A stretch of 64,000 bases of DNA from Devosia neptuniae (GTDB lineage: Bacteria > Pseudomonadota > Alphaproteobacteria > Rhizobiales > Devosiaceae), in the NCBI RefSeq assembly GCF_025452235.1, contig NZ_CP104965.1, positions 3,158,501 to 3,222,500 of the forward strand, read 5' to 3'. Under the pieces are notes generated by a model, which searched no databases, was not told the DNA's origin, and saw only the letters and a program-made list of their open reading frames with translations. A program made the position numbers and the translations under genes. Of this stretch, positions 1 to 64,000 are shown piece after piece. Each line of letters begins with the position of its first letter. Positions within the stretch are counted from its first letter, which is position 1.

Positions 1-2480
1 TCGAGACGACCCCGGGCCGCATGCTGATCGGTCAGATTCTTCCCAAGCATCCTGCTGTGCCGTTCTCCACGGCCAACCAGCTGATGACCAAGAAGATGAT
101 CTCCAAGATGATCGACACGGTTTACCGTGGCTGCGGTCAGAAAGAGACCGTGATCTTCTGTGACCGCGTGATGCAGCTTGGCTTCAAGAACGCGTGTGAC
201 GCCGGCATCTCGTTCGGCAAGGACGACATGGTTATCCCGCCGTCCAAGTACACGATCGTGGAAGCCGCCCGTAAGCAGGTCGAAGAGTTCGAGCAGCAGT
301 ACAATGACGGCCTGATCACTCAGGGCGAAAAGTACAACAAGGTGGTCGACGCCTGGGCCAAGTGTGGTGACAAGGTTGCCGAAGAGATGATGAAGGGCAT
401 TGCGGCCGTTCAGATCGACAAGGAAACCGGTCGTCAAAAGCCGATCAACTCGGTCTACATGATGAGCCATTCGGGTGCCCGTGGTTCCCCGGCCCAGATG
501 AAGCAGCTTGCCGGTATGCGCGGCCTGATGGCGCGTCCCGACGGCTCGATCATCGAGACCCCGATCACGGCTAACTTCAAGGAAGGCCTGAACGTTCTCG
601 AGTACTTCAACTCGACCCACGGTGCCCGTAAGGGTCTGGCCGACACCGCGCTCAAGACTGCGAACTCGGGTTACCTGACCCGTCGTCTCGTGGACGTGGC
701 GCAGGACGCCATCATCGTGGCCACCGATTGCGGCACCGAGCGTGGCCTCACCATGGAGCCCATCGTCGATGCCGGCCAGATCGTTGCGTCGATCGGCCAG
801 CGCGTGCTGGGCCGCACGGCAGCTGACGACATCAACCATCCGCTGACCGGCGATCTGATCGCCGCCAAGGGGACGTTGCTGGAAGAAAAGCATGTCGACA
901 TCATCGAGGAAGCCCGGATCCAGTCGATCCGTATCCGCTCCCCGCTGACTTGCGACATGCGCCAGGGGACCTGCGCGGCCTGCTATGGCCGTGACCTTGC
1001 TCGCGGCACGCCCGTGAACATGGGTGAAGCTGTCGGCGTTATCGCCGCTCAGTCGATCGGTGAACCCGGCACGCAGCTCACCATGCGCACGTTCCACATC
1101 GGTGGTACGGCTCAGGTGGTCGATAGCTCGTTCCTGGAATCGGGTGCTGAAGGCAAGATCGCCATCCGTAACCCCAACGTTGCCAAGGTCGAGGGCGGCA
1201 AGCTTGTCGTCATGGCCCGTAACGTGTCGCTCGCCATTCTCGATGCCGACGGCAAGGAACGCACCACCCACAAGGTGACCTATGGTTCCAAGCTGCTGGT
1301 CAAGGAAGGCGACATGGTTCGTCGTGGCCAGCGTCTGGCCGAATGGGACCCCTACACCCGTCCGATCCTCGCTGAAGTCGAGGGTGAGGTCGTGTTCGAG
1401 GATCTCGTTGACGGTGCATCGGTTGCGGAAAACACCGACGAGGCAACGGGCTTCACCAAGCGCGTTGTCATCGATTGGCGCACCAATCAGCGCGGTGACG
1501 GCCTCAAGCCGGCCCTCGCGATTGCTCGCGGCGGTGTGGTTGCCAAGGTGGATCGTGGCGGCGACGCCCGTTATCTGCTCTCGGTCGATGCCGTTATCAA
1601 CGTGGAGCCCGGCGAGAAGGTCGCGCCCGGCGACGTGCTGGCCCGTATTCCGCTGGAATCGGCCAAGACCAAGGACATCACGGGCGGTCTGCCGCGCGTG
1701 GCTGAATTGTTCGAAGCACGCCGTCCCAAGGATCACGCCATCATCGCCGAGATCGATGGTACGATCCGTTTCGGTCGCGACTACAAGAACAAGCGTCGCG
1801 TCATCATCGAGCCGAACGAAGAAGGTGCAGATCCGGTTGAATACCTGATCCCGAAGGGCAAGCCCTTCCATCTTCAGGAAGGCGACCCGATCGAAAAGGG
1901 CGAATACATCCTCGACGGCAACCCGGCGCCGCACGACATTCTGGCCATCAAGGGCGTGGAAGAGCTTGCTCGTTACCTCGTCAATGAAATCCAGGAAGTT
2001 TATCGTCTGCAGGGCGTGTTGATCAACGACAAGCACATCGAGGTGATCGTTCGCCAGATGCTGCAGAAGGTCGAGATCGTGGATCCAGGTGAGTCTGGCC
2101 TGCTCAAGGACGAGCAGCTCGACAAGCTGGACTTTGACGAGCTCAACGATGCTCTGGTCGCTGAAGGCAAGAAGCCTGCGACGGCCAATCCGGTGCTGCT
2201 GGGCATCACCAAGGCATCGCTGCAGACCCGTTCGTTCATCTCGGCTGCTTCGTTCCAGGAAACCACCCGCGTCCTCACGGAAGCGGCAGTGTCCGGCAAG
2301 GCCGATCTGCTCGAAGGTCTCAAGGAGAACGTCATCGTCGGCCGCCTGATCCCGGCTGGTACCGGTGCTGGCATCTCCTCGGCCAAGTTGATCGCCACCA
2401 AGCGCGACGACCTGATCCTCGACGAGCGCCGCCGCCAGGCCAACACCCAGGCGATCCCGGCTCCGACCGCCGCCGAGTAA
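1..2480 (+). CDS. rpoC: RNA polymerase subunit beta' (3' part)
   Basis: Largest subunit of DNA-dependent RNA polymerase. The gene enters from the left edge, so only the last 825 codons (from base 3) are visible. The second zinc-site cysteines are at codons starting 729, 951, 972 and 981, followed by the bridge-helix/trigger-loop stretch [20 protein letters not shown] (from about 1024). The C-terminus with repeated sandwich-barrel segments is intact. The first ATG in the window (21) is internal, not the start. A terminator follows at 2508, so transcription ends here and the ribosomal str operon is a separate unit. Confidence 0.98.
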
Positions 2481-2507
2481 GCGACGCAACAAATCCGAAT
2501 TTGAGGG

Positions 2508-2535
2508 AAGGGGGCCGCAAGGCTCCCTTTTCTTT
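2508..2535 (+). terminator. Intrinsic terminator of rpoC
   Basis: A 9-bp stem (2508-2516 with 2521-2529, one G-T pair) closes a GCAA tetraloop and runs into a T-rich tail. It lies 28 bases after the rpoC stop codon. Confidence 0.85.
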
Positions 2536-2632
2536 TGGGCCTGTGCATTGTCAACGAACTGCCATTGGCCCGTAGCCGGACCGACACGTAGCCGCGCTAG
2601 CAGCGGATCACTTCCTTTTCCGGAGATGATCC

Positions 2633-3931
2633 ATGTCCAAGAAGACGCTGCTTGCCGCGCTGGCCGTCGCGATGCTTTCAACTTCTGCCTTCGCCCAGAC
2701 CCAATTCGACGCGACCCTCAAGGCCCATGCCGAACTGCCGGCGCAGACTTTCGTGCCCGCTCCGGCCAACGCGCCCTATAGCCTCAACATGTCGGGCCGC
2801 TTCACCTCGGGCACCCGGGTCGAGACACCCTATGGCTGGGCCAATCCGGCCTCCGGCATTGCCATGCCGTTTCCCGGCCAGCCGCTGCAAGGCATGTCGG
2901 GCGTGCGCTCGCTGGACGATGATCGCTTCCTGCTGCTGACCGACAATGGCTTCGGCAACAAGGCCAATTCGTCCGACGCCATGCTGATGTTCAACATCCT
3001 GAAGATGGACTGGGAAGCCGGCAAAGTCGGCATTGAGCGCACGGTGTTCCTCAAGGATCCCAACCGCGTCGTGCCATTCCCGATCGTCACCGAGCATAGC
3101 GACACCCGCTATCTGACCGGCGCCGATTTCGACCCGGAATCCATCCAGCCGGTCGGCGAGAACTACTGGATCGGCGACGAGTTCGGCCCCTGGCTGATCG
3201 AAGTCGATGCGAACGGCGTCGTGCTGCAGGTCATCGCCACCAATCCGGGCGGCGTTGATTACAAGTCGCCCGACAACCAGTTCGTCTCGACCCCGGCTGC
3301 AGGCGCCGTTCCGACCGGCGTGAACACCGGCCGCTCGGGCGGCTATGAAGGCATGGCCCAGTCGATCGATGGCAAGACGCTCTATCCGTTGCTGGAAAAG
3401 CCGTTCTACGACGAAGAGGCCAAGGCCCTCGAGCTGATCGATGGCAAGCCGGTCCTGCGCATGCTGGAATTCGACGTCGCCAGCGCCAGCTGGAATGACA
3501 AGGTCCGCTACTACCCGCTCGAAGACGCCACCCACGCGATCGGCGATTTCAACATCATCGATGGCACCCGCGGGCTGATCATCGAACGCGACAATGGAGA
3601 AGGCGACGATGGCCGCGAAAAGGCCGCTGCCTTCAAGCGTATCTATCTCGTCGATCTGGAAAAGGCCGATGCCAACGGCGTGCTGGAAAAGCTGGCCTAT
3701 ATCGACCTGATGGCGATCAAGGACCCCGACGGCATCGGGCCGCGCGGCACCAAGGACGGCGTATTCACCTTCCCCTTCGTCACCATCGAAGACGTCGATC
3801 TGGTCGACCCGACCACGATCATCGTCGCCAATGACAACAACTATCCCGGCTCGACGGGCCGCGAAGCCGGCCGTGCCGACGACAACGAATATATCCTGCT
3901 CGACGTCGCCGACTTCCTCAAAGCCGAATAA
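2633..3931 (+). CDS. Exported esterase-like/phytase-like protein
   Basis: 432 residues starting with a clear Sec signal peptide (cleavage near Ala-Phe-Ala, residue 21). The body matches the 'esterase-like activity of phytase' family, a six-bladed propeller-like fold. Typical features are an early GVRSLDDDRFLLLTDNGFG stretch, DFDPESI, GDEFGPWLIEVD, a GYEGMAQS motif and a C-terminal VANDNNYPGS motif. It is probably periplasmic. The substrate is unknown, and the phytase name comes from the family rather than from anything shown here. GGAG lies 7 bases before the ATG. It is a single-gene unit ending at a strong bidirectional hairpin. Its position between rpoC and rpsL is unusual. Confidence 0.85.
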   Translation: MSKKTLLAALAVAMLSTSAFAQTQFDATLKAHAELPAQTFVPAPANAPYSLNMSGRFTSGTRVETPYGWANPASGIAMPFPGQPLQGMSGVRSLDDDRFLLLTDNGFGNKANSSDAMLMFNILKMDWEAGKVGIERTVFLKDPNRVVPFPIVTEHSDTRYLTGADFDPESIQPVGENYWIGDEFGPWLIEVDANGVVLQVIATNPGGVDYKSPDNQFVSTPAAGAVPTGVNTGRSGGYEGMAQSIDGKTLYPLLEKPFYDEEAKALELIDGKPVLRMLEFDVASASWNDKVRYYPLEDATHAIGDFNIIDGTRGLIIERDNGEGDDGREKAAAFKRIYLVDLEKADANGVLEKLAYIDLMAIKDPDGIGPRGTKDGVFTFPFVTIEDVDLVDPTTIIVANDNNYPGSTGREAGRADDNEYILLDVADFLKAE

Positions 3932-3953
3932 CCGCACCGCGCGCCAGAAATGC

Positions 3954-3980
3954 AAAAGGGGCCGAAAGGCCCCTTTTATT
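3954..3980. terminator. Bidirectional intrinsic terminator
   Basis: A 10-bp perfect stem (3954-3963 with 3968-3977) with a GAAA tetraloop has A-runs and T-runs on its two flanks. It sits between two convergent genes and can serve both. Confidence 0.88.
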
Positions 3981-3999
3981 TGTCGCCATGTAGGTCAGC

Positions 4000-4467
4000 C
4001 TAGCTCTTATAGCCGACATGGTCGGCAAACTGCTCGACCACCATCTTCCACAGTGAGAACTGGGAATCGAGATATTTGGCGCTGACACCCTGGACCAGGT
4101 CGAGATCCATTTCGACGCAGGCGTCCTTGTCCTGGTCGAGATAGGCGCGGCTGAAGCGCTTGTTGAAGTTCCAGTCGTTGATCTGTTCCAGGGTCGGCTT
4201 GATATCGAGGAAACCGAGATAGAAGTTGAGGTCTTCGCAATTCTTGTTGTTGGTGCAATTGCGGAAATAGACCTGATAGGCGACCCCGTTGATCTCGCCG
4301 GTGATCTGCGGATCGCCATTGGACTGCTTGGTCATCGAGGCGTCGCCATAGTTCTTGGCGATGCTGAGGATTTCGTCGGTATTGGCGCCCGTCACCGCCT
4401 GGGCCTGTGCCGATACGGTCAGAGCCAGGCCGAGGGCCGTGCCGGCGATCATCGAGGTAAATTTCAT
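4000..4467 (-). CDS. YbjN-domain exported protein
   Basis: 155 residues with an N-terminal signal peptide ending near Ala-Gln-Ala (residues 20-23). The remainder resembles the YbjN (PF10722) sensory-transduction-like fold: an Asn/Asp-rich GVAYQVYFRNC segment, a cysteine pair (NCTNNKNCEDL), LDIKPTLEQINDWN, and a final amphipathic helix. YbjN proteins are poorly understood; in enterobacteria they affect stress and motility. A GGGAGA ribosome site lies 7 bases before the ATG. It is monocistronic and convergent with the phytase-like gene. Confidence 0.78.
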   Translation of the reverse strand: MKFTSMIAGTALGLALTVSAQAQAVTGANTDEILSIAKNYGDASMTKQSNGDPQITGEINGVAYQVYFRNCTNNKNCEDLNFYLGFLDIKPTLEQINDWNFNKRFSRAYLDQDKDACVEMDLDLVQGVSAKYLDSQFSLWKMVVEQFADHVGYKS

Positions 4468-4967
4468 GGCAGTCTCCCTTGTCCGGCTCTCTGCTTGGCC
4501 GGCGATTCAATGGGATCGATATCGATCGGGCTGAATGCTACACGTTTCGCGATGACCCGAAAATGACCGTTTGGTAAAATGCTGGCAGGGGGGCAGGGCA
4601 GGGATGGATTTTCGTTCGCCCAGTCACGGACGCCAAACCATTGCAAGCCTACGCATAGCTCCACCACGGATTTTTCATGAAAGAATCCTTGACGGGGCGA
4701 GTCATCGGCTCTAAACAGCGCCTACCTTAGCGGTCGGTCGTGAATGTCACACCGGGTCCCTGCCATCTAGCGCGGGAATCCAGGACACTCAAACACACTG
4801 TCGGGTAGTTAGACGAAGCAAATCCTTGTGCGCATGACTGCGGCCGGTTTCGGTCTGTGGTCCGCTGCAATAAAGGCGCCGCCGTATCCCCTGATTGGGG
4901 TCGGATGAGCGCCGTTTTGGTTTGCTTGTCTAGACCGAAAACTATTTTGGACGATGGAAAGAGCGCA
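4468..4967. other. 500-bp intergenic region before rpsL
   Basis: This gap carries the divergent promoters of the YbjN gene and the str operon. I see one credible promoter for the plus strand (4689-4717) and no convincing extra gene; the short ORFs here have poor ribosome sites. A leader of roughly 240 bases would precede rpsL if that promoter is used. Confidence 0.5.
4689..4717 (+). promoter_or_regulatory. Predicted promoter of the str operon
   Basis: TTGACG (4689-4694) and TAAACA (4712-4717) are separated by exactly 17 bases, upstream of rpsL. This is a prediction by eye. Confidence 0.42.
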
Positions 4968-5339
4968 ATGCCCACCATTAATCAGCTGATCCGCAAACCA
5001 CGCGCCAGCAAGCCAAAGCGGAACAAGGTTCCGGCCATGGAAGCAAACCCGCAGAAGCGCGGCGTTTGTTCTCGTGTGTATACGACGACCCCGAAGAAGC
5101 CGAACTCGGCTCTGCGCAAGGTTGCCAAGGTTCGCCTGACCAATCAGCGCGAAGTGATCTCGTATATTCCGGGTGAAGGCCACAACCTGCAGGAGCACTC
5201 CGTGGTCCTGATCCGTGGCGGCCGCGTTCGCGACCTTCCCGGCGTTCGTTATCACGTGCTCCGCGGCGTTCTCGACACGCAGAGCGTCAAGGACCGCAAG
5301 CAACGCCGTTCGAAGTACGGCGCGAAGCGTCCGAAGTAA
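4968..5339 (+). CDS. rpsL: 30S ribosomal protein S12
   Basis: 123 residues; first gene of the str operon. S12 lines the decoding centre and is the streptomycin-resistance locus. I chose the start at MPTINQL, the family's standard N-terminus; the upstream GTG at 4857 is not needed. The decoding loop [10 protein letters not shown] (Lys43, Lys44) is normal. At the second streptomycin hot spot the sequence reads [13 protein letters not shown], so position 88 is Arg (codon CGC) where most bacteria have Lys. Followed by rpsG after 12 bases. Confidence 0.97.
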
Positions 5340-5351
5340 GGAGATCGAGAT

Positions 5352-5822
5352 ATGTCCCGTCGTCACCGCGCAGAAAAACGCGACGTTATCCCGGACGCCA
5401 AGTTTGGCGATCTGGTCCTTACCAAGTTCATGAACTCGCTCATGAAGGACGGCAAGAAGTCGGCTGCCGAAAGCATCGTTTACGGTGCCTTCGATATCGT
5501 CGAAGCCAAGTCCAAGCAGGACCCCATCACGGTGTTCCACACCGCGCTCGACAACATCCGCCCGGCGGTTGAAGTTCGTTCGCGTCGTGTTGGCGGCGCC
5601 ACCTATCAGGTCCCGGTTGAAGTTCGCACCGATCGTCAGCAGGCCCTGGCCATTCGCTGGCTGATCGAATCCGCCCGCAAGCGCGGTGAGAACACCATGC
5701 GTGAACGCCTGTCGGGCGAGCTCATGGATGCTCTCAATGGTCGCGGCCAGGCCGTCAAGAAGCGCGAAGATACGCACCGTATGGCTGACGCCAACCGTGC
5801 CTTCTCGCACTACCGCTGGTAG
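5352..5822 (+). CDS. rpsG: 30S ribosomal protein S7
   Basis: 156 residues, the usual length. S7 nucleates assembly of the 30S head by binding the 3' major domain of 16S rRNA. It begins [12 protein letters not shown] and ends in the YRW motif typical of bacterial S7. Ribosome site AAGGAG overlaps the rpsL stop. In other bacteria S7 is the autoregulator of this operon; I cannot recognise its mRNA target here. Confidence 0.97.
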
Positions 5823-5834
5823 TAGGAGAGCTTT

Positions 5835-7925
5835 ATGGCACGCGAATATCCGATCAATCTGTATCGTAACTTCGGCATCATGGCTCACATTGATGCTGGC
5901 AAGACGACCACGACTGAACGCATCCTCTACTATACCGGCAAGTCCCATAAGATCGGCGAAGTCCATGACGGCGCCGCGACCATGGACTGGATGGAGCAGG
6001 AGCAGGAACGCGGTATCACCATCACGTCTGCTGCCACCACGACCTTCTGGAAGGATCGTAATGGCACGATGCACCGCTTCAACATCATCGACACCCCCGG
6101 CCACGTGGACTTCACCATCGAAGTCGAACGTTCGCTGCGCGTGCTCGACGGTGCGGTAGCGCTGCTCGACGCCAATGCCGGTGTTGAGCCCCAGACCGAG
6201 ACCGTCTGGCGCCAGGCCGACAAGTATGACGTTCCGCGCATGATCTTCGTCAACAAGATGGACAAGATCGGCGCCGACTTCTACCGCTGCGTGGAAATGA
6301 TCGGCTCGCGCCTCGGCGCCAAGGCCGTTCCCGTCCAGCTGCCGATCGGCGCTGAGAACGAGTTCAAGGGCGTTGTCGATCTGATCGAGATGAACGCACT
6401 GGTCTGGCGCAACGAAGAGCTGGGCGCACAGTGGGACGTGGTTGAGATCCCTGAAGATCTCAAGGAACGTGCTGCTGAATACCGCGAAAAGATGATCGAA
6501 GCCGCCGTCGAAATCGACGACGACGCGATGGAAGCCTATTTGAACGGCGATCTGCCGAACAATGACACCATCCGTCGCCTGCTGCGTCGTGGCACGATCG
6601 ACACCAAGTTCTTCCTGGTGTTCGCCGGTTCGGCCTTCAAGAACAAGGGCGTTCAGCCCCTGCTCGATGGCGTTATCGACTTCCTGCCGTCGCCTGCCGA
6701 CGTTCCGGCCATCCAGGGCATCGATGCCCGTACGGAACAGCCGATCGAGCGTCATGCCGACGACAGCGAGCCGCTGGCCATGCTGGCATTCAAGATCGCC
6801 AACGACCCGCATATGGGTACGCTGACGTTCTGCCGCATCTACTCGGGCAAGCTCGAGCAGGGCATGATGCTTGAGAATACCGTCAAGGAAAAGCGCGAGC
6901 GCGTTGGTCGCCTGTTCCAGATGCATGCGAATAGCCGCGAGCAGATCACGGAAGCCTATGCAGGCGACATCGTGGCTATCGTTGGCCTCAAGGACACCAC
7001 GACCGGTGATACGCTCTGCCCGCAGAACGCACAGGTCATCCTTGAACGCATGATCTTCCCCGAGCCGGTTATCGACATCTCGGTGGAACCCAAGTCCAAG
7101 GCCGACCAGGAAAAGATGGGCCTCGCGCTCAATCGTCTGGCTGCCGAAGATCCGACGTTCCGCGTCAAGACCGACGAAGAATCCGGCCAGACCATCATTT
7201 CGGGCATGGGCGAACTTCACCTCGACATCCTCGTCGACCGTATGCGTCGCGAGTTTAAGGTCGAGGCCAATATCGGTCAGCCGCAGGTGGCTTATCGCGA
7301 AACCATCACCAAGTCGGCTTCCGTGGATTATACCCACAAGAAGCAGTCGGGTGGTTCGGGCCAGTTTGCTCGCGTCAAGCTCACTGTTGAGCCCAGCGAA
7401 GTCGGCAAGGGTCTGGAATTCGTGAACGCCGTCGTCGGCGGTTCGGTGCCCAAGGAATATATCCCGGGCGTCGAAAAGGGCGTGAAGTCGGTGATGTCGG
7501 CCGGTCCGCTGATCGGGTTCCCGATCGTTGACGTCAAGGTGACGCTGACTGAAGGCGCCTACCACGACGTTGACTCCTCGGTGCTGGCATTCGAAATCGC
7601 CGGCCGTGCAGGTTTCAACGAAGGCCTTCGCAAGGCGGCTCCCAAGATCCTGGAGCCGATCATGAAGGTTGAAGTTGTGACGCCGGAAGACTACATGGGC
7701 GACGTCATCGGTGACCTGAATTCCCGACGCGGTCAGATCCACGGCACTGAAAGCCGCGGCATCCTCCAGGTTGTGAATGCCTATGTCCCGCTCGCGAACA
7801 TGTTCGGGTATGTGAACTCGCTGCGCTCCATGAGCCAGGGTCGTGCGCAGTACTCGATGACGTTCGACCATTACGAGCAGGTTCCGCAGGCAGTCGCCGA
7901 CGAAGTCCAGGCCAAGTACGCCTAA
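5835..7925 (+). CDS. fusA: Elongation factor G
   Basis: 696 residues, full length. This GTPase drives translocation of tRNA-mRNA on the ribosome and helps RRF recycle ribosomes. P-loop AHIDAGKT is at 17-24, DTPGH at 86-90 and NKMDK at 140-144, followed by the tRNA-mimicking domains III-V. TAGGAGAG precedes the ATG. Third gene of the str operon, followed by tuf after 55 bases. A 1020-codon open frame on the opposite strand across rpsL-fusA is a coding-strand shadow. Confidence 0.98.
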
Positions 7926-7980
7926 ATAATAAACTGAAACTCAAGGTTGGCCGAGCGGCTAACGAATACGGAGAGAAGCG

Positions 7981-9171
<1,191 letters not shown>

Positions 9172-9186
9172 GCCCATAAAGATATT

Positions 9187-9214
9187 CGCGGCGCGCGGAT
9201 GAACGCGCGCCGCG
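9187..9214 (+). other. GC-rich hairpin between tuf and rpsJ
   Basis: An 11-bp perfect stem (9187-9197 with 9204-9214) with a 6-base loop. There is no real T-tract, so it may be a processing or partial termination site between the str and S10 units rather than a full terminator. Confidence 0.6.
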
Positions 9215-9239
9215 ATCCATTTTCGTCAGGATTTACAAG

Positions 9240-9548
9240 ATGAACGGTCAGAATATTCGCATCCGCCTTAAGGCGTTTGACCATCGCGTTCTCGACGCTT
9301 CCACGCGCGAGATCGTGTCGACGGCCAAGCGTACGGGCGCGCAGGTTCGCGGGCCGATCCCGCTGCCGACGCGAATCGACAAATTTACCGTGAACCGCTC
9401 GCCGCATATCGATAAGAAGGCACGCGAGCAGTTCGAGATTCGGACCCACAAGCGTCTTCTGGACATCGTGGACCCGACTCCCCAGACGGTCGATGCTTTG
9501 ATGAAGCTCGATCTCGCCGCCGGCGTCGACGTCGAAATCAAGCTCTAA
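9240..9548 (+). CDS. rpsJ: 30S ribosomal protein S10
   Basis: 102 residues, standard length. S10 belongs to the 30S head and also acts with NusB in antitermination of rRNA operons. Conserved FDHRVLD, GPIPLPT and the C-terminal VDVEIKL strand are visible. GTCAGGA lies about 8 bases before the ATG. First gene of the S10 operon. Confidence 0.97.
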
Positions 9549-9631
9549 AACTAAGAGTTTCCGCGCTCACCAAATAAAGGGTCCTCTGAAGCCATGACCC
9601 GGTGCAGCGCCAAGAGAGAAGGTAATAACCG

Positions 9632-10333
9632 ATGCGTTCTGGATTGATCGCACAGAAGCTGGGCATGACCCGCATTTTCGCAGAGGACGGCTCGCACGTT
9701 CCGGTGACCGTGCTGAGCTTGCAGAACTGCCAGGTGGTAGGCCAGCGGACCGCTGATAAAGACGGCTATGTCGCGCTGCAGCTCGGCGCTGGACAGGCCA
9801 AGGCCAAGAACACGACCAAGGCAGAGCGCGGCCAGTTCGCCGTCGCCAAGGTCGAGCCCAAGCGCCATGTCGCTGAATTCCGCGTGGACGAAGCCAACCT
9901 CATCGAGGTCGGTGCAACGCTCCAGGCCGACCATTTCGTCGAAGGCCAGCTGGTGGACGTCACCGGTACTTCGATCGGTAAGGGTTTTGCCGGCGGTATG
10001 AAGCGCTGGAACTTCGGCGGCCTGCGTGCAACGCACGGCGTGTCGGTGTCGCACCGCTCGATCGGTTCTACCGGTGGTCGTCAGGACCCTGGTCGTACCT
10101 TCAAGAACAAGAAGATGCCGGGCCACATGGGCGATCGTCGCATCACCACGCAGAACGTGAAGGTCGTCAAGACCGACATCGAGCGTGGCCTGATCATGAT
10201 CCAGGGTTCGGTTCCTGGCGCCAAGGGCGCCTGGATCATGGTCAAGGACGCTGTCAAGAAGCCTGCTCCCAAGGACGCCCAGTTCCCGGGTTCGTTCAAG
10301 GCCGCTGCAGACGTTGCAGGGGAAGCGAAATAA
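9632..10333 (+). CDS. rplC: 50S ribosomal protein L3
   Basis: 233 residues, with the long central loop that reaches the peptidyl-transferase centre ([22 protein letters not shown]). The C-terminal extension beyond residue 205, rich in Ala and Lys, is common in alphaproteobacteria. Ribosome site GAGAAGG. The stop codon overlaps the rplD start (TAATG), implying translational coupling. Confidence 0.97.
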
Positions 10334-10950
10334 TGGAACTCCAGGTTACAAGTCTCGACGGCAAGTCCGTCGGCAAGATCGAGCTGGCTGATGACGTGTT
10401 CGGTTTGGAAGTCCGTCAGGACATCCTGCACCGCATGGTTCGTTACCAGCAGCTGAAGGCAATGTCCGGCACGCACGACGTCAAGAATCGTTCGGAAGGC
10501 GTTCGCACCGGCAAGAAGTTCAAGAAGCAGAAGGGCGGCGGTGCTCGTCACGGCGATCGCAAGGCTCCCCAGTTCCGTGGTGGTGGCCGTGCATTCGGTC
10601 CGACCCCGCGCAGCCATGCCATTGATCTTCCCAAGAAGGTTCGCGCTCTGGCTCTCAAGCACGCTCTGTCGGCCAAGGCCGCTGCAGGCGAGCTGATTGT
10701 GCTGGACAGCGTCACGACTTCGGCTCCGAAGACCGCGACCCTGCGCACCACCTTCGGCAAGCTCGAATGGCTGAACGCGCTGATCATCGACGGTGCTGCT
10801 GTCGACCAGAACTTCGCTCTGGCCGCTCGCAACATCCCGCATATCGACGTGCTGCCGGTGCAGGGGATCAACGTTGTTTCGATCCTCAAGCGCAACAAGC
10901 TCGTCCTGACCAAGGCAGCGCTCGAAGCGCTGGAAGCGAGGTTCGCATGA
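10333..10950 (+). CDS. rplD: 50S ribosomal protein L4
   Basis: 205 residues. L4 lines the exit tunnel; in enterobacteria it also represses its own operon. The tunnel loop [18 protein letters not shown] is present. It overlaps rplC by one base and rplW by four (ATGA). Confidence 0.97.
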
Positions 10951-11240
10951 ACAAGCTCAGCGCTTATGACATCGTCCGTAACCCCGTCGTGACCGAAAAG
11001 TCGACGATGGCTTCGGAACATAACCAGGTCGTTTTCGACGTGGCGATCGATGCCAACAAGACCGAGATCAAGGCTGCCGTCGAGCAGCTCTTCTCGGTCA
11101 AGGTCAAGGCCGTGAACACCCTGGTCCGCAAGGGCAAGGTGAAGCGGTTCCGTGGTCACATCGGTACGCGCAACGACGTCAAGAAGGCCGTTGTTACCCT
11201 CGTCGACGGCCAGTCGATCGATATTTCGACCGGCCTCTAA
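10947..11240 (+). CDS. rplW: 50S ribosomal protein L23
   Basis: 97 residues from the ATG that overlaps the rplD stop; an upstream in-frame extension (from 10767) lies inside rplD and is not used. L23 sits at the tunnel exit and docks trigger factor and SRP. Typical motifs are [17 protein letters not shown] and [11 protein letters not shown]. Confidence 0.97.
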
Positions 11241-11255
11241 GGGACAGAGACAAAA

Positions 11256-12095
11256 ATGGCTCTTAAAACTTACAATCCCACCTCCGAAGGCCGTCGCCAG
11301 CTCGTGACGACTGACCGTTCGGAACTCTGGAAGGGTGCTCCGGTCAAGACTCTGACCGAAGGTCTCTCCAAGTCCGGTGGCCGCAATAATCGTGGTCGCA
11401 TCACTGCCTTCCATCGTGGTGGCGGTCATAAGCGCACCTATCGCCTGATCGATTTCAAGCGCGTCAAGTTTGACGCGGTTGGCACCGTCGAGCGCCTGGA
11501 ATATGACCCCAACCGTACGGCCTGGATCGCTTTGATCAAGTACGAAGACGGTGAACTGGCTTACATCGTTGCGCCGCAGCGTTTGTCGGCTGGCGACAAG
11601 GTCATCTCGTCGATGAATACCGTCGACGTGAAGCCGGGCAATGCCATGCCGCTCGAGCGCATGCCGGTCGGTACGATCGTGCACAATATCGAGCTGAAGC
11701 CCCGCAAGGGTGGCCAGGTCGCCCGTTCGGCTGGTGCTTATGCCCAGTATGTCGGTCGTGACTCCGGTTGGGCGATCCTTCGCCTGAACTCGGGCGAGCA
11801 GCGTCGTGTGCATGGCACTTGCCTTGCAACCGTTGGTGCCGTTTCGAACCAGGATCACTCCAACACCTCGCTCGGCAAGGCCGGTCGTAGCCGTTGGCTG
11901 GGTCGCAAGCCCGTCACCCGCGGCGTGGCCATGAACCCGATCGATCACCCCCACGGTGGTGGTGAAGGTCGTACGTCTGGTGGCCGTCACCCGGTTACTC
12001 CTTGGGGTAAGCCGACCAAGGGCAAGAAGACCCGCAGCAATAAGGCAACGGACAAGTTCATCGTTCGCAGCCGTCACGTGAAGAAGGGCAGGTAA
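11256..12095 (+). CDS. rplB: 50S ribosomal protein L2
   Basis: 279 residues, usual length. L2 is required for subunit association and peptidyl transfer. The signature [19 protein letters not shown], containing the functionally critical histidine, lies near residue 230. The C-terminus is strongly basic ([13 protein letters not shown]). Confidence 0.98.
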
Positions 12096-12098
12096 GCC

Positions 12099-12377
12099 AT
12101 GACCCGTTCAATCTGGAAGGGGCCGTTTGTCGACGGCTACATGCTCAAGAAGGCCGAGAAGGCCCTCTCGTCTGGCCGCAACGATGTGGTCAAGATCTGG
12201 AGCCGCCGTTCGACCATCCTGCCGCAGTTCGTGGGTATCACCTTCGGCGTCCACAATGGCCACAAGCACGTCCCGGTAAGCGTTACCGAAGACATGATCG
12301 GTCACAAGTTCGGCGAATTCGCACCGACCCGTACCTATTACGGTCATGCGGCCGACAAGAAGGCCAAGAGGAAGTAA
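12099..12377 (+). CDS. rpsS: 30S ribosomal protein S19
   Basis: 92 residues; 30S head protein that partners with S13. [14 protein letters not shown] start and [19 protein letters not shown] end are canonical. It begins three bases after the rplB stop. The next start, rplV, follows directly. Confidence 0.97.
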
Positions 12378-12378
12378 T

Positions 12379-12759
12379 ATGAGCAAGCCGAAAACTGAGC
12401 GCGCTCTCAAGGACAACGAGGCTAAGGCTGTGCTGCGCATGCTGCGCATCAGCCCTCAGAAGCTGAACCTCGTCGCGCAGTTGATCCGTGGCAAGAAGGT
12501 CGAGAAGGCTCTGGCCGATCTCGAATTCAGCCACAAGCGGATCTCCGGCCAGGTCAAGAAGGTGCTGGAAAGCGCCATCGCGAACGCCGAAAACAACCAT
12601 GGCCTCGATACCGATGCCCTGGTCGTTGCTGAAGCCTTTGTCGGCAACTCGCTGGTCATGAAGCGGTTCACCGCTCGTGGTCGTGGCAAGTCGTCGCGCA
12701 TCGAAAAGCCGTTCTCGCATCTGACGATCGTCGTGCGGCAAGTTGAGGAGGCCGCATAA
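12379..12759 (+). CDS. rplV: 50S ribosomal protein L22
   Basis: 126 residues starting at [10 protein letters not shown], one base after the rpsS stop; the in-frame upstream ATG at 12346 would lie inside rpsS. L22 lines the exit tunnel with L4, and its beta-hairpin tip is a macrolide-response site. [20 protein letters not shown] and the C-terminal HLTIVV strand fit. The stop overlaps the rpsC start. Confidence 0.97.
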
Positions 12760-13499
12760 TGGGCCAGAAGATCAATCCAATCGGCTTCCGCCTCGGCATC
12801 AACCGTACGTGGGACAGCCGCTGGTACGCCAATAAGGGCGAATACGGCACGCTGCTGCAGGAAGACCTGAAGATCCGTACGGCTCTTCTGGAAGACCTCA
12901 AGGCCGCTGCGGTGTCCAAGATCGTCATCGAGCGTCCGCACCGCAAGTGCCGCGTGTCGATCCACACTGCCCGTCCGGGCATCGTGATCGGCAAGAAGGG
13001 CGCTGACATCGACAAGATCCGCGCCAAGGTGAAGAAGTTCACCGACAGCGAAGTGCACATCAACATCGTTGAAGTGCGCAAGCCGGAAACCGACGCGACG
13101 CTGGTTGCCCAGGGCATTGCCCAGCAGCTGGAACGCCGCGTGGCCTTCCGTCGCGCCATGAAGCGTGCCGTGCAGACCGCAATCCGCATGGGCGCCGGTG
13201 GTATCCGCGTCAATGTTGGTGGTCGTCTCGGCGGTGCCGATATCGCTCGTACCGAATGGTACCGCGAAGGCCGCGTCCCGCTGCACACCCTGCGTGCTGA
13301 TATCGACTACGGCACTGCCGAAGCCGAAACCACGTATGGCATCATCGGCATCAAGGTCTGGATCTTCAAGGGCGAAGTCCTTGAGCATGATCCGACTGCG
13401 CACGAACGTCGCGCAACCGAAGGTGCCGATCAGGGCGGTCAGCGCGCTGAACGTGAACCGCGCCGTGAGCGCGGCGACCGTGACCGCGAACGCGCATAA
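12759..13499 (+). CDS. rpsC: 30S ribosomal protein S3
   Basis: 246 residues. S3 forms the mRNA entry site with S4 and S5. It has the KH domain motif [13 protein letters not shown] (about residues 78-90) and the C-domain [20 protein letters not shown]. The last 35 residues form a low-complexity Arg/Glu tail (ending DRDRERA), longer than the E. coli protein. It overlaps rplV by one base. Confidence 0.97.
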
Positions 13500-13514
13500 G
13501 AAGGTTAGTTCATT

Positions 13515-13928
13515 ATGCTGCAACCTAAGAAGACCAAGTTCCGCAAGGCCCATAAGGGCCGTATCCATGGCGTTGCCAAGGGCGGTACCGATCTGGCATT
13601 CGGCCAGTATGCCCTCAAGGCAACCGAACCCGAGCGCGTTACTGCTCGCCAGATCGAAGCGGCTCGCCGCGCGATCACTCGCGAGATGAAGCGCCAGGGC
13701 CGGGTATGGATCCGTATCTTCCCGGACGTGCCGGTTTCCAAGAAGCCGACCGAAGTGCGTATGGGTAAGGGCAAGGGTTCTGTTGAATTCTGGGCCGCCC
13801 GTGTCAAGCCGGGCCGTATCGTATTCGAGATCGACGGCGTCCCCGAGGACGTTGCCAAGGAAGCCCTGCGCCTCGGCGCAATGAAGCTCCCGATCATGAC
13901 GCGGGTTGTTACCCGCATTGCCGACTAA
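13515..13928 (+). CDS. rplP: 50S ribosomal protein L16
   Basis: 137 residues, intact. L16 organises the A-site tRNA and helps L25 and bL27 placement. [36 protein letters not shown] and [12 protein letters not shown] are canonical. Confidence 0.97.
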
Positions 13929-13939
13929 GGAACACGAGC

Positions 13940-14134
13940 ATGAAAGCCAGTGATGTGCGGGCTAAGACCGCAGACGAACTGAAAGATCAGCTCGTCGACC
14001 TGAAGAAAGAACAGTTCAACCTGCGTTTCCAGCGTGCTACCCAGCAGCTGGAAAAGCCGACCGAGGTCAAAAGGGTCCGCCGCGATATCGCGCGGATCAA
14101 GACGATCCTTGGCGAAAAGAACGCAGCGAAGTAA
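13940..14134 (+). CDS. rpmC: 50S ribosomal protein L29
   Basis: 64 residues, two-helix coiled hairpin near the tunnel exit. The conserved [19 protein letters not shown] and RRDIARIKT motifs are visible. Ribosome site AAGGAAC. Confidence 0.96.
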
Positions 14135-14146
14135 GGAGCCGCGACC

Positions 14147-14404
14147 ATGCCAAAGCGCGTTTTGCAGGGGACTGTTGTCTCCGACGCCAATGAAAAGACG
14201 GTCGTGGTGCGCGTTGAGCGCCGTTTCACGCATCCGGTGATGAAGAAGACCGTGCGCCGGTCCAAGAAGTACCATGCGCACGATGAAGCTAATGTGGCGA
14301 AGGTCGGTCAGATCGTCTGGATCGAAGAATGTGCGCCAATCTCCAAGAATAAGCGCTGGACGCTTGTTGTTGGTGCGGCTCAGCAGGAAGGCGCTCAGTC
14401 ATGA
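14147..14404 (+). CDS. rpsQ: 30S ribosomal protein S17
   Basis: 85 residues; OB-fold primary 16S-binding protein. [20 protein letters not shown] and KKYHAHDE are canonical. AAGGAG overlaps the rpmC stop. The stop overlaps the rplN ATG (ATGA). Confidence 0.97.
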
Positions 14405-14769
14405 TCCAGATGCAGTCCAATCTCGACGTTGCCGACAATTCCGGCGCCCGTCGTGTCATGTGCATCAAGGTGCTGGGCGGTTCGCACCGCAAGTACGCTT
14501 CGGTCGGCGACATCATTGTCGTGTCGGTCAAGGATGCCATTCCGCGCGGTCGCGTTAAGAAGGGCCAGGTCATGAAGGCCGTGGTCGTTCGGACCGCGTT
14601 CGACATCCGTCGCCCCGATGGCACCGTGATCCGCTTCGACAAGAACGCCGCGGTTCTGATCAACAATCAGAAAGAGCCGATCGGCACTCGTATCTTCGGA
14701 CCAGTTCCGCGCGAACTTCGCGCCAAGAACCACATGAAGATCATCTCGCTCGCACCAGAGGTGCTGTAA
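14401..14769 (+). CDS. rplN: 50S ribosomal protein L14
   Basis: 122 residues; beta-barrel protein at the subunit interface. [17 protein letters not shown] and the C-terminal [11 protein letters not shown] are typical. It overlaps both neighbours, rpsQ by four bases and rplX by one. Confidence 0.97.
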
Positions 14770-15080
14770 TGGCCGCCAAGATTAAGAAGGGCGACAAAGT
14801 CGTCGTCCTGGCCGGCAAGGACAAGGGCAAGACCGGTCAGGTCCTGTCCGTCATCCCGACCGAAACCAAGGCACTTGTCCAGGGTATCAACCTGGTGAAG
14901 CGCCACACCAAGCAGACCGCGTCGACCGATGCCGGCATCTTCACCAAGGAAGCGCCGATCCATCTGTCCAATCTCGCGATCGCCGACAAGGATGGCAAGC
15001 CCAGCCGTGTTGGTTTCCAGATCAAGGACGGCGTGAAGACGCGCGTCGCCAAGTCGACCGGAGATTCGATCGATGGCTGA
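14769..15080 (+). CDS. rplX: 50S ribosomal protein L24
   Basis: 103 residues; assembly initiator of the 50S subunit. The KOW motif [20 protein letters not shown] is at the N-terminus. Its last 8 bases overlap the start of rplE. Confidence 0.97.
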
Positions 15081-15630
15081 TACAGCTTACGTTCCGCGTC
15101 TTCGTACCGAGTACGAAGAGAACATCCGTAAGGTTCTGCAGGAGCAATTCTCCTACAAGAACACCATGGAACTGCCCAAGCTCGACAAGATCGTGCTGAA
15201 CATGGGCGTTGGCGAAGCCGTCAACGACACCAAGAAGGTCAAGTCGGCTGCTGCCGAGCTGGAAAAGATCGCTGGCCAGAAGCCGGTTATCACCCACGCT
15301 CGTAAGTCGATCGCTGGCTTCAAGGTGCGTGAAGAGATGCCGCTCGGCGTCAAGGTGACGCTGCGCAAGACGCGCATGTACGAATTCCTGGACCGCCTGG
15401 TGAATATCGCACTGCCGCGCGTTCGCGACTTCCGCGGGCTGAACCCGAACTCCTTCGACGGCCGTGGCAATTATGCTATGGGCATCAAGGAACACATCAT
15501 TTTCCCCGAAATCAACTATGATCAAATCGATCAGGTTTGGGGCATGGACATCGTGATCACCACGACGGCCAAGACCGATGATGAAGCGCGCGCGCTGCTC
15601 AAGGCATTCAACTTCCCATTCCGCACGTAA
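15073..15630 (+). CDS. rplE: 50S ribosomal protein L5
   Basis: 185 residues; 5S rRNA-binding protein of the central protuberance. Conserved [18 protein letters not shown]-like [18 protein letters not shown] and the [17 protein letters not shown] motif are present. It overlaps rplX by 8 bases; rpsN follows after 30 bases. Confidence 0.97.
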
Positions 15631-15660
15631 GCGGATAGGGAAGGGAAAAAGGATCAGGAT

Positions 15661-15966
15661 ATGGCAAAGACCAGTTCCATCGAGAAAAACAACAAGCGCG
15701 CCGCTCTGGCCGAGCAGTATGCTGGCAAGCGTGCGGCGCTCAAGGCGCAGACCAAGGATCAGTCGATCCCGGCCGATCAGCGCTTCGCCGCTCAGCTCAA
15801 GCTGGCCGAACTGCCGCGCAATTCGGCCAAGGTTCGCGTCCGCAATCGCTGCGAAGTCTCGGGTCGTCCCCGTGGCTATTATCGCAAGCTCAAGCTGAGC
15901 CGTATCGCTCTGCGTCAGCTGGGTAACCTGGGTTTGATCCCGGGCCTGGTTAAGTCGAGCTGGTAA
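15661..15966 (+). CDS. rpsN: 30S ribosomal protein S14 (zinc-independent)
   Basis: 101 residues, the long zinc-free form: the CxxC pairs of short S14 are absent and only one cysteine ([16 protein letters not shown]) remains. Ends in [12 protein letters not shown] as in other proteobacteria. AAAGGATCAGGAT precedes the start. Confidence 0.97.
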
Positions 15967-15978
15967 GGAGAACAGAAA

Positions 15979-16377
15979 ATGAGCTTTTCCGATCCAATCG
16001 GCGATATGCTGACTCGCATCCGTAATGCACAGATGCGCCGCAAGAATACCGTTTCGACGCCGGCTTCGACCCTTCGTGGTCGGGTGCTGGACGTGCTCCA
16101 GTCCGAGGGTTTCATCCGCGGCTATTCGGAGACCAAGTTCGAAAACGGTGCTGCCGAGTACGAAATCGAACTGAAGTACTCGGATGACGTGGCTGTTATC
16201 CGCACGATCGAGCGCGTTTCGCGTCCCGGCCGTCGCGTTTACGCTTCCGTTAAGAATATTCCGCAGGTTGCCAATGGCCTCGGTGTCTCGATCCTCTCCA
16301 CCCCCAAGGGTGTGATGGCCGACCACGAAGCCAAGGCTGCCAATGTTGGTGGCGAGGTACTCTGCCGCGTCTTCTAA
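15979..16377 (+). CDS. rpsH: 30S ribosomal protein S8
   Basis: 132 residues; primary binder of the 16S central domain and, in enterobacteria, the translational repressor of the spc operon. [18 protein letters not shown] start and the C-terminal [12 protein letters not shown] motif are canonical; the end is [16 protein letters not shown] precedes the ATG. Confidence 0.97.
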
Positions 16378-16415
16378 GAGACGCGGTAAGACGATTACTC
16401 AAGGATTGAACTAGA

Positions 16416-16949
16416 ATGTCACGTACTGGCAAGAAACCGGTTGCACCGGTCAGCGGTGTAACGGTCACGATCAATGGTCGTACCGTCACCGCAAAGGGCC
16501 CGAAGGGCGAACTGAGCATCGAGCTCATGGATGTTGTCAATGTGGAGAATGGCTCCGACGGTCTCGTCGTGACGCCGGCCAATGACACCCGCGAGGCTCG
16601 CGCCGCCTGGGGCACGACCCGTGCACTGATCCAGAACATGGTCACCGGTGTTTCGGCTGGCTTCGAAAAGAAGCTGGCGATCCAGGGCGTGGGTTATCGC
16701 GCCGCCATGCAGGGCAAGGATATCAAGCTGTCGCTTGGTTTCAGCCACGAAGTGATCTATCAGGCACCGCAGGGCATCACCCTGGCTGTTCCGGCGCCGA
16801 CGGAAATCATCATCACCGGCACCGACAAGCAGCAGGTTGGCCAGGTTGCGGCCAATATCCGCGCTTGGCGCAAGCCAGAGCCCTACAAGGGCAAGGGCGT
16901 TCGGTATGCGGGCGAGTTCGTCTTCCGCAAAGAAGGCAAGAAGAAGTAA
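16416..16949 (+). CDS. rplF: 50S ribosomal protein L6
   Basis: 177 residues with two L6 repeats. The C-terminal repeat holds the signature [15 protein letters not shown]6 lies near the sarcin-ricin loop and the GTPase-binding region. Translation starts from ATG after a short 38-base gap. Confidence 0.97.
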
Positions 16950-16961
16950 GGAGCGCCTGCA

Positions 16962-17321
16962 ATGGCTATCAGTGCAAAAGGTGCGGACCGCCGCAAGGCT
17001 CGTGTCCGCAAGGCGCTCAAGGCTCGTGCCTTCGGTCGTCCCCGTCTGTCGGTTTTCCGTTCGGACAAGAATATCTACGCTCAGATCATCGACGATGCGA
17101 CCGGCCGTACGCTGGCCGCCGCTTCGACCCTCGACAAGGACGTCAAGGGCACCATCAAGGGTGGTTCGGCGGAAGCCGCTGCTACGGTCGGCAAGCTGAT
17201 CGCAGAGCGCGGCACCAAGGCGGGTGTGGGCGAAGTCATCTTCGACCGCGGCGCATACATCTATCATGGCCGTGTAAAGGCCCTTGCAGACGCTGCCCGT
17301 GAGGGCGGCCTGCAGTTCTAG
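16962..17321 (+). CDS. rplR: 50S ribosomal protein L18
   Basis: 119 residues; binds 5S rRNA with L5 and L25. [19 protein letters not shown] and the C-terminal [20 protein letters not shown] are typical. AAGGAG sits 8 bases before the ATG. Confidence 0.97.
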
Positions 17322-17344
17322 GCACGGACAAGGAAAGAAACATT

Positions 17345-17878
17345 ATGAGCAGAGACGTTCAAGAACGCGAAAGCGAATTCGTCGATCGCCTGGTCCACAT
17401 CAACCGCGTGGCCAAAGTGGTCAAGGGCGGCCGTCGTTTCGGTTTTGCCGCACTGGTGGTTGTCGGTGACCAGAAGGGCCGCGTTGGCTTTGGTCACGGC
17501 AAGGCCCGTGAAGTGCCAGAAGCGATCCGCAAGGCTACCGAGCAGGCCAAGCGCCAGATGATCCGCGTGCCGCTGCGCGATGCCCGTACGTTGCACCACG
17601 ACGTGCAGGGCCGTCACGGCGCCGGCAAGGTCATCCTGCGTGCCGCCGTTCCCGGTACCGGCATCATTGCCGGTGGTCCGATGCGCGCCGTCTTCGAGAC
17701 GCTGGGCATCAACGACATCGTTGCCAAGTCGCAGGGGACTGCTAACCCCTACAACATGGTGCGGGCCACTTTCGATGCGCTGAAGCGCGTTGACAGCCCC
17801 CGCTCGGTTGCCGCCCGCCGCGGTCTCAAGGTTTCCGAACTGCAAGCTCGCCGCGGCGAGACTGCTGTCGAAGCCTGA
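17345..17878 (+). CDS. rpsE: 30S ribosomal protein S5
   Basis: 177 residues. S5 shapes the mRNA entry channel and controls fidelity with S4. The double-stranded-RNA-binding-like motif [17 protein letters not shown] and the C-domain [20 protein letters not shown] are intact. AAGGAAAG precedes the ATG. Confidence 0.97.
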
Positions 17879-17901
17879 TAGATCAGGTCTGGAGAAGCAT
17901 C

Positions 17902-18090
17902 ATGGCTAAAGACAAGACCATTACTCTGCAGCAGATCGGCTCCCCGATCCGCCGTGAGAAGAGCCAGCGCGCGACCCTGATCGGTCTCGGGCTCAACAAG
18001 ATGAACAAGCAGCGTCAGCTGATCGACACGCCTGAAGTGCGTGGCATGATCAACAAGGTGCCGCATCTCGTCCGTATCATCGGCGAGTGA
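17902..18090 (+). CDS. rpmD: 50S ribosomal protein L30
   Basis: 62 residues; small ferredoxin-like-fold protein. [20 protein letters not shown] and [14 protein letters not shown] match the family. CTGGAGAAG precedes the ATG. Confidence 0.95.
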
Positions 18091-18107
18091 GAGAGAAGGT
18101 CCCTCAA

Positions 18108-18608
18108 ATGACCCGTTTGAATGAACTTCGCGACAATCCCGGTGCCAACAAGGTCCGTCTGCGCATTGGTCGCGGTATCGGTTCCGGTAAGGGCAAGACC
18201 GGTGGTCGTGGCGGCAAAGGCCAGACTGCACGTTCCGGCGTTGCGATCAACGGCTTCGAAGGCGGCCAGATGCCCCTTCACATGCGTATGCCAAAGCGTG
18301 GCTTCAATGCGCTCAATCCAGGCAACTGGAACGAGGTCCGCATCGATCGCCTGCAGGCCTATATCGACGCTGGCAAGCTCGACCCCAAGGCGGTGATCGA
18401 TGCTGCGGCGCTGATCGCTGCCCGCGTGATCCGTCGTCCCAAGGACGGCGTGCGGCTGATCGGCTCTGAGGGCTTCACCTCCAAGAAGGTGACCTTCAAC
18501 GTCAATTATGCGACCAAGGGCGCACTGGCAGCTATTGAATCTGCTGGCGGCAAGGTCGATATCATCCCGGCAAAGGCGCCGTGGAAGAAGACCCCATACG
18601 CCGGTTAA
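18108..18608 (+). CDS. rplO: 50S ribosomal protein L15
   Basis: 166 residues, starting at [24 protein letters not shown] lies about 9 bases upstream. An upstream in-frame GTG (18087) would bury that ribosome site. The Gly-rich N-terminal arm ([18 protein letters not shown]) enters the 23S core. It is the last gene before a strong terminator. Confidence 0.96.
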
Positions 18609-18617
18609 TTTCGGCTT

Positions 18618-18652
18618 GGCGCACCCGGCCATTGGTCGGGTGCGCCTTTTTT
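18618..18652 (+). terminator. Intrinsic terminator between rplO and secY
   Basis: A 13-bp stem (18618-18630 with 18634-18646, one G-T pair) with a 3-base loop is followed by six Ts. It is placed inside what is normally one transcription unit, so it may act as a partial terminator. Confidence 0.85.
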
Positions 18653-18735
18653 GGTTTGTTGCGCTAGGGCTGCAGCCGGGTCTGCGTCCGACCCGCTCCG
18701 AGCGCGCCTGGCCTTGAAGCCATAGGGAGCGATAC

Positions 18736-20073
18736 ATGGCGTCCGCAGCCGAACAGCTGGCACGTAATCTCAATTTTTCGACCTTCTCGAAGGCGAAAGC
18801 CCTGCAGCAGCGCATCTGGTTCACACTGGGCGCGCTGCTTGTCTATCGACTGGGCACTTTCATTCCGGTTCCGGGCATTGACCCCGATGCATTCCGCGCG
18901 ACGTTCGAACAGTCGCAGCAGGGCATCATTGGCATGTTCAACATGTTTGCCGGTGGCGCCGTCGAGCGCATGGCAATCTTTGCGCTGAACCTGATCCCCT
19001 ACATCACCGCCTCGATCGTGGTGCAGGTCATTGCGACCGCGTCGCCGCGTCTGGAAGCTCTCAAGAAAGAGGGCGAGGCCGGCCGTCGCAAGATGAACCA
19101 GTATACCCGGTATCTGGCGGTCGTATTCTGCGCCGTGCAGGCCTATGGCATTGCCGTGGGCCTGGAAGCGAGCCAGGGCGTCGTGCTCAATCCGGGCTGG
19201 TTCTTCCGCATTTCGACCGTCATCACGCTGGTCGGCGGCACCATGTTCCTGATGTGGCTGGGTGAACAGATCACCTCGCGCGGCGTCGGCAATGGTATTT
19301 CGCTGATCATCTTTGCCGGTATCGTGGCCAATCTGCCCACCACCATCGTGCAGACCCTCGAGCTGAGCCGTACTGGCGCGCTGCCGCCGCTGGCGGCCTT
19401 CGGCATCGTGGTGCTGTCCATCGTGGTCATCGCCGGCATCGTGTTCTTCGAACGCGCCCAGCGCCGCTTGCTGATCCAGTATCCAAAGCGCCAGGTCGGC
19501 AACAAGATGTTCCAGGGCGAAAGCTCGCATCTGCCGCTCAAGCTGAATACGTCGGGTGTTATCCCGGTGATTTTCGGCTCGTCCCTGCTGCTGCTGCCGG
19601 CCACCATTGCGTCCTTTGCGGCGCAGGGGAACGCTCCGGTCTGGCTGCAGACGGTGACGGCTCTGCTGGGCCGCGGCCAGCCGCTTTATCTGGCGCTGTT
19701 TGCCTTCTTCATCATCTTCTTCGCCTTCTTCTATACCGCGATCGTGTTCAATCCGACCGAGACGGCTGATAACCTCAAGCGCTCCGGCGGCTTCATTCCG
19801 GGCATTCGTCCGGGCGAACGCACGGCCGCACATATCGACTATGTGTTGACCCGTATCACTGTTATCGGTGCGCTCTATCTTACGGTGGTGGCACTGATTC
19901 CCGAGATCATCCACAACCAGCTGGCGGTCAGCCAGTTCATCGGTGGCACCTCGCTGCTGATCATGGTGACGGTGACGCTCGATACGGTCAGTCAGATCCA
20001 GAGCCACCTGATCGCGCAGCAATATGAGGGGCTCGTGAAGAAGTCCCGTCTAGGGGGAGGTAAGCGTCGATGA
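18736..20073 (+). CDS. secY: Protein translocase subunit SecY
   Basis: 445 residues, ten membrane helices, central channel of the SecYEG translocon. The signature FIPVPGID and the IVVQVI and QYTRYLAV segments are present, and the cytosolic loop [13 protein letters not shown] (about residue 250) contacts SecA and ribosomes. GGGAGCG precedes the ATG. The stop overlaps the adk start (ATGA). It lies behind a terminator, with no clear promoter of its own visible. Confidence 0.98.
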
Positions 20074-20639
20074 GGCTAATTCTGCTCGGACCGCCGGGAG
20101 CGGGGAAGGGTACTCAGGCCAAGATTCTTGTCGAGGCCTATGGTATTCCCCAGCTCTCGACCGGCGATATCCTGCGCTCGGCCATTGCGGCCAAGACCCC
20201 GCTGGGTCTCGAAGCCAAGGCCATCGTCGATCGTGGGGATCTGGTCAGTGACGCCATCGTCAACGGTATCGTCTCCGAACGGCTCGACGCCGAGGATTGC
20301 AAGCCTGGCTTCATCCTCGATGGCTTTCCGCGCACCATTGCGCAGGCCGAGGCGCTTGACCAGATGCTGATCGACAAGGGCGTCAAGCTCGACGCCGTGG
20401 TCGAGATCAAGGCCGATGCCGATGAATTGGTGCGCCGGGTGGTCCAGCGCAGCAAGGAAAGCGGCGGCGCTCGTGCCGACGATAATGAGGAAGTGCTGCG
20501 CAAGCGCCTCGATATCTATAAGGAGCAGACCGCTCCGCTCGTCGCTTACTACAGCGACAAGGGTCTGCTCAAAGCAGTCGACGGCATGGAGCCGGTCGAA
20601 AAAGTCACGGCTTCGATCAAGTCTGCGATCGAAGGCTGA
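20070..20639 (+). CDS. adk: Adenylate kinase (short form)
   Basis: 189 residues. It converts AMP plus ATP to two ADP in the cytosol. P-loop [10 protein letters not shown] (7-16), STGDILR and the AMP-site [18 protein letters not shown] are intact. The LID region is replaced by a short linker ([17 protein letters not shown]), the short type common in alphaproteobacteria; no zinc-binding cysteines. Coupled to secY by a 4-base overlap. Confidence 0.97.
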
Positions 20640-20661
20640 GAACAGGGCAGGGGTTTGGCAG

Positions 20662-20690
20662 TTGACTCTGCCGAATCTAGTCCTTAAAGA
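20662..20690 (+). promoter_or_regulatory. Predicted promoter of the alpha operon
   Basis: TTGACT (20662-20667) and TAAAGA (20685-20690) with a 17-base spacer lie 130 bases before rpsM. This fits a separate promoter for rpsM-rpsK-rpoA-rplQ. Confidence 0.55.
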
Positions 20691-20819
20691 ACCGCGTCAG
20701 TCTCATGGATTATTGGGCTGGATTCGGTTCTCCAGGTGTTGGGGGTCGAAATCCGGTCCCTTGTTGTTTAACGGCACGGCCCCCTGATGGTAACCCGTGT
20801 TGAATGAAGGAGAGCAGAC

Positions 20820-21188
20820 GTGGCTCGTATTGCTGGCGTCAATATCCCGACCAATAAGCGCGTGATCATCGCGTTGCAGTATATCCACGGGATTGGCGAA
20901 AAGTTCGCCAAGGATATCACTGAAAAGGCAAACATTCCTGCCGAGCGCCGTGTCAACGAGTTGACCGATGCTGAAGTGATTTTGATCCGTGAAGCTATCG
21001 ACCGCGACTACGTCGTGGAAGGTGATCTTCGCCGCAATGTGGCGATGAACATCAAGCGGTTGATGGATCTGGGCAACTACCGTGGCTTGCGCCACCGTCG
21101 TGGCCTGCCGGTGCGCGGTCAGCGTACCCACACCAATGCCCGCACTCGCAAGGGTCCGGCAAAGCCGATCGCTGGCAAGAAGAAGTAA
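20820..21188 (+). CDS. rpsM: 30S ribosomal protein S13
   Basis: 122 residues with a GTG start preceded by AAGGAGAG. S13 bridges the 30S head to the 50S subunit. [27 protein letters not shown] and the basic tail [15 protein letters not shown] are canonical. It opens the alpha operon; rpsD, which follows in enterobacteria, is absent as is usual in this class. Confidence 0.97.
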
Positions 21189-21207
21189 GAACCCGTCTCG
21201 GGTTCTT
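21187..21207 (+). other. Hairpin between rpsM and rpsK
   Basis: A 9-bp perfect stem (21187-21195 with 21199-21207) with a TCT loop begins at the rpsM stop codon. There is no T-tract, so termination is unlikely. It could stabilise or control the mRNA. Confidence 0.5.
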
Positions 21208-21267
21208 CGATGTAGCTGCTGGGGCCAAAGGGCTGACGGCAGCGCTGATATCGTTCAGAGGAATTAA

Positions 21268-21660
21268 ATGGCTAAGACTGAAACGACGCGCGTCAAGCGC
21301 AAGGAACGCAAGAATATCACTTCGGGCGTTGCCCACGTGAATGCTTCGTTCAACAATACCATGATCACCATTGCCGATATGCAGGGCAACACGATTTCGT
21401 GGTCCTCCTCGGGTGTCATGGGCTTCAAGGGCTCGCGTAAGTCGACCCCCTATGCGGCTCAGGTCGCTGCTGAAGATGCTGCCAAGAAGGCGCAGGAACA
21501 CGGCATGAAGACCCTTGAGGTCGAAGTGCGCGGTCCTGGTTCGGGCCGTGAATCGGCTCTGCGCGCGCTGCAGGCTGCCGGCTTCAACGTCACCTCGATC
21601 CGTGACGTGACCTCGATCCCGCACAATGGCTGCCGTCCTCGCAAGCGGCGCCGCGTCTAA
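21268..21660 (+). CDS. rpsK: 30S ribosomal protein S11
   Basis: 130 residues; platform protein near the E site. The start [17 protein letters not shown], the motif SFNNTMITI and the end [12 protein letters not shown] are canonical. AGAGGAAT precedes the ATG. Confidence 0.97.
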
Positions 21661-21677
21661 TCTAGAGCGATTGAAGA

Positions 21678-21712
21678 GCTCCCGGCCGATTGAATGGGCC
21701 GGGAGTCTTATT
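21678..21712 (+). other. Hairpin between rpsK and rpoA
   Basis: A 9-bp stem (21679-21687 with 21697-21705) with a 9-base loop is followed by a weak TCTTATT tail. It is a possible attenuator separating ribosomal-protein genes from rpoA. Confidence 0.45.
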
Positions 21713-21766
21713 GCGTTTGCGGCGGAGCGGCTCGGGCTGGAGCCGCGATTTTGAAAGGACATTACC

Positions 21767-22786
21767 GTGACGATCCAGAGGAACTGGCAAGAACTGATCA
21801 AGCCGACCAAGCTGGAGATTGTTTCGGGCAGCGACAACGCGCGCGTGGCTTCGGTAGTTGCCGAGCCGCTTGAGCGCGGTTACGGGCTTACCCTGGGTAA
21901 CGCTCTTCGTCGTGTGCTGCTGTCGTCGCTTCAGGGCGCGGCAGTTACCGCAATCCAGATTGACGGCATCCTGCATGAATTCTCCTCGCTTCCGGGCGTG
22001 CGTGAAGACATGACCGACCTGGTCCTCAACGTGAAGGAAATCGCGTTGAAGATGGGTGGCGAAGGCCCCAAGCGCCTTGGCCTGACCAAGCAGGGTCCGG
22101 GTGCCGTGACCGCTGGTGACATCAAGGTCACCGGCGACATTGAAGTGCTGAACCCCGAGCTGGTGATCTGCCATCTCGACGACGGCGCCGAAATCAACAT
22201 CGAGTTCACCGTCGATACCGGCAAGGGTTACGTTGCCGCCGACAAGAACCGTCCGGAAGATGCACCGATCGGCTATATCCCGGTCGATGCGCTGTTCTCC
22301 CCGGTTCGCCGCGTCAGCTACAAGGTCGATGCCACCCGTGCGGGTGAAAGCCTCGACAAGGACAAGCTGACCCTGCAGGTCGAAACCAATGGCGCCGTGT
22401 CGCCGGAAGATGCCGTGGCTTATGCTGCGCGTATCCTCCAGGACCAGCTGTCGGTGTTCGTGAACTTCGAAGAGCCCAGCAAGGAAAAGGCACAGGATGC
22501 CGTTCCCGAACTGGCCTTCAACCCGGCGCTGCTCAAGAAGGTCGACGAACTCGAGCTTTCGGTGCGTTCGGCCAACTGCCTCAAGAACGACAACATCGTT
22601 TATATCGGCGATCTGATCCAGAAGACGGAAGCCGAGATGCTGCGGACCCCGAATTTCGGCCGCAAGTCGCTCAACGAAATCAAGGAGGTCCTGGCACAGA
22701 TGGGGCTTCATCTCGGAATGGACGTCAACAACTGGCCACCCGAGAATATCGATGACCTCGCCAAGCGCTACGAAGATCACTATTGA
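21767..22786 (+). CDS. rpoA: RNA polymerase subunit alpha
   Basis: 339 residues, GTG start, GAAAGGA ribosome site. The N-terminal domain dimerises to assemble the core enzyme ([17 protein letters not shown]). The C-terminal domain ([20 protein letters not shown], then [16 protein letters not shown]) binds UP elements and activators. Full length, nothing odd. Confidence 0.98.
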
Positions 22787-22818
22787 TCCCGCGCTGCCAA
22801 GCACTTTAGGAGACCAAG

Positions 22819-23244
22819 ATGCGCCACGGTAATTCCGGCCGCAAGCTCAACCGAACCGCCAGCCACCGTAAGGCTATGTTCGCCAATATGTCCGCCGCGC
22901 TGATCAAGCACGAGCAGATCGTTACCACCCTGCCCAAGGCGAAGGACCTGCGTCCGATCGTCGAGAAGCTGATTACCCTTGGCAAGCGCGGCGACCTGCA
23001 CGCTCGCCGTCAGGCGATCGCTCAGATGCGCGATGAGGGCCAGGTTCAGAAGCTGTTCGCAGTTCTGGGCCCGCGCTACAAGGACCGTCAGGGCGGCTAT
23101 ATCCGCATCATGAAGGCCGGCTTCCGCTATGGCGACAATGCGCCGATGGCTGTGATCGAGTTCGTCGATCGCGACGTCAATGCCAAGGGCCTCGATAGCG
23201 GCCCGGTGCAGGTGCGTGACGAAGACGAGTCCGAAGCCGCGTAA
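22819..23244 (+). CDS. rplQ: 50S ribosomal protein L17
   Basis: 141 residues; tunnel-exit protein. [20 protein letters not shown] start and [17 protein letters not shown] motif are canonical. The C-terminus has an acidic extension (RDEDESEAA), usual for the class. Last gene of the alpha operon. Confidence 0.97.
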
Positions 23245-23265
23245 GCGATATTCGGTTCAAGATTT

Positions 23266-23306
23266 AAGGCGGTCCGCGTTTGAGTACGCGGGCCGCCTTT
23301 TTGTTT
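23266..23306 (+). terminator. Intrinsic terminator of the alpha operon
   Basis: A 14-bp stem (23266-23279 with 23286-23299, one T-G pair), 6-base loop and a T-rich tail follow the rplQ stop by 22 bases. Confidence 0.9.
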
Positions 23307-23308
23307 GT

Positions 23309-24043
23309 TCAGATCGCTCGAACTTCGGCGAGCCGCTCGACGGAATGGTCGTCCTTCCAGCAGACCGCTGCCTCCCATGCCGCCGAGGCTTGCGCGGCGA
23401 TGTCATGCGCCGCGTCATCAAAGCCGGCAGCATTGTAGGGCAGGGCCAGATCGAGCTCCGGGACATCGACATGGGCTTCGTCCCAATCGATCAGCGCAAT
23501 CGCATCCGCAGTCATGCGAATATTGCTGGGATTGGTGGGATTGCCATGCACCACGCAGCTCTGCCGCCCGGCCAGCCGCGCCCAAGCCGCCCGGCAGCGC
23601 GCCACGGCTTCACCCGGCATCGCGGTCAGGTCGATCCTTGTTCCCGTATCGGCATGCAACAGGTCAGTTGAAGATCGCCACCCCGGCCGCTGCGGCCAGT
23701 CCTGCGTCAGGTCATGCAATTGCCGGAGCGTGTCGGCCACCCGCCGCCAATCCGCCTCGGTCTCGGGCGGCCCGCCCGCCATATATTGCATCACCACCAG
23801 GCCATCAACGAACAGCCTGCCATCCATGGTCGGGATCGGCACTGGTACAGTCATACCCGAACGGTCCAGATGCTGGAGCAGGCCGGACTCCCATGCCAGA
23901 TCCGCATCGCTCCGCATACCCAGCCGAGCGACCGCAAGCTGCCCGTCGATGCGCACGCTCCACACGTCATTGGAGGAGCCACCGGCCAGCCGCTCGATGC
24001 GCTCCGCGTTGGCACCCCATTGCCCAAGTGCGTCCCATCCCAT
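23309..24043 (-). CDS. APH-family phosphotransferase-like protein
   Basis: 244 residues from the ATG at 24043 (start of MGWDALGQWG); the longer frame upstream runs over a separate small gene. The fold matches the aminoglycoside phosphotransferase/choline kinase group: nucleotide loop LAGGSSNDVWSVR (19-31), VVMQYMAGG hinge, catalytic loop HGNPTNPSN (166-174) and metal site IDWD (185-188). The usual catalytic Asp of HGD is Asn168 here, which in the classical family would cripple phosphotransfer, although close relatives may share it. Substrate unknown; not evidence of aminoglycoside resistance. Coupled to the small membrane gene upstream, two bases apart. Confidence 0.75.
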   Translation of the reverse strand: MGWDALGQWGANAERIERLAGGSSNDVWSVRIDGQLAVARLGMRSDADLAWESGLLQHLDRSGMTVPVPIPTMDGRLFVDGLVVMQYMAGGPPETEADWRRVADTLRQLHDLTQDWPQRPGWRSSTDLLHADTGTRIDLTAMPGEAVARCRAAWARLAGRQSCVVHGNPTNPSNIRMTADAIALIDWDEAHVDVPELDLALPYNAAGFDDAAHDIAAQASAAWEAAVCWKDDHSVERLAEVRAI

Positions 24044-24045
24044 GG

Positions 24046-24156
24046 TCAGGAGACCGCGCCCCAAAACAGCGCCACGCCCAGACCCATGCAGAGGAGCCCG
24101 ACCAAAAGCATGGCGAGCCGACGGCGGCGCGGCGACTTCATCATCACTCCCAGCAT
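24046..24156 (-). CDS. 36-residue membrane peptide
   Basis: A short reading frame: start, a basic SPRRRR patch (8-13), one hydrophobic helix (about 14-35), stop. A very strong ribosome site, GGAGGAGAGG, ends 3 bases before the ATG, better than most genes around it. The stop lies two bases before the ATG of the APH-like gene, so the two are probably translated together. The N-terminus resembles the basic-plus-anchor start of CcmE, but the haem-binding barrel is missing. Function unknown. Confidence 0.6.
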   Translation of the reverse strand: MLGVMMKSPRRRRLAMLLVGLLCMGLGVALFWGAVS

Positions 24157-24224
24157 GGTCCTCTCCTCCACTTCGCACCCAGTTTAGGCCCGAATGGCGT
24201 GATGGGGCAATCGCGGCGGTCGAT

Positions 24225-24281
24225 GCTAACAGTCCGCTAGCCTCTGGCACCCAAATGTCACGTCAACGCTAACAGTCCGCT
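24225..24281. repeat. Pair of 14-bp direct repeats
   Basis: GCTAACAGTCCGCT occurs at 24225-24238 and again at 24268-24281, 43 bases apart, upstream of the small membrane gene. The second copy touches the stop codon of the next minus-strand gene. It could be a regulator site or an old duplication. Confidence 0.6.
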
Positions 24282-24811
24282 CACAGATTCCACGCCCGTC
24301 CGAGCGCTTTCACCTCGCGGAGCGACGAACAGAAAACCAGCGGCAAACCCGTTTGTCTCGCAAACCCATGATAGCGCCCGACGCTGTTCCGCGTCTTCCA
24401 GATCCAGTTGATCATTTCCCATTTGACGCTGTCGCGATTGCCCGGAAGATGGCCGGCCCGCTGCTTTTCCAGCAGCGTCCGCCGGAAATACCGGCTAAAG
24501 CGACGCAGGTAATGGTCGTCCACGACGATAATTCCGGTAGCCCGGGCAAAGCGCTGCGGCATGAGCACGGAGTAATTGCCCTCCATCACCCAGCCCGGCT
24601 CAAGGATCGCCGCGTCGTGCAGGGCGTGGAATTCGTCGTCGGGCCGCACCTGCCAATCGGTGTTGGGCAAGTGGCGCAATTGATCGAGATGAATGGCGGG
24701 AATATCGAGCTTCTTGCCGATGGCGACGGCCAGCGTCGACTTGCCGGCATTGGTCGGCCCCATGATGACGATGCGGCGGCCGAGGGCTTCAAGTGGTTGA
24801 AAGGTCTGCAT
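24281..24811 (-). CDS. P-loop kinase-like (adenylate-kinase/FlaR-like) protein
   Basis: 176 residues from the ATG at 24811 (MQTFQPLEALG). Walker A GPTNAGKST lies near residues 17-25, followed by IPAIHLDQLRHLPNT, the GWVMEGNYS motif and a basic FSRYFRRTLLEKQRAGHLPG segment. This pattern is typical of the small nucleoside-kinase-like group often called 'topology modulation' or FlaR proteins. The substrate is not known. It stands between the decarboxylase terminator and the APH-like gene, on the same strand. Confidence 0.75.
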   Translation of the reverse strand: MQTFQPLEALGRRIVIMGPTNAGKSTLAVAIGKKLDIPAIHLDQLRHLPNTDWQVRPDDEFHALHDAAILEPGWVMEGNYSVLMPQRFARATGIIVVDDHYLRRFSRYFRRTLLEKQRAGHLPGNRDSVKWEMINWIWKTRNSVGRYHGFARQTGLPLVFCSSLREVKALGRAWNL

Positions 24812-24890
24812 TTTCAGTTCCGATATATGGTTTGATGGGATCGGGGTGGAAAAGCGAAGAAGGGCAGGCGGCATCCTTTATTGGAGAGAC

Positions 24891-24915
24891 AAAAATCCCC
24901 GCCGTAGCGGGGATT
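24891..24915 (-). terminator. Intrinsic terminator of the decarboxylase gene
   Basis: A 9-bp perfect stem (24894-24902 with 24907-24915) with a tetraloop. Read on the minus strand it ends in TTTTT, 28 bases after the decarboxylase stop. Confidence 0.88.
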
Positions 24916-24943
24916 AGTAGTTGATTACGAGCTGGCGCCAGGC

Positions 24944-26125
24944 CTATTCGGGCTGCACATCCTTGCCGGTATAGACTTCATCGACCCAGAACTGGTCGCG
25001 GCGATCGAAGCCGTTGAACGGGGTCAGCGAGGCCTGGGTATAGGCACCCATTAGGCCGAACTCGATCCAGTCGTCTTCATCGATATCGGCCGGCAGGGTG
25101 AACACCTGGGGCAGCACGTCATAGCTGTCACAAGTGGGGCCCCAGATGGTGAATTCGGAGAATTCGGCATCATTGTCATGCACCCGCGCACCGCGCCACA
25201 CCCGCACCGGCGGGGTGAAATGCATGAACTTGACTTCCATCAGGCTGCCATAGGCGCCGTCATTGACGTAGACCGACTGGCCGCCGCGCTGATGCTTGAC
25301 GCGCAGCAGCAGCGAGGTCGACGACGTCACCAGCGCACGGCCCGGCTCGATGATCAGCTCGGGCTTGTTCTTGTCGCCGAAATGATCGCTGACCGCGGTC
25401 GAGATGGTCTCGAAATAATAGTCCATCGGCGGCGCTTCGCTGGTCGGGTAGGGGGCCGGATAGCCGCCGCCGATATTGAGGCGCTTGAGCTGGATATTGG
25501 ATTCCTCGACGATGCGGGACGCCGCTGCGATGTGGCGCTCATAGGCATAGGCGTCTTCGCACTGGCTGCCGACATGGAAGCACAGGCTGGGCGTATAGCC
25601 CATCTGGTCGACCATGGTGACGATTTCGGCCGCGCCCTGTTCCATGACGCCGAATTTGATGCCGAAGTCGTAGGATTTCAGCGCCTTGCCGGCCTTGAAG
25701 CGGGTGGTCACTTCGACATCGCGCGACGGCGAAACTACCGAGGCCAGCTGGTCGAGCTGCTGGGGATGGTCGATGGTGAAGGAGCGAACGCCGAACTCTT
25801 CATAGGCGCGAGCGATCTCGCGCTTGTTCTTGATCGGGTTGTTGTAATGCATCACCGCGCCCGGCGCATGATCGCGCACCAGTTCCATTTCGGTGTTGGA
25901 GGCGACGTCGAACGCCTTCAAACCTTCGCGATGGAGCTGGGCGATGATGTGCGGGGAGGGATTGCACTTGACCGCATAGGTCAGCAGCCCGTCAAAGCCC
26001 TTCTTGAACACCTTTGTGGCCTTGTGCAGCTCGCGCTCGGAAAACAGGAAAGCCGGGAAATCCGGGGCTTCCGCCGCGATCAGCGCGGAGGTATTCGGGT
26101 AAACCTGCTTCGGCTCAGTGGTCAT
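24944..26125 (-). CDS. Ornithine/lysine decarboxylase (alanine-racemase fold)
   Basis: 393 residues from the ATG at 26125 (MTTEPKQVYP). PLP-dependent decarboxylase making putrescine (or cadaverine). PLP lysine is in YAVKCNPSPH (Lys53), FHVGSQ (His184), IGGGYPAPYP, EPGRALV (260-266) and the catalytic cysteine in GPTCDSYDVL (Cys332). The earlier in-frame start would add about 140 unrelated residues across the promoter. It is monocistronic, with a promoter at 26173-26201 and a terminator behind it. In alphaproteobacteria this type is normally the polyamine ODC; substrate choice between Orn and Lys cannot be read here. Confidence 0.9.
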   Translation of the reverse strand: MTTEPKQVYPNTSALIAAEAPDFPAFLFSERELHKATKVFKKGFDGLLTYAVKCNPSPHIIAQLHREGLKAFDVASNTEMELVRDHAPGAVMHYNNPIKNKREIARAYEEFGVRSFTIDHPQQLDQLASVVSPSRDVEVTTRFKAGKALKSYDFGIKFGVMEQGAAEIVTMVDQMGYTPSLCFHVGSQCEDAYAYERHIAAASRIVEESNIQLKRLNIGGGYPAPYPTSEAPPMDYYFETISTAVSDHFGDKNKPELIIEPGRALVTSSTSLLLRVKHQRGGQSVYVNDGAYGSLMEVKFMHFTPPVRVWRGARVHDNDAEFSEFTIWGPTCDSYDVLPQVFTLPADIDEDDWIEFGLMGAYTQASLTPFNGFDRRDQFWVDEVYTGKDVQPE

Positions 26126-26172
26126 GGACGACTTGCCTTTCGGGGCTGGAGAAATGCGGAAAACGAGCGCTG

Positions 26173-26201
26173 CATATAGGGCCGTGTGCCCCCTCACGCA
26201 A
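26173..26201 (-). promoter_or_regulatory. Predicted promoter of the decarboxylase gene
   Basis: On the minus strand TTGCGT (26201-26196) and TATATG (26178-26173) are separated by 17 bases, leaving a leader of about 40 bases. That is too short for a speF-type leader RNA. Confidence 0.5.
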
Positions 26202-26324
26202 ACGTTTATTTGGCCTCCAATTGCGACGGGGGCGTGACGCCTTTTTCGTGACAGAATCCGGGCGTTTGCCTTGCCCCGCGCGGATGCCACATCAGGGCAG
26301 AAGCGGTGACCGGAGGTTGGTTCG

Positions 26325-27799
<1,475 letters not shown>

Positions 27800-27803
<4 letters not shown>

Positions 27804-28366
27804 TCGAGGCTGATTTCAGGCACATCCATCTGCGCCAGGGCGTTGATCGCGCTTTGGCGCCGGTCCTTGAGGCCGGTGAGCAGAGCCTTGGCGCCGTCCT
27901 CGCCATAACCGCGCCGGCTGATGGCATAGAGCACCAGCCCATCCTCGAGCGGGGCGTAGCGATAGGCATTCCATTCGACGATCATGGTGCCGCTGCTGGA
28001 GTCGCTGAGCAGGAAATCGAGGATGATTTCGCCGGTCTGTTCGTTGCGGAGCACGTCGTAATTGACCACCGGATCGCTGCCCTTACGCTCACTAAGGCCC
28101 TTTATCATAACGGCCGCCGCTGCTTCGGGCGTGGTGCCATTGGTCAGCACGTCGATCGTGAACATGTCTTCGAATTGCTCGACAGTCTGGCCGGCCGGTA
28201 CATATTCCTGCTTGAAGTAGGTTTCTTCTGGGTGGCTCGTCCAGGCGAGGGCAAATTCGACATCCTCGAAGACAATCGGCCCCGGCGCGCCAATGGCGTC
28301 GGTCTGGGCGCTCGCCGGCAGCGCCATGGCGGCGAGGAGCAGGAATGCGGTGACGAAGCGATGCAT
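27800..28366 (-). CDS. Exported protein of unknown function
   Basis: 188 residues with a Sec signal peptide (cleavage near Ala-Ser-Ala, residue 20). The mature part is a mixed alpha-beta domain with ALAWTSHPEETYFKQEYVP, a Thr/Ala-rich central helix and FLLSDSSSGTMIVEWNAYRY; I do not recognise a family. GAGGA precedes the ATG. The gene ends inside the stop codon of the protease gene, a 4-base tail-to-tail overlap. Confidence 0.75.
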
Positions 28367-28491
28367 GAAACGTCCTCGAAATTGTGGTCGCGCATTAATG
28401 CTGACAAACGCCAGCTTGGCAATTCGCCGGTTTGTCTTGCTCGCGCCGCCGCCCTATCTTACGCAGAGCCCTCCACAGAGATTGTTTAGGC

Positions 28492-29805
28492 ATGGCTGAC
28501 CTTTTCGCCGCAGACCCCAGTGAAACCGACCGCGCGCGCCCGCTCGCCGATCAATTGCGGCCGCGCTCGCTCGATGAGGTGATCGGCCAGAGCCATCTGC
28601 TTGGGCCGGAAGGCACGCTGCGCCGCATGATTGCCTCCGGCCGGCTGGGTTCGCTGATCCTGTGGGGGCCGCCGGGCACTGGCAAGACCACGGTGGCGCG
28701 GCTCTTGGCCGACCAGATCGGCTATACGTTCGAGCAGATTTCGGCGGTGTTCTCGGGCGTTGCCGACCTCAAGAAGGTGTTCGAGAAAGCCCGCTTCGAG
28801 CGGCTGTCCGGCCATCGGACGCTGCTGTTTGTCGACGAAATCCACCGCTTCAACCGGGCACAGCAGGATGGTTTCCTGCCCGTGATGGAAGACGGCACGG
28901 TGGTGCTGGTGGGCGCGACCACCGAAAATCCGTCCTTCGAGCTGAACGCGGCTTTGTTGTCGCGCAGCCAGGTATTGCGGTTCGAGTCGCTGTCGCTGGA
29001 CGATCTGGAAAAGCTGGTGACGCGCGCCGAGGAATTGACTGGCGCCGCGCTGCCTCTTGACCCTGAAGCCCGCCATACACTGCTGACCCTTGCCGATGGC
29101 GACGGCCGCGCCCTGCTGGGCCTCGTCGAGGAAGTGCTGGCGTCGGCCAAGGAAGGCGAGGTGCTCGACGCTGCCACCATGCTGACCGTGGTCCAGCGCC
29201 GTGCGCCGATCTATGACAAGGCGCAGGATGGGCACTACAATCTGATTTCGGCGCTGCATAAGACCGTGCGCGGCTCCGATCCTGATGCGGCGCTCTATTA
29301 TTTCGCCCGCATGCTCGACGCCGGCGAAGATCCGCTGTTTCTGGCTCGCCGGCTGATCCGCATGGCTGTTGAGGATATTGGCCTGGCCGATCCGCAGGCG
29401 CTGCCGCAGGCCGTTGCCGGGCGCGATGCCTATCAGATGCTGGGTTCGCCCGAGGGCGAACTGGCCCTGGCGCAGGTGGTGGTCTACCTAGCGCTCGCGC
29501 CCAAATCCAATGCCGTCTACACCGCCTTCAAGGGCGCCACATCAATCGCCAAATCCACCGGCTCGCCGACCCCGCCCATGGTCATCCTCAATGCGCCGAC
29601 CAAGCTGATGAAGACCTCCGGCTATGGCGACGGCTATATCTATGACCACGACACGCCCGAGGCTTTTTCGGGCCAGGAATATTTCCCGGAAAAGATCGGC
29701 CGGCAGCAATTTTATCAGCCGGTCGAGCGCGGTTTTGAACGCGATCTGCGCAAGCGCATGGATTATTTCGAGCGCTTGCGGGCCGAGAAGAAGCGCGAGG
29801 AATAG
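28492..29805 (+). CDS. rarA: Replication-associated recombination protein A
   Basis: 437 residues from [11 protein letters not shown]; an upstream in-frame ATG (28432) is poorly supported. AAA+ clamp-loader-like ATPase acting at stalled forks with SSB and RecA. Walker A GPPGTGKT (59-66), Walker B LLFVDEIH (111-118), sensor-1 [13 protein letters not shown], and the C-terminal MgsA tetramerisation domain with KSNAVYTAF and [14 protein letters not shown] are intact. Confidence 0.96.
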
Positions 29806-29814
29806 GGCAGGCAC

Positions 29815-30198
29815 ATGCAGAATTTCCTCCTTGTCGGCCTGGGCGGCGCGATTGGCGCCATGGCGCGCTATGGTGCGTCCATCGGTGTCGGGCGCGTGTG
29901 GCCGCATGGCTTTCCGCTCGGCACGATGCTGATCAATATTGTCGGCTCCATCGCCATGGGCCTGCTCATCGGCATTCTGGCTCGCACCTTGCCGCCTTGG
30001 GCGCCGGAGGCGCGGCTGTTCGTCGCCGTGGGTATGCTGGGCGGCTTTACGACGTTTTCGTCCTTTTCGCTCGATACAATCGTGCTGATTGAGCGCGGCG
30101 AAATGGTACAAGCTGGCTTCTATGTGCTGTTGTCGGTTGTGGTTTGTCTCATTGGCCTTTATCTCGGGCTTTTGGTGACCAGAGGCAGCCCGGCATGA
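29815..30198 (+). CDS. crcB: Fluoride channel CrcB/Fluc
   Basis: 127 residues, four membrane helices; dimeric channel that exports fluoride. The motifs GGAIGAMARY, LINIVGS and GGFTTFSSFS (pore-lining Phe and Thr) are all present. It lies in the rarA operon rather than behind a fluoride riboswitch. The stop overlaps the start of rluC (ATGA). Confidence 0.95.
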   Translation: MQNFLLVGLGGAIGAMARYGASIGVGRVWPHGFPLGTMLINIVGSIAMGLLIGILARTLPPWAPEARLFVAVGMLGGFTTFSSFSLDTIVLIERGEMVQAGFYVLLSVVVCLIGLYLGLLVTRGSPA

Positions 30199-31181
30199 GT
30201 GCGGTACAACAGCGGCAGGTAAGCAGCGACGAAGACGGGATGCGTCTCGATCGCTGGTTCGCACAGAATTTTCCGCAACTCGGTTTCGGGCGGCTACAAA
30301 AGCTCATTCGCAATGGCGAAGTGCGCGTCGACAAGGGCCGCGTGCAGACCAGCACGCGCCTGACTGCCGGGCAGACCGTGCGCATTCCCCCGATCGACGA
30401 TGCCGAGACGGTCAAGCCGGTGCGCGTCAATTCGGGCGATGCGCAATTCCTGCGCGATATCATCCTTTATGAAGACGAGGATATTTACGTCTTCAACAAG
30501 CCCCATGGCCTGGCCGTGCAGGGCGGCAGCGGCACGTTCCGCCATCTCGATGGCATGCTGAAAAGCCTGCCCAACAAGCTTGGCGAGGCGCCGCGACTGG
30601 TCCATCGTCTCGACCGCGACACCTCCGGGTGCCTCGTGGTTGCCAAGACCCAGTCGGCCGCCAGCCATTTTGGCGAGGTGTTCCGCTCGCGTGCGGCCCG
30701 CAAGATCTACTGGGCTGTTGTGGCCGGCAATCCCAATCCGCGCCAGGGCGAAATCTCGTGTTTCCTCGCCAAGCAGGCCACGACCGATGGCGAGCAGATG
30801 GTGGTGGTCAAGAATGGCACGCCGGGCGCGCAGCATTCGATGAGCTATTATTCGACCACCGACACGGCCAGCCGCCGTTTCGCCTGGGTCACGCTGAAGC
30901 CGGTGACCGGCCGCACCCACCAGTTGCGTGTGCATATGGCCCAGCTTGGCACCCCGATCATCGGCGATCCGCGCTATTTCAATATCGAGAACTGGCAGGG
31001 CGCGCCTGGCCTGGGTGAGGGTTTGCAGCTGCATGCCCGCCGCATTGCCCTGCCGCTGCGCAATGGCAAGCGGCTCGATATTTCCGCACCGCTGCCGCCG
31101 CATATGCGTGAGAGCTTTGACGCCCTGGGCTTTGATCCTGACCGCTTCGATGTCAGCAAGGACCCGGAGGACGGCGCATGA
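30195..31181 (+). CDS. rluC: 23S rRNA pseudouridine synthase RluC
   Basis: 328 residues from the ATG overlapping crcB. N-terminal S4 RNA-binding domain (about 12-75), then the RluA-type catalytic domain with HRLDRDTSG (catalytic Asp142), KIYWAVVAG and GRTHQLRVHMA. RluC modifies U955, U2504 and U2580 (E. coli numbering); close paralogue RluD cannot be fully excluded, but length and context favour RluC. Coupled to the next gene by ATGA. Confidence 0.92.
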   Translation: MSAVQQRQVSSDEDGMRLDRWFAQNFPQLGFGRLQKLIRNGEVRVDKGRVQTSTRLTAGQTVRIPPIDDAETVKPVRVNSGDAQFLRDIILYEDEDIYVFNKPHGLAVQGGSGTFRHLDGMLKSLPNKLGEAPRLVHRLDRDTSGCLVVAKTQSAASHFGEVFRSRAARKIYWAVVAGNPNPRQGEISCFLAKQATTDGEQMVVVKNGTPGAQHSMSYYSTTDTASRRFAWVTLKPVTGRTHQLRVHMAQLGTPIIGDPRYFNIENWQGAPGLGEGLQLHARRIALPLRNGKRLDISAPLPPHMRESFDALGFDPDRFDVSKDPEDGA

Positions 31182-31840
31182 CCCTTGTCATGTTCGACAT
31201 GGACGGCACGCTGATCGATACGCAGGCCCTGATCACCGAGCATATGGCAACGACCTTTGAGGGGGCAGGGCTCGATGCACCAAGTCCCGCCGCGTCGCGT
31301 CGCGTGATCGGGCTGTCGCTACCGGTAGCGCTGGCGCGCCTGGCCCGCACCGATGACCCGGTGCTGATCGACAAGCTGGTCAAGGACTATCGCACCCATT
31401 ACCGCGCCTCCGTGCTGACCCATAATGACCGCGAAGGGCTGTTTCCCGGAGCTCTGGAGGCACTACAGCGCCTGCGGACATGGGATGGCATGCGATTGGG
31501 CATTGCGACGGGCAAGGGCCTCAGCGGCGTCCACCGCATTACCGGTAACCACAACATTGCCGATTACTTCGTCACCTTGCAGACGCCGGACCATAATCCG
31601 TCCAAGCCGCATCCCGGGATGCTGCTGCGCGCGATGGCCGAAACCGGGGCGCTGCCGGCCGAGACGGTGATGATCGGGGATACGACATTCGACATCGAAA
31701 TGGGCAAGGCGGCCGGTGCCTGGGCCATTGGGGTGACCTGGGGCTATCATGAGCCGGCCGAGCTGATTGCGGCCGGCGCCGATATCATGATCGACCGCTT
31801 CGACGAGCTTGATGCGGCGATCCGCAAGGTATTGGAGTAG
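31178..31840 (+). CDS. HAD-family hydrolase (phosphoglycolate-phosphatase-like)
   Basis: 220 residues. Motif I is FDMDGTLID with nucleophile Asp7 and acid Asp9; motif II is at ATGKG; motif III and IV are KPHPGM and MIGDTTFDIEMGKAAG. A four-helix cap (about 20-85) places it in the Gph-like C1 subfamily. The substrate cannot be read. It overlaps rluC by 4 bases, and the ATP12 gene starts 3 bases after its stop. Confidence 0.9.
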   Translation: MTLVMFDMDGTLIDTQALITEHMATTFEGAGLDAPSPAASRRVIGLSLPVALARLARTDDPVLIDKLVKDYRTHYRASVLTHNDREGLFPGALEALQRLRTWDGMRLGIATGKGLSGVHRITGNHNIADYFVTLQTPDHNPSKPHPGMLLRAMAETGALPAETVMIGDTTFDIEMGKAAGAWAIGVTWGYHEPAELIAAGADIMIDRFDELDAAIRKVLE

Positions 31841-31843
31841 GCC

Positions 31844-32623
31844 ATGCGCGACCAGCTGGAAGATGCCCAGAAGCATATCAATGACGGCTATGGCCGGGCG
31901 CAGCATGCCAATCGGGTTGAGCTGCCCAAGCGGTTCTACAAGGATGTTGGCGTAGCCCCGGTCGATGGCGGCTTTGTCGTGACGCTGGATGGCCGGCAGG
32001 TGCATACGCCGGGCCGGAAAATCCCGGTCGTGGTGCCCGCAGCGGCCATTGCCACGATCATGGCCGAAGAATGGGCCGCGCAGGGCGAATTCATCGATCC
32101 GGCGAGCATGCCCATGGTCAGATTGATCAATTCGGCCGTGGAAAGCGGGGATGAGACCATTCCGGCGTTCCGCAAAGAGGTAATCAAATTCGCCGCGAGC
32201 GATCTGATGCTCTATCGCGCCGATGCGCCGCAGGAATTGGTCAGCGAGCAGGAACTGGTGTGGGACAAGGCGCTGGTCAAGCTGGCGCGGCACTTCGGCG
32301 TGCGGTTCCAACCCACGATCGGCATCATCCATCAGGCCCAGCCGCAGGCGAGTTTGGATCGGTTGGCCGAGACGCTGGATGGCGAAAATCTCTTCGTCCT
32401 CACCGCGCTGGTCAACATAACCGGCCTCACCGGGTCGGGGCTGCTGGCCATCGGGCTGTGGCACCGCCTGTTCACCGCCGACGAGGTGTGGCAGGCGGCG
32501 CATGTCGATGAGGATTATCAGATCGGCCTATGGGGTCAGGATGAGGAAGCGGCAGCGCGGCGGGCGCAGCGGCGGGTCGAATTCGACACAGCCGTAGCCG
32601 TGCTGGATGCATTGCGGGCTTAG
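31844..32623 (+). CDS. ATP12-family F1-ATPase assembly chaperone
   Basis: 259 residues. ATP12 holds the alpha subunit during assembly of the F1 part of ATP synthase. Conserved features are the LPKRFYKDVGV N-terminal segment, VTLDGRQVHTPGRK, EWAAQGEFIDPASMPMVRLIN, LMLYRADAPQELVSEQ and a Trp/Glu-rich last helix. It is a mitochondrial/alphaproteobacterial trait. Stop codon overlaps that of the opposite-strand gene. Confidence 0.93.
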   Translation: MRDQLEDAQKHINDGYGRAQHANRVELPKRFYKDVGVAPVDGGFVVTLDGRQVHTPGRKIPVVVPAAAIATIMAEEWAAQGEFIDPASMPMVRLINSAVESGDETIPAFRKEVIKFAASDLMLYRADAPQELVSEQELVWDKALVKLARHFGVRFQPTIGIIHQAQPQASLDRLAETLDGENLFVLTALVNITGLTGSGLLAIGLWHRLFTADEVWQAAHVDEDYQIGLWGQDEEAAARRAQRRVEFDTAVAVLDALRA

Positions 32624-32967
32624 ATAGCGGCGAGTCTCGACGCCCCATGCAGCGCGATGATTTCGGCTATCTCAGCCCCTTCCTCACCCTCCAGCGGGCA
32701 CACAAGGGTCGCGCCTGCCTCGATAGCCTGGTCGACCACCAAGGCCCGGCGGCTGGCTATGGCGATTGGCGCTGCGAATCCCGCATCGACTAACGCCTCG
32801 ATTGCCGGAACAATGCAGTCCAGCTCGCGCTGAACGCTGGCCGTGTCCTCGCTCGCCACTTCGATGATTTCGGCCCCGTCTGCCAACGCAGTTCTGGCGC
32901 GTGACACGACATCAACGCCCGTGACGACATGGGCAATGCGGGGCGATCTGAATCCGGAAGCGGGCAT
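32620..32967 (-). CDS. Dihydropteroate-synthase-like mini-protein
   Basis: 115 residues. The order of elements matches the first half of the DHPS TIM barrel: VVSRARTALADGAEIIEV (usual A..L...GADIIDvG), a VQRELDCIVPAIEALV helix, a PIAIASRRALVVDQAIEAGATLV strand-helix (usual IsvDT.ka.va..Al.aGA..in) and a last helix ending in LHGASRLAA. The catalytic SDGG, GEST and DT motifs are absent or changed, and the pterin-site C-terminal half is missing. It is unlikely to be an active FolP. It has coding-like codon use and starts 26 bases after the cysW stop, so it may be co-transcribed with the sulfate genes. Remnant or repurposed domain. Confidence 0.6.
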   Translation of the reverse strand: MPASGFRSPRIAHVVTGVDVVSRARTALADGAEIIEVASEDTASVQRELDCIVPAIEALVDAGFAAPIAIASRRALVVDQAIEAGATLVCPLEGEEGAEIAEIIALHGASRLAAI

Positions 32968-32993
32968 ATCGGAAGCCTATCGGCCCAGCGCCA

Positions 32994-33815
32994 TCATTGC
33001 CAGCCGCGAGATTCCAGCGTCGACTTCAAAATCAGAGTCACCACGGCAATCAGCGCCAGCGTGGATGACGCCGCGAAGGCGCCGGTGACGTTGAAATCGT
33101 TGAACAACTGGCTGATCTGCAAGGGCAGGGTATTGGTCTGGCCGCGAATGGAGCCGGAGACGACCGAGACGGCGCCGAATTCGCCCATCACCCGGGCATT
33201 GGTCAGCACTGCGCCATAGAGAATCGCCCAGCGGATATTGGGCAGGGTGACGAAGCGGAACATCTGCCAGCCATTGGCGCCCAGCGAGAGAGCGGCTTCC
33301 TCGTCCTCGGTGCCTTGCTGCTGCATGAGTGGGATGAGCTCGCGGGCCACAAAAGGCGCGGTAACGAACAGGCTGACCAGCACTATCGCCGCGACGGTGA
33401 ACATGAGCTGGATGCCCATGCCCTGCAGCACCGGACCAAGCAAGCCTTGGCCGCCATAGAGGAACAGATAGACCACGCCGGCCACGATGGGGCTGACCGA
33501 AGCGGGCAGCTCGACAATGGTGATGATCAATTGCCGCCCGCGAAAGCGGAAGCGGGTGACCAGCCAGGCCACGCAGATGCCGATGACGATATTGATCGGC
33601 ACGACGATGACCGCCGTCAGCACGGTGAGGCCGATGGCGTGCAGCGTGGTGCGCTCGATGATGTTGGCAAAATAGACCCCGATGCCCTCGCGCAGGGCAT
33701 AGGCGAAGATCAGTGCAACCGGCACCACCAAGATCAGCGCCGAGAGCACGACGGCAAGGCTGATCAGGATAATTTCGGCAGGGGAGCGGGTGTGGACGCG
33801 CGTTGTCATGGTCAC
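32994..33815 (-). CDS. cysW: Sulfate/thiosulfate ABC transporter permease CysW
   Basis: 273 residues, six membrane helices. The ABC permease EAA loop reads EEAALSLGANGWQMFRFVTLP (about residue 175 on), and GEFGAVSVVSG is diagnostic of the sulfate family. Start is GTG at 33815 (overlapping the cysT stop by 4 bases) or ATG at 33809. Partner of CysT in the inner membrane. No cysA follows; the next gene is DHPS-like. Confidence 0.93.
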   Translation of the reverse strand: MTMTTRVHTRSPAEIILISLAVVLSALILVVPVALIFAYALREGIGVYFANIIERTTLHAIGLTVLTAVIVVPINIVIGICVAWLVTRFRFRGRQLIITIVELPASVSPIVAGVVYLFLYGGQGLLGPVLQGMGIQLMFTVAAIVLVSLFVTAPFVARELIPLMQQQGTEDEEAALSLGANGWQMFRFVTLPNIRWAILYGAVLTNARVMGEFGAVSVVSGSIRGQTNTLPLQISQLFNDFNVTGAFAASSTLALIAVVTLILKSTLESRGWQ

Positions 33816-34648
33816 GTGCTCCGATCCGCGTAGCGCACCTGCCAGGATTGCAGCGCATTGGTGGCGAGCAGCGTGAGGAAGGCGGCGAGGAGTAGGACGA
33901 AGGCCAAGGCGGCGGCGCCTTCATAATTGAATTCGTCGAGGCGGATGAAGATCAGCAGCGAGACGATTTCGGTGAAGCCGGGCAGATTGCCGGCGATGAA
34001 AACCACGGCGCCGAATTCGCCCAGCGAGCGGGCGAAGGAGAGCACGCAACCGGTCATGAAGGCGGGCAGGATGGTGGGCCAGATGACGCGGGCAAAGACC
34101 TGCCAGCCGGTGGCGCCCAGGGTTTTGGCGGCTTCCTCATAGCCGGCTTCCACGTCTTCGAGCACCGGTTGGACAGTGCGGACAACGAAGGGAATGGAGG
34201 TGAAGCTCATGGCCACGATGATGCCGAGCTGGGTGTAATTGACCTTGAACCCATTGGGTTCCAGGAATTGGCCATACCAGCCGGTTTGCGCGAACAGCGT
34301 CACGAGGACCAGCCCAGCAACCGCGGTGGGCAGGGCGAAGGGCAGGTCGACCAGCGCATCGAGCAGGCGCTTGCCGGGGAAGCTGTAGCGGGTCAGCACC
34401 CAGGCCAGCAGCAGGCCGAAAAAGCCATTGAAAACAGTGGCGGCAAGCGCGGAACTGAACGTGATGCGATAGGCGGCCAGCGAGCGGTTGGACGCGACGA
34501 TGCGCCAGAATTCGGGCCACCCCATGCCGCCCACCTTGAGCAGCATGGCCAGCAGCGGCAGCACGATGATGATGGTGAGATAGAGCATGGAGACGCCCAG
34601 CGTCAGCCCGAAGCCGGGCAGCAGATGCTTGCTGCGTCGCGATGCCAT
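33812..34648 (-). CDS. cysT: Sulfate/thiosulfate ABC transporter permease CysT
   Basis: 278 residues from the ATG at 34648 (MASRRSKHLLPG). Six membrane helices, EAA loop YEEAAKTLGATGWQVFARV, and SLGEFGAVVFIAGNLPG as in sulfate permeases. It follows a hairpin terminator that probably lowers its transcription relative to the binding-protein gene. It overlaps cysW. Confidence 0.93.
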   Translation of the reverse strand: MASRRSKHLLPGFGLTLGVSMLYLTIIIVLPLLAMLLKVGGMGWPEFWRIVASNRSLAAYRITFSSALAATVFNGFFGLLLAWVLTRYSFPGKRLLDALVDLPFALPTAVAGLVLVTLFAQTGWYGQFLEPNGFKVNYTQLGIIVAMSFTSIPFVVRTVQPVLEDVEAGYEEAAKTLGATGWQVFARVIWPTILPAFMTGCVLSFARSLGEFGAVVFIAGNLPGFTEIVSLLIFIRLDEFNYEGAAALAFVLLLAAFLTLLATNALQSWQVRYADRST

Positions 34649-34663
34649 GATCTTCCTTACGCA

Positions 34664-34691
34664 AAAAGCGGCGTGACCGGGGGCACGCCGC
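34664..34691 (-). terminator. Intrinsic terminator/attenuator between binding-protein gene and cysT
   Basis: On the minus strand an 8-bp GC stem (34691-34684 with 34675-34668) runs into TTTTT. It lies in the 65-base gap between the binding-protein stop and cysT. Confidence 0.82.
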
Positions 34692-34713
34692 AAAACCTTG
34701 ATGCTTGTTGGCC

Positions 34714-35697
34714 TTACTGGTTGAGGAAGACCTTATCGAGCAGGCCACCATCGGCGAAATGCTCCTCGGAAACCTTTTCCCAGCCGCCAAAAGCGTCTTC
34801 TACGGTGACCAGGCGAATGGCGGGGAAGTCAGCGGCGTGAGCGGCGGCGACGGTCTCGTCATGGACACGATGGAAATTAGTGGCGGCGACTTCCTGGCCT
34901 TCGGGCGTGAAGAGGAAATCGAGATACGCCTTGGCCAGATCGCGGCTGCCGCGGGCATCGACCACCTTGTCGACAATGGCGACGGGGAATTCGGACAGGA
35001 AGCTGACCGAGGGGATCACGGCATCATATTTGTCGGCGCCTAGCTGCTTGCGCACCCCGAGCACTTCGGCCTCGAACGTCACCAGCACATCGCCCAGCTG
35101 ACGCTCGGTGAAGGCGGTGGTGGCGGCGCGGCCGCCTGTTTCGAAGACGGGCACATTGCTGAACAGCTTGGTGAGGAAAGCCTCGATCTGGGCTTCGTCG
35201 CCCTTATATTCCTCAGTCGCCCAGGCGCGGGCGGCGAGATAAGTGTAGCGGCCATTGCCGGAGGTTTTGGGATTGGGGAAGATTACCTGCACGCCATCGG
35301 CAGCCAGATCGCCCCAATCCTTGATGCCCTTGGGGTTGCCAGCGCGCACCAGGAAAGCCGGGAAGGAATAGAACGGCGCTGCGTTATTGGGGAATTGAGT
35401 CGCCCAATCGGCCGCCACAAAGCCGCCATCGACGAGCTTCTGGATATCGGTCACCTGATTGAAGGTGACGACGTCAGCGGCAAGACCTTCGAGCACGGCG
35501 CGTGCCTGAGCGGATGAGCCGGCATGGGACTGGTTGACGGTGACAGTAGCGCCCGTAGCCGCATAGGCGGCGTTTTCGGCCTCGAACAGCTCGCGCGCAA
35601 TATCATAGGACGCGTTGAGAATGTCGGTGGGCTGGGCGAAGGTCGGGGTCGCGCCGAGGGCCAGGACGGCCACGGCGGTGGCGAGAAACTTGTTCAT
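34714..35697 (-). CDS. Sulfate-binding periplasmic protein
   Basis: 327 residues from the ATG at 35697. Signal peptide of about 21 residues ending in FAQ. The mature protein has the sulfate-binding family motifs LNASYDIARELFEA, QSHAGSSAQARAVLEGL, NPKTSGNGRYTYLAAR and VDKVVDARGS. It feeds CysT/CysW; sulfate versus thiosulfate (Sbp or CysP) is not decided. First gene of the unit. A longer in-frame start would lack a signal peptide. Confidence 0.93.
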   Translation of the reverse strand: MNKFLATAVAVLALGATPTFAQPTDILNASYDIARELFEAENAAYAATGATVTVNQSHAGSSAQARAVLEGLAADVVTFNQVTDIQKLVDGGFVAADWATQFPNNAAPFYSFPAFLVRAGNPKGIKDWGDLAADGVQVIFPNPKTSGNGRYTYLAARAWATEEYKGDEAQIEAFLTKLFSNVPVFETGGRAATTAFTERQLGDVLVTFEAEVLGVRKQLGADKYDAVIPSVSFLSEFPVAIVDKVVDARGSRDLAKAYLDFLFTPEGQEVAATNFHRVHDETVAAAHAADFPAIRLVTVEDAFGGWEKVSEEHFADGGLLDKVFLNQ

Positions 35698-35894
35698 GTG
35701 ACGCTGAAGCTCCAAAGGCGCGTATGCATTGGCAGTTTGATGCAATGGCAGCGATTGCGGCGTCAAAGGCTAAAGTCTTGGTTTGGATGAGTAATTTATA
35801 GCGCCGTGCTGTGGGGCAAAGACGTTGCGCGGCGGTGGTCAGTGGCGCGATAAAGTTCCGGTGAGCGTGGGTGTTTCATTGATGCGGCAACGCA

Positions 35895-36035
35895 CTCGGT
35901 GTCACCCCGGCGCAGGCCGGGGCCCATCCTGAGTTCTTTGGCATGCCGCCAGGTGGTGGGTGAAGGCCCACACAGACCTTGCGGCTGGGCTGGTGTCTCG
36001 AGATGGGCCCCGGCCTGCGCCGGGGTGACACCGAG
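35895..36035. repeat. Palindromic repeat, copy A
   Basis: Two perfectly complementary 34-base arms (35895-35928 and 36002-36035) built around GTCACCCCGGCGCAGGCCGG, with a 73-base centre. The centre resembles that of copy B (both contain a GCATGCCGC motif and ACCTTGCGGCTGGG). It could fold into a very stable hairpin. Confidence 0.9.
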
Positions 36036-36056
36036 GGTGAGGTGAGGGTTGCGATA

Positions 36057-36082
36057 AACACTTAGCCCTTGCGCTAAGTGTT
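36057..36082 (+). promoter_or_regulatory. Predicted ArsR-family operator
   Basis: Perfect inverted repeat AACACTTAG-N8-CTAAGTGTT just before the ArsR start, with a further ACTTAG half-site at 36094-36099. The position fits autoregulation. Confidence 0.6.
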
Positions 36083-36088
36083 CACACC

Positions 36089-36439
36089 ATGATACTTAGC
36101 CTTATGGAACAGTATCAGCAACTCGACGGGATTTTTCAGGCATTGGCCGATCCGACGCGGCGGGCGGTGCTCAGCCGGTTGGGGCAGGGGCCGGCCAGCA
36201 TTAGCGATTTGGCGCGGCCCTTCGACATGGCGCTGCCCTCCTTCATGAAGCACATCCGGTTTCTGGAGGGGAGCGGGCTGATCCAGACCCGCAAGAGCGG
36301 CCGGGTGCGGACATGTGCCATCGACAAGCAGCGGTTTGCGGCGGTGGAGGCGTGGCTAGCCGATCAGCGGGCGCTGTGGGAAGGCCGGACCGACCGGCTG
36401 GAGCAATTTGTTATCGCGGAACGGGACAAGACAAAATGA
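36089..36439 (+). CDS. ArsR-family transcription regulator
   Basis: 116 residues (111 if the ATG at 36104 is used). Winged helix-turn-helix: DGIFQALADPTRRAVLSRLG, then SISDLARPFDMALPSFMKHI as recognition helix and a wing LIQTRKSGRVRT. No CxC metal-binding motif, so it is of the SdpR/YgaV-like type that is paired with SRPBCC proteins rather than a metal sensor. Its stop overlaps the SRPBCC start. Neither start has a clear ribosome site; leaderless translation is possible. Confidence 0.88.
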   Translation: MILSLMEQYQQLDGIFQALADPTRRAVLSRLGQGPASISDLARPFDMALPSFMKHIRFLEGSGLIQTRKSGRVRTCAIDKQRFAAVEAWLADQRALWEGRTDRLEQFVIAERDKTK

Positions 36440-36903
36440 ACAAGACGAATCCGGAACTCGACCTGACGATTACGCGGGTGATCAAGGCGCCGCGCGCGGC
36501 CGTGTGGCGCGCCTGGACCGACCCGGCGCGCTTTGAGAAATGGTGGGTGCCCGAGCCGGCTCTGTGCAAGGTGGTGGCAATGGACCTGCGACCCGGCGGC
36601 GCCTTCACCACGCAGATCAGCGAGGATGGTACCGCGTTTGGCGCTCACATCAATGGGTGTTTTCTGGCGGTGGACGAGGGCGAGCGGATCGTGTTCACCA
36701 ATGCGCTGGTGGATGGCTGGCGGCCGGCGGCGCAGCCCTTCATGACCGCAATCATCACCCTGGCCGATCATCCCGAGGGCACGGAATATATGTCCTACGT
36801 GATGCACAAGGACCGCGCCGACCGCGACATGCATGCGGAGATGGGATTTTATGACGGCTGGGGCATGGTGATGGGGCAGTTGGCGAAGTTGGTGGAGGGG
36901 TGA
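36436..36903 (+). CDS. SRPBCC (AHSA1-like) protein
   Basis: 155 residues, START/Bet v1-like fold with a ligand cavity: LTITRVIKAPRAAVWRAWTD, FEKWWVPEPA, MDLRPGGAF, AHINGCFLAVDEGERIVFTN and a C-terminal helix GFYDGWGMVMGQL. Such proteins next to ArsR regulators are common, and their ligand is usually unknown. Translationally coupled to the regulator. Confidence 0.88.
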   Translation: MNKTNPELDLTITRVIKAPRAAVWRAWTDPARFEKWWVPEPALCKVVAMDLRPGGAFTTQISEDGTAFGAHINGCFLAVDEGERIVFTNALVDGWRPAAQPFMTAIITLADHPEGTEYMSYVMHKDRADRDMHAEMGFYDGWGMVMGQLAKLVEG

Positions 36904-36926
36904 GGCCCCGAAAGCTGTCTCACCTA

Positions 36927-37059
36927 CGGTGTCACCCCGGCGCAGGCCGGGGCCCATCCTGAGATTGTAGGCATGCCGCTAGGTGGTGGTCGAGGACATA
37001 CACCTTGCGGCTGGGGCGGCATATCGAGATGGGCCCCGGCCTGCGCCGGGGTGACATCG
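36927..37059. repeat. Palindromic repeat, copy B
   Basis: 32-base arms (36927-36958 and 37028-37059) with one mismatch. Arms are almost identical to copy A and the centre is clearly related, in the same orientation. It lies 23 bases after the SRPBCC stop. Confidence 0.9.
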
Positions 37060-37102
37060 AGTTTTTTGGGGCGTGGTGGGTAGCGGTGGCTGCTGGACAT
37101 AG

Positions 37103-37137
37103 AAAAAGGCCGCTCTCGATCGAGAACGGCCTTTTGC
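37103..37137. terminator. Bidirectional intrinsic terminator
   Basis: AAAAGGCCG (37104-37112) pairs with CGGCCTTTT (37127-37135), with an inner TCTCG/CGAGA stem. A-run and T-run on the flanks serve the SRPBCC gene and rimO. Confidence 0.82.
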
Positions 37138-37168
37138 ATTTGAATCCGAAAGCCAGCCTAACGCGCTG

Positions 37169-38500
37169 TTAGTTCAACACTTTCGCTGGCTCAGCGAACA
37201 AATCATATTCGTCGCTACCGGTAACTGTCACCGAAACCAGATCACCCACCTTGATGCCGTCGGCCTTGGAAACGATGACCTGGCCGTCAATGTCGGGGGC
37301 GTCCCACTTGGAGCGGGCGATGACGCGGTTATTGTCGGGATCGACGTCGTCGACCAGCACGTCGATAGTGCGGCCGACCTTTTTGGCGAGCTGACCGGCG
37401 GAGACGTTCTGCGCCACTTCCATCAGCCGTTCCCAGCGATCCTGCGCCACGTCGTCAGGGACGATGCCGTCGAGTTCGTTGGCGGGGGCGCCGGTGACGG
37501 GCTCATACTTGAAGCAGCCGGCACGGTCGATCTCGGCTTCCTCGATGAAGTCGAGCATCATTTCGAAATCGTCCTCGGTCTCGCCAGGGAAGCCGACGAT
37601 GAAATTGGAACGCACAGTCAGATCAGGGACTTGGCGCTTCCAGTCGAGAATGCGATTCAGCGTCTTTTCCTGGTGCGCCGGGCGCCGCATGGCCTTGAGG
37701 ACCTTGGGGGAGGCGTGCTGGAAGGGGATGTCGAGATAGGGCAGGACCAGGCCTTCGGCCATCAGTTCCATCACCGCGTCGACATGCGGATAGGGATAGA
37801 CATAGTGCAGGCGCACCCAGGCGCCGAGCTGGCCGAGTTCCTTGGCCAGGTCGTAGAACTTGGCTTTGACGGGGCGGCCGCGATAATTGCTCTCGGCGTA
37901 TTTGATATCAACGCCATAGGCGCTGGTATCCTGGGAGATGACCAGCAGTTCCTTGACGCCGCCGCGGATCAGGCCTTCGGCCTCGCCCAGAATGCCGGCG
38001 GCGGGGCGGGAAGCCAGGTCGCCACGGATCTGGGGGATGATGCAGAAGGAGCAGCGATTGTTGCAGCCTTCGGAAATCTTGAGATACGCGTAATGGCGCG
38101 GGGTGAGCTTGAGGCCCTGCTCGGGAACAAGGTCGATGAACTTGTTCGGCACCGGCGGCAGATGCTCGTGCACCGCATTGACGACGTTTTCGTATTGGTG
38201 CGGGCCCGAAATGGCGAGCACCGACGGATGGGTCTTGCGGATCAGCTCTTCTTCGACGCCGAGGCACCCGGTGACGATGACGCGGCCGTTTTCGTTGAGG
38301 GCTTCCCCGATGGCTTCGAGCGATTCCTGCTTGGCGGAATCAAGGAAGCCGCAGGTATTGACCAGCACGATATCGGCGCCGGCATAGTCGCGCGAAAACG
38401 AATAGCCCTGCGAGCGCAGGGTGGACATGATGCGCTCGCTATCGACGAGGGCTTTGGGGCAGCCGAGGCTGACGAGGCCAATTTTTGGCGCTTGGCTCAT
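37169..38500 (-). CDS. rimO: Ribosomal protein S12 methylthiotransferase
   Basis: 443 residues from [17 protein letters not shown] (ATG at 38500). Radical-SAM enzyme that methylthiolates Asp88 of S12 (E. coli numbering without Met), next to the S12 variant position. N-terminal MTTase cysteines 14, 50 and 79, radical-SAM cluster in [10 protein letters not shown] (Cys146, 150, 153), and a C-terminal TRAM domain (about 375-440). In S12 of this genome the target Asp (RDLPGVRYH) is conserved. Confidence 0.95.
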
Positions 38501-38764
38501 GTGAGCAGGATTTCCAATGCGTGGATTTGTTGGGCGCGTCATATAGAAAGTTTGACGGTTACGCAATGTGACTGTCCCTCGCCACACGCGGGGCTGACCT
38601 GCCAGGCGTGGCGAACACGGCATCTTGAACACGCGAAAAGGTGAACAGTGCGTCCGGCATTGTTCGGGTTTGCGCTTGCAAGCGGTTGAGTTAGTGGAGA
38701 ATTTGCCTAAGCGTCACCGGGATTCGTTCCCTGCGCAGCACTCAACGCTCACAAGGATCACTGA

Positions 38765-39142
38765 ATGTTCGATCGTCTCTCCGCCTACGCGCCGCAGGCC
38801 CTCGCCGTGCTACGCATTATTGCCGCCCTGTTGTTTATCGCCCATGGCACGCAGAAGCTGCTGGGTTTCCCCGCGACCGACATGAGCCCGCCCGCTTTCT
38901 CGATCTTCTGGTTTGCCGCCATCATCGAAATCGTGACCGGCGTGCTGATCGCCATCGGCTTCTTCACCCGTCCGGCCGCCTTCATCGCTTCGGGCACCAT
39001 GGCGTTTGCCTATTTCATCGTGCATGCGCCGATGAACTTCTTCCCCGTCAACAATGGCGGCGATGCAGCAATCCTGTTCTGCTTCGTGTTCCTCTATCTG
39101 GTCTTTGCCGGTCCGGGCGCCTGGAGCGTCAACAAGCAGTAA
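38765..39142 (+). CDS. DoxX-family membrane protein
   Basis: 125 residues with four membrane helices. VLRIIAALLFIAHGTQKLLG is the family's signature first helix; then a PPAFSIFWFAAIIEIVTGVLI helix and an NFFPVNNGGDAAILFCF segment. DoxX-like proteins occur in respiratory or redox contexts but lack a general function. AAGGATC precedes the ATG. Confidence 0.88.
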   Translation: MFDRLSAYAPQALAVLRIIAALLFIAHGTQKLLGFPATDMSPPAFSIFWFAAIIEIVTGVLIAIGFFTRPAAFIASGTMAFAYFIVHAPMNFFPVNNGGDAAILFCFVFLYLVFAGPGAWSVNKQ

Positions 39143-39158
39143 GCTTGCGCCCGTAATG

Positions 39159-39196
39159 AAAAACCCGCCGGGACATGGGTCCCGGCGGGTTTTTTG
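39159..39196. terminator. Bidirectional intrinsic terminator
   Basis: A 16-bp perfect stem (39159-39174 with 39179-39194), ATGG loop, A/T runs on both sides, between convergent genes. Confidence 0.92.
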
Positions 39197-39213
39197 TGCT
39201 GTGGATTCCGCTT

Positions 39214-39753
39214 CTAGCTGGCGTCCTTGGGCGGCGGGGTGCGCTTGGCGGTGCGGCGGGGCTTGAACACTTCGCCCGAACTGGTGGCTGGCGCGCGAGG
39301 CGCGTCGGGCGAGGGCTGCGCGGGCGGCACATAGGGGGCTGGGTCAGTGGCCGGGGTGATATATTCGTCGGCTTCGGCGTAGTCGGCGTCTTCGCCTTCC
39401 TCGGCGAGGTCACGAATGGCGTCGCGCACTTCATCGAGCAGCGAGGCCGAATAGCGCGAGCGATTGACCGTCTCGCCACTCGCCTCATTGGTCTTGAACC
39501 ACACCAGCAGCGCTTCGCAGGCAATGCGCAGGCTGACCAGCGCGAGCAGGCCGAACACGGCGATCTCGAGCAGGCCCCACAGGCCATTGCCGAAGCCGAA
39601 CCCGAAGCTCCAGAACAAATGGCTGACCGCCCAGAGCAGAATGCCGGCCAATCCCAAAGCGTAGAGAATCGGCACCAGCTTTGGCGACAGAATGGCGTCG
39701 AGCCGGAACAGGGTTTGGCGCGTAAACAGGCGCTTCAGGTCATCCAGGGTCAT
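39214..39753 (-). CDS. DUF4282 membrane protein
   Basis: 179 residues. Two membrane helices (about 27-50 and 58-82), preceded by FRLDAILSPKLVPILYALG and followed by SLRIACEALLVWF, the DUF4282 pattern. The C-terminal 80 residues are a cytoplasmic Pro/Ala/Glu-rich low-complexity tail ending in a basic KRTPPPKDAS. AAGGAG lies 7 bases before the ATG. Function unknown. Confidence 0.85.
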   Translation of the reverse strand: MTLDDLKRLFTRQTLFRLDAILSPKLVPILYALGLAGILLWAVSHLFWSFGFGFGNGLWGLLEIAVFGLLALVSLRIACEALLVWFKTNEASGETVNRSRYSASLLDEVRDAIRDLAEEGEDADYAEADEYITPATDPAPYVPPAQPSPDAPRAPATSSGEVFKPRRTAKRTPPPKDAS

Positions 39754-39803
39754 TTCAGGCTCCTTCCGAGGCTCGATTCGAGCTTAACCGCAACTTGGGC
39801 AAG

Positions 39804-40550
39804 TCAGCTAGCCGAAACAAGGCCTTCTGCAGCCGAACTCATTGTCGGCCCAAAGCGCTGTTCGAAACACCGGCGCAGCACCGAATCGACTTCGGGCATC
39901 GAGACGAGCTGGCCCAGATCCTCAAAGCTGGTCACGCCCTGGTCGGTAATGCCGCACGGGACGATGCCGTCATAGTGGCTGAGATCAGGGTCCACATTGA
40001 GCGAAATGCCGTGGAAGGTCACCCATTTGGAGACGCGCACGCCGATGGCGGCGATCTTGTCTTCCTTTCCAGCGCCCTTGTCCGGCCGGTCGACCCACAC
40101 CCCAATGCGGCCCGTACGGCGCTCGCCGGCAATATTGTGGGCGGCCAGCGTGTCGATGACCCAGCCCTCGAGCCCCTGCACCAGGCACCGGATATCGCGG
40201 CCACGCTCGCGCAGGTCGAGCATGATGTAAGCCACGCGCTGGCCGGGACCATGATACGTATATTGCCCGCCGCGCCCGGCATCATAGACCGGCAAACGGT
40301 CCGACAGCAGATCGCCCGGCACTGCCGAGGTGCCGGCCGTATAAAGGGCAGGGTGCTCCAGCAGCCACACGGCTTCGCCCGCCTCGCCTGCTGCAATGGC
40401 CATGGCGCGAGCCTGCATGGCCGCAAGCGCTGCCGGGTAGGGCACGGGTTCGGACGAAATCAGCCATTCCACCGGCTTGTGGTCGGCGCGGATGAGTTTG
40501 CTGGTGCTCTCGCAGCCCTCGGGAGGTGTCGTTAACGCTTTCATAACCAT
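39804..40550 (-). CDS. lipB: Octanoyl-ACP:protein N-octanoyltransferase
   Basis: 248 residues if it starts at 40550. Transfers octanoate from acyl carrier protein to the lipoyl domains of dehydrogenases. [16 protein letters not shown], catalytic Lys175 ([14 protein letters not shown]) and Cys199 (VPCGI) are present. Other LipB proteins begin near [14 protein letters not shown], so the true start may be further in (or at 40544). That would free space for the divergent promoter of fliN. Confidence 0.93.
40532..40546. promoter_or_regulatory. CtrA-like box near the lipB/fliN divergence
   Basis: TTAA-N7-ATAA matches the alphaproteobacterial CtrA consensus TTAA-N7-TTAA in 7 of 8 fixed bases. It lies in the first codons of the longest lipB frame and just before fliN. 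Confidence 0.4.
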
Positions 40551-40552
40551 AA

Positions 40553-40855
40553 ATGCCTGACGATCATGAGACAGAGATTCCGCGCGCCTATCGTGCTGCG
40601 GACGAGGTTGCTGACTTATCTATGAGCACATTAGACAATATTGAAGTGGACATCACCGTCGAGCTTGGCGCGACGACCATGCCGATCCACCATTTGCTGC
40701 GCATGGGCCGTGGCGCGGTGATCGAACTGGACGCGATGGAAAACGATCCGCTCAATATCTACGCCAATAACACATTGATCGCCCATGGCGAGGTCAGCGT
40801 CGAAGAAGGCCACCTGCGGGTGCTGATCTCGCAAAAGGCGATCAAGCGGGGCTAG
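40553..40855 (+). CDS. fliN: FliN-like flagellar switch (SpoA-domain) protein
   Basis: 100 residues, or 77 from the ATG at 40622. The SpoA domain covers most of it: [20 protein letters not shown], then [26 protein letters not shown] and HLRVLI. FliN forms the lower C-ring and binds CheY-P. It lacks the usual long N-terminal region, and no other flagellar gene is nearby. Its ATG is only two bases from that of lipB in the opposite direction, so at least one of the two starts is probably further inside. Confidence 0.82.
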
Positions 40856-40885
40856 GACTTGCCCCGGGCCTGGTCCGGGGCTAGC

Positions 40886-41018
40886 GTGACCGCTCTAAGG
40901 AAACACCAAATGCTGCAGTCCCACATCGTCGTTGTAGGTGAAAGGTGCATGGTCCGGTAGCGGAAGCCATATCCGTTCGCCATGCGCCCCCGAACAATCG
41001 TTCGGGGGCTTTTTTGTT
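40886..41018 (+). ncRNA. Candidate small RNA or leader RNA
   Basis: No good ORF. A 9-bp stem (40944-40952 with 40980-40988, one wobble) encloses a smaller CGGA/TCCG hairpin. It shares three bases with a very strong terminator: 10-bp stem 40986-40995/41000-41009, AATC loop, then TTTTTTGTTTTT. This precedes the exporter gene, so it is either an independent sRNA or a conditional attenuator. I recognise no named RNA family. Confidence 0.4.
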
Positions 41019-41021
41019 TTT
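40986..41021 (+). terminator. Strong intrinsic terminator
   Basis: 10-bp perfect stem, tetraloop AATC and a long T-tract, between fliN and the MFS exporter. Confidence 0.9.
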
Positions 41022-41036
41022 GGAGGATGAAAACCG

Positions 41037-42230
41037 ATGCGCCAGGCAAGCGCCCCGCCGGCTCTGACCACGCTGATCCTGATCACGGCGACCTCCGTGG
41101 TAACGCTGAACATGATCGTGCCCTCGCTGACCAATATCGCGCGCGATCTGGATGCAGACTATGCCCTGGTCAGCCTCGCCCTGGGCGGCTACCTCGCCGT
41201 CACGGCTGCGGTCCAGCTCAGCGTTGGCCCGCTTGCCGATCGAATTGGCCGGCGGCCGGTCTTGCTGGTAGCGCTGGCCGTGTTCACGCTCGCTTCGCTT
41301 GGCTGCGCCATGGCGCAGAATGTGTGGATGCTGCTGGCATTCCGCATGCTGCAGGCCGCGGTGGTGTCGGGCTATGTGCTGTCGCTGGCGATCGTTCGCG
41401 ACACCAATGAAGGCAGCGATGCTGCGCGATTGCTGGGCCGCATCAGCATGGCCATGGCGCTTGCGCCCATGTTGGGGCCGATGCTGGGCAGCGTGCTGGA
41501 CGCAGCCTTTGGCTGGCGCATGATCTTCGTACTTTATGCGGTGGCTGGGGCAGGGCTGCTGTGCCTGGCATGGGCAGACGTGGGCGAAACCATCCGGCCT
41601 TCTGCAAAACCCGGCGAGAGACGATTGAGCACGCTGCTCAGCAAGCCAGTGTTCTGGAGCTACGCGCTGTGCACAGCCTTCTCGACCGGTGCCTTCTATA
41701 TATTCCTGGCCGGAGCCCCGCTGATTGCCACCGCCGTTTTCGGCATCGGCACGGCCGAGCTCGGCATGTTCGTCGGCAGCATCACGGCTGGTTTCATCGC
41801 GGGTGCTTGGTTGGCAGGCCGTCTCGCCGGCCGGTATTCGTCTGCGACGATCATGTTGATGGGCCGGATTTTTGCCTGCCTGGGACTCGCCGCGGGCCTG
41901 ATCTTGGTCGCTATGGGCGAGCTGTCGCCGCTCCTGTATTTCGGATCCACGATCTTTGTCGGCCTGGGCAATGGCATGACCATGCCGAACAGTAATGCCG
42001 GAGCCATGTCGGTGCAGCCGCGGCTGGCGGGAAGCGCTGCGGGCATAACCGGCGCGCTAACCGTGCTGGGTGGCGCGTTGCTGACCACGGGGACCGGGCT
42101 GGCATTGTCCGGCCAGCCGTCGCCCATGCTCCTGCTGGGGTTAATGCTGCTGGCTTCGTTCATGGGCCTGCTGGCCGCGGTTGCGGCCATCAGGCTGAGC
42201 AAGTCCGTGCCCAGCGGCCAGCCGGCCTAG
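41037..42230 (+). CDS. MFS multidrug exporter, Bcr/CflA family
   Basis: 397 residues, 12 predicted membrane helices. The first loop GPLADRIGRRPVLL is the MFS motif A, and LGRISMAMALAPMLGPMLGS is motif C typical of proton-driven drug exporters of the Bcr/CflA (DHA1) group. It likely exports toxic compounds; substrate not known. GGAGGATG lies before the ATG. It starts directly after a strong terminator and so may be controlled by attenuation. Confidence 0.9.
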   Translation: MRQASAPPALTTLILITATSVVTLNMIVPSLTNIARDLDADYALVSLALGGYLAVTAAVQLSVGPLADRIGRRPVLLVALAVFTLASLGCAMAQNVWMLLAFRMLQAAVVSGYVLSLAIVRDTNEGSDAARLLGRISMAMALAPMLGPMLGSVLDAAFGWRMIFVLYAVAGAGLLCLAWADVGETIRPSAKPGERRLSTLLSKPVFWSYALCTAFSTGAFYIFLAGAPLIATAVFGIGTAELGMFVGSITAGFIAGAWLAGRLAGRYSSATIMLMGRIFACLGLAAGLILVAMGELSPLLYFGSTIFVGLGNGMTMPNSNAGAMSVQPRLAGSAAGITGALTVLGGALLTTGTGLALSGQPSPMLLLGLMLLASFMGLLAAVAAIRLSKSVPSGQPA

Positions 42231-42283
42231 GGTGGCAGAGCGCCTCCCAATCCACAGCTTTCGCGGAATCTCGATTTAACCGC

Positions 42284-42312
42284 TTGAGGTTGGGTAAGAC
42301 CTTTGCTACATC
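42284..42312 (+). promoter_or_regulatory. Predicted promoter of tRNA-Leu
   Basis: TTGAGG (42284-42289), 17-base spacer, TACATC (42307-42312), about 43 bases before the tRNA 5' end. Confidence 0.4.
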
Positions 42313-42354
42313 CCCACTCGCTTCGGGCCTTTGGGAACGGAGCCTACCAAGCGT

Positions 42355-42441
42355 GCGGTCGTGGCGGAATTGGTAGACGCGCAGCGTTGAGGTCGCTGTG
42401 CCCGAAAGGGCGTGGAAGTTCGAGTCTTCTCGACCGCACCA
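42355..42441 (+). tRNA. tRNA-Leu (anticodon GAG)
   Basis: Full cloverleaf: acceptor GCGGTCG pairs with CGACCGC (42431-42437), discriminator A and encoded CCA to 42441. The anticodon stem CAGCG/CGCTG holds loop TTGAGGT with GAG at 42389-42391. There is a long variable arm (GTGCCCGAAAGGGCGT), as in class II tRNAs, and the T loop TTCGAGT. Reads CUC and CUU leucine codons. Confidence 0.96.
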
Positions 42442-42449
42442 AATATTCA

Positions 42450-42487
42450 AAAAAGCCGTGTAATCCCTAGATTACGCGGCTTTTTGA
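42450..42487 (+). terminator. Intrinsic terminator of tRNA-Leu
   Basis: 16-bp stem (42450-42465 with 42470-42485, one wobble), CCTA loop, T-run, 8 bases after the CCA end. Confidence 0.92.
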
Positions 42488-42578
42488 TTCCTGGTCCATT
42501 TCGATGTCGCGGAGCGGGCATGTCGGCTCTGCGCGTTTTTCGCGTGAGAACGCCGAACCGGGATGATATTGCTGCCGC

Positions 42579-43217
42579 ATGTACACACCACCCGCCTTTC
42601 GCGAAGACGACCCCCAGGCCCTGCGCCAGATTATGCGCGAGACCAGGCTTGCCACGCTGGTGACCGCCACGGCCGAGGGCCTGATGGCAACGCCGCTACC
42701 GCTTATTCTCGATGAGAATGAGGGCGAGCATGGCGTGCTTTATGGGCATTTGGCCAAGGCCAACCTGCAGTGGAAAGCGCCGGTTATCGGGGATGCGCTG
42801 GTCATCTTTTCGGGGCCGGATGCCTATGTTACGCCGTCCTGGTACGCCGCTAAGCAGGAACACGGCAAAGTCGTTCCGACCTGGAATTATGTGGCCGTTC
42901 ACGCCCATGGCCCGATCGAGTTTTTCGAGGATGAAGCGCGCCTGTTCGATGCAGTCTCCCGGCTCACCCATCTGCATGAGCAGCCGCGAGAAAAGCCTTG
43001 GGCCGTCACCGATGCGCCCGCCGAATATATCCGCGCACAGTTGAAGGGCATTGTCGGCCTGCGCTTGCCGATCAGCCGTATCGAGGGCAAGCGCAAGATG
43101 AGCCAAAATCGCCCGGAGGCCGACCGGAGCGGTGTGGCGGCCGGTCTTGCCGGCAGCGAGCGGAACAGCGACCACGATGTCGCCACCATGATACCGACGG
43201 GACCCAATCATGCCTGA
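42579..43217 (+). CDS. FMN-binding negative regulator, PaiB family
   Basis: 212 residues with the PaiB split-barrel: start MYTPPAFREDD, ATLVTATAEGLMATPLPL, YGHLAKANLQWK, SGPDAYVTPSWYAAKQEHGKVVPTWNY and IEGKRKMSQNR. In Bacillus the family represses sporulation and protease genes; in proteobacteria the role is unclear, possibly a flavin-binding enzyme. The last 8 bases overlap the LysE-type gene, implying co-expression. Confidence 0.9.
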   Translation: MYTPPAFREDDPQALRQIMRETRLATLVTATAEGLMATPLPLILDENEGEHGVLYGHLAKANLQWKAPVIGDALVIFSGPDAYVTPSWYAAKQEHGKVVPTWNYVAVHAHGPIEFFEDEARLFDAVSRLTHLHEQPREKPWAVTDAPAEYIRAQLKGIVGLRLPISRIEGKRKMSQNRPEADRSGVAAGLAGSERNSDHDVATMIPTGPNHA

Positions 43218-43857
43218 TACCAGCCAACTTATCCTATATTTCGGCGCCTGCCTGCTGCTCGCAATCACGCCGGGGCCGGGCATTTTCTATGTTGCCGCCC
43301 GCACGCTGGCCGGTGGTCGTGCCGAGGGCATTGCTTCCAGTTTCGGCAATGGACTGGGCGGCATGGTGCATGTTCTGGCTGGGGCGCTGGGCGTATCGGC
43401 CATCGTGCTGGCCAGTGCCGAGCTGTTCACGCTGCTGAAATTCGCCGGGGCGGCCTATCTGGTCTGGATCGGCATTCGCACCATCCAGGCGGCACGGCGC
43501 GATGCCCGCGCGGCTTTGGGCGGCGAACTCGTGGCTTCGGCGGTCGGGGCAGGGCGGGCGTTTCGCGAGGGGGTGCTGGTCGAAGCACTCAATCCCAAGA
43601 CGGCAGCGTTTTTCCTCGCCTTCATTCCCCAGTTCATCGATCCCGCGGCGGGCAATGTGGCGCTGCAATTCGTGGCCCTGGGCACCGTCTCGGTGGTGCT
43701 GAACACCCTGGCCGATATCGTCGTGGCCTTTGCCGCCAGCCGCATTCGCGCCGGGGCGGCGGCTAATCCCTCGCTGGTGCGGCGGCTGCGCGAGGCTTCG
43801 GGCGGCGCGATGATCGCGCTGGCGGGTGTGCTGGTATTGGCCCGGCGCCCGTCCTGA
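43210..43857 (+). CDS. LysE/RhtB-family exporter
   Basis: 215 residues, six membrane helices. The signature AITPGPGIFYVAARTLAGGR near residue 20 and FREGVLVEALNPKTAAFFLAF are characteristic of RhtB-type amino-acid exporters. Substrate (homoserine, threonine, leucine or similar) not deducible. It overlaps paiB by 8 bases. Confidence 0.9.
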   Translation: MPDTSQLILYFGACLLLAITPGPGIFYVAARTLAGGRAEGIASSFGNGLGGMVHVLAGALGVSAIVLASAELFTLLKFAGAAYLVWIGIRTIQAARRDARAALGGELVASAVGAGRAFREGVLVEALNPKTAAFFLAFIPQFIDPAAGNVALQFVALGTVSVVLNTLADIVVAFAASRIRAGAAANPSLVRRLREASGGAMIALAGVLVLARRPS

Positions 43858-43873
43858 CGGGAAGCACCGGAAA

Positions 43874-43905
43874 GGAAAAAGGCCGCCTGTTGAGGCGGCC
43901 TTTGC
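43874..43905. terminator. Bidirectional intrinsic terminator
   Basis: 11-bp perfect stem (43878-43888 with 43893-43903), GTTG loop, between the LysE-type gene and the lipoprotein gene. Confidence 0.85.
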
Positions 43906-43906
43906 A

Positions 43907-44071
43907 TTATGGGGAAGGCGTCGCGGGCGCCGGTTCAGCAGGCGGCGGCGTGGTTGCCGGCGTGCTGGTGTCGGCCGGGGGCGTACCACCACCGGCAGGG
44001 GCGTCGCCGCCACAGGCCGCCAGGGCAAGCGCCATCATCAGGGCTGCCGGGGCGATGAGGAATTTGGACAT
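43907..44071 (-). CDS. Small lipoprotein
   Basis: 54 residues from the ATG at 44071. Signal helix FLIAPAALMMALAL with lipobox LAAC (Cys20) and a Pro/Thr/Ala-rich tail ending in PATPSP. AAAGGTGAT precedes the start. The terminator follows directly. Probably anchored in a membrane by its lipid; function unknown. A longer frame to 44377 is not supported. Confidence 0.72.
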   Translation of the reverse strand: MSKFLIAPAALMMALALAACGGDAPAGGGTPPADTSTPATTPPPAEPAPATPSP

Positions 44072-44172
44072 GGGATCACCTTTGTTGTTTGATCTTGGTC
44101 GTTCACACATCAGTGAGCTAAGCGGCATAATCGGGCAAAAGTTGGGACCCAAGGTGTTTTTGCCGTGGCGAC

Positions 44173-44544
44173 TTACGCCCCGCCTGGCGCCGGACGCTGA
44201 GCAATCAGCGATTTGGGGGCCTTGAAGCGCCAGGCATCTTCCAGCCGCAACGAAAGTTCTTCGTCGGCTATGGCGGGCAGCCGGATCAGTACGGCCGGAT
44301 AGCCGATATAATGGGGCGTCTCGAAATAGATTTGCGGCGAGATTTCCATCAACAGGGTCTTCTGCTCGGCCGGACACAGCAGCACGAGGGTATCGGCGTC
44401 CTTGAGGCGGACGATGAGCTTGCCGCGCACCTTGAGTGCCGGCGTGCCATAGCTGGTGGAGCGGGTGATGCCCGGCAACTGGCGAGCCTGGGCCAAGGCA
44501 TGCACGCGCTCGAAGACGGTATCGAGGTCACCGGCGTCGCTCAT
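44173..44544 (-). CDS. MmcQ/YjbR-family protein
   Basis: 123 residues from the ATG at 44544, with GGGAGGAA upstream. The fold has STSYGTPALKVRGKLIVRLKD, LLMEISPQIYFETPHYIGYPAVLIRL and EDAWRFKAPKSL, matching the MmcQ/YjbR (CyaY-like) domain, often described as DNA-binding though that is weakly supported. A very long frame on this strand (to 46125) is the shadow of mgtE. Confidence 0.85.
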   Translation of the reverse strand: MSDAGDLDTVFERVHALAQARQLPGITRSTSYGTPALKVRGKLIVRLKDADTLVLLCPAEQKTLLMEISPQIYFETPHYIGYPAVLIRLPAIADEELSLRLEDAWRFKAPKSLIAQRPAPGGA

Positions 44545-44676
44545 CGGACGTTCCTCCCAATGCTCTGATTTTTCGGTACTTGTTGACCGAAAAACGCCGC
44601 CCCCAGTCTGGCGCATTGTGAGCCGATTGGCTACAGGTGGGCCTGCCCCCGACACCAGCGACACAAAGGGCCTCCA

Positions 44677-46092
44677 GTGAGCACAGATAGTGAAACCGTG
44701 CCCGGCCCAGAGGTCGGGATTGATCCCGATGCGCTGCGCGATGCGGAGGACCGCATCAGTCCGCTGTGGCTGGAACGTCTGCGCGCCTATTTGGATGCCG
44801 GGCGGGGGGATGACGTCGCCGCGGTAATGGAGCCGCTGCATGCCGCCGACGTCGGCGACGTGCTCGAATCGCTCGATGCCGAGGAGCGGCTGGCGCTGGT
44901 GCGCATGCTGGGCGACCGGTTCGACTATTCGGCACTGACCGAGGTGGACGAGAGTGTCCGCGTCGAGCTGATGGACGAGCTTTCCAACGCCGATATTGCG
45001 CGCGGCGTGACGGGATTGGACAATGACGACGCCGTCGCCATTCTCGAAGATCTCGAGCAAGTCGACCGCGACGAGGTTCTCTCGCAACTGCCAACCTTCG
45101 AGCGGCTGAGCCTCAAGCGCAGCCTCGATTTCCCCGAGGAATCCGCCGGCCGGCGGATGCAGACCGATTTCATCGCCATTCCGCCATTCTGGACGGTGGG
45201 GCAGACCATCGATTATCTGCGCACCGAGCCCGATCTGCCCGACGAATTCTACCAGATCTACGTGGTCGACGCGTCCTATCAGGTGCTGGGCACCATTCCG
45301 CTCGACAAGTTCCTGCGTGCGGCGCGGGTGGTCTCCATCGAGACTCTGATGAACACCAATTTCGTCCTGGTCGATGCCAATGAGGACCAGGAAGAAGCAG
45401 CCCGCGATTTCGAGCGCTACGATCTGGTCGAAGTGGGCGTGGTGGACGAGAGCAAGCGGCTGGTCGGCGTGCTGACCATCGACGATATCGTTGACGTCAT
45501 CCACGAAGAAGCCGACGAAGACATCAAGCTGCTGGCCGGCGTGGGCGACGAGGATATTTCCGACACCACGATCGATACGGTGCGCAGCCGCGTGCCGTGG
45601 CTGGTGGTCAACCTGTTTACCGCGGTGGCCGTCTCCTACGTCATCGGCCTGTTCGATGGCACGATCGAGCAGATGGTGGCGCTGGCCGTGCTGATGCCCA
45701 TCGTGGCCTCGATGGGCGGCAATGCCGGCACCCAGACCATGACCGTGACCGTGCGGGCACTGGCCATGCGCGAGCTGGATGGGCGGCGCCTGCGCCGGCT
45801 GATCACCCGCGAAATGGTGGTGGGCCTGGCCAATGGGGTGATCTTTGCCGTGCTGATCGGCCTGGTCACCTGGCTGCGCTTCGGCAATATCGAACTGGGC
45901 GGCGTGATCGGGCTGGCCATGGTGATCAATCTGATCGTGGCCGGCACGGCTGGCATTTTGATCCCGCTGGCGCTGGACAAGCTCAAGGCCGACCCGGCCA
46001 TCGCCTCGGCGGTATTCGTGACCACCATTACCGACACGGTCGGGTTCTTCGCATTCCTCGGTATTGCGGGGCTGTGGTTCGGGCTGTTCTAG
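44677..46092 (+). CDS. mgtE: Magnesium transporter MgtE
   Basis: 471 residues, GTG start. MgtE N-domain (about 40-150, LHAADVGDVLESLDAEER), paired CBS domains (about 155-275) that sense Mg2+, then five membrane helices (about 300-471) with the pore motif MPIVASMGGNAGTQTMTVTVR. The channel closes when cytosolic Mg2+ is high. No M-box riboswitch was recognised in the 130 bases upstream. The next gene starts right at its stop codon. Confidence 0.95.
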   Translation: MSTDSETVPGPEVGIDPDALRDAEDRISPLWLERLRAYLDAGRGDDVAAVMEPLHAADVGDVLESLDAEERLALVRMLGDRFDYSALTEVDESVRVELMDELSNADIARGVTGLDNDDAVAILEDLEQVDRDEVLSQLPTFERLSLKRSLDFPEESAGRRMQTDFIAIPPFWTVGQTIDYLRTEPDLPDEFYQIYVVDASYQVLGTIPLDKFLRAARVVSIETLMNTNFVLVDANEDQEEAARDFERYDLVEVGVVDESKRLVGVLTIDDIVDVIHEEADEDIKLLAGVGDEDISDTTIDTVRSRVPWLVVNLFTAVAVSYVIGLFDGTIEQMVALAVLMPIVASMGGNAGTQTMTVTVRALAMRELDGRRLRRLITREMVVGLANGVIFAVLIGLVTWLRFGNIELGGVIGLAMVINLIVAGTAGILIPLALDKLKADPAIASAVFVTTITDTVGFFAFLGIAGLWFGLF

Positions 46093-46668
46093 ATGATCGA
46101 GCCGGGCAAGATCATCTTTGTGCATGGGGCCTCGAGCAGCGGCAAATCCACCATTGCGCGGGGCATCCAGGCGCAGATCGGGCTACCGTTCTGGCACATT
46201 TCCATCGATCACCTGCGGGATGCGGGCGTGCTGCCCTCGGGCCGTTTCAAAAGCGGTGAATTCGACTGGAAGGCGGCACGGGCACCGTTTTTCGACGGGT
46301 TTCACCGCTCGCTTGCAGCCTATGCGGCGGCAGGCAATAATCTGGTGCTCGAGCACATTCTGGATACGCCGGGCTGGTTGGACGAGCTGGTGGCTCTATT
46401 CGCCCCCTTCGACGTGTTTCTCGTCGGGGTGCATTGCCCACTGCCTTTGCTGATCGAGCGGGAAAAGGCCCGAGGCGACCGGCCCCTGGGCAGCGCCGAG
46501 CAGGATTTCCATACCATCCACCAAGGCATGGAATATGACTTTGAGGTGCAGACCGACTCGGATGCCCAAGGCAATGTCGAGCGGGTGATTGCGGCCTGGG
46601 AAAATCGTACCGGCCCGTCATTTTTTGCCCGCCGGGCGATGGCCTCCGGCGCCGCTCAACATCGCTAA
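46093..46668 (+). CDS. Chloramphenicol-phosphotransferase-like kinase
   Basis: 191 residues. P-loop VHGASSSGKSTIARGIQ (about 10-26), SIDHLRDAG with the catalytic-type Asp, LVLEHILDTPGWLDELV and GVHCPLPLLIEREKARGDRP, the pattern of the CPT family (PF07931). In Streptomyces CPT modifies chloramphenicol; proteobacterial homologues may act on another substrate. The ATG directly follows the mgtE TAG. Confidence 0.82.
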   Translation: MIEPGKIIFVHGASSSGKSTIARGIQAQIGLPFWHISIDHLRDAGVLPSGRFKSGEFDWKAARAPFFDGFHRSLAAYAAAGNNLVLEHILDTPGWLDELVALFAPFDVFLVGVHCPLPLLIEREKARGDRPLGSAEQDFHTIHQGMEYDFEVQTDSDAQGNVERVIAAWENRTGPSFFARRAMASGAAQHR

Positions 46669-46742
46669 AATGCCGGGAATTCGGGTTGGAACGTCTTAAC
46701 CGCGCCCGGAATCAAGCCTGTGGACTGTGGCAACTTCGCCGC

Positions 46743-46771
46743 TTGCAAAGCATTTATGACGCAGTTAACGA
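46743..46771 (+). promoter_or_regulatory. Predicted promoter of the 33-residue gene
   Basis: TTGCAA (46743-46748), 17 bases, TAACGA (46766-46771), 75 bases before the start codon. Confidence 0.38.
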
Positions 46772-46845
46772 TTCATGACCGGGTGTGACCCCTGCGCGTC
46801 AGTGGCGTCGCCAACCGGAAGTGAACGGCTGACAAGGAGCGATCT

Positions 46846-46947
46846 ATGCGAAGTCAACCGAAGGCCAATATGTGGCGAGCAGCGACCTGGACCATGGTCT
46901 GCCTGCTCTCGATGGGACTGGTTTTCTCCGTAATTGCTGGCGTCTAG
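46846..46947 (+). CDS. 33-residue single-helix membrane protein
   Basis: A short frame with AAGGAGC 5 bases before the ATG. Polar start MRSQPKANMWR followed by a hydrophobic helix (about 13-33) ending at the stop. A hairpin follows at 46978. No family recognised; a promoter, ribosome site and hairpin all in place support a real gene. It is similar in design, not in sequence, to the small gene at 63208. Confidence 0.62.
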   Translation: MRSQPKANMWRAATWTMVCLLSMGLVFSVIAGV

Positions 46948-46977
46948 GCGCTAGAGTTCTTCACTCACACGATTTAG

Positions 46978-47010
46978 GAGGGCGCCCAAGCCACTGGGGC
47001 GCCCTTCTTG
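46978..47010 (+). terminator. Probable terminator after the 33-residue gene
   Basis: 10-bp stem with a terminal wobble (46978-46987 with 46997-47006) and a weak T-containing tail, just before the GST gene. Confidence 0.55.
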
Positions 47011-47021
47011 CTTAGGAAACA

Positions 47022-47702
47022 ATGATGAAGCTGCTGATCGGCAATCGCAATTATTCCACCTGGTCGCTGCGGCCCTGGCTGGTCCTCGCTCATTTCGACA
47101 TTCCATTCGAAGACGAAGTGTTGCAACTCGCCGGCGAAGGCTGGCGCGAGACGCTGGCGGCGCGCTCGCCCACCGGCAAGGTGCCTGTGCTGATCGATGG
47201 CGATCTGGTGATCCCCGAGACGATTGCGATCATCGAATATCTGGTCGATCTTTATCCCGACAAAGCCATCTGGCCGGCCGATCTGCGGCAGCGGGCAATG
47301 GCGCGCGCCGCGAGTGCGGAAATGCATTCGGCGTTCCAATCGCTGCGCAGTCATGCGCCGATGAATTTGCGCGCCGCCCACCCCGGCAAGGTCAATATCG
47401 ACACCGTCGGCAAGGACCTGCATCGGCTGGAAACCCTGCTGGGCGGCCTGCTGACTCAGTCGGGCGGCCCGTTCCTGTTCGGCGAATTCACCGCGGCCGA
47501 CGCCATGTTCGCTCCGGTGGCCACACGCATTCGCACCTATGCCTTGCCGGTTTCCGATCTTCTGAACGCCTATGTCGAAGCCATCTACAGCCTGCCGGCC
47601 TTCCAGCAATGGCTGGCTTTAGCCCTGCGCGAACCGTGGGTCGTCGACGACGACGAAATCGACGTGATGCAGGGACGCGTCAAGCCGGGGACTTTGGCAT
47701 GA
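47022..47702 (+). CDS. Glutathione S-transferase family protein
   Basis: 226 residues. Thioredoxin-fold N-domain (about 1-80) with IGNRNYSTWSLRPW (Ser/Tyr near the glutathione site), KVPVLIDGDLVIPETIAIIEYL, and an all-helical C-domain with FLFGEFTAADAMFAPVATR. Probably conjugates or reduces electrophiles; substrate unknown. The second codon is also ATG. Its stop overlaps the start of the DUF1489 gene. Confidence 0.92.
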   Translation: MMKLLIGNRNYSTWSLRPWLVLAHFDIPFEDEVLQLAGEGWRETLAARSPTGKVPVLIDGDLVIPETIAIIEYLVDLYPDKAIWPADLRQRAMARAASAEMHSAFQSLRSHAPMNLRAAHPGKVNIDTVGKDLHRLETLLGGLLTQSGGPFLFGEFTAADAMFAPVATRIRTYALPVSDLLNAYVEAIYSLPAFQQWLALALREPWVVDDDEIDVMQGRVKPGTLA

Positions 47703-48124
47703 TCCATATGGTCAAACTCAGCGTCGGGGTGGCAAGCCTGGCGGAACTCGAAAGCTACCGTGACGAGCGCGCCCATTGGTGGGGCGCCGATTACGGCGAG
47801 GACGTGCATGTGCACCGCACCCGCATGCGCCCCAAGCGTGCCGAGGAGATGGAAGGCGTGTCCTCGATCTATTGGGTCATCGCCGGCGCCATCGTCTGCC
47901 GCCAGCCCATCCTGCGCCTGGCGCCCTATACCGATGCCGAGGGCAAGGATTACTGCGACATCATCATGAGCCGCGACATGGTGCGCACCGTGCCCTATCC
48001 CAAACGTCCCTTCCAGGGCTGGCGCTACCTCCGCCCCGAGGACGCCCCGCCCGACCTGGGCGCGAACGAGAATGCCGAAGCGCTGGCCCTGGCAGCGGAT
48101 CTGGCGAAGCTGGGGCTGATCTAG
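47699..48124 (+). CDS. DUF1489 protein
   Basis: 141 residues from the ATG that overlaps the GST stop. Conserved features: HMVKLSVGVASLAELESY, HVHRTRMRPKRAEEM, SSIYWVIAGAIVCRQPIL and GWRYLRPEDAPPDL. This family is confined mainly to alphaproteobacteria and has no known function. It is translationally coupled to the GST gene. Confidence 0.9.
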   Translation: MIHMVKLSVGVASLAELESYRDERAHWWGADYGEDVHVHRTRMRPKRAEEMEGVSSIYWVIAGAIVCRQPILRLAPYTDAEGKDYCDIIMSRDMVRTVPYPKRPFQGWRYLRPEDAPPDLGANENAEALALAADLAKLGLI

Positions 48125-48140
48125 CGTCGCTTATGCCAAC

Positions 48141-48234
48141 CCACGGTGTCATTCCCGCGAAAGCGGAAACCTCCGTTTTCTTTATGCCAGTGCGTAAAAC
48201 AGAGGTTCCCGCTTTCGCGGGAATGACATTGTGG
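48141..48234. repeat. Palindromic repeat, copy C
   Basis: 33-base arms (48141-48173 and 48202-48234) with three mismatches; core GTCATTCCCGCGAAAGCGG. Shorter centre than copies A and B. Confidence 0.85.
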
Positions 48235-48287
48235 CAAAGCACAAATTTCGCTCCGAGGGCACCTTCTCCCACACAGAAACCGCCGCG

Positions 48288-48302
48288 TTAACCAACCCTT
48301 AA
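48288..48302 (+). promoter_or_regulatory. CtrA-type box upstream of mipZ
   Basis: An exact TTAA-N7-TTAA (48288-48291 and 48299-48302), the consensus for the cell-cycle regulator CtrA, 57 bases before the chosen mipZ start. Confidence 0.65.
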
Positions 48303-48358
48303 CCATGCGGGTTCGATGTGTTGACCAAGAGTTAATCGTTCCTGATTTGGAGACGGCG

Positions 48359-49186
48359 ATGGGGCAGGGGGCACATGTCATTGTGGTGGGCAATGAGAAG
48401 GGCGGGTCGGGGAAGTCGACCACGGCGTTTCACCTCGCCATTTACCTGATGCACCATGGCTATCGCGTCGCCACCATCGACGTGGACAGCCGGCAGCAGA
48501 CCTTTACCCATTATGTGCGTAACCGCCGCGCCTGGACGCGGGAGCGGGGCCTTAATGTGCCCAATCCCAAGCATTTCCATCTGCCAACGGCCTGGGGCGA
48601 TTCGATCAAGGACAATCAGCAGGCCGAGCTGGCGGTGTTCCGCAAGGCGATTGCCGAGGTGGATGGGGCGGTCGATTACCTGGTGATCGACACGCCCGGT
48701 TTTGACACCAATCTGACGCGGCTGGCCCATACCATGGCCGATACGCTGGTGACCCCGCTCAATGACAGCCTGATCGATCTGAACGTGCTGGCGCGGGTCG
48801 ACCCCGAGACGGGCGAGCCGGTCGAAACCAGCCATTATGCACGGCTGGTGCAGCGAGCGCGCTCGGAGCGGCTGGCCGCAGATGGCAAGAACATCGATTG
48901 GGTCCTGGTGCGAAATCGCATTTCCATGCTGGGCTCGCGCAATGCCAATCAGGTGCATGCGACACTGGAGCGGATCGGCACGCGCTTTGGCGCCAGGGTG
49001 GCCGATGGCATTGCCGAGCGGGTGATCTTCCGCTCGCTGTTTGCCAGCGGCATGACGGTGTTCGATCCGCTGGAGGAGGTTGCGCTGGGTGGCGCGCCCT
49101 CGATGTCCCATGTCAGTGCGCGGCAGGAATACCGCAATCTGGTGGGGGCGCTGCAATTGCCGGTGCGGCAGCGGATGGCGGCATAG
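48359..49186 (+). CDS. mipZ: Division-site positioning ATPase MipZ (first copy)
   Basis: 275 residues from MGQGAHVIVVGNEKGG; GGAG precedes the ATG by 6 bases, and a longer frame from 48305 would cover the promoter. ParA/MinD-type deviant Walker A NEKGGSGKST with signature Lys14, A' box IDVDSRQQT (Asp41, Asp43), Walker B LVIDTPGFDTNLTRLAHTMAD, and the MipZ-type DWVLVRNRISML and RVIFRSLFASGMTVFDPLEE segments. MipZ gradients from ParB block FtsZ near the poles. Followed by a close paralogue. Confidence 0.92.
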   Translation: MGQGAHVIVVGNEKGGSGKSTTAFHLAIYLMHHGYRVATIDVDSRQQTFTHYVRNRRAWTRERGLNVPNPKHFHLPTAWGDSIKDNQQAELAVFRKAIAEVDGAVDYLVIDTPGFDTNLTRLAHTMADTLVTPLNDSLIDLNVLARVDPETGEPVETSHYARLVQRARSERLAADGKNIDWVLVRNRISMLGSRNANQVHATLERIGTRFGARVADGIAERVIFRSLFASGMTVFDPLEEVALGGAPSMSHVSARQEYRNLVGALQLPVRQRMAA

Positions 49187-49218
49187 GCTCTGCCTGTTCA
49201 GCAATATTTGTAACAGAA

Positions 49219-49235
49219 CCACCCTTGCCGGGTGG
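49219..49235 (+). other. Small hairpin between the two mipZ genes
   Basis: CCACCC/GGGTGG stem with a 5-base loop in the 93-base gap; no T-tract. Confidence 0.4.
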
Positions 49236-49279
49236 CGCGAAACACTGACACTTGCCAGACGTAGTAGGAGTGATTTGCC

Positions 49280-50119
49280 GTGCGACAGGGCCCGCATGTC
49301 ATCGTCGTCGGCAATGAAAAGGGCGGGTCGGGCAAATCGACTACGGCCTTTCATCTGGTCATCTACCTGCTTTACCAGGGCTATCGGGTCGCTTCGATCG
49401 ATGTGGATAGCCGCCAGCAGACCTTCACCCACTATGTGCGCAATCGGCGCGACTGGGCCAGGGCACACGGCTTGAGCCTGCCGCATCCGACCCATTTCCA
49501 CCTGCCATTGGCGCAGGGGGATTCGGTAAAGGAAAATCACGGCCGCGAGTTCGAGATGTTCCGCCAGGCGATAGGCGAGGTGGAGGACGATACCGATTTC
49601 CTGGTGATCGACACACCGGGCTTCGACACCAATCTGACGCGGCTGGCGCATTCGCTGGCCGACACGCTGGTCACCCCGGTCAATGACAGCCTGATCGATC
49701 TCAATGTATTGGCGCAGATGGACCCGGTGACGGGCGCGCCGCGTGAGATGAGCCATTATGCCCGGCTGGTGCAGCGAGCCCGCTCGGAGCGTCTGGCCAT
49801 CGATGGCAAGACCATGGATTGGGTGCTGGTGCGCAACCGCATCTCGATGCTGTCTTCGCGCAGCATGCGCCAGGTGCAGACCATGCTGGAGCGGATCGCC
49901 GCCCGCTTCGGCTGTCGGGTCGCCGAGGGCATTGCCGAGCGCGTGGTGTTCCGCTCGCTGTTTCCCATGGGCCTCACAGTGTTCGACCCGCTGGACGAGG
50001 CGCTATTGGGCGGCGCGCCATCGCTGTCGCATGTGGGCGCGCGCGAGGAGTATCGCGCGCTGGTGTCGGCATTGCATCTGCCGGTCAAAGCCCGCGCCAA
50101 GGTGTCCGCCGAGGGGTAA
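49280..50119 (+). CDS. Division-site positioning ATPase MipZ (second copy)
   Basis: 279 residues, GTG start behind TAGGAG. By eye about two-thirds to three-quarters identical to the first copy over the whole length, with every ATPase motif retained (Lys14, Lys19, Asp41, Asp43, LVIDTPG). Differences cluster in residues 57-105 and at the C-terminus (KVSAEG). Likely an in-tandem duplication that has diverged. Whether it makes a heterodimer with the first copy or works separately is open. Confidence 0.9.
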   Translation: MRQGPHVIVVGNEKGGSGKSTTAFHLVIYLLYQGYRVASIDVDSRQQTFTHYVRNRRDWARAHGLSLPHPTHFHLPLAQGDSVKENHGREFEMFRQAIGEVEDDTDFLVIDTPGFDTNLTRLAHSLADTLVTPVNDSLIDLNVLAQMDPVTGAPREMSHYARLVQRARSERLAIDGKTMDWVLVRNRISMLSSRSMRQVQTMLERIAARFGCRVAEGIAERVVFRSLFPMGLTVFDPLDEALLGGAPSLSHVGAREEYRALVSALHLPVKARAKVSAEG

Positions 50120-50131
50120 CGAGAGCAGGGC

Positions 50132-51151
50132 TTAGGCCACCAAATTCGCCAGCACAATCTCCCGCCACACCCGGTTGGGCGTCACCCAGGCATCCCATTC
50201 ATTGTAATGGCCCGAATAGATGACCACGGCCACGCCAGCGTCCGGCATGAGCCACAGCCGCTGTCCGCCATTACCGAAGCCGGCCGCCCAGTTGCGCTCT
50301 CCGGAAAGAGCCGGCGTAGGCGCCTCACCAAGGAACCACAGCCGGCCATAACGCAGTCCGTCGCCGGTCTCGATGGCCGGCTTCAGCGATGCCTCGATCC
50401 AGCCCCGCGAGACGATGCGGCGTCCCTCATATTCGCCGCCCTTGAGCACCATATTCCCGATCCGCAGCAGGTCGCGCGGTCGCAGCCGCAGGCCGGAGGC
50501 GGCGGATGCAACGCCATCGGGGCCGCTATTCCATTGGAATTGCTTGATGCCGAGCGGGCCGAACAGCGTTTCGCGGGCAAAATCGGGCAGCGATTGCCCA
50601 GTACCGCGGGCGATCAGTGCGCCGATCAGCGCCACGCTGCCGCCGGAATAGATCCAGCGCGTGCCCGGCTCGGCGACGACAGGCTGTTCGAGGATAAAGC
50701 GATAGCGATCCGGCGCATTTTCCATGGCAATTTCGCTATTGAGCGGATCGGTATAGGGGCGGTTCTCGTCCCATTGTAGCCCCATACTCATGGTCAGGGC
50801 GTGCTCAATGGTGATGCCGGCTTTGGTCGTGTCGGCCTGCAGGTCGGAATAATCTGGGAATTGGGCGAAGAGCGGGGCTTCGGGCGGCGGCACCAGGCCC
50901 CGGTCGACCGCTATGCCATAGAGCAGGCTAACCACGCTCTTGGTGACTGAGCGGAGGTCATGCAGCGTCTGGGCCTCGAAGGTGATGTCACCAAGCGGAT
51001 CGCCCCAGTTTTCGTCTTGGCCAGTGTAATAAGTTTCGAGCGCCAATTCGCCGTTGTGCCCGATAAGCACGGCATGCAGGTGGCGAAGCAGACCGGATTC
51101 TATGCCGGCTTCGAGCTTGCGGGGCAGGCTGGGATCGAAGGAAGGCGACAT
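50132..51151 (-). CDS. Serine hydrolase, beta-lactamase/class C family
   Basis: 339 residues, no signal peptide. SxxK motif SVTK (Ser68, Lys71), tyrosine motif YSG (Tyr168) and a late GFGNGGQRLWLMPD in the position of the KTG box. These are features of the penicillin-binding/esterase group (EstB, D-aminopeptidase-like). It is cytosolic by sequence, so a beta-lactam role is unlikely; ester or amide substrate unknown. It is convergent with the second mipZ. Confidence 0.85.
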   Translation of the reverse strand: MSPSFDPSLPRKLEAGIESGLLRHLHAVLIGHNGELALETYYTGQDENWGDPLGDITFEAQTLHDLRSVTKSVVSLLYGIAVDRGLVPPPEAPLFAQFPDYSDLQADTTKAGITIEHALTMSMGLQWDENRPYTDPLNSEIAMENAPDRYRFILEQPVVAEPGTRWIYSGGSVALIGALIARGTGQSLPDFARETLFGPLGIKQFQWNSGPDGVASAASGLRLRPRDLLRIGNMVLKGGEYEGRRIVSRGWIEASLKPAIETGDGLRYGRLWFLGEAPTPALSGERNWAAGFGNGGQRLWLMPDAGVAVVIYSGHYNEWDAWVTPNRVWREIVLANLVA

Positions 51152-51244
51152 TTCCTGGCGGTCTCCACTGGGTTGGGTGTGGAGCCTAGTGAAATGTCGG
51201 GTGAAAATTCAAGGAGGCAGATCACTCAGGACGCACATCACCCA

Positions 51245-51350
51245 CGATGTCATTCCGGCGAGGCCGGAATCCATGCTGTGAAGCATCAGGGTGCGCCGTG
51301 GTTGTGGCTACATGCGGACATGGATTCCGGCCTTCGCCGGAATGACACCG
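51245..51350. repeat. Palindromic repeat, copy D
   Basis: 31- and 32-base arms (51245-51275 and 51319-51350) with one mismatch and one missing base; core GTCATTCCGGCGAAGGCCGG. It lies between two minus-strand genes. Confidence 0.85.
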
Positions 51351-51409
51351 CATTCTCGAGTACGTTCAGGGGTAAACACCGCTGCAACAAAGGCGGGTAT
51401 TGCCGTCCG

Positions 51410-51679
51410 TTACCGCTTGCCAAAGCTCATACGCAAAGCCCGCTTGCCGCCGGGGGCGAACACATCGATGTCGATATGGACCGGCTCCTGCACCATGCGG
51501 CGGGTGCGGGCGGAGAGGGCCAGCACGACGCCGAGCAGGTCGCCGACGCCGCGGCGGCGGGGCAGCATGCGGCCGGTCATTCCGGCCAGCACGCGGTTGC
51601 GCGCGGCCATGTCGTCCGAGGTCAGGGCTGAGCGGCCAATGAAACTGGCAAGCTCGGCGAGGGCAGTACGTTCGCTCAT
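51410..51679 (-). CDS. Small unknown protein
   Basis: 89 residues with GGAG 8 bases before the ATG. N-terminal helical ERTALAELASFIGRSALTSDD, a basic RMLPRRRG stretch, then a beta-like VQEPVHIDIDVFAPGG ending in a basic RMSFGKR. I do not recognise the family. It follows the carboxypeptidase gene on the same strand, 79 bases away, and may be in its operon. Confidence 0.6.
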   Translation of the reverse strand: MSERTALAELASFIGRSALTSDDMAARNRVLAGMTGRMLPRRRGVGDLLGVVLALSARTRRMVQEPVHIDIDVFAPGGKRALRMSFGKR

Positions 51680-51758
51680 TGGGCTACTCCAAACACAGGC
51701 ACCAATTTGCTTCCCTGGTCACCGGCGATGCGTGCCGCCGGTCATTCTCGTTATCTCG

Positions 51759-53345
51759 CTAGCTCTGCATGGCCAGGCAGGACAGGTTCTGCTGCTTGAG
51801 CTGGTTGCACATGGCCGTGGCCCCGTCGCGATCGCCAAATCCAACGAAGCGAGCGCGGAAGAAGGTCTGGCCGTTCTTTTCGAAGCGCTCCACATAGGAG
51901 CGGAAATCGCCCAGCGTGCCGACCTTGCCGGCAGCATCCGAGAGCATGGCGCGGGCGCTGTCTTCCGACGGGCCGGCGCCGATCTGCACCACCCAGCCAC
52001 CAGGCGGCACGTCGCCGGCAGCAACCTGCACCGAGCCCGAGGTCATCAGGTCGACAGGCTGTTCCTGCGCGGCGGCGGGCGCCGGCATTTCGAGCGGAGC
52101 GGAGGGCGCGGTCTGGCCGAGGGCCGTCGGAGGGGCGCCCAGATTATAGGTGTCGCTCAGCCAAGCGCCGATAACGTCCTGGCTGGGATATTCCGGCTGG
52201 GGCGCCTGGCTGGGGGCCGCAAGGATATTGGCCGCCTGGACAGCGGGCTGCAGGCCCAGATCGGCCGGCATGGGCTGGGGAACGGGCGCGGCATTGGCCA
52301 CGACCACTTCGGGCGCCACGGAAGCGCGCGGCTGGGCCTGGGCGCCATTGGCGGCCACCAGCTGGGCCAGGCGGAAGCCGGGCAGGGGCATGGGCTGTAC
52401 GAACACCGGCTGGCTCGGCTGGGCGACAGCAACCTGGACGGTCGCGCTGCCCTGGCGGCCCGGCTGGGGGATCATCGCGGTTTGTAGGTAATTGCCCTGG
52501 CGGCTCTTGGGCAGATAATTGGCAACCAGCTGGCGGACCTTCTCATCGCGGGCGCCGCTGGAATTGAACCCGAAAGCGACCACGACGATGTGGCGATTGT
52601 CGCGGCGGGCGGCGGTCAGCAGGTTGGAGCCGGCGGCATTGATATAGCCGGTCTTAATACCGTCCACGGCGCCCATATAGCCCAGCACGCGATTGTGGTT
52701 GCCATAGGTATTCTTGCCGTAGCTGAAGCTCTTGGTCTGGAAGAACTCGTAATAATTGGGGAAGTGCTGGTAGACGGCGATGCCCAGGATGGCCTGGTCG
52801 CGCACAGTGGTGATCTGGCCGCCATCGGGCAGGCCGGAGGCGTTGCGATATGTGGTGTTGCGCATGCCCAGGGCGCGGGCCGTGGCGGTCATGCGTTCGG
52901 CGAATTTGGCTTCCGAGCCTGAGATATGCTCGGCGATGACGCGGGCCATGTCATTGGCCGACAGGGTCACCAGCGCCTTGATGGCGTCTTCCACGGTGAT
53001 GGTCGAGCCGGCGCGCAGGCCCAGCTTGGTGGGCACGGCCGCCGCGGCAAAGCGCGACACGGTCATTTTGGTGGAGAGCTTGAGATTGCCCGCGCTCAAT
53101 TCCTGAAACAGGATGTAGAGCGTCATGACCTTGGTGACGGAGGCTGGATAGCGACGGCTATCGGCGGCCTCTTCATACATCACCTGCCCGGATTTGGCGT
53201 CGACCACGATACCGGCATATTTGCGGAGATTTTCGATAGCCTGTGCGGGCGCTACGGTATGAGCCGTAACTGCAAACAGGACGAGGACTGCGGCAAAGGC
53301 GCGGACAACAACCGTACGCCATGGGGATTTCGCCTGAGAAGCCAC
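51759..53345 (-). CDS. D-alanyl-D-alanine carboxypeptidase with SPOR domain
   Basis: 528 residues from the GTG at 53345 (GGAG six bases upstream); a TTG at 53357 is less likely. Signal peptide about 36 residues. Penicillin-binding domain motifs: Ser69-x-x-Lys72 (SVTK), SAN (129-131), KTG (231-233). A Pro/Ala/Gln-rich linker (about 310-440) leads to a C-terminal SPOR domain (about 450-528) that binds denuded septal peptidoglycan. It trims pentapeptides in the periplasm, probably at the septum. Confidence 0.94.
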   Translation of the reverse strand: MASQAKSPWRTVVVRAFAAVLVLFAVTAHTVAPAQAIENLRKYAGIVVDAKSGQVMYEEAADSRRYPASVTKVMTLYILFQELSAGNLKLSTKMTVSRFAAAAVPTKLGLRAGSTITVEDAIKALVTLSANDMARVIAEHISGSEAKFAERMTATARALGMRNTTYRNASGLPDGGQITTVRDQAILGIAVYQHFPNYYEFFQTKSFSYGKNTYGNHNRVLGYMGAVDGIKTGYINAAGSNLLTAARRDNRHIVVVAFGFNSSGARDEKVRQLVANYLPKSRQGNYLQTAMIPQPGRQGSATVQVAVAQPSQPVFVQPMPLPGFRLAQLVAANGAQAQPRASVAPEVVVANAAPVPQPMPADLGLQPAVQAANILAAPSQAPQPEYPSQDVIGAWLSDTYNLGAPPTALGQTAPSAPLEMPAPAAAQEQPVDLMTSGSVQVAAGDVPPGGWVVQIGAGPSEDSARAMLSDAAGKVGTLGDFRSYVERFEKNGQTFFRARFVGFGDRDGATAMCNQLKQQNLSCLAMQS

Positions 53346-53626
53346 CCGGTACTCCAACTCTTATTCCTCGGACGCTTCTGCGCCCGTACGCAACACACAC
53401 TGGCGGATGGTCCCGGCGTGCCCCAAACACTCCGGTCTATCCTCTCCTTTTTTGGAGATTACTGGCTCGCCGTTACCATTCCGTAAAATGCCACCGAATT
53501 TGTCATGAGTGTGGAGAGCCGGTCACGGGCAGTGGTGGAGGGGGATTCTATTTTGTACGATTCTTCGTGATCAGCCGAATGCACCGGTACCGTTCCCGCC
53601 GCCTGCTCGGCGCAAAAGGGGCTGCT

Positions 53627-54126
53627 ATGAAACGTATAGTTCGTCTGTTTGTCGTTGCTATCGTGCTTTTCGTGGCTGGGGTGCCGATTGCATCTGCGGC
53701 GAGCCTCCAGAATGGCCGGTGGTACAAGGCCTGCGACGGTAACGCTTGCATTGTTGGAATTCGTTCTCGGCAGGGCGTCTCCTACTGGGTCCGCAATGAT
53801 CCGTCCCAGGGGCAGTCGCGATTGCTGGCGGTCGCGCGGGTTTGGCCAAATGTCCTTCTGCCTTACGGGTGACCTGGACGATTGACCGCGGCCTTGAGAT
53901 CAGGGTGCCTTTTATGAAGTGCGACGGAAGCTGGTGCACGACGCAAGTCGTTCTGAACGAGGATTATCTTGCCCAGTTGAAGGGTGGGGCGTCATATCGC
54001 CTGGGCGTGAATGTTGACGGTCGCGACAAGGTCATTGAGTTGACCTTGCGGGGCTTCAGCGCGGCCTGGGATGGCGAACCAACCACGTCTCTTGCCGATT
54101 TGTTGGCATTTCTTGACGCGAAGTGA
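53627..54126 (+). pseudogene. Invasion-associated locus B (IalB) family gene, frameshifted
   Basis: Two adjoining frames together form one IalB protein: signal peptide and WYKACDGNACIVGIRS...RVWPNVLLPYG (81 residues), then VTWTIDRGLEIRVPFMKC...LRGFSAAWDG (85 residues) in the -1 frame. The break is at GGG 53867-53869, right before a stop codon. Adding one G restores a 166-residue protein, the usual family length, with its cysteine pairs (CDGNAC and CDGSWC). It is either a young inactivating deletion or a base-calling error in a G run. IalB proteins are secreted or periplasmic, with roles in host entry in Bartonella. Confidence 0.82.
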
Positions 54127-54265
54127 TCACCAAAAGGCAGAAGGTGGCTTTTTGGCCGTAGCGCTGCAGCGGTTCCCCCTCGTTTTGGCGATAGCGGGGC
54201 GGTGCGAGAGCCTGCCCGCCTTCATCGCCGCCCGCCCGGAAGCGCAGCCGGATTACCCGGAAAGC

Positions 54266-54286
54266 GCCGGTTAACCGGCCTTTTTC
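54266..54286 (+). terminator. Possible terminator before clpS
   Basis: GCCGG-TTAA-CCGGC followed by five Ts. Short stem, moderate strength. The rest of the 265-base gap (54127-54391) shows nothing recognisable. Confidence 0.4.
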
Positions 54287-54391
54287 CGCTGTCACAAAAA
54301 CGCGATGCATTGCCCCTTAACACGGGCCTGATTTTGCCTACATAATGGGTCCACCATGCTGCTTCGTTTCTCTTACGACAGATGTCTTCCT

Positions 54392-54811
54392 ATGACCGAT
54401 ATTGACCTCTTCGCCATGACCGATGAGGCCCCAGCCGCCTTGCGTCTGGAGCCGATGCCCGCTTGGGCCGGGCCCAAGGAGGATGATGGCGGCAAGGATG
54501 GCGGGGGAAAGAACGGCACCGAAACCGGGACGATCACCAAGACCCGGCCAAAAACCAAGCGCCCAAATCTTTATCGCGTGCTTTTGCTGAATGACGACTA
54601 CACTCCGATGGAGTTCGTCGTGCTGGTCCTGCAGGATGTGTTCAACAAGACGCGTGAGGAGGCGATGCGCATCATGCTGCATGTTCACCAAAAGGGGGTG
54701 GGTGAATGCGGCGTCTATCCATACGAGGTCGCCGAAACCAAGGTGACCCGCGTCATGGACACTGCACGCAAAAATCAGCATCCGCTGCAATGCGTGATGG
54801 AAAAGCAATAG
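54392..54811 (+). CDS. clpS: ATP-dependent Clp protease adaptor ClpS
   Basis: 139 residues if it starts at 54392; ATGs at 54356 and 54416 are alternatives and none has a good ribosome site. Gly/Asp/Lys-rich flexible N-terminal arm, then the ClpS core [41 protein letters not shown]. The NDDYT and HxxG residues bind N-degron side chains. It hands substrates to ClpA, the next gene. Confidence 0.93.
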
Positions 54812-54820
54812 GAACATCAT

Positions 54821-57160
54821 ATGCCCTCATTTTCCCGCGGACTTGAAAAGGCTCTGCATCAGGCGATGAACCTGGCGCGCGAGCGCAACCACGAGTTCGC
54901 AACGCTCGAGCACCTCTTGCTGGCCCTGACCGACGACCGTGAGACGATCGCCGTGCTGACCGGTTGCGATGTCGATATCGACGCGCTCAAGAGCGATCTT
55001 GAAGATTTCATCAATGAAGAGCTCGATAGCCTGATCGTGGCCAATGGCCAGGATGCACGGCCCACCGCAGCCTTCCAGCGCGTGATCCAGCGCGCCGTCA
55101 TCCATGTGCAGAGCTCCGGCCGCGAAGAAGTTACCGGCGCCAATGTGCTGGTGGCGATCTTTGCCGAGCGTGAGAGCCACGCCGCCTATTTCCTCGAACA
55201 GCAGGACATGAGCCGGCTGGACGCGGTCAATTTCATCAGCCACGGGATTACCAAATCGGGTCCCAGCGAGGAGCGCAAGGTGCGTGGTGCTGAGGACGGC
55301 GAAGGCAATACTGAAGGCGGAGCGGAGGCCAAGAAGAGTTCGGCCCTGGCCGATTTCTGCGTCAACCTCAATGAGAAGGCGCGGGCCGGAAAGATCGATC
55401 CGCTGATCGGCCGCGATGCCGAACTGCGCCGCACCATCCAGATCCTGTGCCGCCGGTCCAAGAACAACCCGCTTTATGTGGGCGATGCCGGCGTAGGCAA
55501 GACGGCGATTGCCGAAGGCCTGGCCCGCAAGATCGTTGAGGGCGATGTGCCCGAAGTGCTCAAAGAAGCAGTGATCTACTCGCTCGACATGGGCTCGCTG
55601 CTGGCCGGCACCCGCTATCGCGGCGACTTCGAGGAACGCCTCAAGGCCGTGATGAAGGAGCTGGAAAAGCTCCCCAATTCGGTGCTGTTCATCGACGAAA
55701 TCCACACCATGATCGGTGCTGGCGCCACCTCGGGCGGCGCACTTGATGCTTCCAATCTGCTCAAGCCCGCTTTGGCGAGCGGCGCGATCCGTTGCATCGG
55801 CTCGACCACCTACAAGGAATATCGCCAGTTCTTCGAGAAGGATCGGGCTTTGGTCCGCCGCTTCCAGAAGATCGATGTCAACGAGCCGTCCGTGCCCGAT
55901 GCCATCGAGATCGTGAAAGGTCTGCGGCCCTATTTCGAAGAGTTCCACAAGATCAAGTACACCGACGATGCTCTTAAAGCGGCGGTGGAACTGAGCGCGC
56001 GCTATATCAATGACCGCAAGCTGCCGGACAAGGCGATCGACGTGCTCGACGAGACGGGCGCCAGCCAGATGCTGGTGACCGAGGACAAGCGCAAGAAGGT
56101 CATCGATGTCGAGGATATCGAGGCGACCATCGCCACCATCGCGCGCATCCCGCCAAAATCGGTCTCCAAGTCCGATGCCGAGCTGCTGTCCAGCCTCGAG
56201 CAGAGTCTGAAGACCGTGGTGTTCGGTCAGGATATCGCCATCACGGCGTTGTCGTCGGCGATCAAGCTGGCCCGTGCCGGCCTGCGCGAACCGGAAAAGC
56301 CGATCGGCTCGTACCTGTTCACCGGCCCGACCGGCGTCGGCAAGACCGAAGTTGCCAAGCAACTCGCCGATACCCTCGGAGTGGAACTGCTGCGCTTCGA
56401 CATGTCCGAATATATGGAGCGGCACACCGTGTCGCGCCTGATCGGCGCCCCTCCGGGCTATGTCGGGTTCGACCAGGGGGGCCTCCTCACCGATGGTGTG
56501 GATCAGCACCCCCATTGCGTGGTGCTGCTCGACGAAATCGAGAAGGCTCATCCCGATCTCTACAACATCCTGTTGCAGGTGATGGACCATGGCAAGCTGA
56601 CTGACCACAACGGCAAGTCGGTGGATTTCCGCAATGTCATCCTGATCATGACGTCCAATGTCGGCGCCATGGATCTGCAGAAGGCGCCGATCGGCTTTGG
56701 CCGCAAGCGCGAGCAGGGGGACGACGAAGAGGCGATCAACCGCCTGTTCACCCCGGAATTCCGCAACCGGCTCGATGCGATCATTTCCTTCGCACCGCTG
56801 CCGCGCGAAGTGGTCCGCCGCGTCGTCGAGAAGTTTGTGCTGCAGCTTGAAGGCCAACTGGCCGAACGCGGCGTCACGATCAACCTCACGCCGGAAGCCG
56901 CCGATTGGCTGGCCGAACGTGGCTATGACGAACGCATGGGCGCGCGCCCGCTGGGCCGCGTGATCCAGGAGCACATCAAAAAGCCCCTGGCCGACCAAGT
57001 GCTGTTCGGCGAACTGATCAATGGCGGCACGGTAACCGTCGCCGTGGTGGGCGAAGGCCAAGAAGCCAAGCTGGAACTGGTGGCCGTACCACCCCGCCCA
57101 GCGAAGCCCAAGGCCCTGCCCAAGCCGAAAAAGCCCAAGGCCACGGCCGACAAGAACTAA
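54821..57160 (+). CDS. clpA: ATP-dependent Clp protease ATP-binding subunit ClpA
   Basis: 779 residues. N-domain with two ClpN repeats (about 1-140), a Gly/Glu linker, first AAA+ module with GDAGVGKTA, second AAA+ module with GPTGVGKTE and the arginine-finger region FTPEFRNRLD. It unfolds substrates and feeds them to ClpP. The last 25 residues are a Lys/Pro/Ala-rich tail. Nine bases after clpS, forming an operon ending in a terminator. Confidence 0.97.
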   Translation: MPSFSRGLEKALHQAMNLARERNHEFATLEHLLLALTDDRETIAVLTGCDVDIDALKSDLEDFINEELDSLIVANGQDARPTAAFQRVIQRAVIHVQSSGREEVTGANVLVAIFAERESHAAYFLEQQDMSRLDAVNFISHGITKSGPSEERKVRGAEDGEGNTEGGAEAKKSSALADFCVNLNEKARAGKIDPLIGRDAELRRTIQILCRRSKNNPLYVGDAGVGKTAIAEGLARKIVEGDVPEVLKEAVIYSLDMGSLLAGTRYRGDFEERLKAVMKELEKLPNSVLFIDEIHTMIGAGATSGGALDASNLLKPALASGAIRCIGSTTYKEYRQFFEKDRALVRRFQKIDVNEPSVPDAIEIVKGLRPYFEEFHKIKYTDDALKAAVELSARYINDRKLPDKAIDVLDETGASQMLVTEDKRKKVIDVEDIEATIATIARIPPKSVSKSDAELLSSLEQSLKTVVFGQDIAITALSSAIKLARAGLREPEKPIGSYLFTGPTGVGKTEVAKQLADTLGVELLRFDMSEYMERHTVSRLIGAPPGYVGFDQGGLLTDGVDQHPHCVVLLDEIEKAHPDLYNILLQVMDHGKLTDHNGKSVDFRNVILIMTSNVGAMDLQKAPIGFGRKREQGDDEEAINRLFTPEFRNRLDAIISFAPLPREVVRRVVEKFVLQLEGQLAERGVTINLTPEAADWLAERGYDERMGARPLGRVIQEHIKKPLADQVLFGELINGGTVTVAVVGEGQEAKLELVAVPPRPAKPKALPKPKKPKATADKN

Positions 57161-57163
57161 TGC

Positions 57164-57195
57164 AAAAGGCCCGGAGCGATCCGGGCCTTTTTTGT
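57164..57195 (+). terminator. Intrinsic terminator of clpS-clpA
   Basis: 12-bp perfect stem (57164-57175 with 57180-57191), GCGA loop, T-run, four bases after the clpA stop. Confidence 0.92.
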
Positions 57196-57306
57196 TATTG
57201 AGCGTCAGGGGGGCGCTGCTCTTGCTGAACAACGGCACGACCATCGCCAGCGAGTGGCGGCTTTCGACTCCGCCGTTGCCGGACAAGACGCGAAAGGTCG
57301 CCGGCT

Positions 57307-57807
57307 CTATTTGATCGCTTCCATCGCCATGCGCAGGGCGATGCTCGGGCGTTCTTCCACCAGATCTTTGATCAGCGGCAATGTGCTACGCCAGTAAAAG
57401 GCCACATGCCTTTCACCGGACTCGGGTCCTATTTCGAACGTCCTGCCCCTTCGGACGGGGGATGGTGGCACGGTATGGGAAACCGATAGCGTTACGCCTG
57501 ATGCGGCTGGCTTTAGGCGAAGTGTGACGCGCGAATAGCTTTCAGGAACATCAGGCAGACCAGATATTCGTGGGAGGAATTCGTAGGCGAGCACCGATGG
57601 TTGGGTGCACTCAAGCACGGTGCCTTTGTCCTTATAGCGCTTGGATCCGATGTGGGCCGTGATGGCGATCGGCGATCCTGGCTGCCAATCTGTATCGAAG
57701 TCGGCACTCCGCCAGATTCGCCCCTTGGCGCGGTCAATAAGCACGCTCCACACAGCCTCAAGAGTCGCCGCGATCTCAATCGATTGGGTGACCACTGCAT
57801 CGACCAT
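57307..57807 (-). CDS. SRPBCC-family protein
   Basis: 166 residues from the ATG at 57807, with GGGGGAAT just upstream. Features: AVVTQSIEIAATLEAVWSVLID, then DWQPGSPIAI and the KGTVLECTQPSVLAYEF strand, and a last long helix. It is distant from the ArsR-linked SRPBCC protein at 36436. No partner gene next to it. Ligand unknown. Confidence 0.78.
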   Translation of the reverse strand: MVDAVVTQSIEIAATLEAVWSVLIDRAKGRIWRSADFDTDWQPGSPIAITAHIGSKRYKDKGTVLECTQPSVLAYEFLPRISGLPDVPESYSRVTLRLKPAASGVTLSVSHTVPPSPVRRGRTFEIGPESGERHVAFYWRSTLPLIKDLVEERPSIALRMAMEAIK

Positions 57808-58024
57808 CCATTCCCCCAGAATTTGACCAGGCCGCGCTGACTCACGATGCACGTACTCTAGAGGGTGTGCGGCCTGTCAGCTTCTGCCTGTTGTCGTCCG
57901 AAAGCGGCCTTTCCGCAATCCACCTAAAGGCACCGGACCGCCACCGACCCCAATTCAGTCCTGGGGATTTAGACAAGCTCGCTGCGAAGCGGGCGTTGCT
58001 GGCAAGCGCAATTCTAGTCATGCC

Positions 58025-58756
58025 CTACCAGGGGATGTTGCCCTTCGGCTCGACAAAGCTGCCAGAAACGGCATCGGGGCCGAGCAAGGCATACTCGACC
58101 GGAAGGCGTGCACCTTCGGCAGGTGTCATGAAGCCGTTGCCGCCTGTCAGGTCGGTCTTGACATAGCCTGGGGCAACCGAGTTCACGACAATGGTCGTGT
58201 TCTTCAGTTCCGCCGCCAGCTGGACTGTCAGCATGTTGAGGGCGGCCTTGGACGCATTGTATCCGATCAGCCGGGCCTCGTAATAAGGCGAGCTCGGATC
58301 GCCGTTGATTGCCAGCGAACCCAGCGTCGTTGAAAGGTTGACGATGCGACCGGCGTTCGACCGGCGCAGCAAGGGCAGCATGGCTTGCGTAACGGCAAGG
58401 GTGCCCAGGAAATTGGTTTCCATAAGCCGGCGCGTCGCGGCCGTCGAGCTAACGGAAGGCGGACCATCTTCGGGATCGACGATCCCGGCATTGTTGATGA
58501 GAATGTCGAGCGGGCCATATTTGGCGGCAATCTTTTCAGCCGCCAAAGCTATGCTCGCCTCGTCTATGAGGTCAATTTTGATTGCCTCGACGTCCAGCCC
58601 GGTCTTTGCCAGATCGCTGGCGGCATCCTGGCCGCGCTGCAGGTTTCGCGCACCCATGATCACCGCAATGCCGACCTGGGCCAATTGCCGGGCAATTTCC
58701 AAACCGATGCCTTTGTTGGCGCCGGTCACAAGCGCGACCTTCTTCATATCCTTCAT
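58025..58756 (-). CDS. Short-chain dehydrogenase/reductase
   Basis: 243 residues from the ATG at 58756 (AAGGAAA upstream). NAD(P) motif TGANKGIG (11-18), a basic residue after beta-2 (ARNLQRG) suggesting NADPH, NNAG, active-site YNASK and a carbonyl-reductase-like VAPGYVKTDLTGGNGFMTPAEGA end. Substrate not known. It is divergent from a TetR gene 72 bases away, probably its regulator. Confidence 0.9.
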   Translation of the reverse strand: MKDMKKVALVTGANKGIGLEIARQLAQVGIAVIMGARNLQRGQDAASDLAKTGLDVEAIKIDLIDEASIALAAEKIAAKYGPLDILINNAGIVDPEDGPPSVSSTAATRRLMETNFLGTLAVTQAMLPLLRRSNAGRIVNLSTTLGSLAINGDPSSPYYEARLIGYNASKAALNMLTVQLAAELKNTTIVVNSVAPGYVKTDLTGGNGFMTPAEGARLPVEYALLGPDAVSGSFVEPKGNIPW

Positions 58757-58780
58757 TGAATTTCCTTAGATATCAGCCGA

Positions 58781-58810
58781 AATGATGTGATCAATATATG
58801 AAGGATCATT
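58781..58810. promoter_or_regulatory. Candidate TetR operator
   Basis: AATGAT and ATCATT (58781-58786, 58805-58810) with an inner TGATC/GATCA pair lie in the divergent SDR-TetR promoter region. Confidence 0.35.
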
Positions 58811-58828
58811 CGTTTTCGGGATTCGCAT

Positions 58829-59458
58829 ATGGACGCGACACCGCCTCAACATCTCAGCGCCCGCAAAAAGCCGCGCCAGGCACGATCTGCAGCGACGCTC
58901 GAGGCGATTTTCGAAGCGACCATTCAGGTTTTGCTGCGCGAAGGCATCCATCGACTGACGACCACACGCGTGGCCGAACGCGCAGGCGTATCGGTGGGCA
59001 CGATGTACCAGTATTTTCCGCACAAGCAGGCGCTGCTCTATGCGCTCAACGAGCGTTATCTCGATCTGGTGGCTGAACGCGTTGAGGCGGCCTGCCAGGC
59101 CCAATATGGGGCGTCGACGAAAACGATGGTCGAGGTGCTGGTCACCACCTATTGGCAAGCCAAGACCGAACGAAGCGAGGTGACGCGCGCGCTCTACAGG
59201 TCGGCGGTGGAACTCGACAACGAGGCCCTGATCGACGCGTTCGCCAGGCGCATGGACGCAGCAACCATCGCCATGCTGAAAAGCGCCCCCGACGCGGTCT
59301 ATGCCAATATCGATCTGGTCAACGTCACGCTCCTGTCGGTGATCTTCGGGACGGTGCGAAACGACTTTGAACGCGATCTGCCGGCGTCCGAACAGGCCGA
59401 AATTCGTCACCAATTGACACTTATGTGCCTGTCTTATCTCGAAATGTCGGGAGGCTGA
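58829..59458 (+). CDS. TetR-family regulator
   Basis: 209 residues. Helix-turn-helix in residues 20-65 (ATLEAIFEATIQVLLREG, TTTRVAERAGVSVGTMYQYF) followed by an all-helical ligand domain. It is likely to repress the divergent SDR gene and itself. The DNA-binding part is of the type that often senses aldehydes or drugs, but the ligand cannot be read. Confidence 0.9.
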   Translation: MDATPPQHLSARKKPRQARSAATLEAIFEATIQVLLREGIHRLTTTRVAERAGVSVGTMYQYFPHKQALLYALNERYLDLVAERVEAACQAQYGASTKTMVEVLVTTYWQAKTERSEVTRALYRSAVELDNEALIDAFARRMDAATIAMLKSAPDAVYANIDLVNVTLLSVIFGTVRNDFERDLPASEQAEIRHQLTLMCLSYLEMSGG

Positions 59459-59735
59459 GCGTGGTTGCTTTCTCCAGCCGCGAGCCAGGAGCAGACCGTC
59501 CGCGAGCCACCCCATCTCGGACTTCTCCGGCTATGGATAGAGCAGCGGAACCCGCTGCATGAAAACCTGGCCCACCTGCGCGACAACTACCGGCCTTGGC
59601 CGGCGAATTGTTGACGCGCATGCCGGAGGGATTTCCGGGGCAGTTGGCGGCATGCACAACGAATCCGCTGTGCCGTGACTTCGGCCGCCCAAGCGGCTAG
59701 GCTGAGGCGTCTTCTGTCAGCATGAGGAGCGCAAG

Positions 59736-60089
59736 ATGCCCCGTTTCCTTGCCGTTTACACCATGAAACCCGAAGATTTGGCCCGCTTTCGCAGCATGCC
59801 CAAATCCGAGCAGGATGCGGTTGATGCCGTCGGTTTGCCGCTTTGGGCGGAGTGGGAGAAGAAAAATGCCGCCTCCTTCCCCGATCGCGGCGGCATGGTG
59901 GGCCGGACGACACGCGTCACCAAGGACGGCATAGCCAGTGCCACCAACCCCTTCTGCGGCTATATCGTTGTCGAGGCCGACACCATCGAAGCGGCCGCCC
60001 GCCTGTTCGAGAACCATCCTCATTTCACGGTCTTTCCTGGGGATGGCGTGGATATTATGCCCTTCCTCACCGAACCCCCGCAGTCCTGA
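59736..60089 (+). CDS. YCII-related small protein
   Basis: 117 residues. MPRFLAVYTMKPEDLARFRSM, EWEKKNAASFPDRGGM, NPFCGYIVVEADTIEAAARL and ENHPHFTVFPGDGVDIMPF, the ferredoxin-like layout of the YCII/DGPF group. Small enzymes or structural proteins of unknown role. ATGAGGAG precedes the start. Confidence 0.68.
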   Translation: MPRFLAVYTMKPEDLARFRSMPKSEQDAVDAVGLPLWAEWEKKNAASFPDRGGMVGRTTRVTKDGIASATNPFCGYIVVEADTIEAAARLFENHPHFTVFPGDGVDIMPFLTEPPQS

Positions 60090-60140
60090 ACGTCGGGCAC
60101 CTTCCACAATGTCGTTCCCCCCCGAACGCGGCACCTTTGT

Positions 60141-60794
60141 CTATGGCACTACCTTCGCCGGTCGTCGGATCAAAAACGCCACCAGAAACCCTAGATACAC
60201 CACCCCAGGCACCATCAACGCATTCACCCCCACTAACCCATAGCCTTGCGCCCCGAGTAGGCCTCCGAGCAGCAATGAGGCCCAGACCAGCGCATGCTGC
60301 GCCCAGCGCCATGGCGGGGCGAGGCCGCACAGGGCGCGGGCCAGGTCCTGGCCCGCGGCAAACAGGGTGCCGGTGACAAAAGTTGTGCCCAGCCGGACCG
60401 AGCCGATGGAGGGCAGGATAGCGTTCTGCGCCCCGGCGCCGGTGGCCAGGATCAGCATGAACTGGCTGGGCGGAAAGCCGGTAACCGCCAGCCCCAGCGT
60501 GGCGGCAAAGCAGATCACCACCAGCCCGGTCACGGCGCTCGCCCCCCAACGCGGGCCGGCCAGCAAGGCGAGCAGGGAACCAAAGACGCTGCCGAGGAAG
60601 AAAAGCGCCACCAGCGAGCCGGTGAGCTGCGCCACCGGCCAGCTGCCTTGCGCCAGAGCGTCACCCAACTGGGTGGTGTTGCCGCTCATGAATGAGGTGA
60701 AGTGCCCGCCGAGTTCGATAAAGCCGACGACGTCGGCAAAGCCGGCCGCCGCGGTAAGCAGCAGGCCGAGGCTGAGTTGGGGCATGGGCGTCAT
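60141..60794 (-). CDS. DUF1275 (YoaK-family) membrane protein
   Basis: 217 residues, six membrane helices. Characteristic start GFADVVGFIELGGHFTSFMSGNTTQLG and the central GAGAQNAILPSIGSVRLGTTFVTG segment. Function unknown. The opposite strand shows only shadow frames. Confidence 0.88.
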   Translation of the reverse strand: MTPMPQLSLGLLLTAAAGFADVVGFIELGGHFTSFMSGNTTQLGDALAQGSWPVAQLTGSLVALFFLGSVFGSLLALLAGPRWGASAVTGLVVICFAATLGLAVTGFPPSQFMLILATGAGAQNAILPSIGSVRLGTTFVTGTLFAAGQDLARALCGLAPPWRWAQHALVWASLLLGGLLGAQGYGLVGVNALMVPGVVYLGFLVAFLIRRPAKVVP

Positions 60795-60817
60795 GGCCGA
60801 AACCGAACCCCTGTATT

Positions 60818-61309
60818 TCAGGCCGGTTTGCGGCTCGACCAGTAAATCAGCGCGCCAGCGGCGAGCAGCACGACCATGCCGATATGCGGGCCGATATTGA
60901 TGAGATTGCCCGGTGAGCCGGCAGAGGCGAGGGCGCGGTTGACCTCGGCGAATTGAGCCGCGGCTGGGGAGAAGAACCAGCCGACGAGCACGGTGACCAC
61001 GCTGGCGAGCAGGCCGGCCAAGGCCAGAATATTGCGATAGGGCGCCAGTTGGGTGACGCGACCCGAGGCCGCGGCGAGCACGAAAATCAGCAGTGCCAGC
61101 CAGGCGATCCAGCCGGCAGCGGCGAAGCCGTTAAAACTGCCGGATTGGTCGAGGCCCAGGCCCATATTGGTCGAGATGCTGACAAAGGGCAGCAGCAGGC
61201 CAAGCAGGGCCAGCACGGCGGCAGAAACGGCGAGGCCAAAGCCCGTTCCAGTGGCCAGGGTAACAAGCTGCTGCAGGGTAACTTGTGGCGTGGTGTTCGG
61301 CTCGGACAT
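60818..61309 (-). CDS. Four-helix membrane protein of unknown function
   Basis: 163 residues with hydrophobic helices at about 24-46, 62-82, 92-113 and 142-156, and a polar start MSEPNTTPQVTLQQLV. It ends SSRKPA. Family not recognised. It is 23 bases upstream of the DUF1275 gene on the same strand, so the two are probably one operon. Confidence 0.7.
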   Translation of the reverse strand: MSEPNTTPQVTLQQLVTLATGTGFGLAVSAAVLALLGLLLPFVSISTNMGLGLDQSGSFNGFAAAGWIAWLALLIFVLAAASGRVTQLAPYRNILALAGLLASVVTVLVGWFFSPAAAQFAEVNRALASAGSPGNLINIGPHIGMVVLLAAGALIYWSSRKPA

Positions 61310-61538
61310 GGACTCAATCCAGTTGCTGAGGTGACACGTCTATTATCACAGAAGCGTGAGAACTGGTCGAGAGAGCCGCGTGGCTTGATTTCCGGCGGAG
61401 ATCAGGACATTTATCGAGCCTTCGTCGGACTCGGGGCTTTGACCCGGGTGGCTTCTCCGGGCGCCTATCCCCCGGTCACCAACTTATCGCCTCCCGCTAT
61501 TCGTGCGCTGCCGCGCGGGACGCCTGTTGGGTTTTTAC

Positions 61539-63020
61539 ATGTTTGATTTCGATCAGTACCGCCAGGAGTGGTTCGGCAATATTCGCGGCGACGTGCTGTC
61601 CGGGCTCGTCGTGGCGCTGGCGCTCGTGCCCGAGGCCATCGCCTTTTCCATCATTGCGGGGGTGGACCCCAAAGTGGGGCTCTATGCCTCGGTGGTGATA
61701 GCCATCGTCATTTCGTTTTTTGGCGGCAGGCCGGCGATGATATCAGCGGCGACCGCTGCTACTGCCGTGCTGATGGGCTCGCTGGTGCGCGAGCATGGGC
61801 TACAATATCTGTTGGCCGCAACGATCCTGGCCGGGCTGCTGCAGATCGCCGCCGGCTGGCTCAACCTGCATCGCGTGATGCGGTTCGTCTCCAAATCGGT
61901 GATGACCGGCTTCGTCAACGCTTTGGCCATTCTCATCTTCATGGCGCAATTGCCAGAGCTGATCGATGTGCCCTGGTTGACCTATCCCATGGTCGCGGCA
62001 GGGCTGGCGATCATCTATCTGTTCCCACGGCTGACGCGGGCCGTGCCGTCGCCGCTGGTGTGCATCGTGGTGTTGACGGCTCTGGCGTGGTTCTCGGGCA
62101 TGAACCTGCACACGGTCGGCGATATGGGCGAGCTGCCGCGGGCTTTGCCTCAGTTGTTGATTCCGCAAGTGCCGCTAAACCTCGACACACTCATCATCAT
62201 TTTGCCCTACGCCATTGGCGTCGCGGCGGTGGGGTTGCTTGAATCGTTGATGACCGCGCAGATCATCGACGAAGCGACCGACACCGGCAGCAATAAGCGG
62301 CTGGAATGCGTCGGGCAGGGCGTGGCCAATTTTGCCTCGGCATTTTTCGGTGGCATGGCCGGCTGCGCCATGATCGGCCAATCGGGCATCAATGTGCGCT
62401 CGGGCGGGCGAGGGCGGCTCTCCACTTTCCTCGCCGGAGCATACCTATTGGTGCTGATGGTGCTGCTGGGCGATCTGCTGCGCATCATTCCGATGCCGGC
62501 GCTGGTGGCCATCATGATCATGGTGTCGATCGGCACCTTCGACTGGCGCTCGATCCGCAATTTGAAAGATCATCCGCGCAGCTCGTCCTTCGTGATGCTG
62601 GCCACTGTGGCCTTTGTCGTGGGCACGCATAACCTGGCCATTGGCGTGTTGGTCGGCGTGCTGCTGTCGGGCGTGTTCTTCGCCTGGAAGATCGCACAGA
62701 TATTCGCCGTGCGCCCGGAGCTGTCCGACGACGGCGCCACGCGCGTCTATCATGTCAGCGGCCAGCTGTTTTTCGCCTCGGCCGATCAGTTCATGGCTGC
62801 GTTCGATTTCAAGGAGAAAGTGACGCGCGTCATCATCGACCTGGCCCATGCCCATATCTGGGATGTTTCCAGCGTCGCCAGCATCGACAAGGCGGTGCTG
62901 AAATTCCGCAAGGCCGGCGTTGATGTGCAATTGCGCGGACTGAATCGGGCCAGCGCGACCATCGTCGACAATCTGGGTACCCATCAGCGCAATGACGCCG
63001 AGATCGTCATCGGGCACTAG
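61539..63020 (+). CDS. SulP-family anion transporter
   Basis: 493 residues from [20 protein letters not shown] (ATG at 61539; a GTG at 61503 is possible). SLC26/SulP fold: [69 protein letters not shown], and a C-terminal STAS domain (about 400-493). It may carry sulfate, bicarbonate or similar anions; no neighbouring carbonic anhydrase. Confidence 0.93.
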
Positions 63021-63151
63021 CTTGGGGCAGCATGCTCATCACGCCGCCGGCTGACAACGCTGGCGGTCTCAAGGTGAACAGTCCGGCAACCTTTCCTAAT
63101 GATTTGCTAACCAAATGTGCTCAATCCCCGCTGTTCCCGCTCCTCCCCCAC

Positions 63152-63180
63152 TGGACAAGAACAAACGATGAACTTATAAG
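63152..63180 (+). promoter_or_regulatory. Predicted strong promoter
   Basis: TGGACA (63152-63157), 17 bases, TATAAG (63175-63180). Ten of the twelve bases match the sigma-70 consensus. It lies 28 bases before the small gene at 63208. Confidence 0.62.
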
Positions 63181-63207
63181 AACATTATAGCAACACGGGA
63201 GATGCAG

Positions 63208-63306
63208 ATGCTCACTTTCATCAAGGACTTCGCCGCATTCGTCACGCTCGGGGCCTTCACCATCGGCTCGCTAACCTGGATGGATATGCTGACCCGACTC
63301 GTGTGA
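63208..63306 (+). CDS. 32-residue single-helix membrane protein
   Basis: GGGAG sits 6 bases before the ATG at 63208; the ATG at 63202 is too close to it. Polar MLTFIKDFAAF start, one hydrophobic stretch with Gly and Ser, short RLV end. Strong promoter just upstream. No family recognised. The next gene, dnaE, starts 79 bases later. Confidence 0.65.
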   Translation: MLTFIKDFAAFVTLGAFTIGSLTWMDMLTRLV

Positions 63307-63385
63307 CCTTCCCCTGTGGATTGCGGCGCCAAATGGTTTCGCCGTCCGCCATGGCCTGTCACAAAGGCAGGCTAGGAGAGCATTC

Positions 63386-64000
63386 ATGAGCGGCCCTGGC
63401 TTCATCCACCTGCACGTCCATTCTGCCTATTCGCTGCTGGAAGGCGCGTTGCAGCTGGACACGATTCTCAAGCTGGCCAAGGCGGACCATCAGCCCGCTT
63501 TGGGCATTTCTGATACCAGTAACCTGTTCGGGGCGCTGGAATTTTCAGAAAAGGCCAGCAGCAAGGGCATTCAGCCGCTGATCGGGGTGGAGCTGCCGAT
63601 CGACTTTGCCGCCAGTGAGGAGCGGGTCAGCGAACGCGGCCACGTCGCCTGGTCAGGCAAGTCCAGCGTCGTGCTGATGGCGCAGACCGAATTGGGCTTT
63701 GAAAATCTCTCCCGCCTGGTGTCGCGCGCCTATCTCGATGGCGAAGGCGGCGCGGCCACGGCGCGGCTCGATTGGCTGAGTCGGGAAGGCCTGGAAGGCC
63801 TGATCTGCCTCAGCGGCGGGCCCGAAGGGGCCATCGACATGGCCTTCGCCCAGGGGCAGGACGCCAATGCCACCCGCCGGCTGGACCGGCTGGCGGATTT
63901 GTTCGGCGATCGATTCTATATCGAATTGCAGCGCCACGGCCGCCCACAAGAGGCCGCCGTCGAGCCGCGGCTGGTGGATTACGCCTATCGCAAGGGTATT
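63386..64000 (+). CDS. dnaE: DNA polymerase III subunit alpha (5' part)
   Basis: The first 205 codons; the gene runs off the right edge. TAGGAGAG precedes the ATG. N-terminal PHP domain: FIHLHVHSAYSLLEGA (His residues for a metal site), ALGISDTSNLFGALEFSEKA, GIQPLIGVEL and VVLMAQTELGFENLSRLVS. This matches replicative DnaE1. The catalytic polymerase part is outside the window, so DnaE2 is not strictly excluded, but the start favours DnaE1. Confidence 0.93.
   Translation, partial: MSGPGFIHLHVHSAYSLLEGALQLDTILKLAKADHQPALGISDTSNLFGALEFSEKASSKGIQPLIGVELPIDFAASEERVSERGHVAWSGKSSVVLMAQTELGFENLSRLVSRAYLDGEGGAATARLDWLSREGLEGLICLSGGPEGAIDMAFAQGQDANATRRLDRLADLFGDRFYIELQRHGRPQEAAVEPRLVDYAYRKGI

Follow-up and report, generated by a model that had tools for sequence, protein, structure and literature searches.

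The mipZ tandem of Devosia neptuniae

The stretch of DNA analysed here (the window) comprises 64,000 nucleotides of the Devosia neptuniae contig NZ_CP104965.1 and carries two complete mipZ genes, arranged head to tail on the forward strand. The first, mipZ-A (48359..49186), starts with ATG and encodes 275 amino acids, the second, mipZ-B (49280..50119), starts with GTG and encodes 279 amino acids, and the 93 bp between them (49187..49279, forward strand) hold neither a CtrA box nor a terminator-like site. The two proteins are 73% identical, and each matches PF09140, the Pfam family of MipZ, along its full length (profile positions 1–261 of 262), with 320 bits for A and 321 bits for B at a cut-off of 20.7, which bears out the two complete tandem copies 93 bases apart that had been reported in a first-pass annotation. 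Neither protein reaches the cut-off of any NCBIfam model that was matched. In the genome as a whole (4,715,470 bases, two contigs), A and B are the sole full-length MipZ matches, the four others being partial and scoring 36.8 bits at most, yet above the low cut-off. The closest relatives among named records are mostly Devosia, and the A protein of a Rhizobiales isolate (L015) is 99% identical to that of the window.

MipZ, which binds ParB as a monomer, forms a gradient and as a dimer inhibits FtsZ, is the textbook example of a spatial FtsZ inhibitor and has mostly been studied as one protein. To regard it as normally encoded by a single gene, as the first-pass annotation did, is nevertheless too strong, since Magnetospirillum gryphiswaldense likewise has two MipZ per genome, MipZ1 and MipZ2, with different weight in division (PMC7022226), and several Devosia genomes have at least three MipZ matches each.

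The residues of the ATPase site are the same in both copies. The signature lysine K14, the P-loop residues G15 and K19, the A' box residue D43 and the Walker B motif (D111-T-P-G) are identical in the window pair, in agreement with the earlier reading; D111, P113 and G114 are invariant across 22 aligned MipZ proteins, and the residues equivalent to Caulobacter K13, G14, K18 and D42 are 100% conserved in 29 A and 73 B genes, as well as in 21 copies of a dispersed type, C, and in 3 of an intermediate type, I. The divergence that had been claimed for residues 57–105 and for the C-termini is equally clear, the identity between A and B being 88% over residues 1–56, 51% over 57–105, 83% over 106–195, 53% over 196–210, 74% over 211–268 and 18% in the tail. 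Residues 196–210 fall in the DNA-binding segment, and the majority residue of the A and B groups differs at positions 69, 79, 96, 196, 200 and 210.

In its AlphaFold model (pLDDT 87.3) MipZ-A has the MipZ fold: in the PDB, its top five matches are all chains of Caulobacter MipZ, with TM scores (query) of 0.82–0.84, and the Foldseek alignments with Caulobacter crescentus MipZ (PDB 2XIT, 2XJ4, 2XJ9) give 38–39% identity to A. Nine residues of Caulobacter MipZ contact DNA, including R194, R196, K197, R198, R219 and R221 (PMC7229837). Two of them, R194 and R221, are common to the Caulobacter protein, A and B, like K13, G14, K18 and D42, and L237 is mostly kept. By contrast with Caulobacter MipZ, R198 is replaced by Q in most Devosia A and B, including both window copies, and mostly by L in other genera; R219 is replaced by A in both types, and R196 mostly by A in the A type and by M in the B type (A and M, respectively, in the window). 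Position 197 is N in the A and R in the B of the window. To judge by the alignment, both window copies deviate from the Caulobacter DNA-contact set mostly alike, and remaining basic residues may stand in for the altered ones.

The divergence of residues 57–105 and 196–210 in the window pair and the six positions at which the groups differ would fit a different task for each protein, one of them (A or B) acting at midcell or on another partner and the other forming the polar gradient. Two MipZ proteins with different localisation are in fact known in M. gryphiswaldense (PMC7022226).

Distribution of the copies and gene order

A strong MipZ match is present in at least 127 of the 136 genomes of the family. 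For Devosia, loci were fetched from 63 of 75 genomes; further matches of G087, G088 and G092 lie outside this set, and the named Devosia-type loci (L007–L024) were left out of the counts. The first-pass annotation had proposed to look for the same tandem pair in related genomes, and the pair is found in 25 of the 63, nine of which also have a third copy, C. Four genomes have A and no B (G006, G030, G036 and G102, B being absent among the matches listed; two with C), 30 have B and no intact A (five with C) and three have the intermediate type I (two with C), while one genome has a C copy alone among the fetched loci. G094, in which A is in pieces, is counted both among the 26 tandem B genes and among the 30 genomes without an intact A.

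The gene order is mgtE-GST-DUF1489-mipZ-dacA-clpS-clpA. In tandem loci, dacA lies downstream in 25/25 and DUF1489 upstream in 22/25; DUF1489 precedes the single B of other genera in 18/18 loci, and both genes flank all four A-only loci and all three I loci. Next to the single B of Devosia, DUF1489 is adjacent in 15/29 and dacA stands on the usual strand in 3/29, with neither of the two in 14/29 (in fetched stretches of about 4 kb or less), which may mean that part of the B-only lineage has mipZ at another site, or has acquired other neighbours around it. The ancestral mipZ slot is clear for the tandem, A-only, I and other-genus loci, though not for all single Devosia B. The C copies sit elsewhere, and clearly common neighbours are limited to those of G020, G026, G070 and G086.

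Such a patchy distribution has to be weighed against an account in terms of dosage or redundancy, according to which the two proteins have one function, the second copy serves just to increase the MipZ dose, the differences in promoter and tail matter little and drift removes either copy. The absence of B from the four A-only genomes (among the matches listed), the lack of an intact A in 30 of 63 and the sameness of the ATPase residues in A and B all speak for it, as do the A of G014, split across two frames, and the fast B of G078/G011 (dN 0.197, versus 0.041 for A). The A copy of G094 also looks broken, being in fragments in a poor assembly. In L161 (G078) and L171 (G011), B begins just 12 and 29 bp past the stop codon of A; devoid of an upstream region of its own and evolving fast, this B may be decaying. 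The same distribution tells against a different task for each protein, since the presence of A alone or B alone in several species indicates that neither task would be indispensable.

Origin of the pair and selection

Two protein trees were built. The first held 149 proteins, without three G094 fragments, and was given an outgroup of 23 loci from among the 62 of more distant mipZ genes; all 25 tandem B group there with the single-copy mipZ of the family (73 rows, support 98), and none of the tandem A copies falls inside this group. The second, of 113 rows, excluded the outgroup, G094, the broken A of G014, the long-branch B of G078 and ten other single B, and it recovers A+C (98/87), A+C+I (100/98) and C (100/100) as clades, with A alone at 68/48 and as one group in 66% of bootstrap trees. 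The B of the window's group (89/55) and of G003/G017 (90/47) stand weakly on the A side in this tree, so the basal order on the B side is uncertain. The trees show B to be the ancestral type, found alone in other genera, and A to be the derived copy, akin to the dispersed C copies. A MipZ tree had been called for in the first-pass annotation, and in both trees the A and B copies separate across species and not within them, which rules out a recent species-level duplication; neither the within-species clustering nor the decay of ATPase residues that had been named as signs of a redundant duplicate is seen, these residues being fully conserved in A, B, C and I.

On a proxy species tree, made from the flanking proteins of 64 loci (those in which 350 or more residues could be aligned), the B-only genomes G074 and G079 are basal in Devosia and the A+B state is spread over the rest. 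The presence of A takes two changes at the fewest, a number that also allows two gains; one gain with later losses is preferred because the A copies have promoter and tail in common. One duplication early in Devosia would have given rise to A, which later losses would have removed from a B-only clade and from G076; B would have been lost separately in several lineages. As far as the protein trees go, there is good support for A+C having arisen once, and just moderate support in the case of A by itself.

Two further groups of loci may be mentioned here. In G085 (L154), G016 (L176) and G096 (L177), a single mipZ in the usual slot has A-like residues at 79 and 96, a longer tail with a different ending and an off-consensus box, and is possibly an A/B hybrid. 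In another genus, C-type copies of G145 (L245) and G142 (L246) lie inside the Devosia C clade and have a perfect CtrA box, which suggests that gene and promoter were transferred together.

In 16 genome pairs, dN/dS ranges from 0.019 to 0.165 for A and from 0.040 to 0.187 for B, values that show both genes to be under purifying selection; dS between A and B within a genome is 0.62–1.19 (8 genomes). The earlier suggestion that the copies are retained by selection is supported by the number of genomes with the pair, by the cross-species split between A and B and by the low dN/dS.

A CtrA box before one of the two genes

Upstream of mipZ-A lies a CtrA-type box, TTAACCAACCCTTAA (48288..48302, forward strand), which is a perfect TTAA-N7-TTAA and starts 71 bp before the start codon. 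In scans of the 250 bp before the start codon, the perfect box is found in 29/29 A genes (at –66 to –72; shuffled expectation 0.00), in 2/21 C and 0/3 I, and in 0/73 B (0/26 tandem, 0/29 single Devosia and 0/18 other-genus genes). The B gene of the window has no TTAA-N7-TTAA in the preceding 250 bp even with one mismatch allowed. When one mismatch is allowed throughout, boxes are found before 29 A, 21 C, 3 I, 7 tandem B, 9 single Devosia B and 4 other-genus B, with shuffled expectations of 0.73, 0.43, 0.03, 0.57, 0.89 and 0.58, respectively, and the C copies mostly have a TTAG variant. The one-mismatch boxes of B (7/26 tandem and 9/29 single Devosia) all lie at –95 to –60, so that a weak box is probably ancestral and, surviving in some B, may leave these with some CtrA input.

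The conservation of the A promoters was compared in 27 of the 29, after two near-duplicates had been dropped. The half-sites are 100% identical, the next four bases (CCAT) 91% and the 7-base spacer 46%, and the 40 bases before the box are only 28–29% identical, about chance. That the box is kept before every A, though the bases preceding it have drifted this far, is difficult to reconcile with an effect of dosage alone. It had been proposed that the copies might be expressed at different times; that a perfect box precedes all A genes and none of the B genes is positive evidence in this direction, from which we infer the difference in timing.

Across 101 loci (0.89 Mb), all selected for the presence of mipZ, there are 37 perfect boxes, of which 31 are located at most 250 bp before mipZ (29 A and 2 C); among the more distant mipZ genes, 1/62 has one. 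The genome of the window contains 36 perfect boxes, versus 28 for the reversed pattern, and is barely enriched in them. It encodes CtrA (L282; NF045991, 427 bits, cut-off 350). Fifteen CtrA-box loci of this genome were read, with a family search for the gcrA-like protein only: a perfect box stands 107 bp before this gene (L265), whose product scores 143 bits, under the 280 cut-off of the model.

In the region 48100–50200, a sigma-70 scan gave no promoter-like site and the forward strand has no terminator-like site, so that transcription from the A promoter can continue into B. Control of A by CcrM through GANTC was considered and rejected, as there is no conserved site and 15/29 A promoters have one anywhere in 250 bp. 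Other elements were seen in the vicinity. Several tandem B promoters (L150, L152, L153, L159 and others) show, by eye, a palindrome-like GTTAA-N4-TTAAC within about 110 bp before B, and the motif CTTGCC occurs in 20/26 tandem B promoters versus 0/29 A promoters; both are perhaps sites of another promoter or regulator. Between DUF1489 and the CtrA box, the window holds an inverted repeat (48141–48234) with 39-nt arms, 90% complementary and 16 nt apart, which resembles a REP-type intergenic repeat.

The C-terminal tails

MipZ-A of the window ends in Arg-Met-Ala-Ala (49172..49183, forward strand), its lineage's form of a motif of A and C that is usually Arg-Leu-Ser-Ala. The ending [LM][SAC]A is found in 28/29 A, the sole exception being the broken copy of G014, in 16/21 C, and in 0/73 B and 0/3 I; a looser X[SATC]A ends 21/21 C and 2/73 B, and Ala of any kind 15/73 B. 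When A copies are compared with C copies, identity is 78% over the last four residues, versus 32% and 10% over the two preceding four-residue blocks. B has a motif of its own, F.[HE]M, near the end in 41/73. Most A proteins end in Ser-Ala; the window's lineage (four genomes) has the variant RMAA on A and is missing F.[HE]M from B.

The maintenance of the tail in 28/29 A, and in its looser form in 21/21 C, across a variable linker is a second observation that dosage would leave unexplained, as drift would not hold box and tail in one type only, and we regard an explanation by dosage or redundancy as unlikely. The difference between the tails (F.[HE]M in 41/73 B, [LM][SAC]A in 28/29 A) can also be taken as support for separate tasks, the two tails docking different partners, for which Magnetospirillum MipZ2 and the midcell MipZ of Rhodobacter may be compared. 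The tails would likewise allow the different partner that the first-pass annotation had proposed for a second MipZ. The window pair, however, is without the B tail motif and has a variant of the A tail, and a division by task or partner seems rather improbable too.

ClpXP substrates are marked by non-polar C-terminal residues (PMC8973945, PMC7083601, PMC4470285), and in Caulobacter a C-terminal Ala-Ala is the typical signature, changes to Asp-Asp stabilising NstA and KidO (PMC4470285, PMC7083601). The small non-polar tail of A and C resembles such signals and, by analogy, may be a degradation signal. The Ser-Ala ending of most A is weaker evidence for a degron than Ala-Ala, and a docking motif would fit the A tail equally well.

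Division partners, the Min system and genomes without MipZ

FtsZ has one match in the genome of the window, and each of the two contigs carries one ParB-family gene. The two ParB-family genes could suggest that A or B serves the ParB-family protein of the 533-kb contig (C1), as a MipZ for a second replicon; tandem pairs are, however, also present in single-contig genomes that are 98–99% complete and without sign of a second replicon (G009, G026, G028, G075, G080), which makes this explanation very unlikely indeed. A duplication of FtsZ to match that of MipZ was rejected as well, given the one match in the window's genome and two full ones only in G079 among 75 Devosia; in this genus, FtsZ is in two pieces in G018 and G025, and 3/75 genomes have none.

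The models of MinC and MinE have no match in the window's genome, and each matches 9 of the 136 family genomes, the same nine. In G079, a basal Devosia, MinC, MinE, a B-type MipZ and two FtsZ matches occur together, so that both placement systems coexist. A full MipZ is lacking, among the matches listed, from nine of the 136 family genomes (G018, G025, G125, G021, G127, G098, G157, G158, G159), which points to MipZ being dispensable in places; eight of them have partial PF09140 matches only, of at most 41 bits, G098 (55% complete) has none, and MinC and MinE have no match in any of the nine. In G018 (L294), G025 (L295) and G125 (L298), dacA follows DUF1489 and the interval holds no mipZ match; in G021 (L296) and G127 (L297), there is no mipZ within 1.5 kb of DUF1489. 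Since FtsZ is in two pieces in G018 and G025, there may be errors in these assemblies; in G021, FtsZ has one full match.

A possible division of labour in time

On balance, we think it probable that the labour of the two proteins is divided in time, B being independent of CtrA and A being timed by CtrA and perhaps unstable; the timing, the turnover and the partners of both are here read from sequence. MipZ-B would provide a basal, CtrA-independent pool that forms the usual ParB-seeded inhibitor gradient, and A would add MipZ while CtrA is active; if CtrA is an activator of A, this would fall in the late predivisional and newborn stages. Activation at these stages is a guess from the distance between box and start codon, the transcription start being unmapped, and by analogy with minCD in S. 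meliloti CtrA might instead repress A. ClpXP, or a protease related to it, would then clear MipZ-A by way of the C-terminal tail. The FtsZ-inhibiting dose would in this way be raised after division and before the next Z-ring, and with A and B combined the MipZ dose would change in the course of the cell cycle. As either copy occurs alone in some species, the split between A and B would concern mainly timing and dose rather than basic activity.

The nearest parallel is a protein of another kind. In Caulobacter, kidO is under CtrA control. KidO is a FtsZ-binding division inhibitor limited to part of the cell cycle, and its turnover by ClpXP at G1-S depends on the C-terminal alanines (PMC7083601), much as proposed for MipZ-A; it is oxidoreductase-like and outside the MipZ family. 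Control of a placement factor by CtrA is already known, as its targets include mipZ and ftsZ in Caulobacter and minCD in Sinorhizobium, with no placement factor in Hyphomonas (PMC7200025). The division-site inhibitor genes minCD are under CtrA in Sinorhizobium meliloti, where they are repressed by it (PMC5900048), and in other Rhizobiales, and in Agrobacterium a TTAA-N7-TTAA precedes minC (PMC5900048, PMC7200025). Compared with these, the Devosia window uses MipZ, with no MinC or MinE found, and has the full box on one paralogue only, whereas Caulobacter is described with one MipZ (PMC6315104). The available portion of the M. gryphiswaldense account mentions no CtrA box or tail on one copy (PMC7022226). 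In the literature searched, outside which most subscription papers lie, we found neither a pair of MipZ paralogues that differ in having a CtrA box nor a publication treating both Devosia and MipZ.

A bolder version, which we put forward tentatively and think doubtful, is that Devosia places its division site with two MipZ proteins in lieu of MipZ plus KidO or Min, a standing MipZ-B and a CtrA-driven, ClpXP-cleared MipZ-A, the latter forming with B the mixed dimers that the first-pass annotation had also considered. If this were true, the master regulator would re-dose the inhibitor gradient in each cycle, and MipZ would be a timed signal.

From the comparison of genomes, the pair of the window looks like one case of a pattern that spans the genus, a spatial regulator with an apparent temporal switch on one of its copies. 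Devosia offers a natural series, with genomes that have A and B, A only, B only or an extra C, and a few without a full MipZ or MinC/MinE. The mipZ locus makes it testable how a spatial gradient system gains temporal control, and the series also bears on bacteria that have neither MipZ nor Min.
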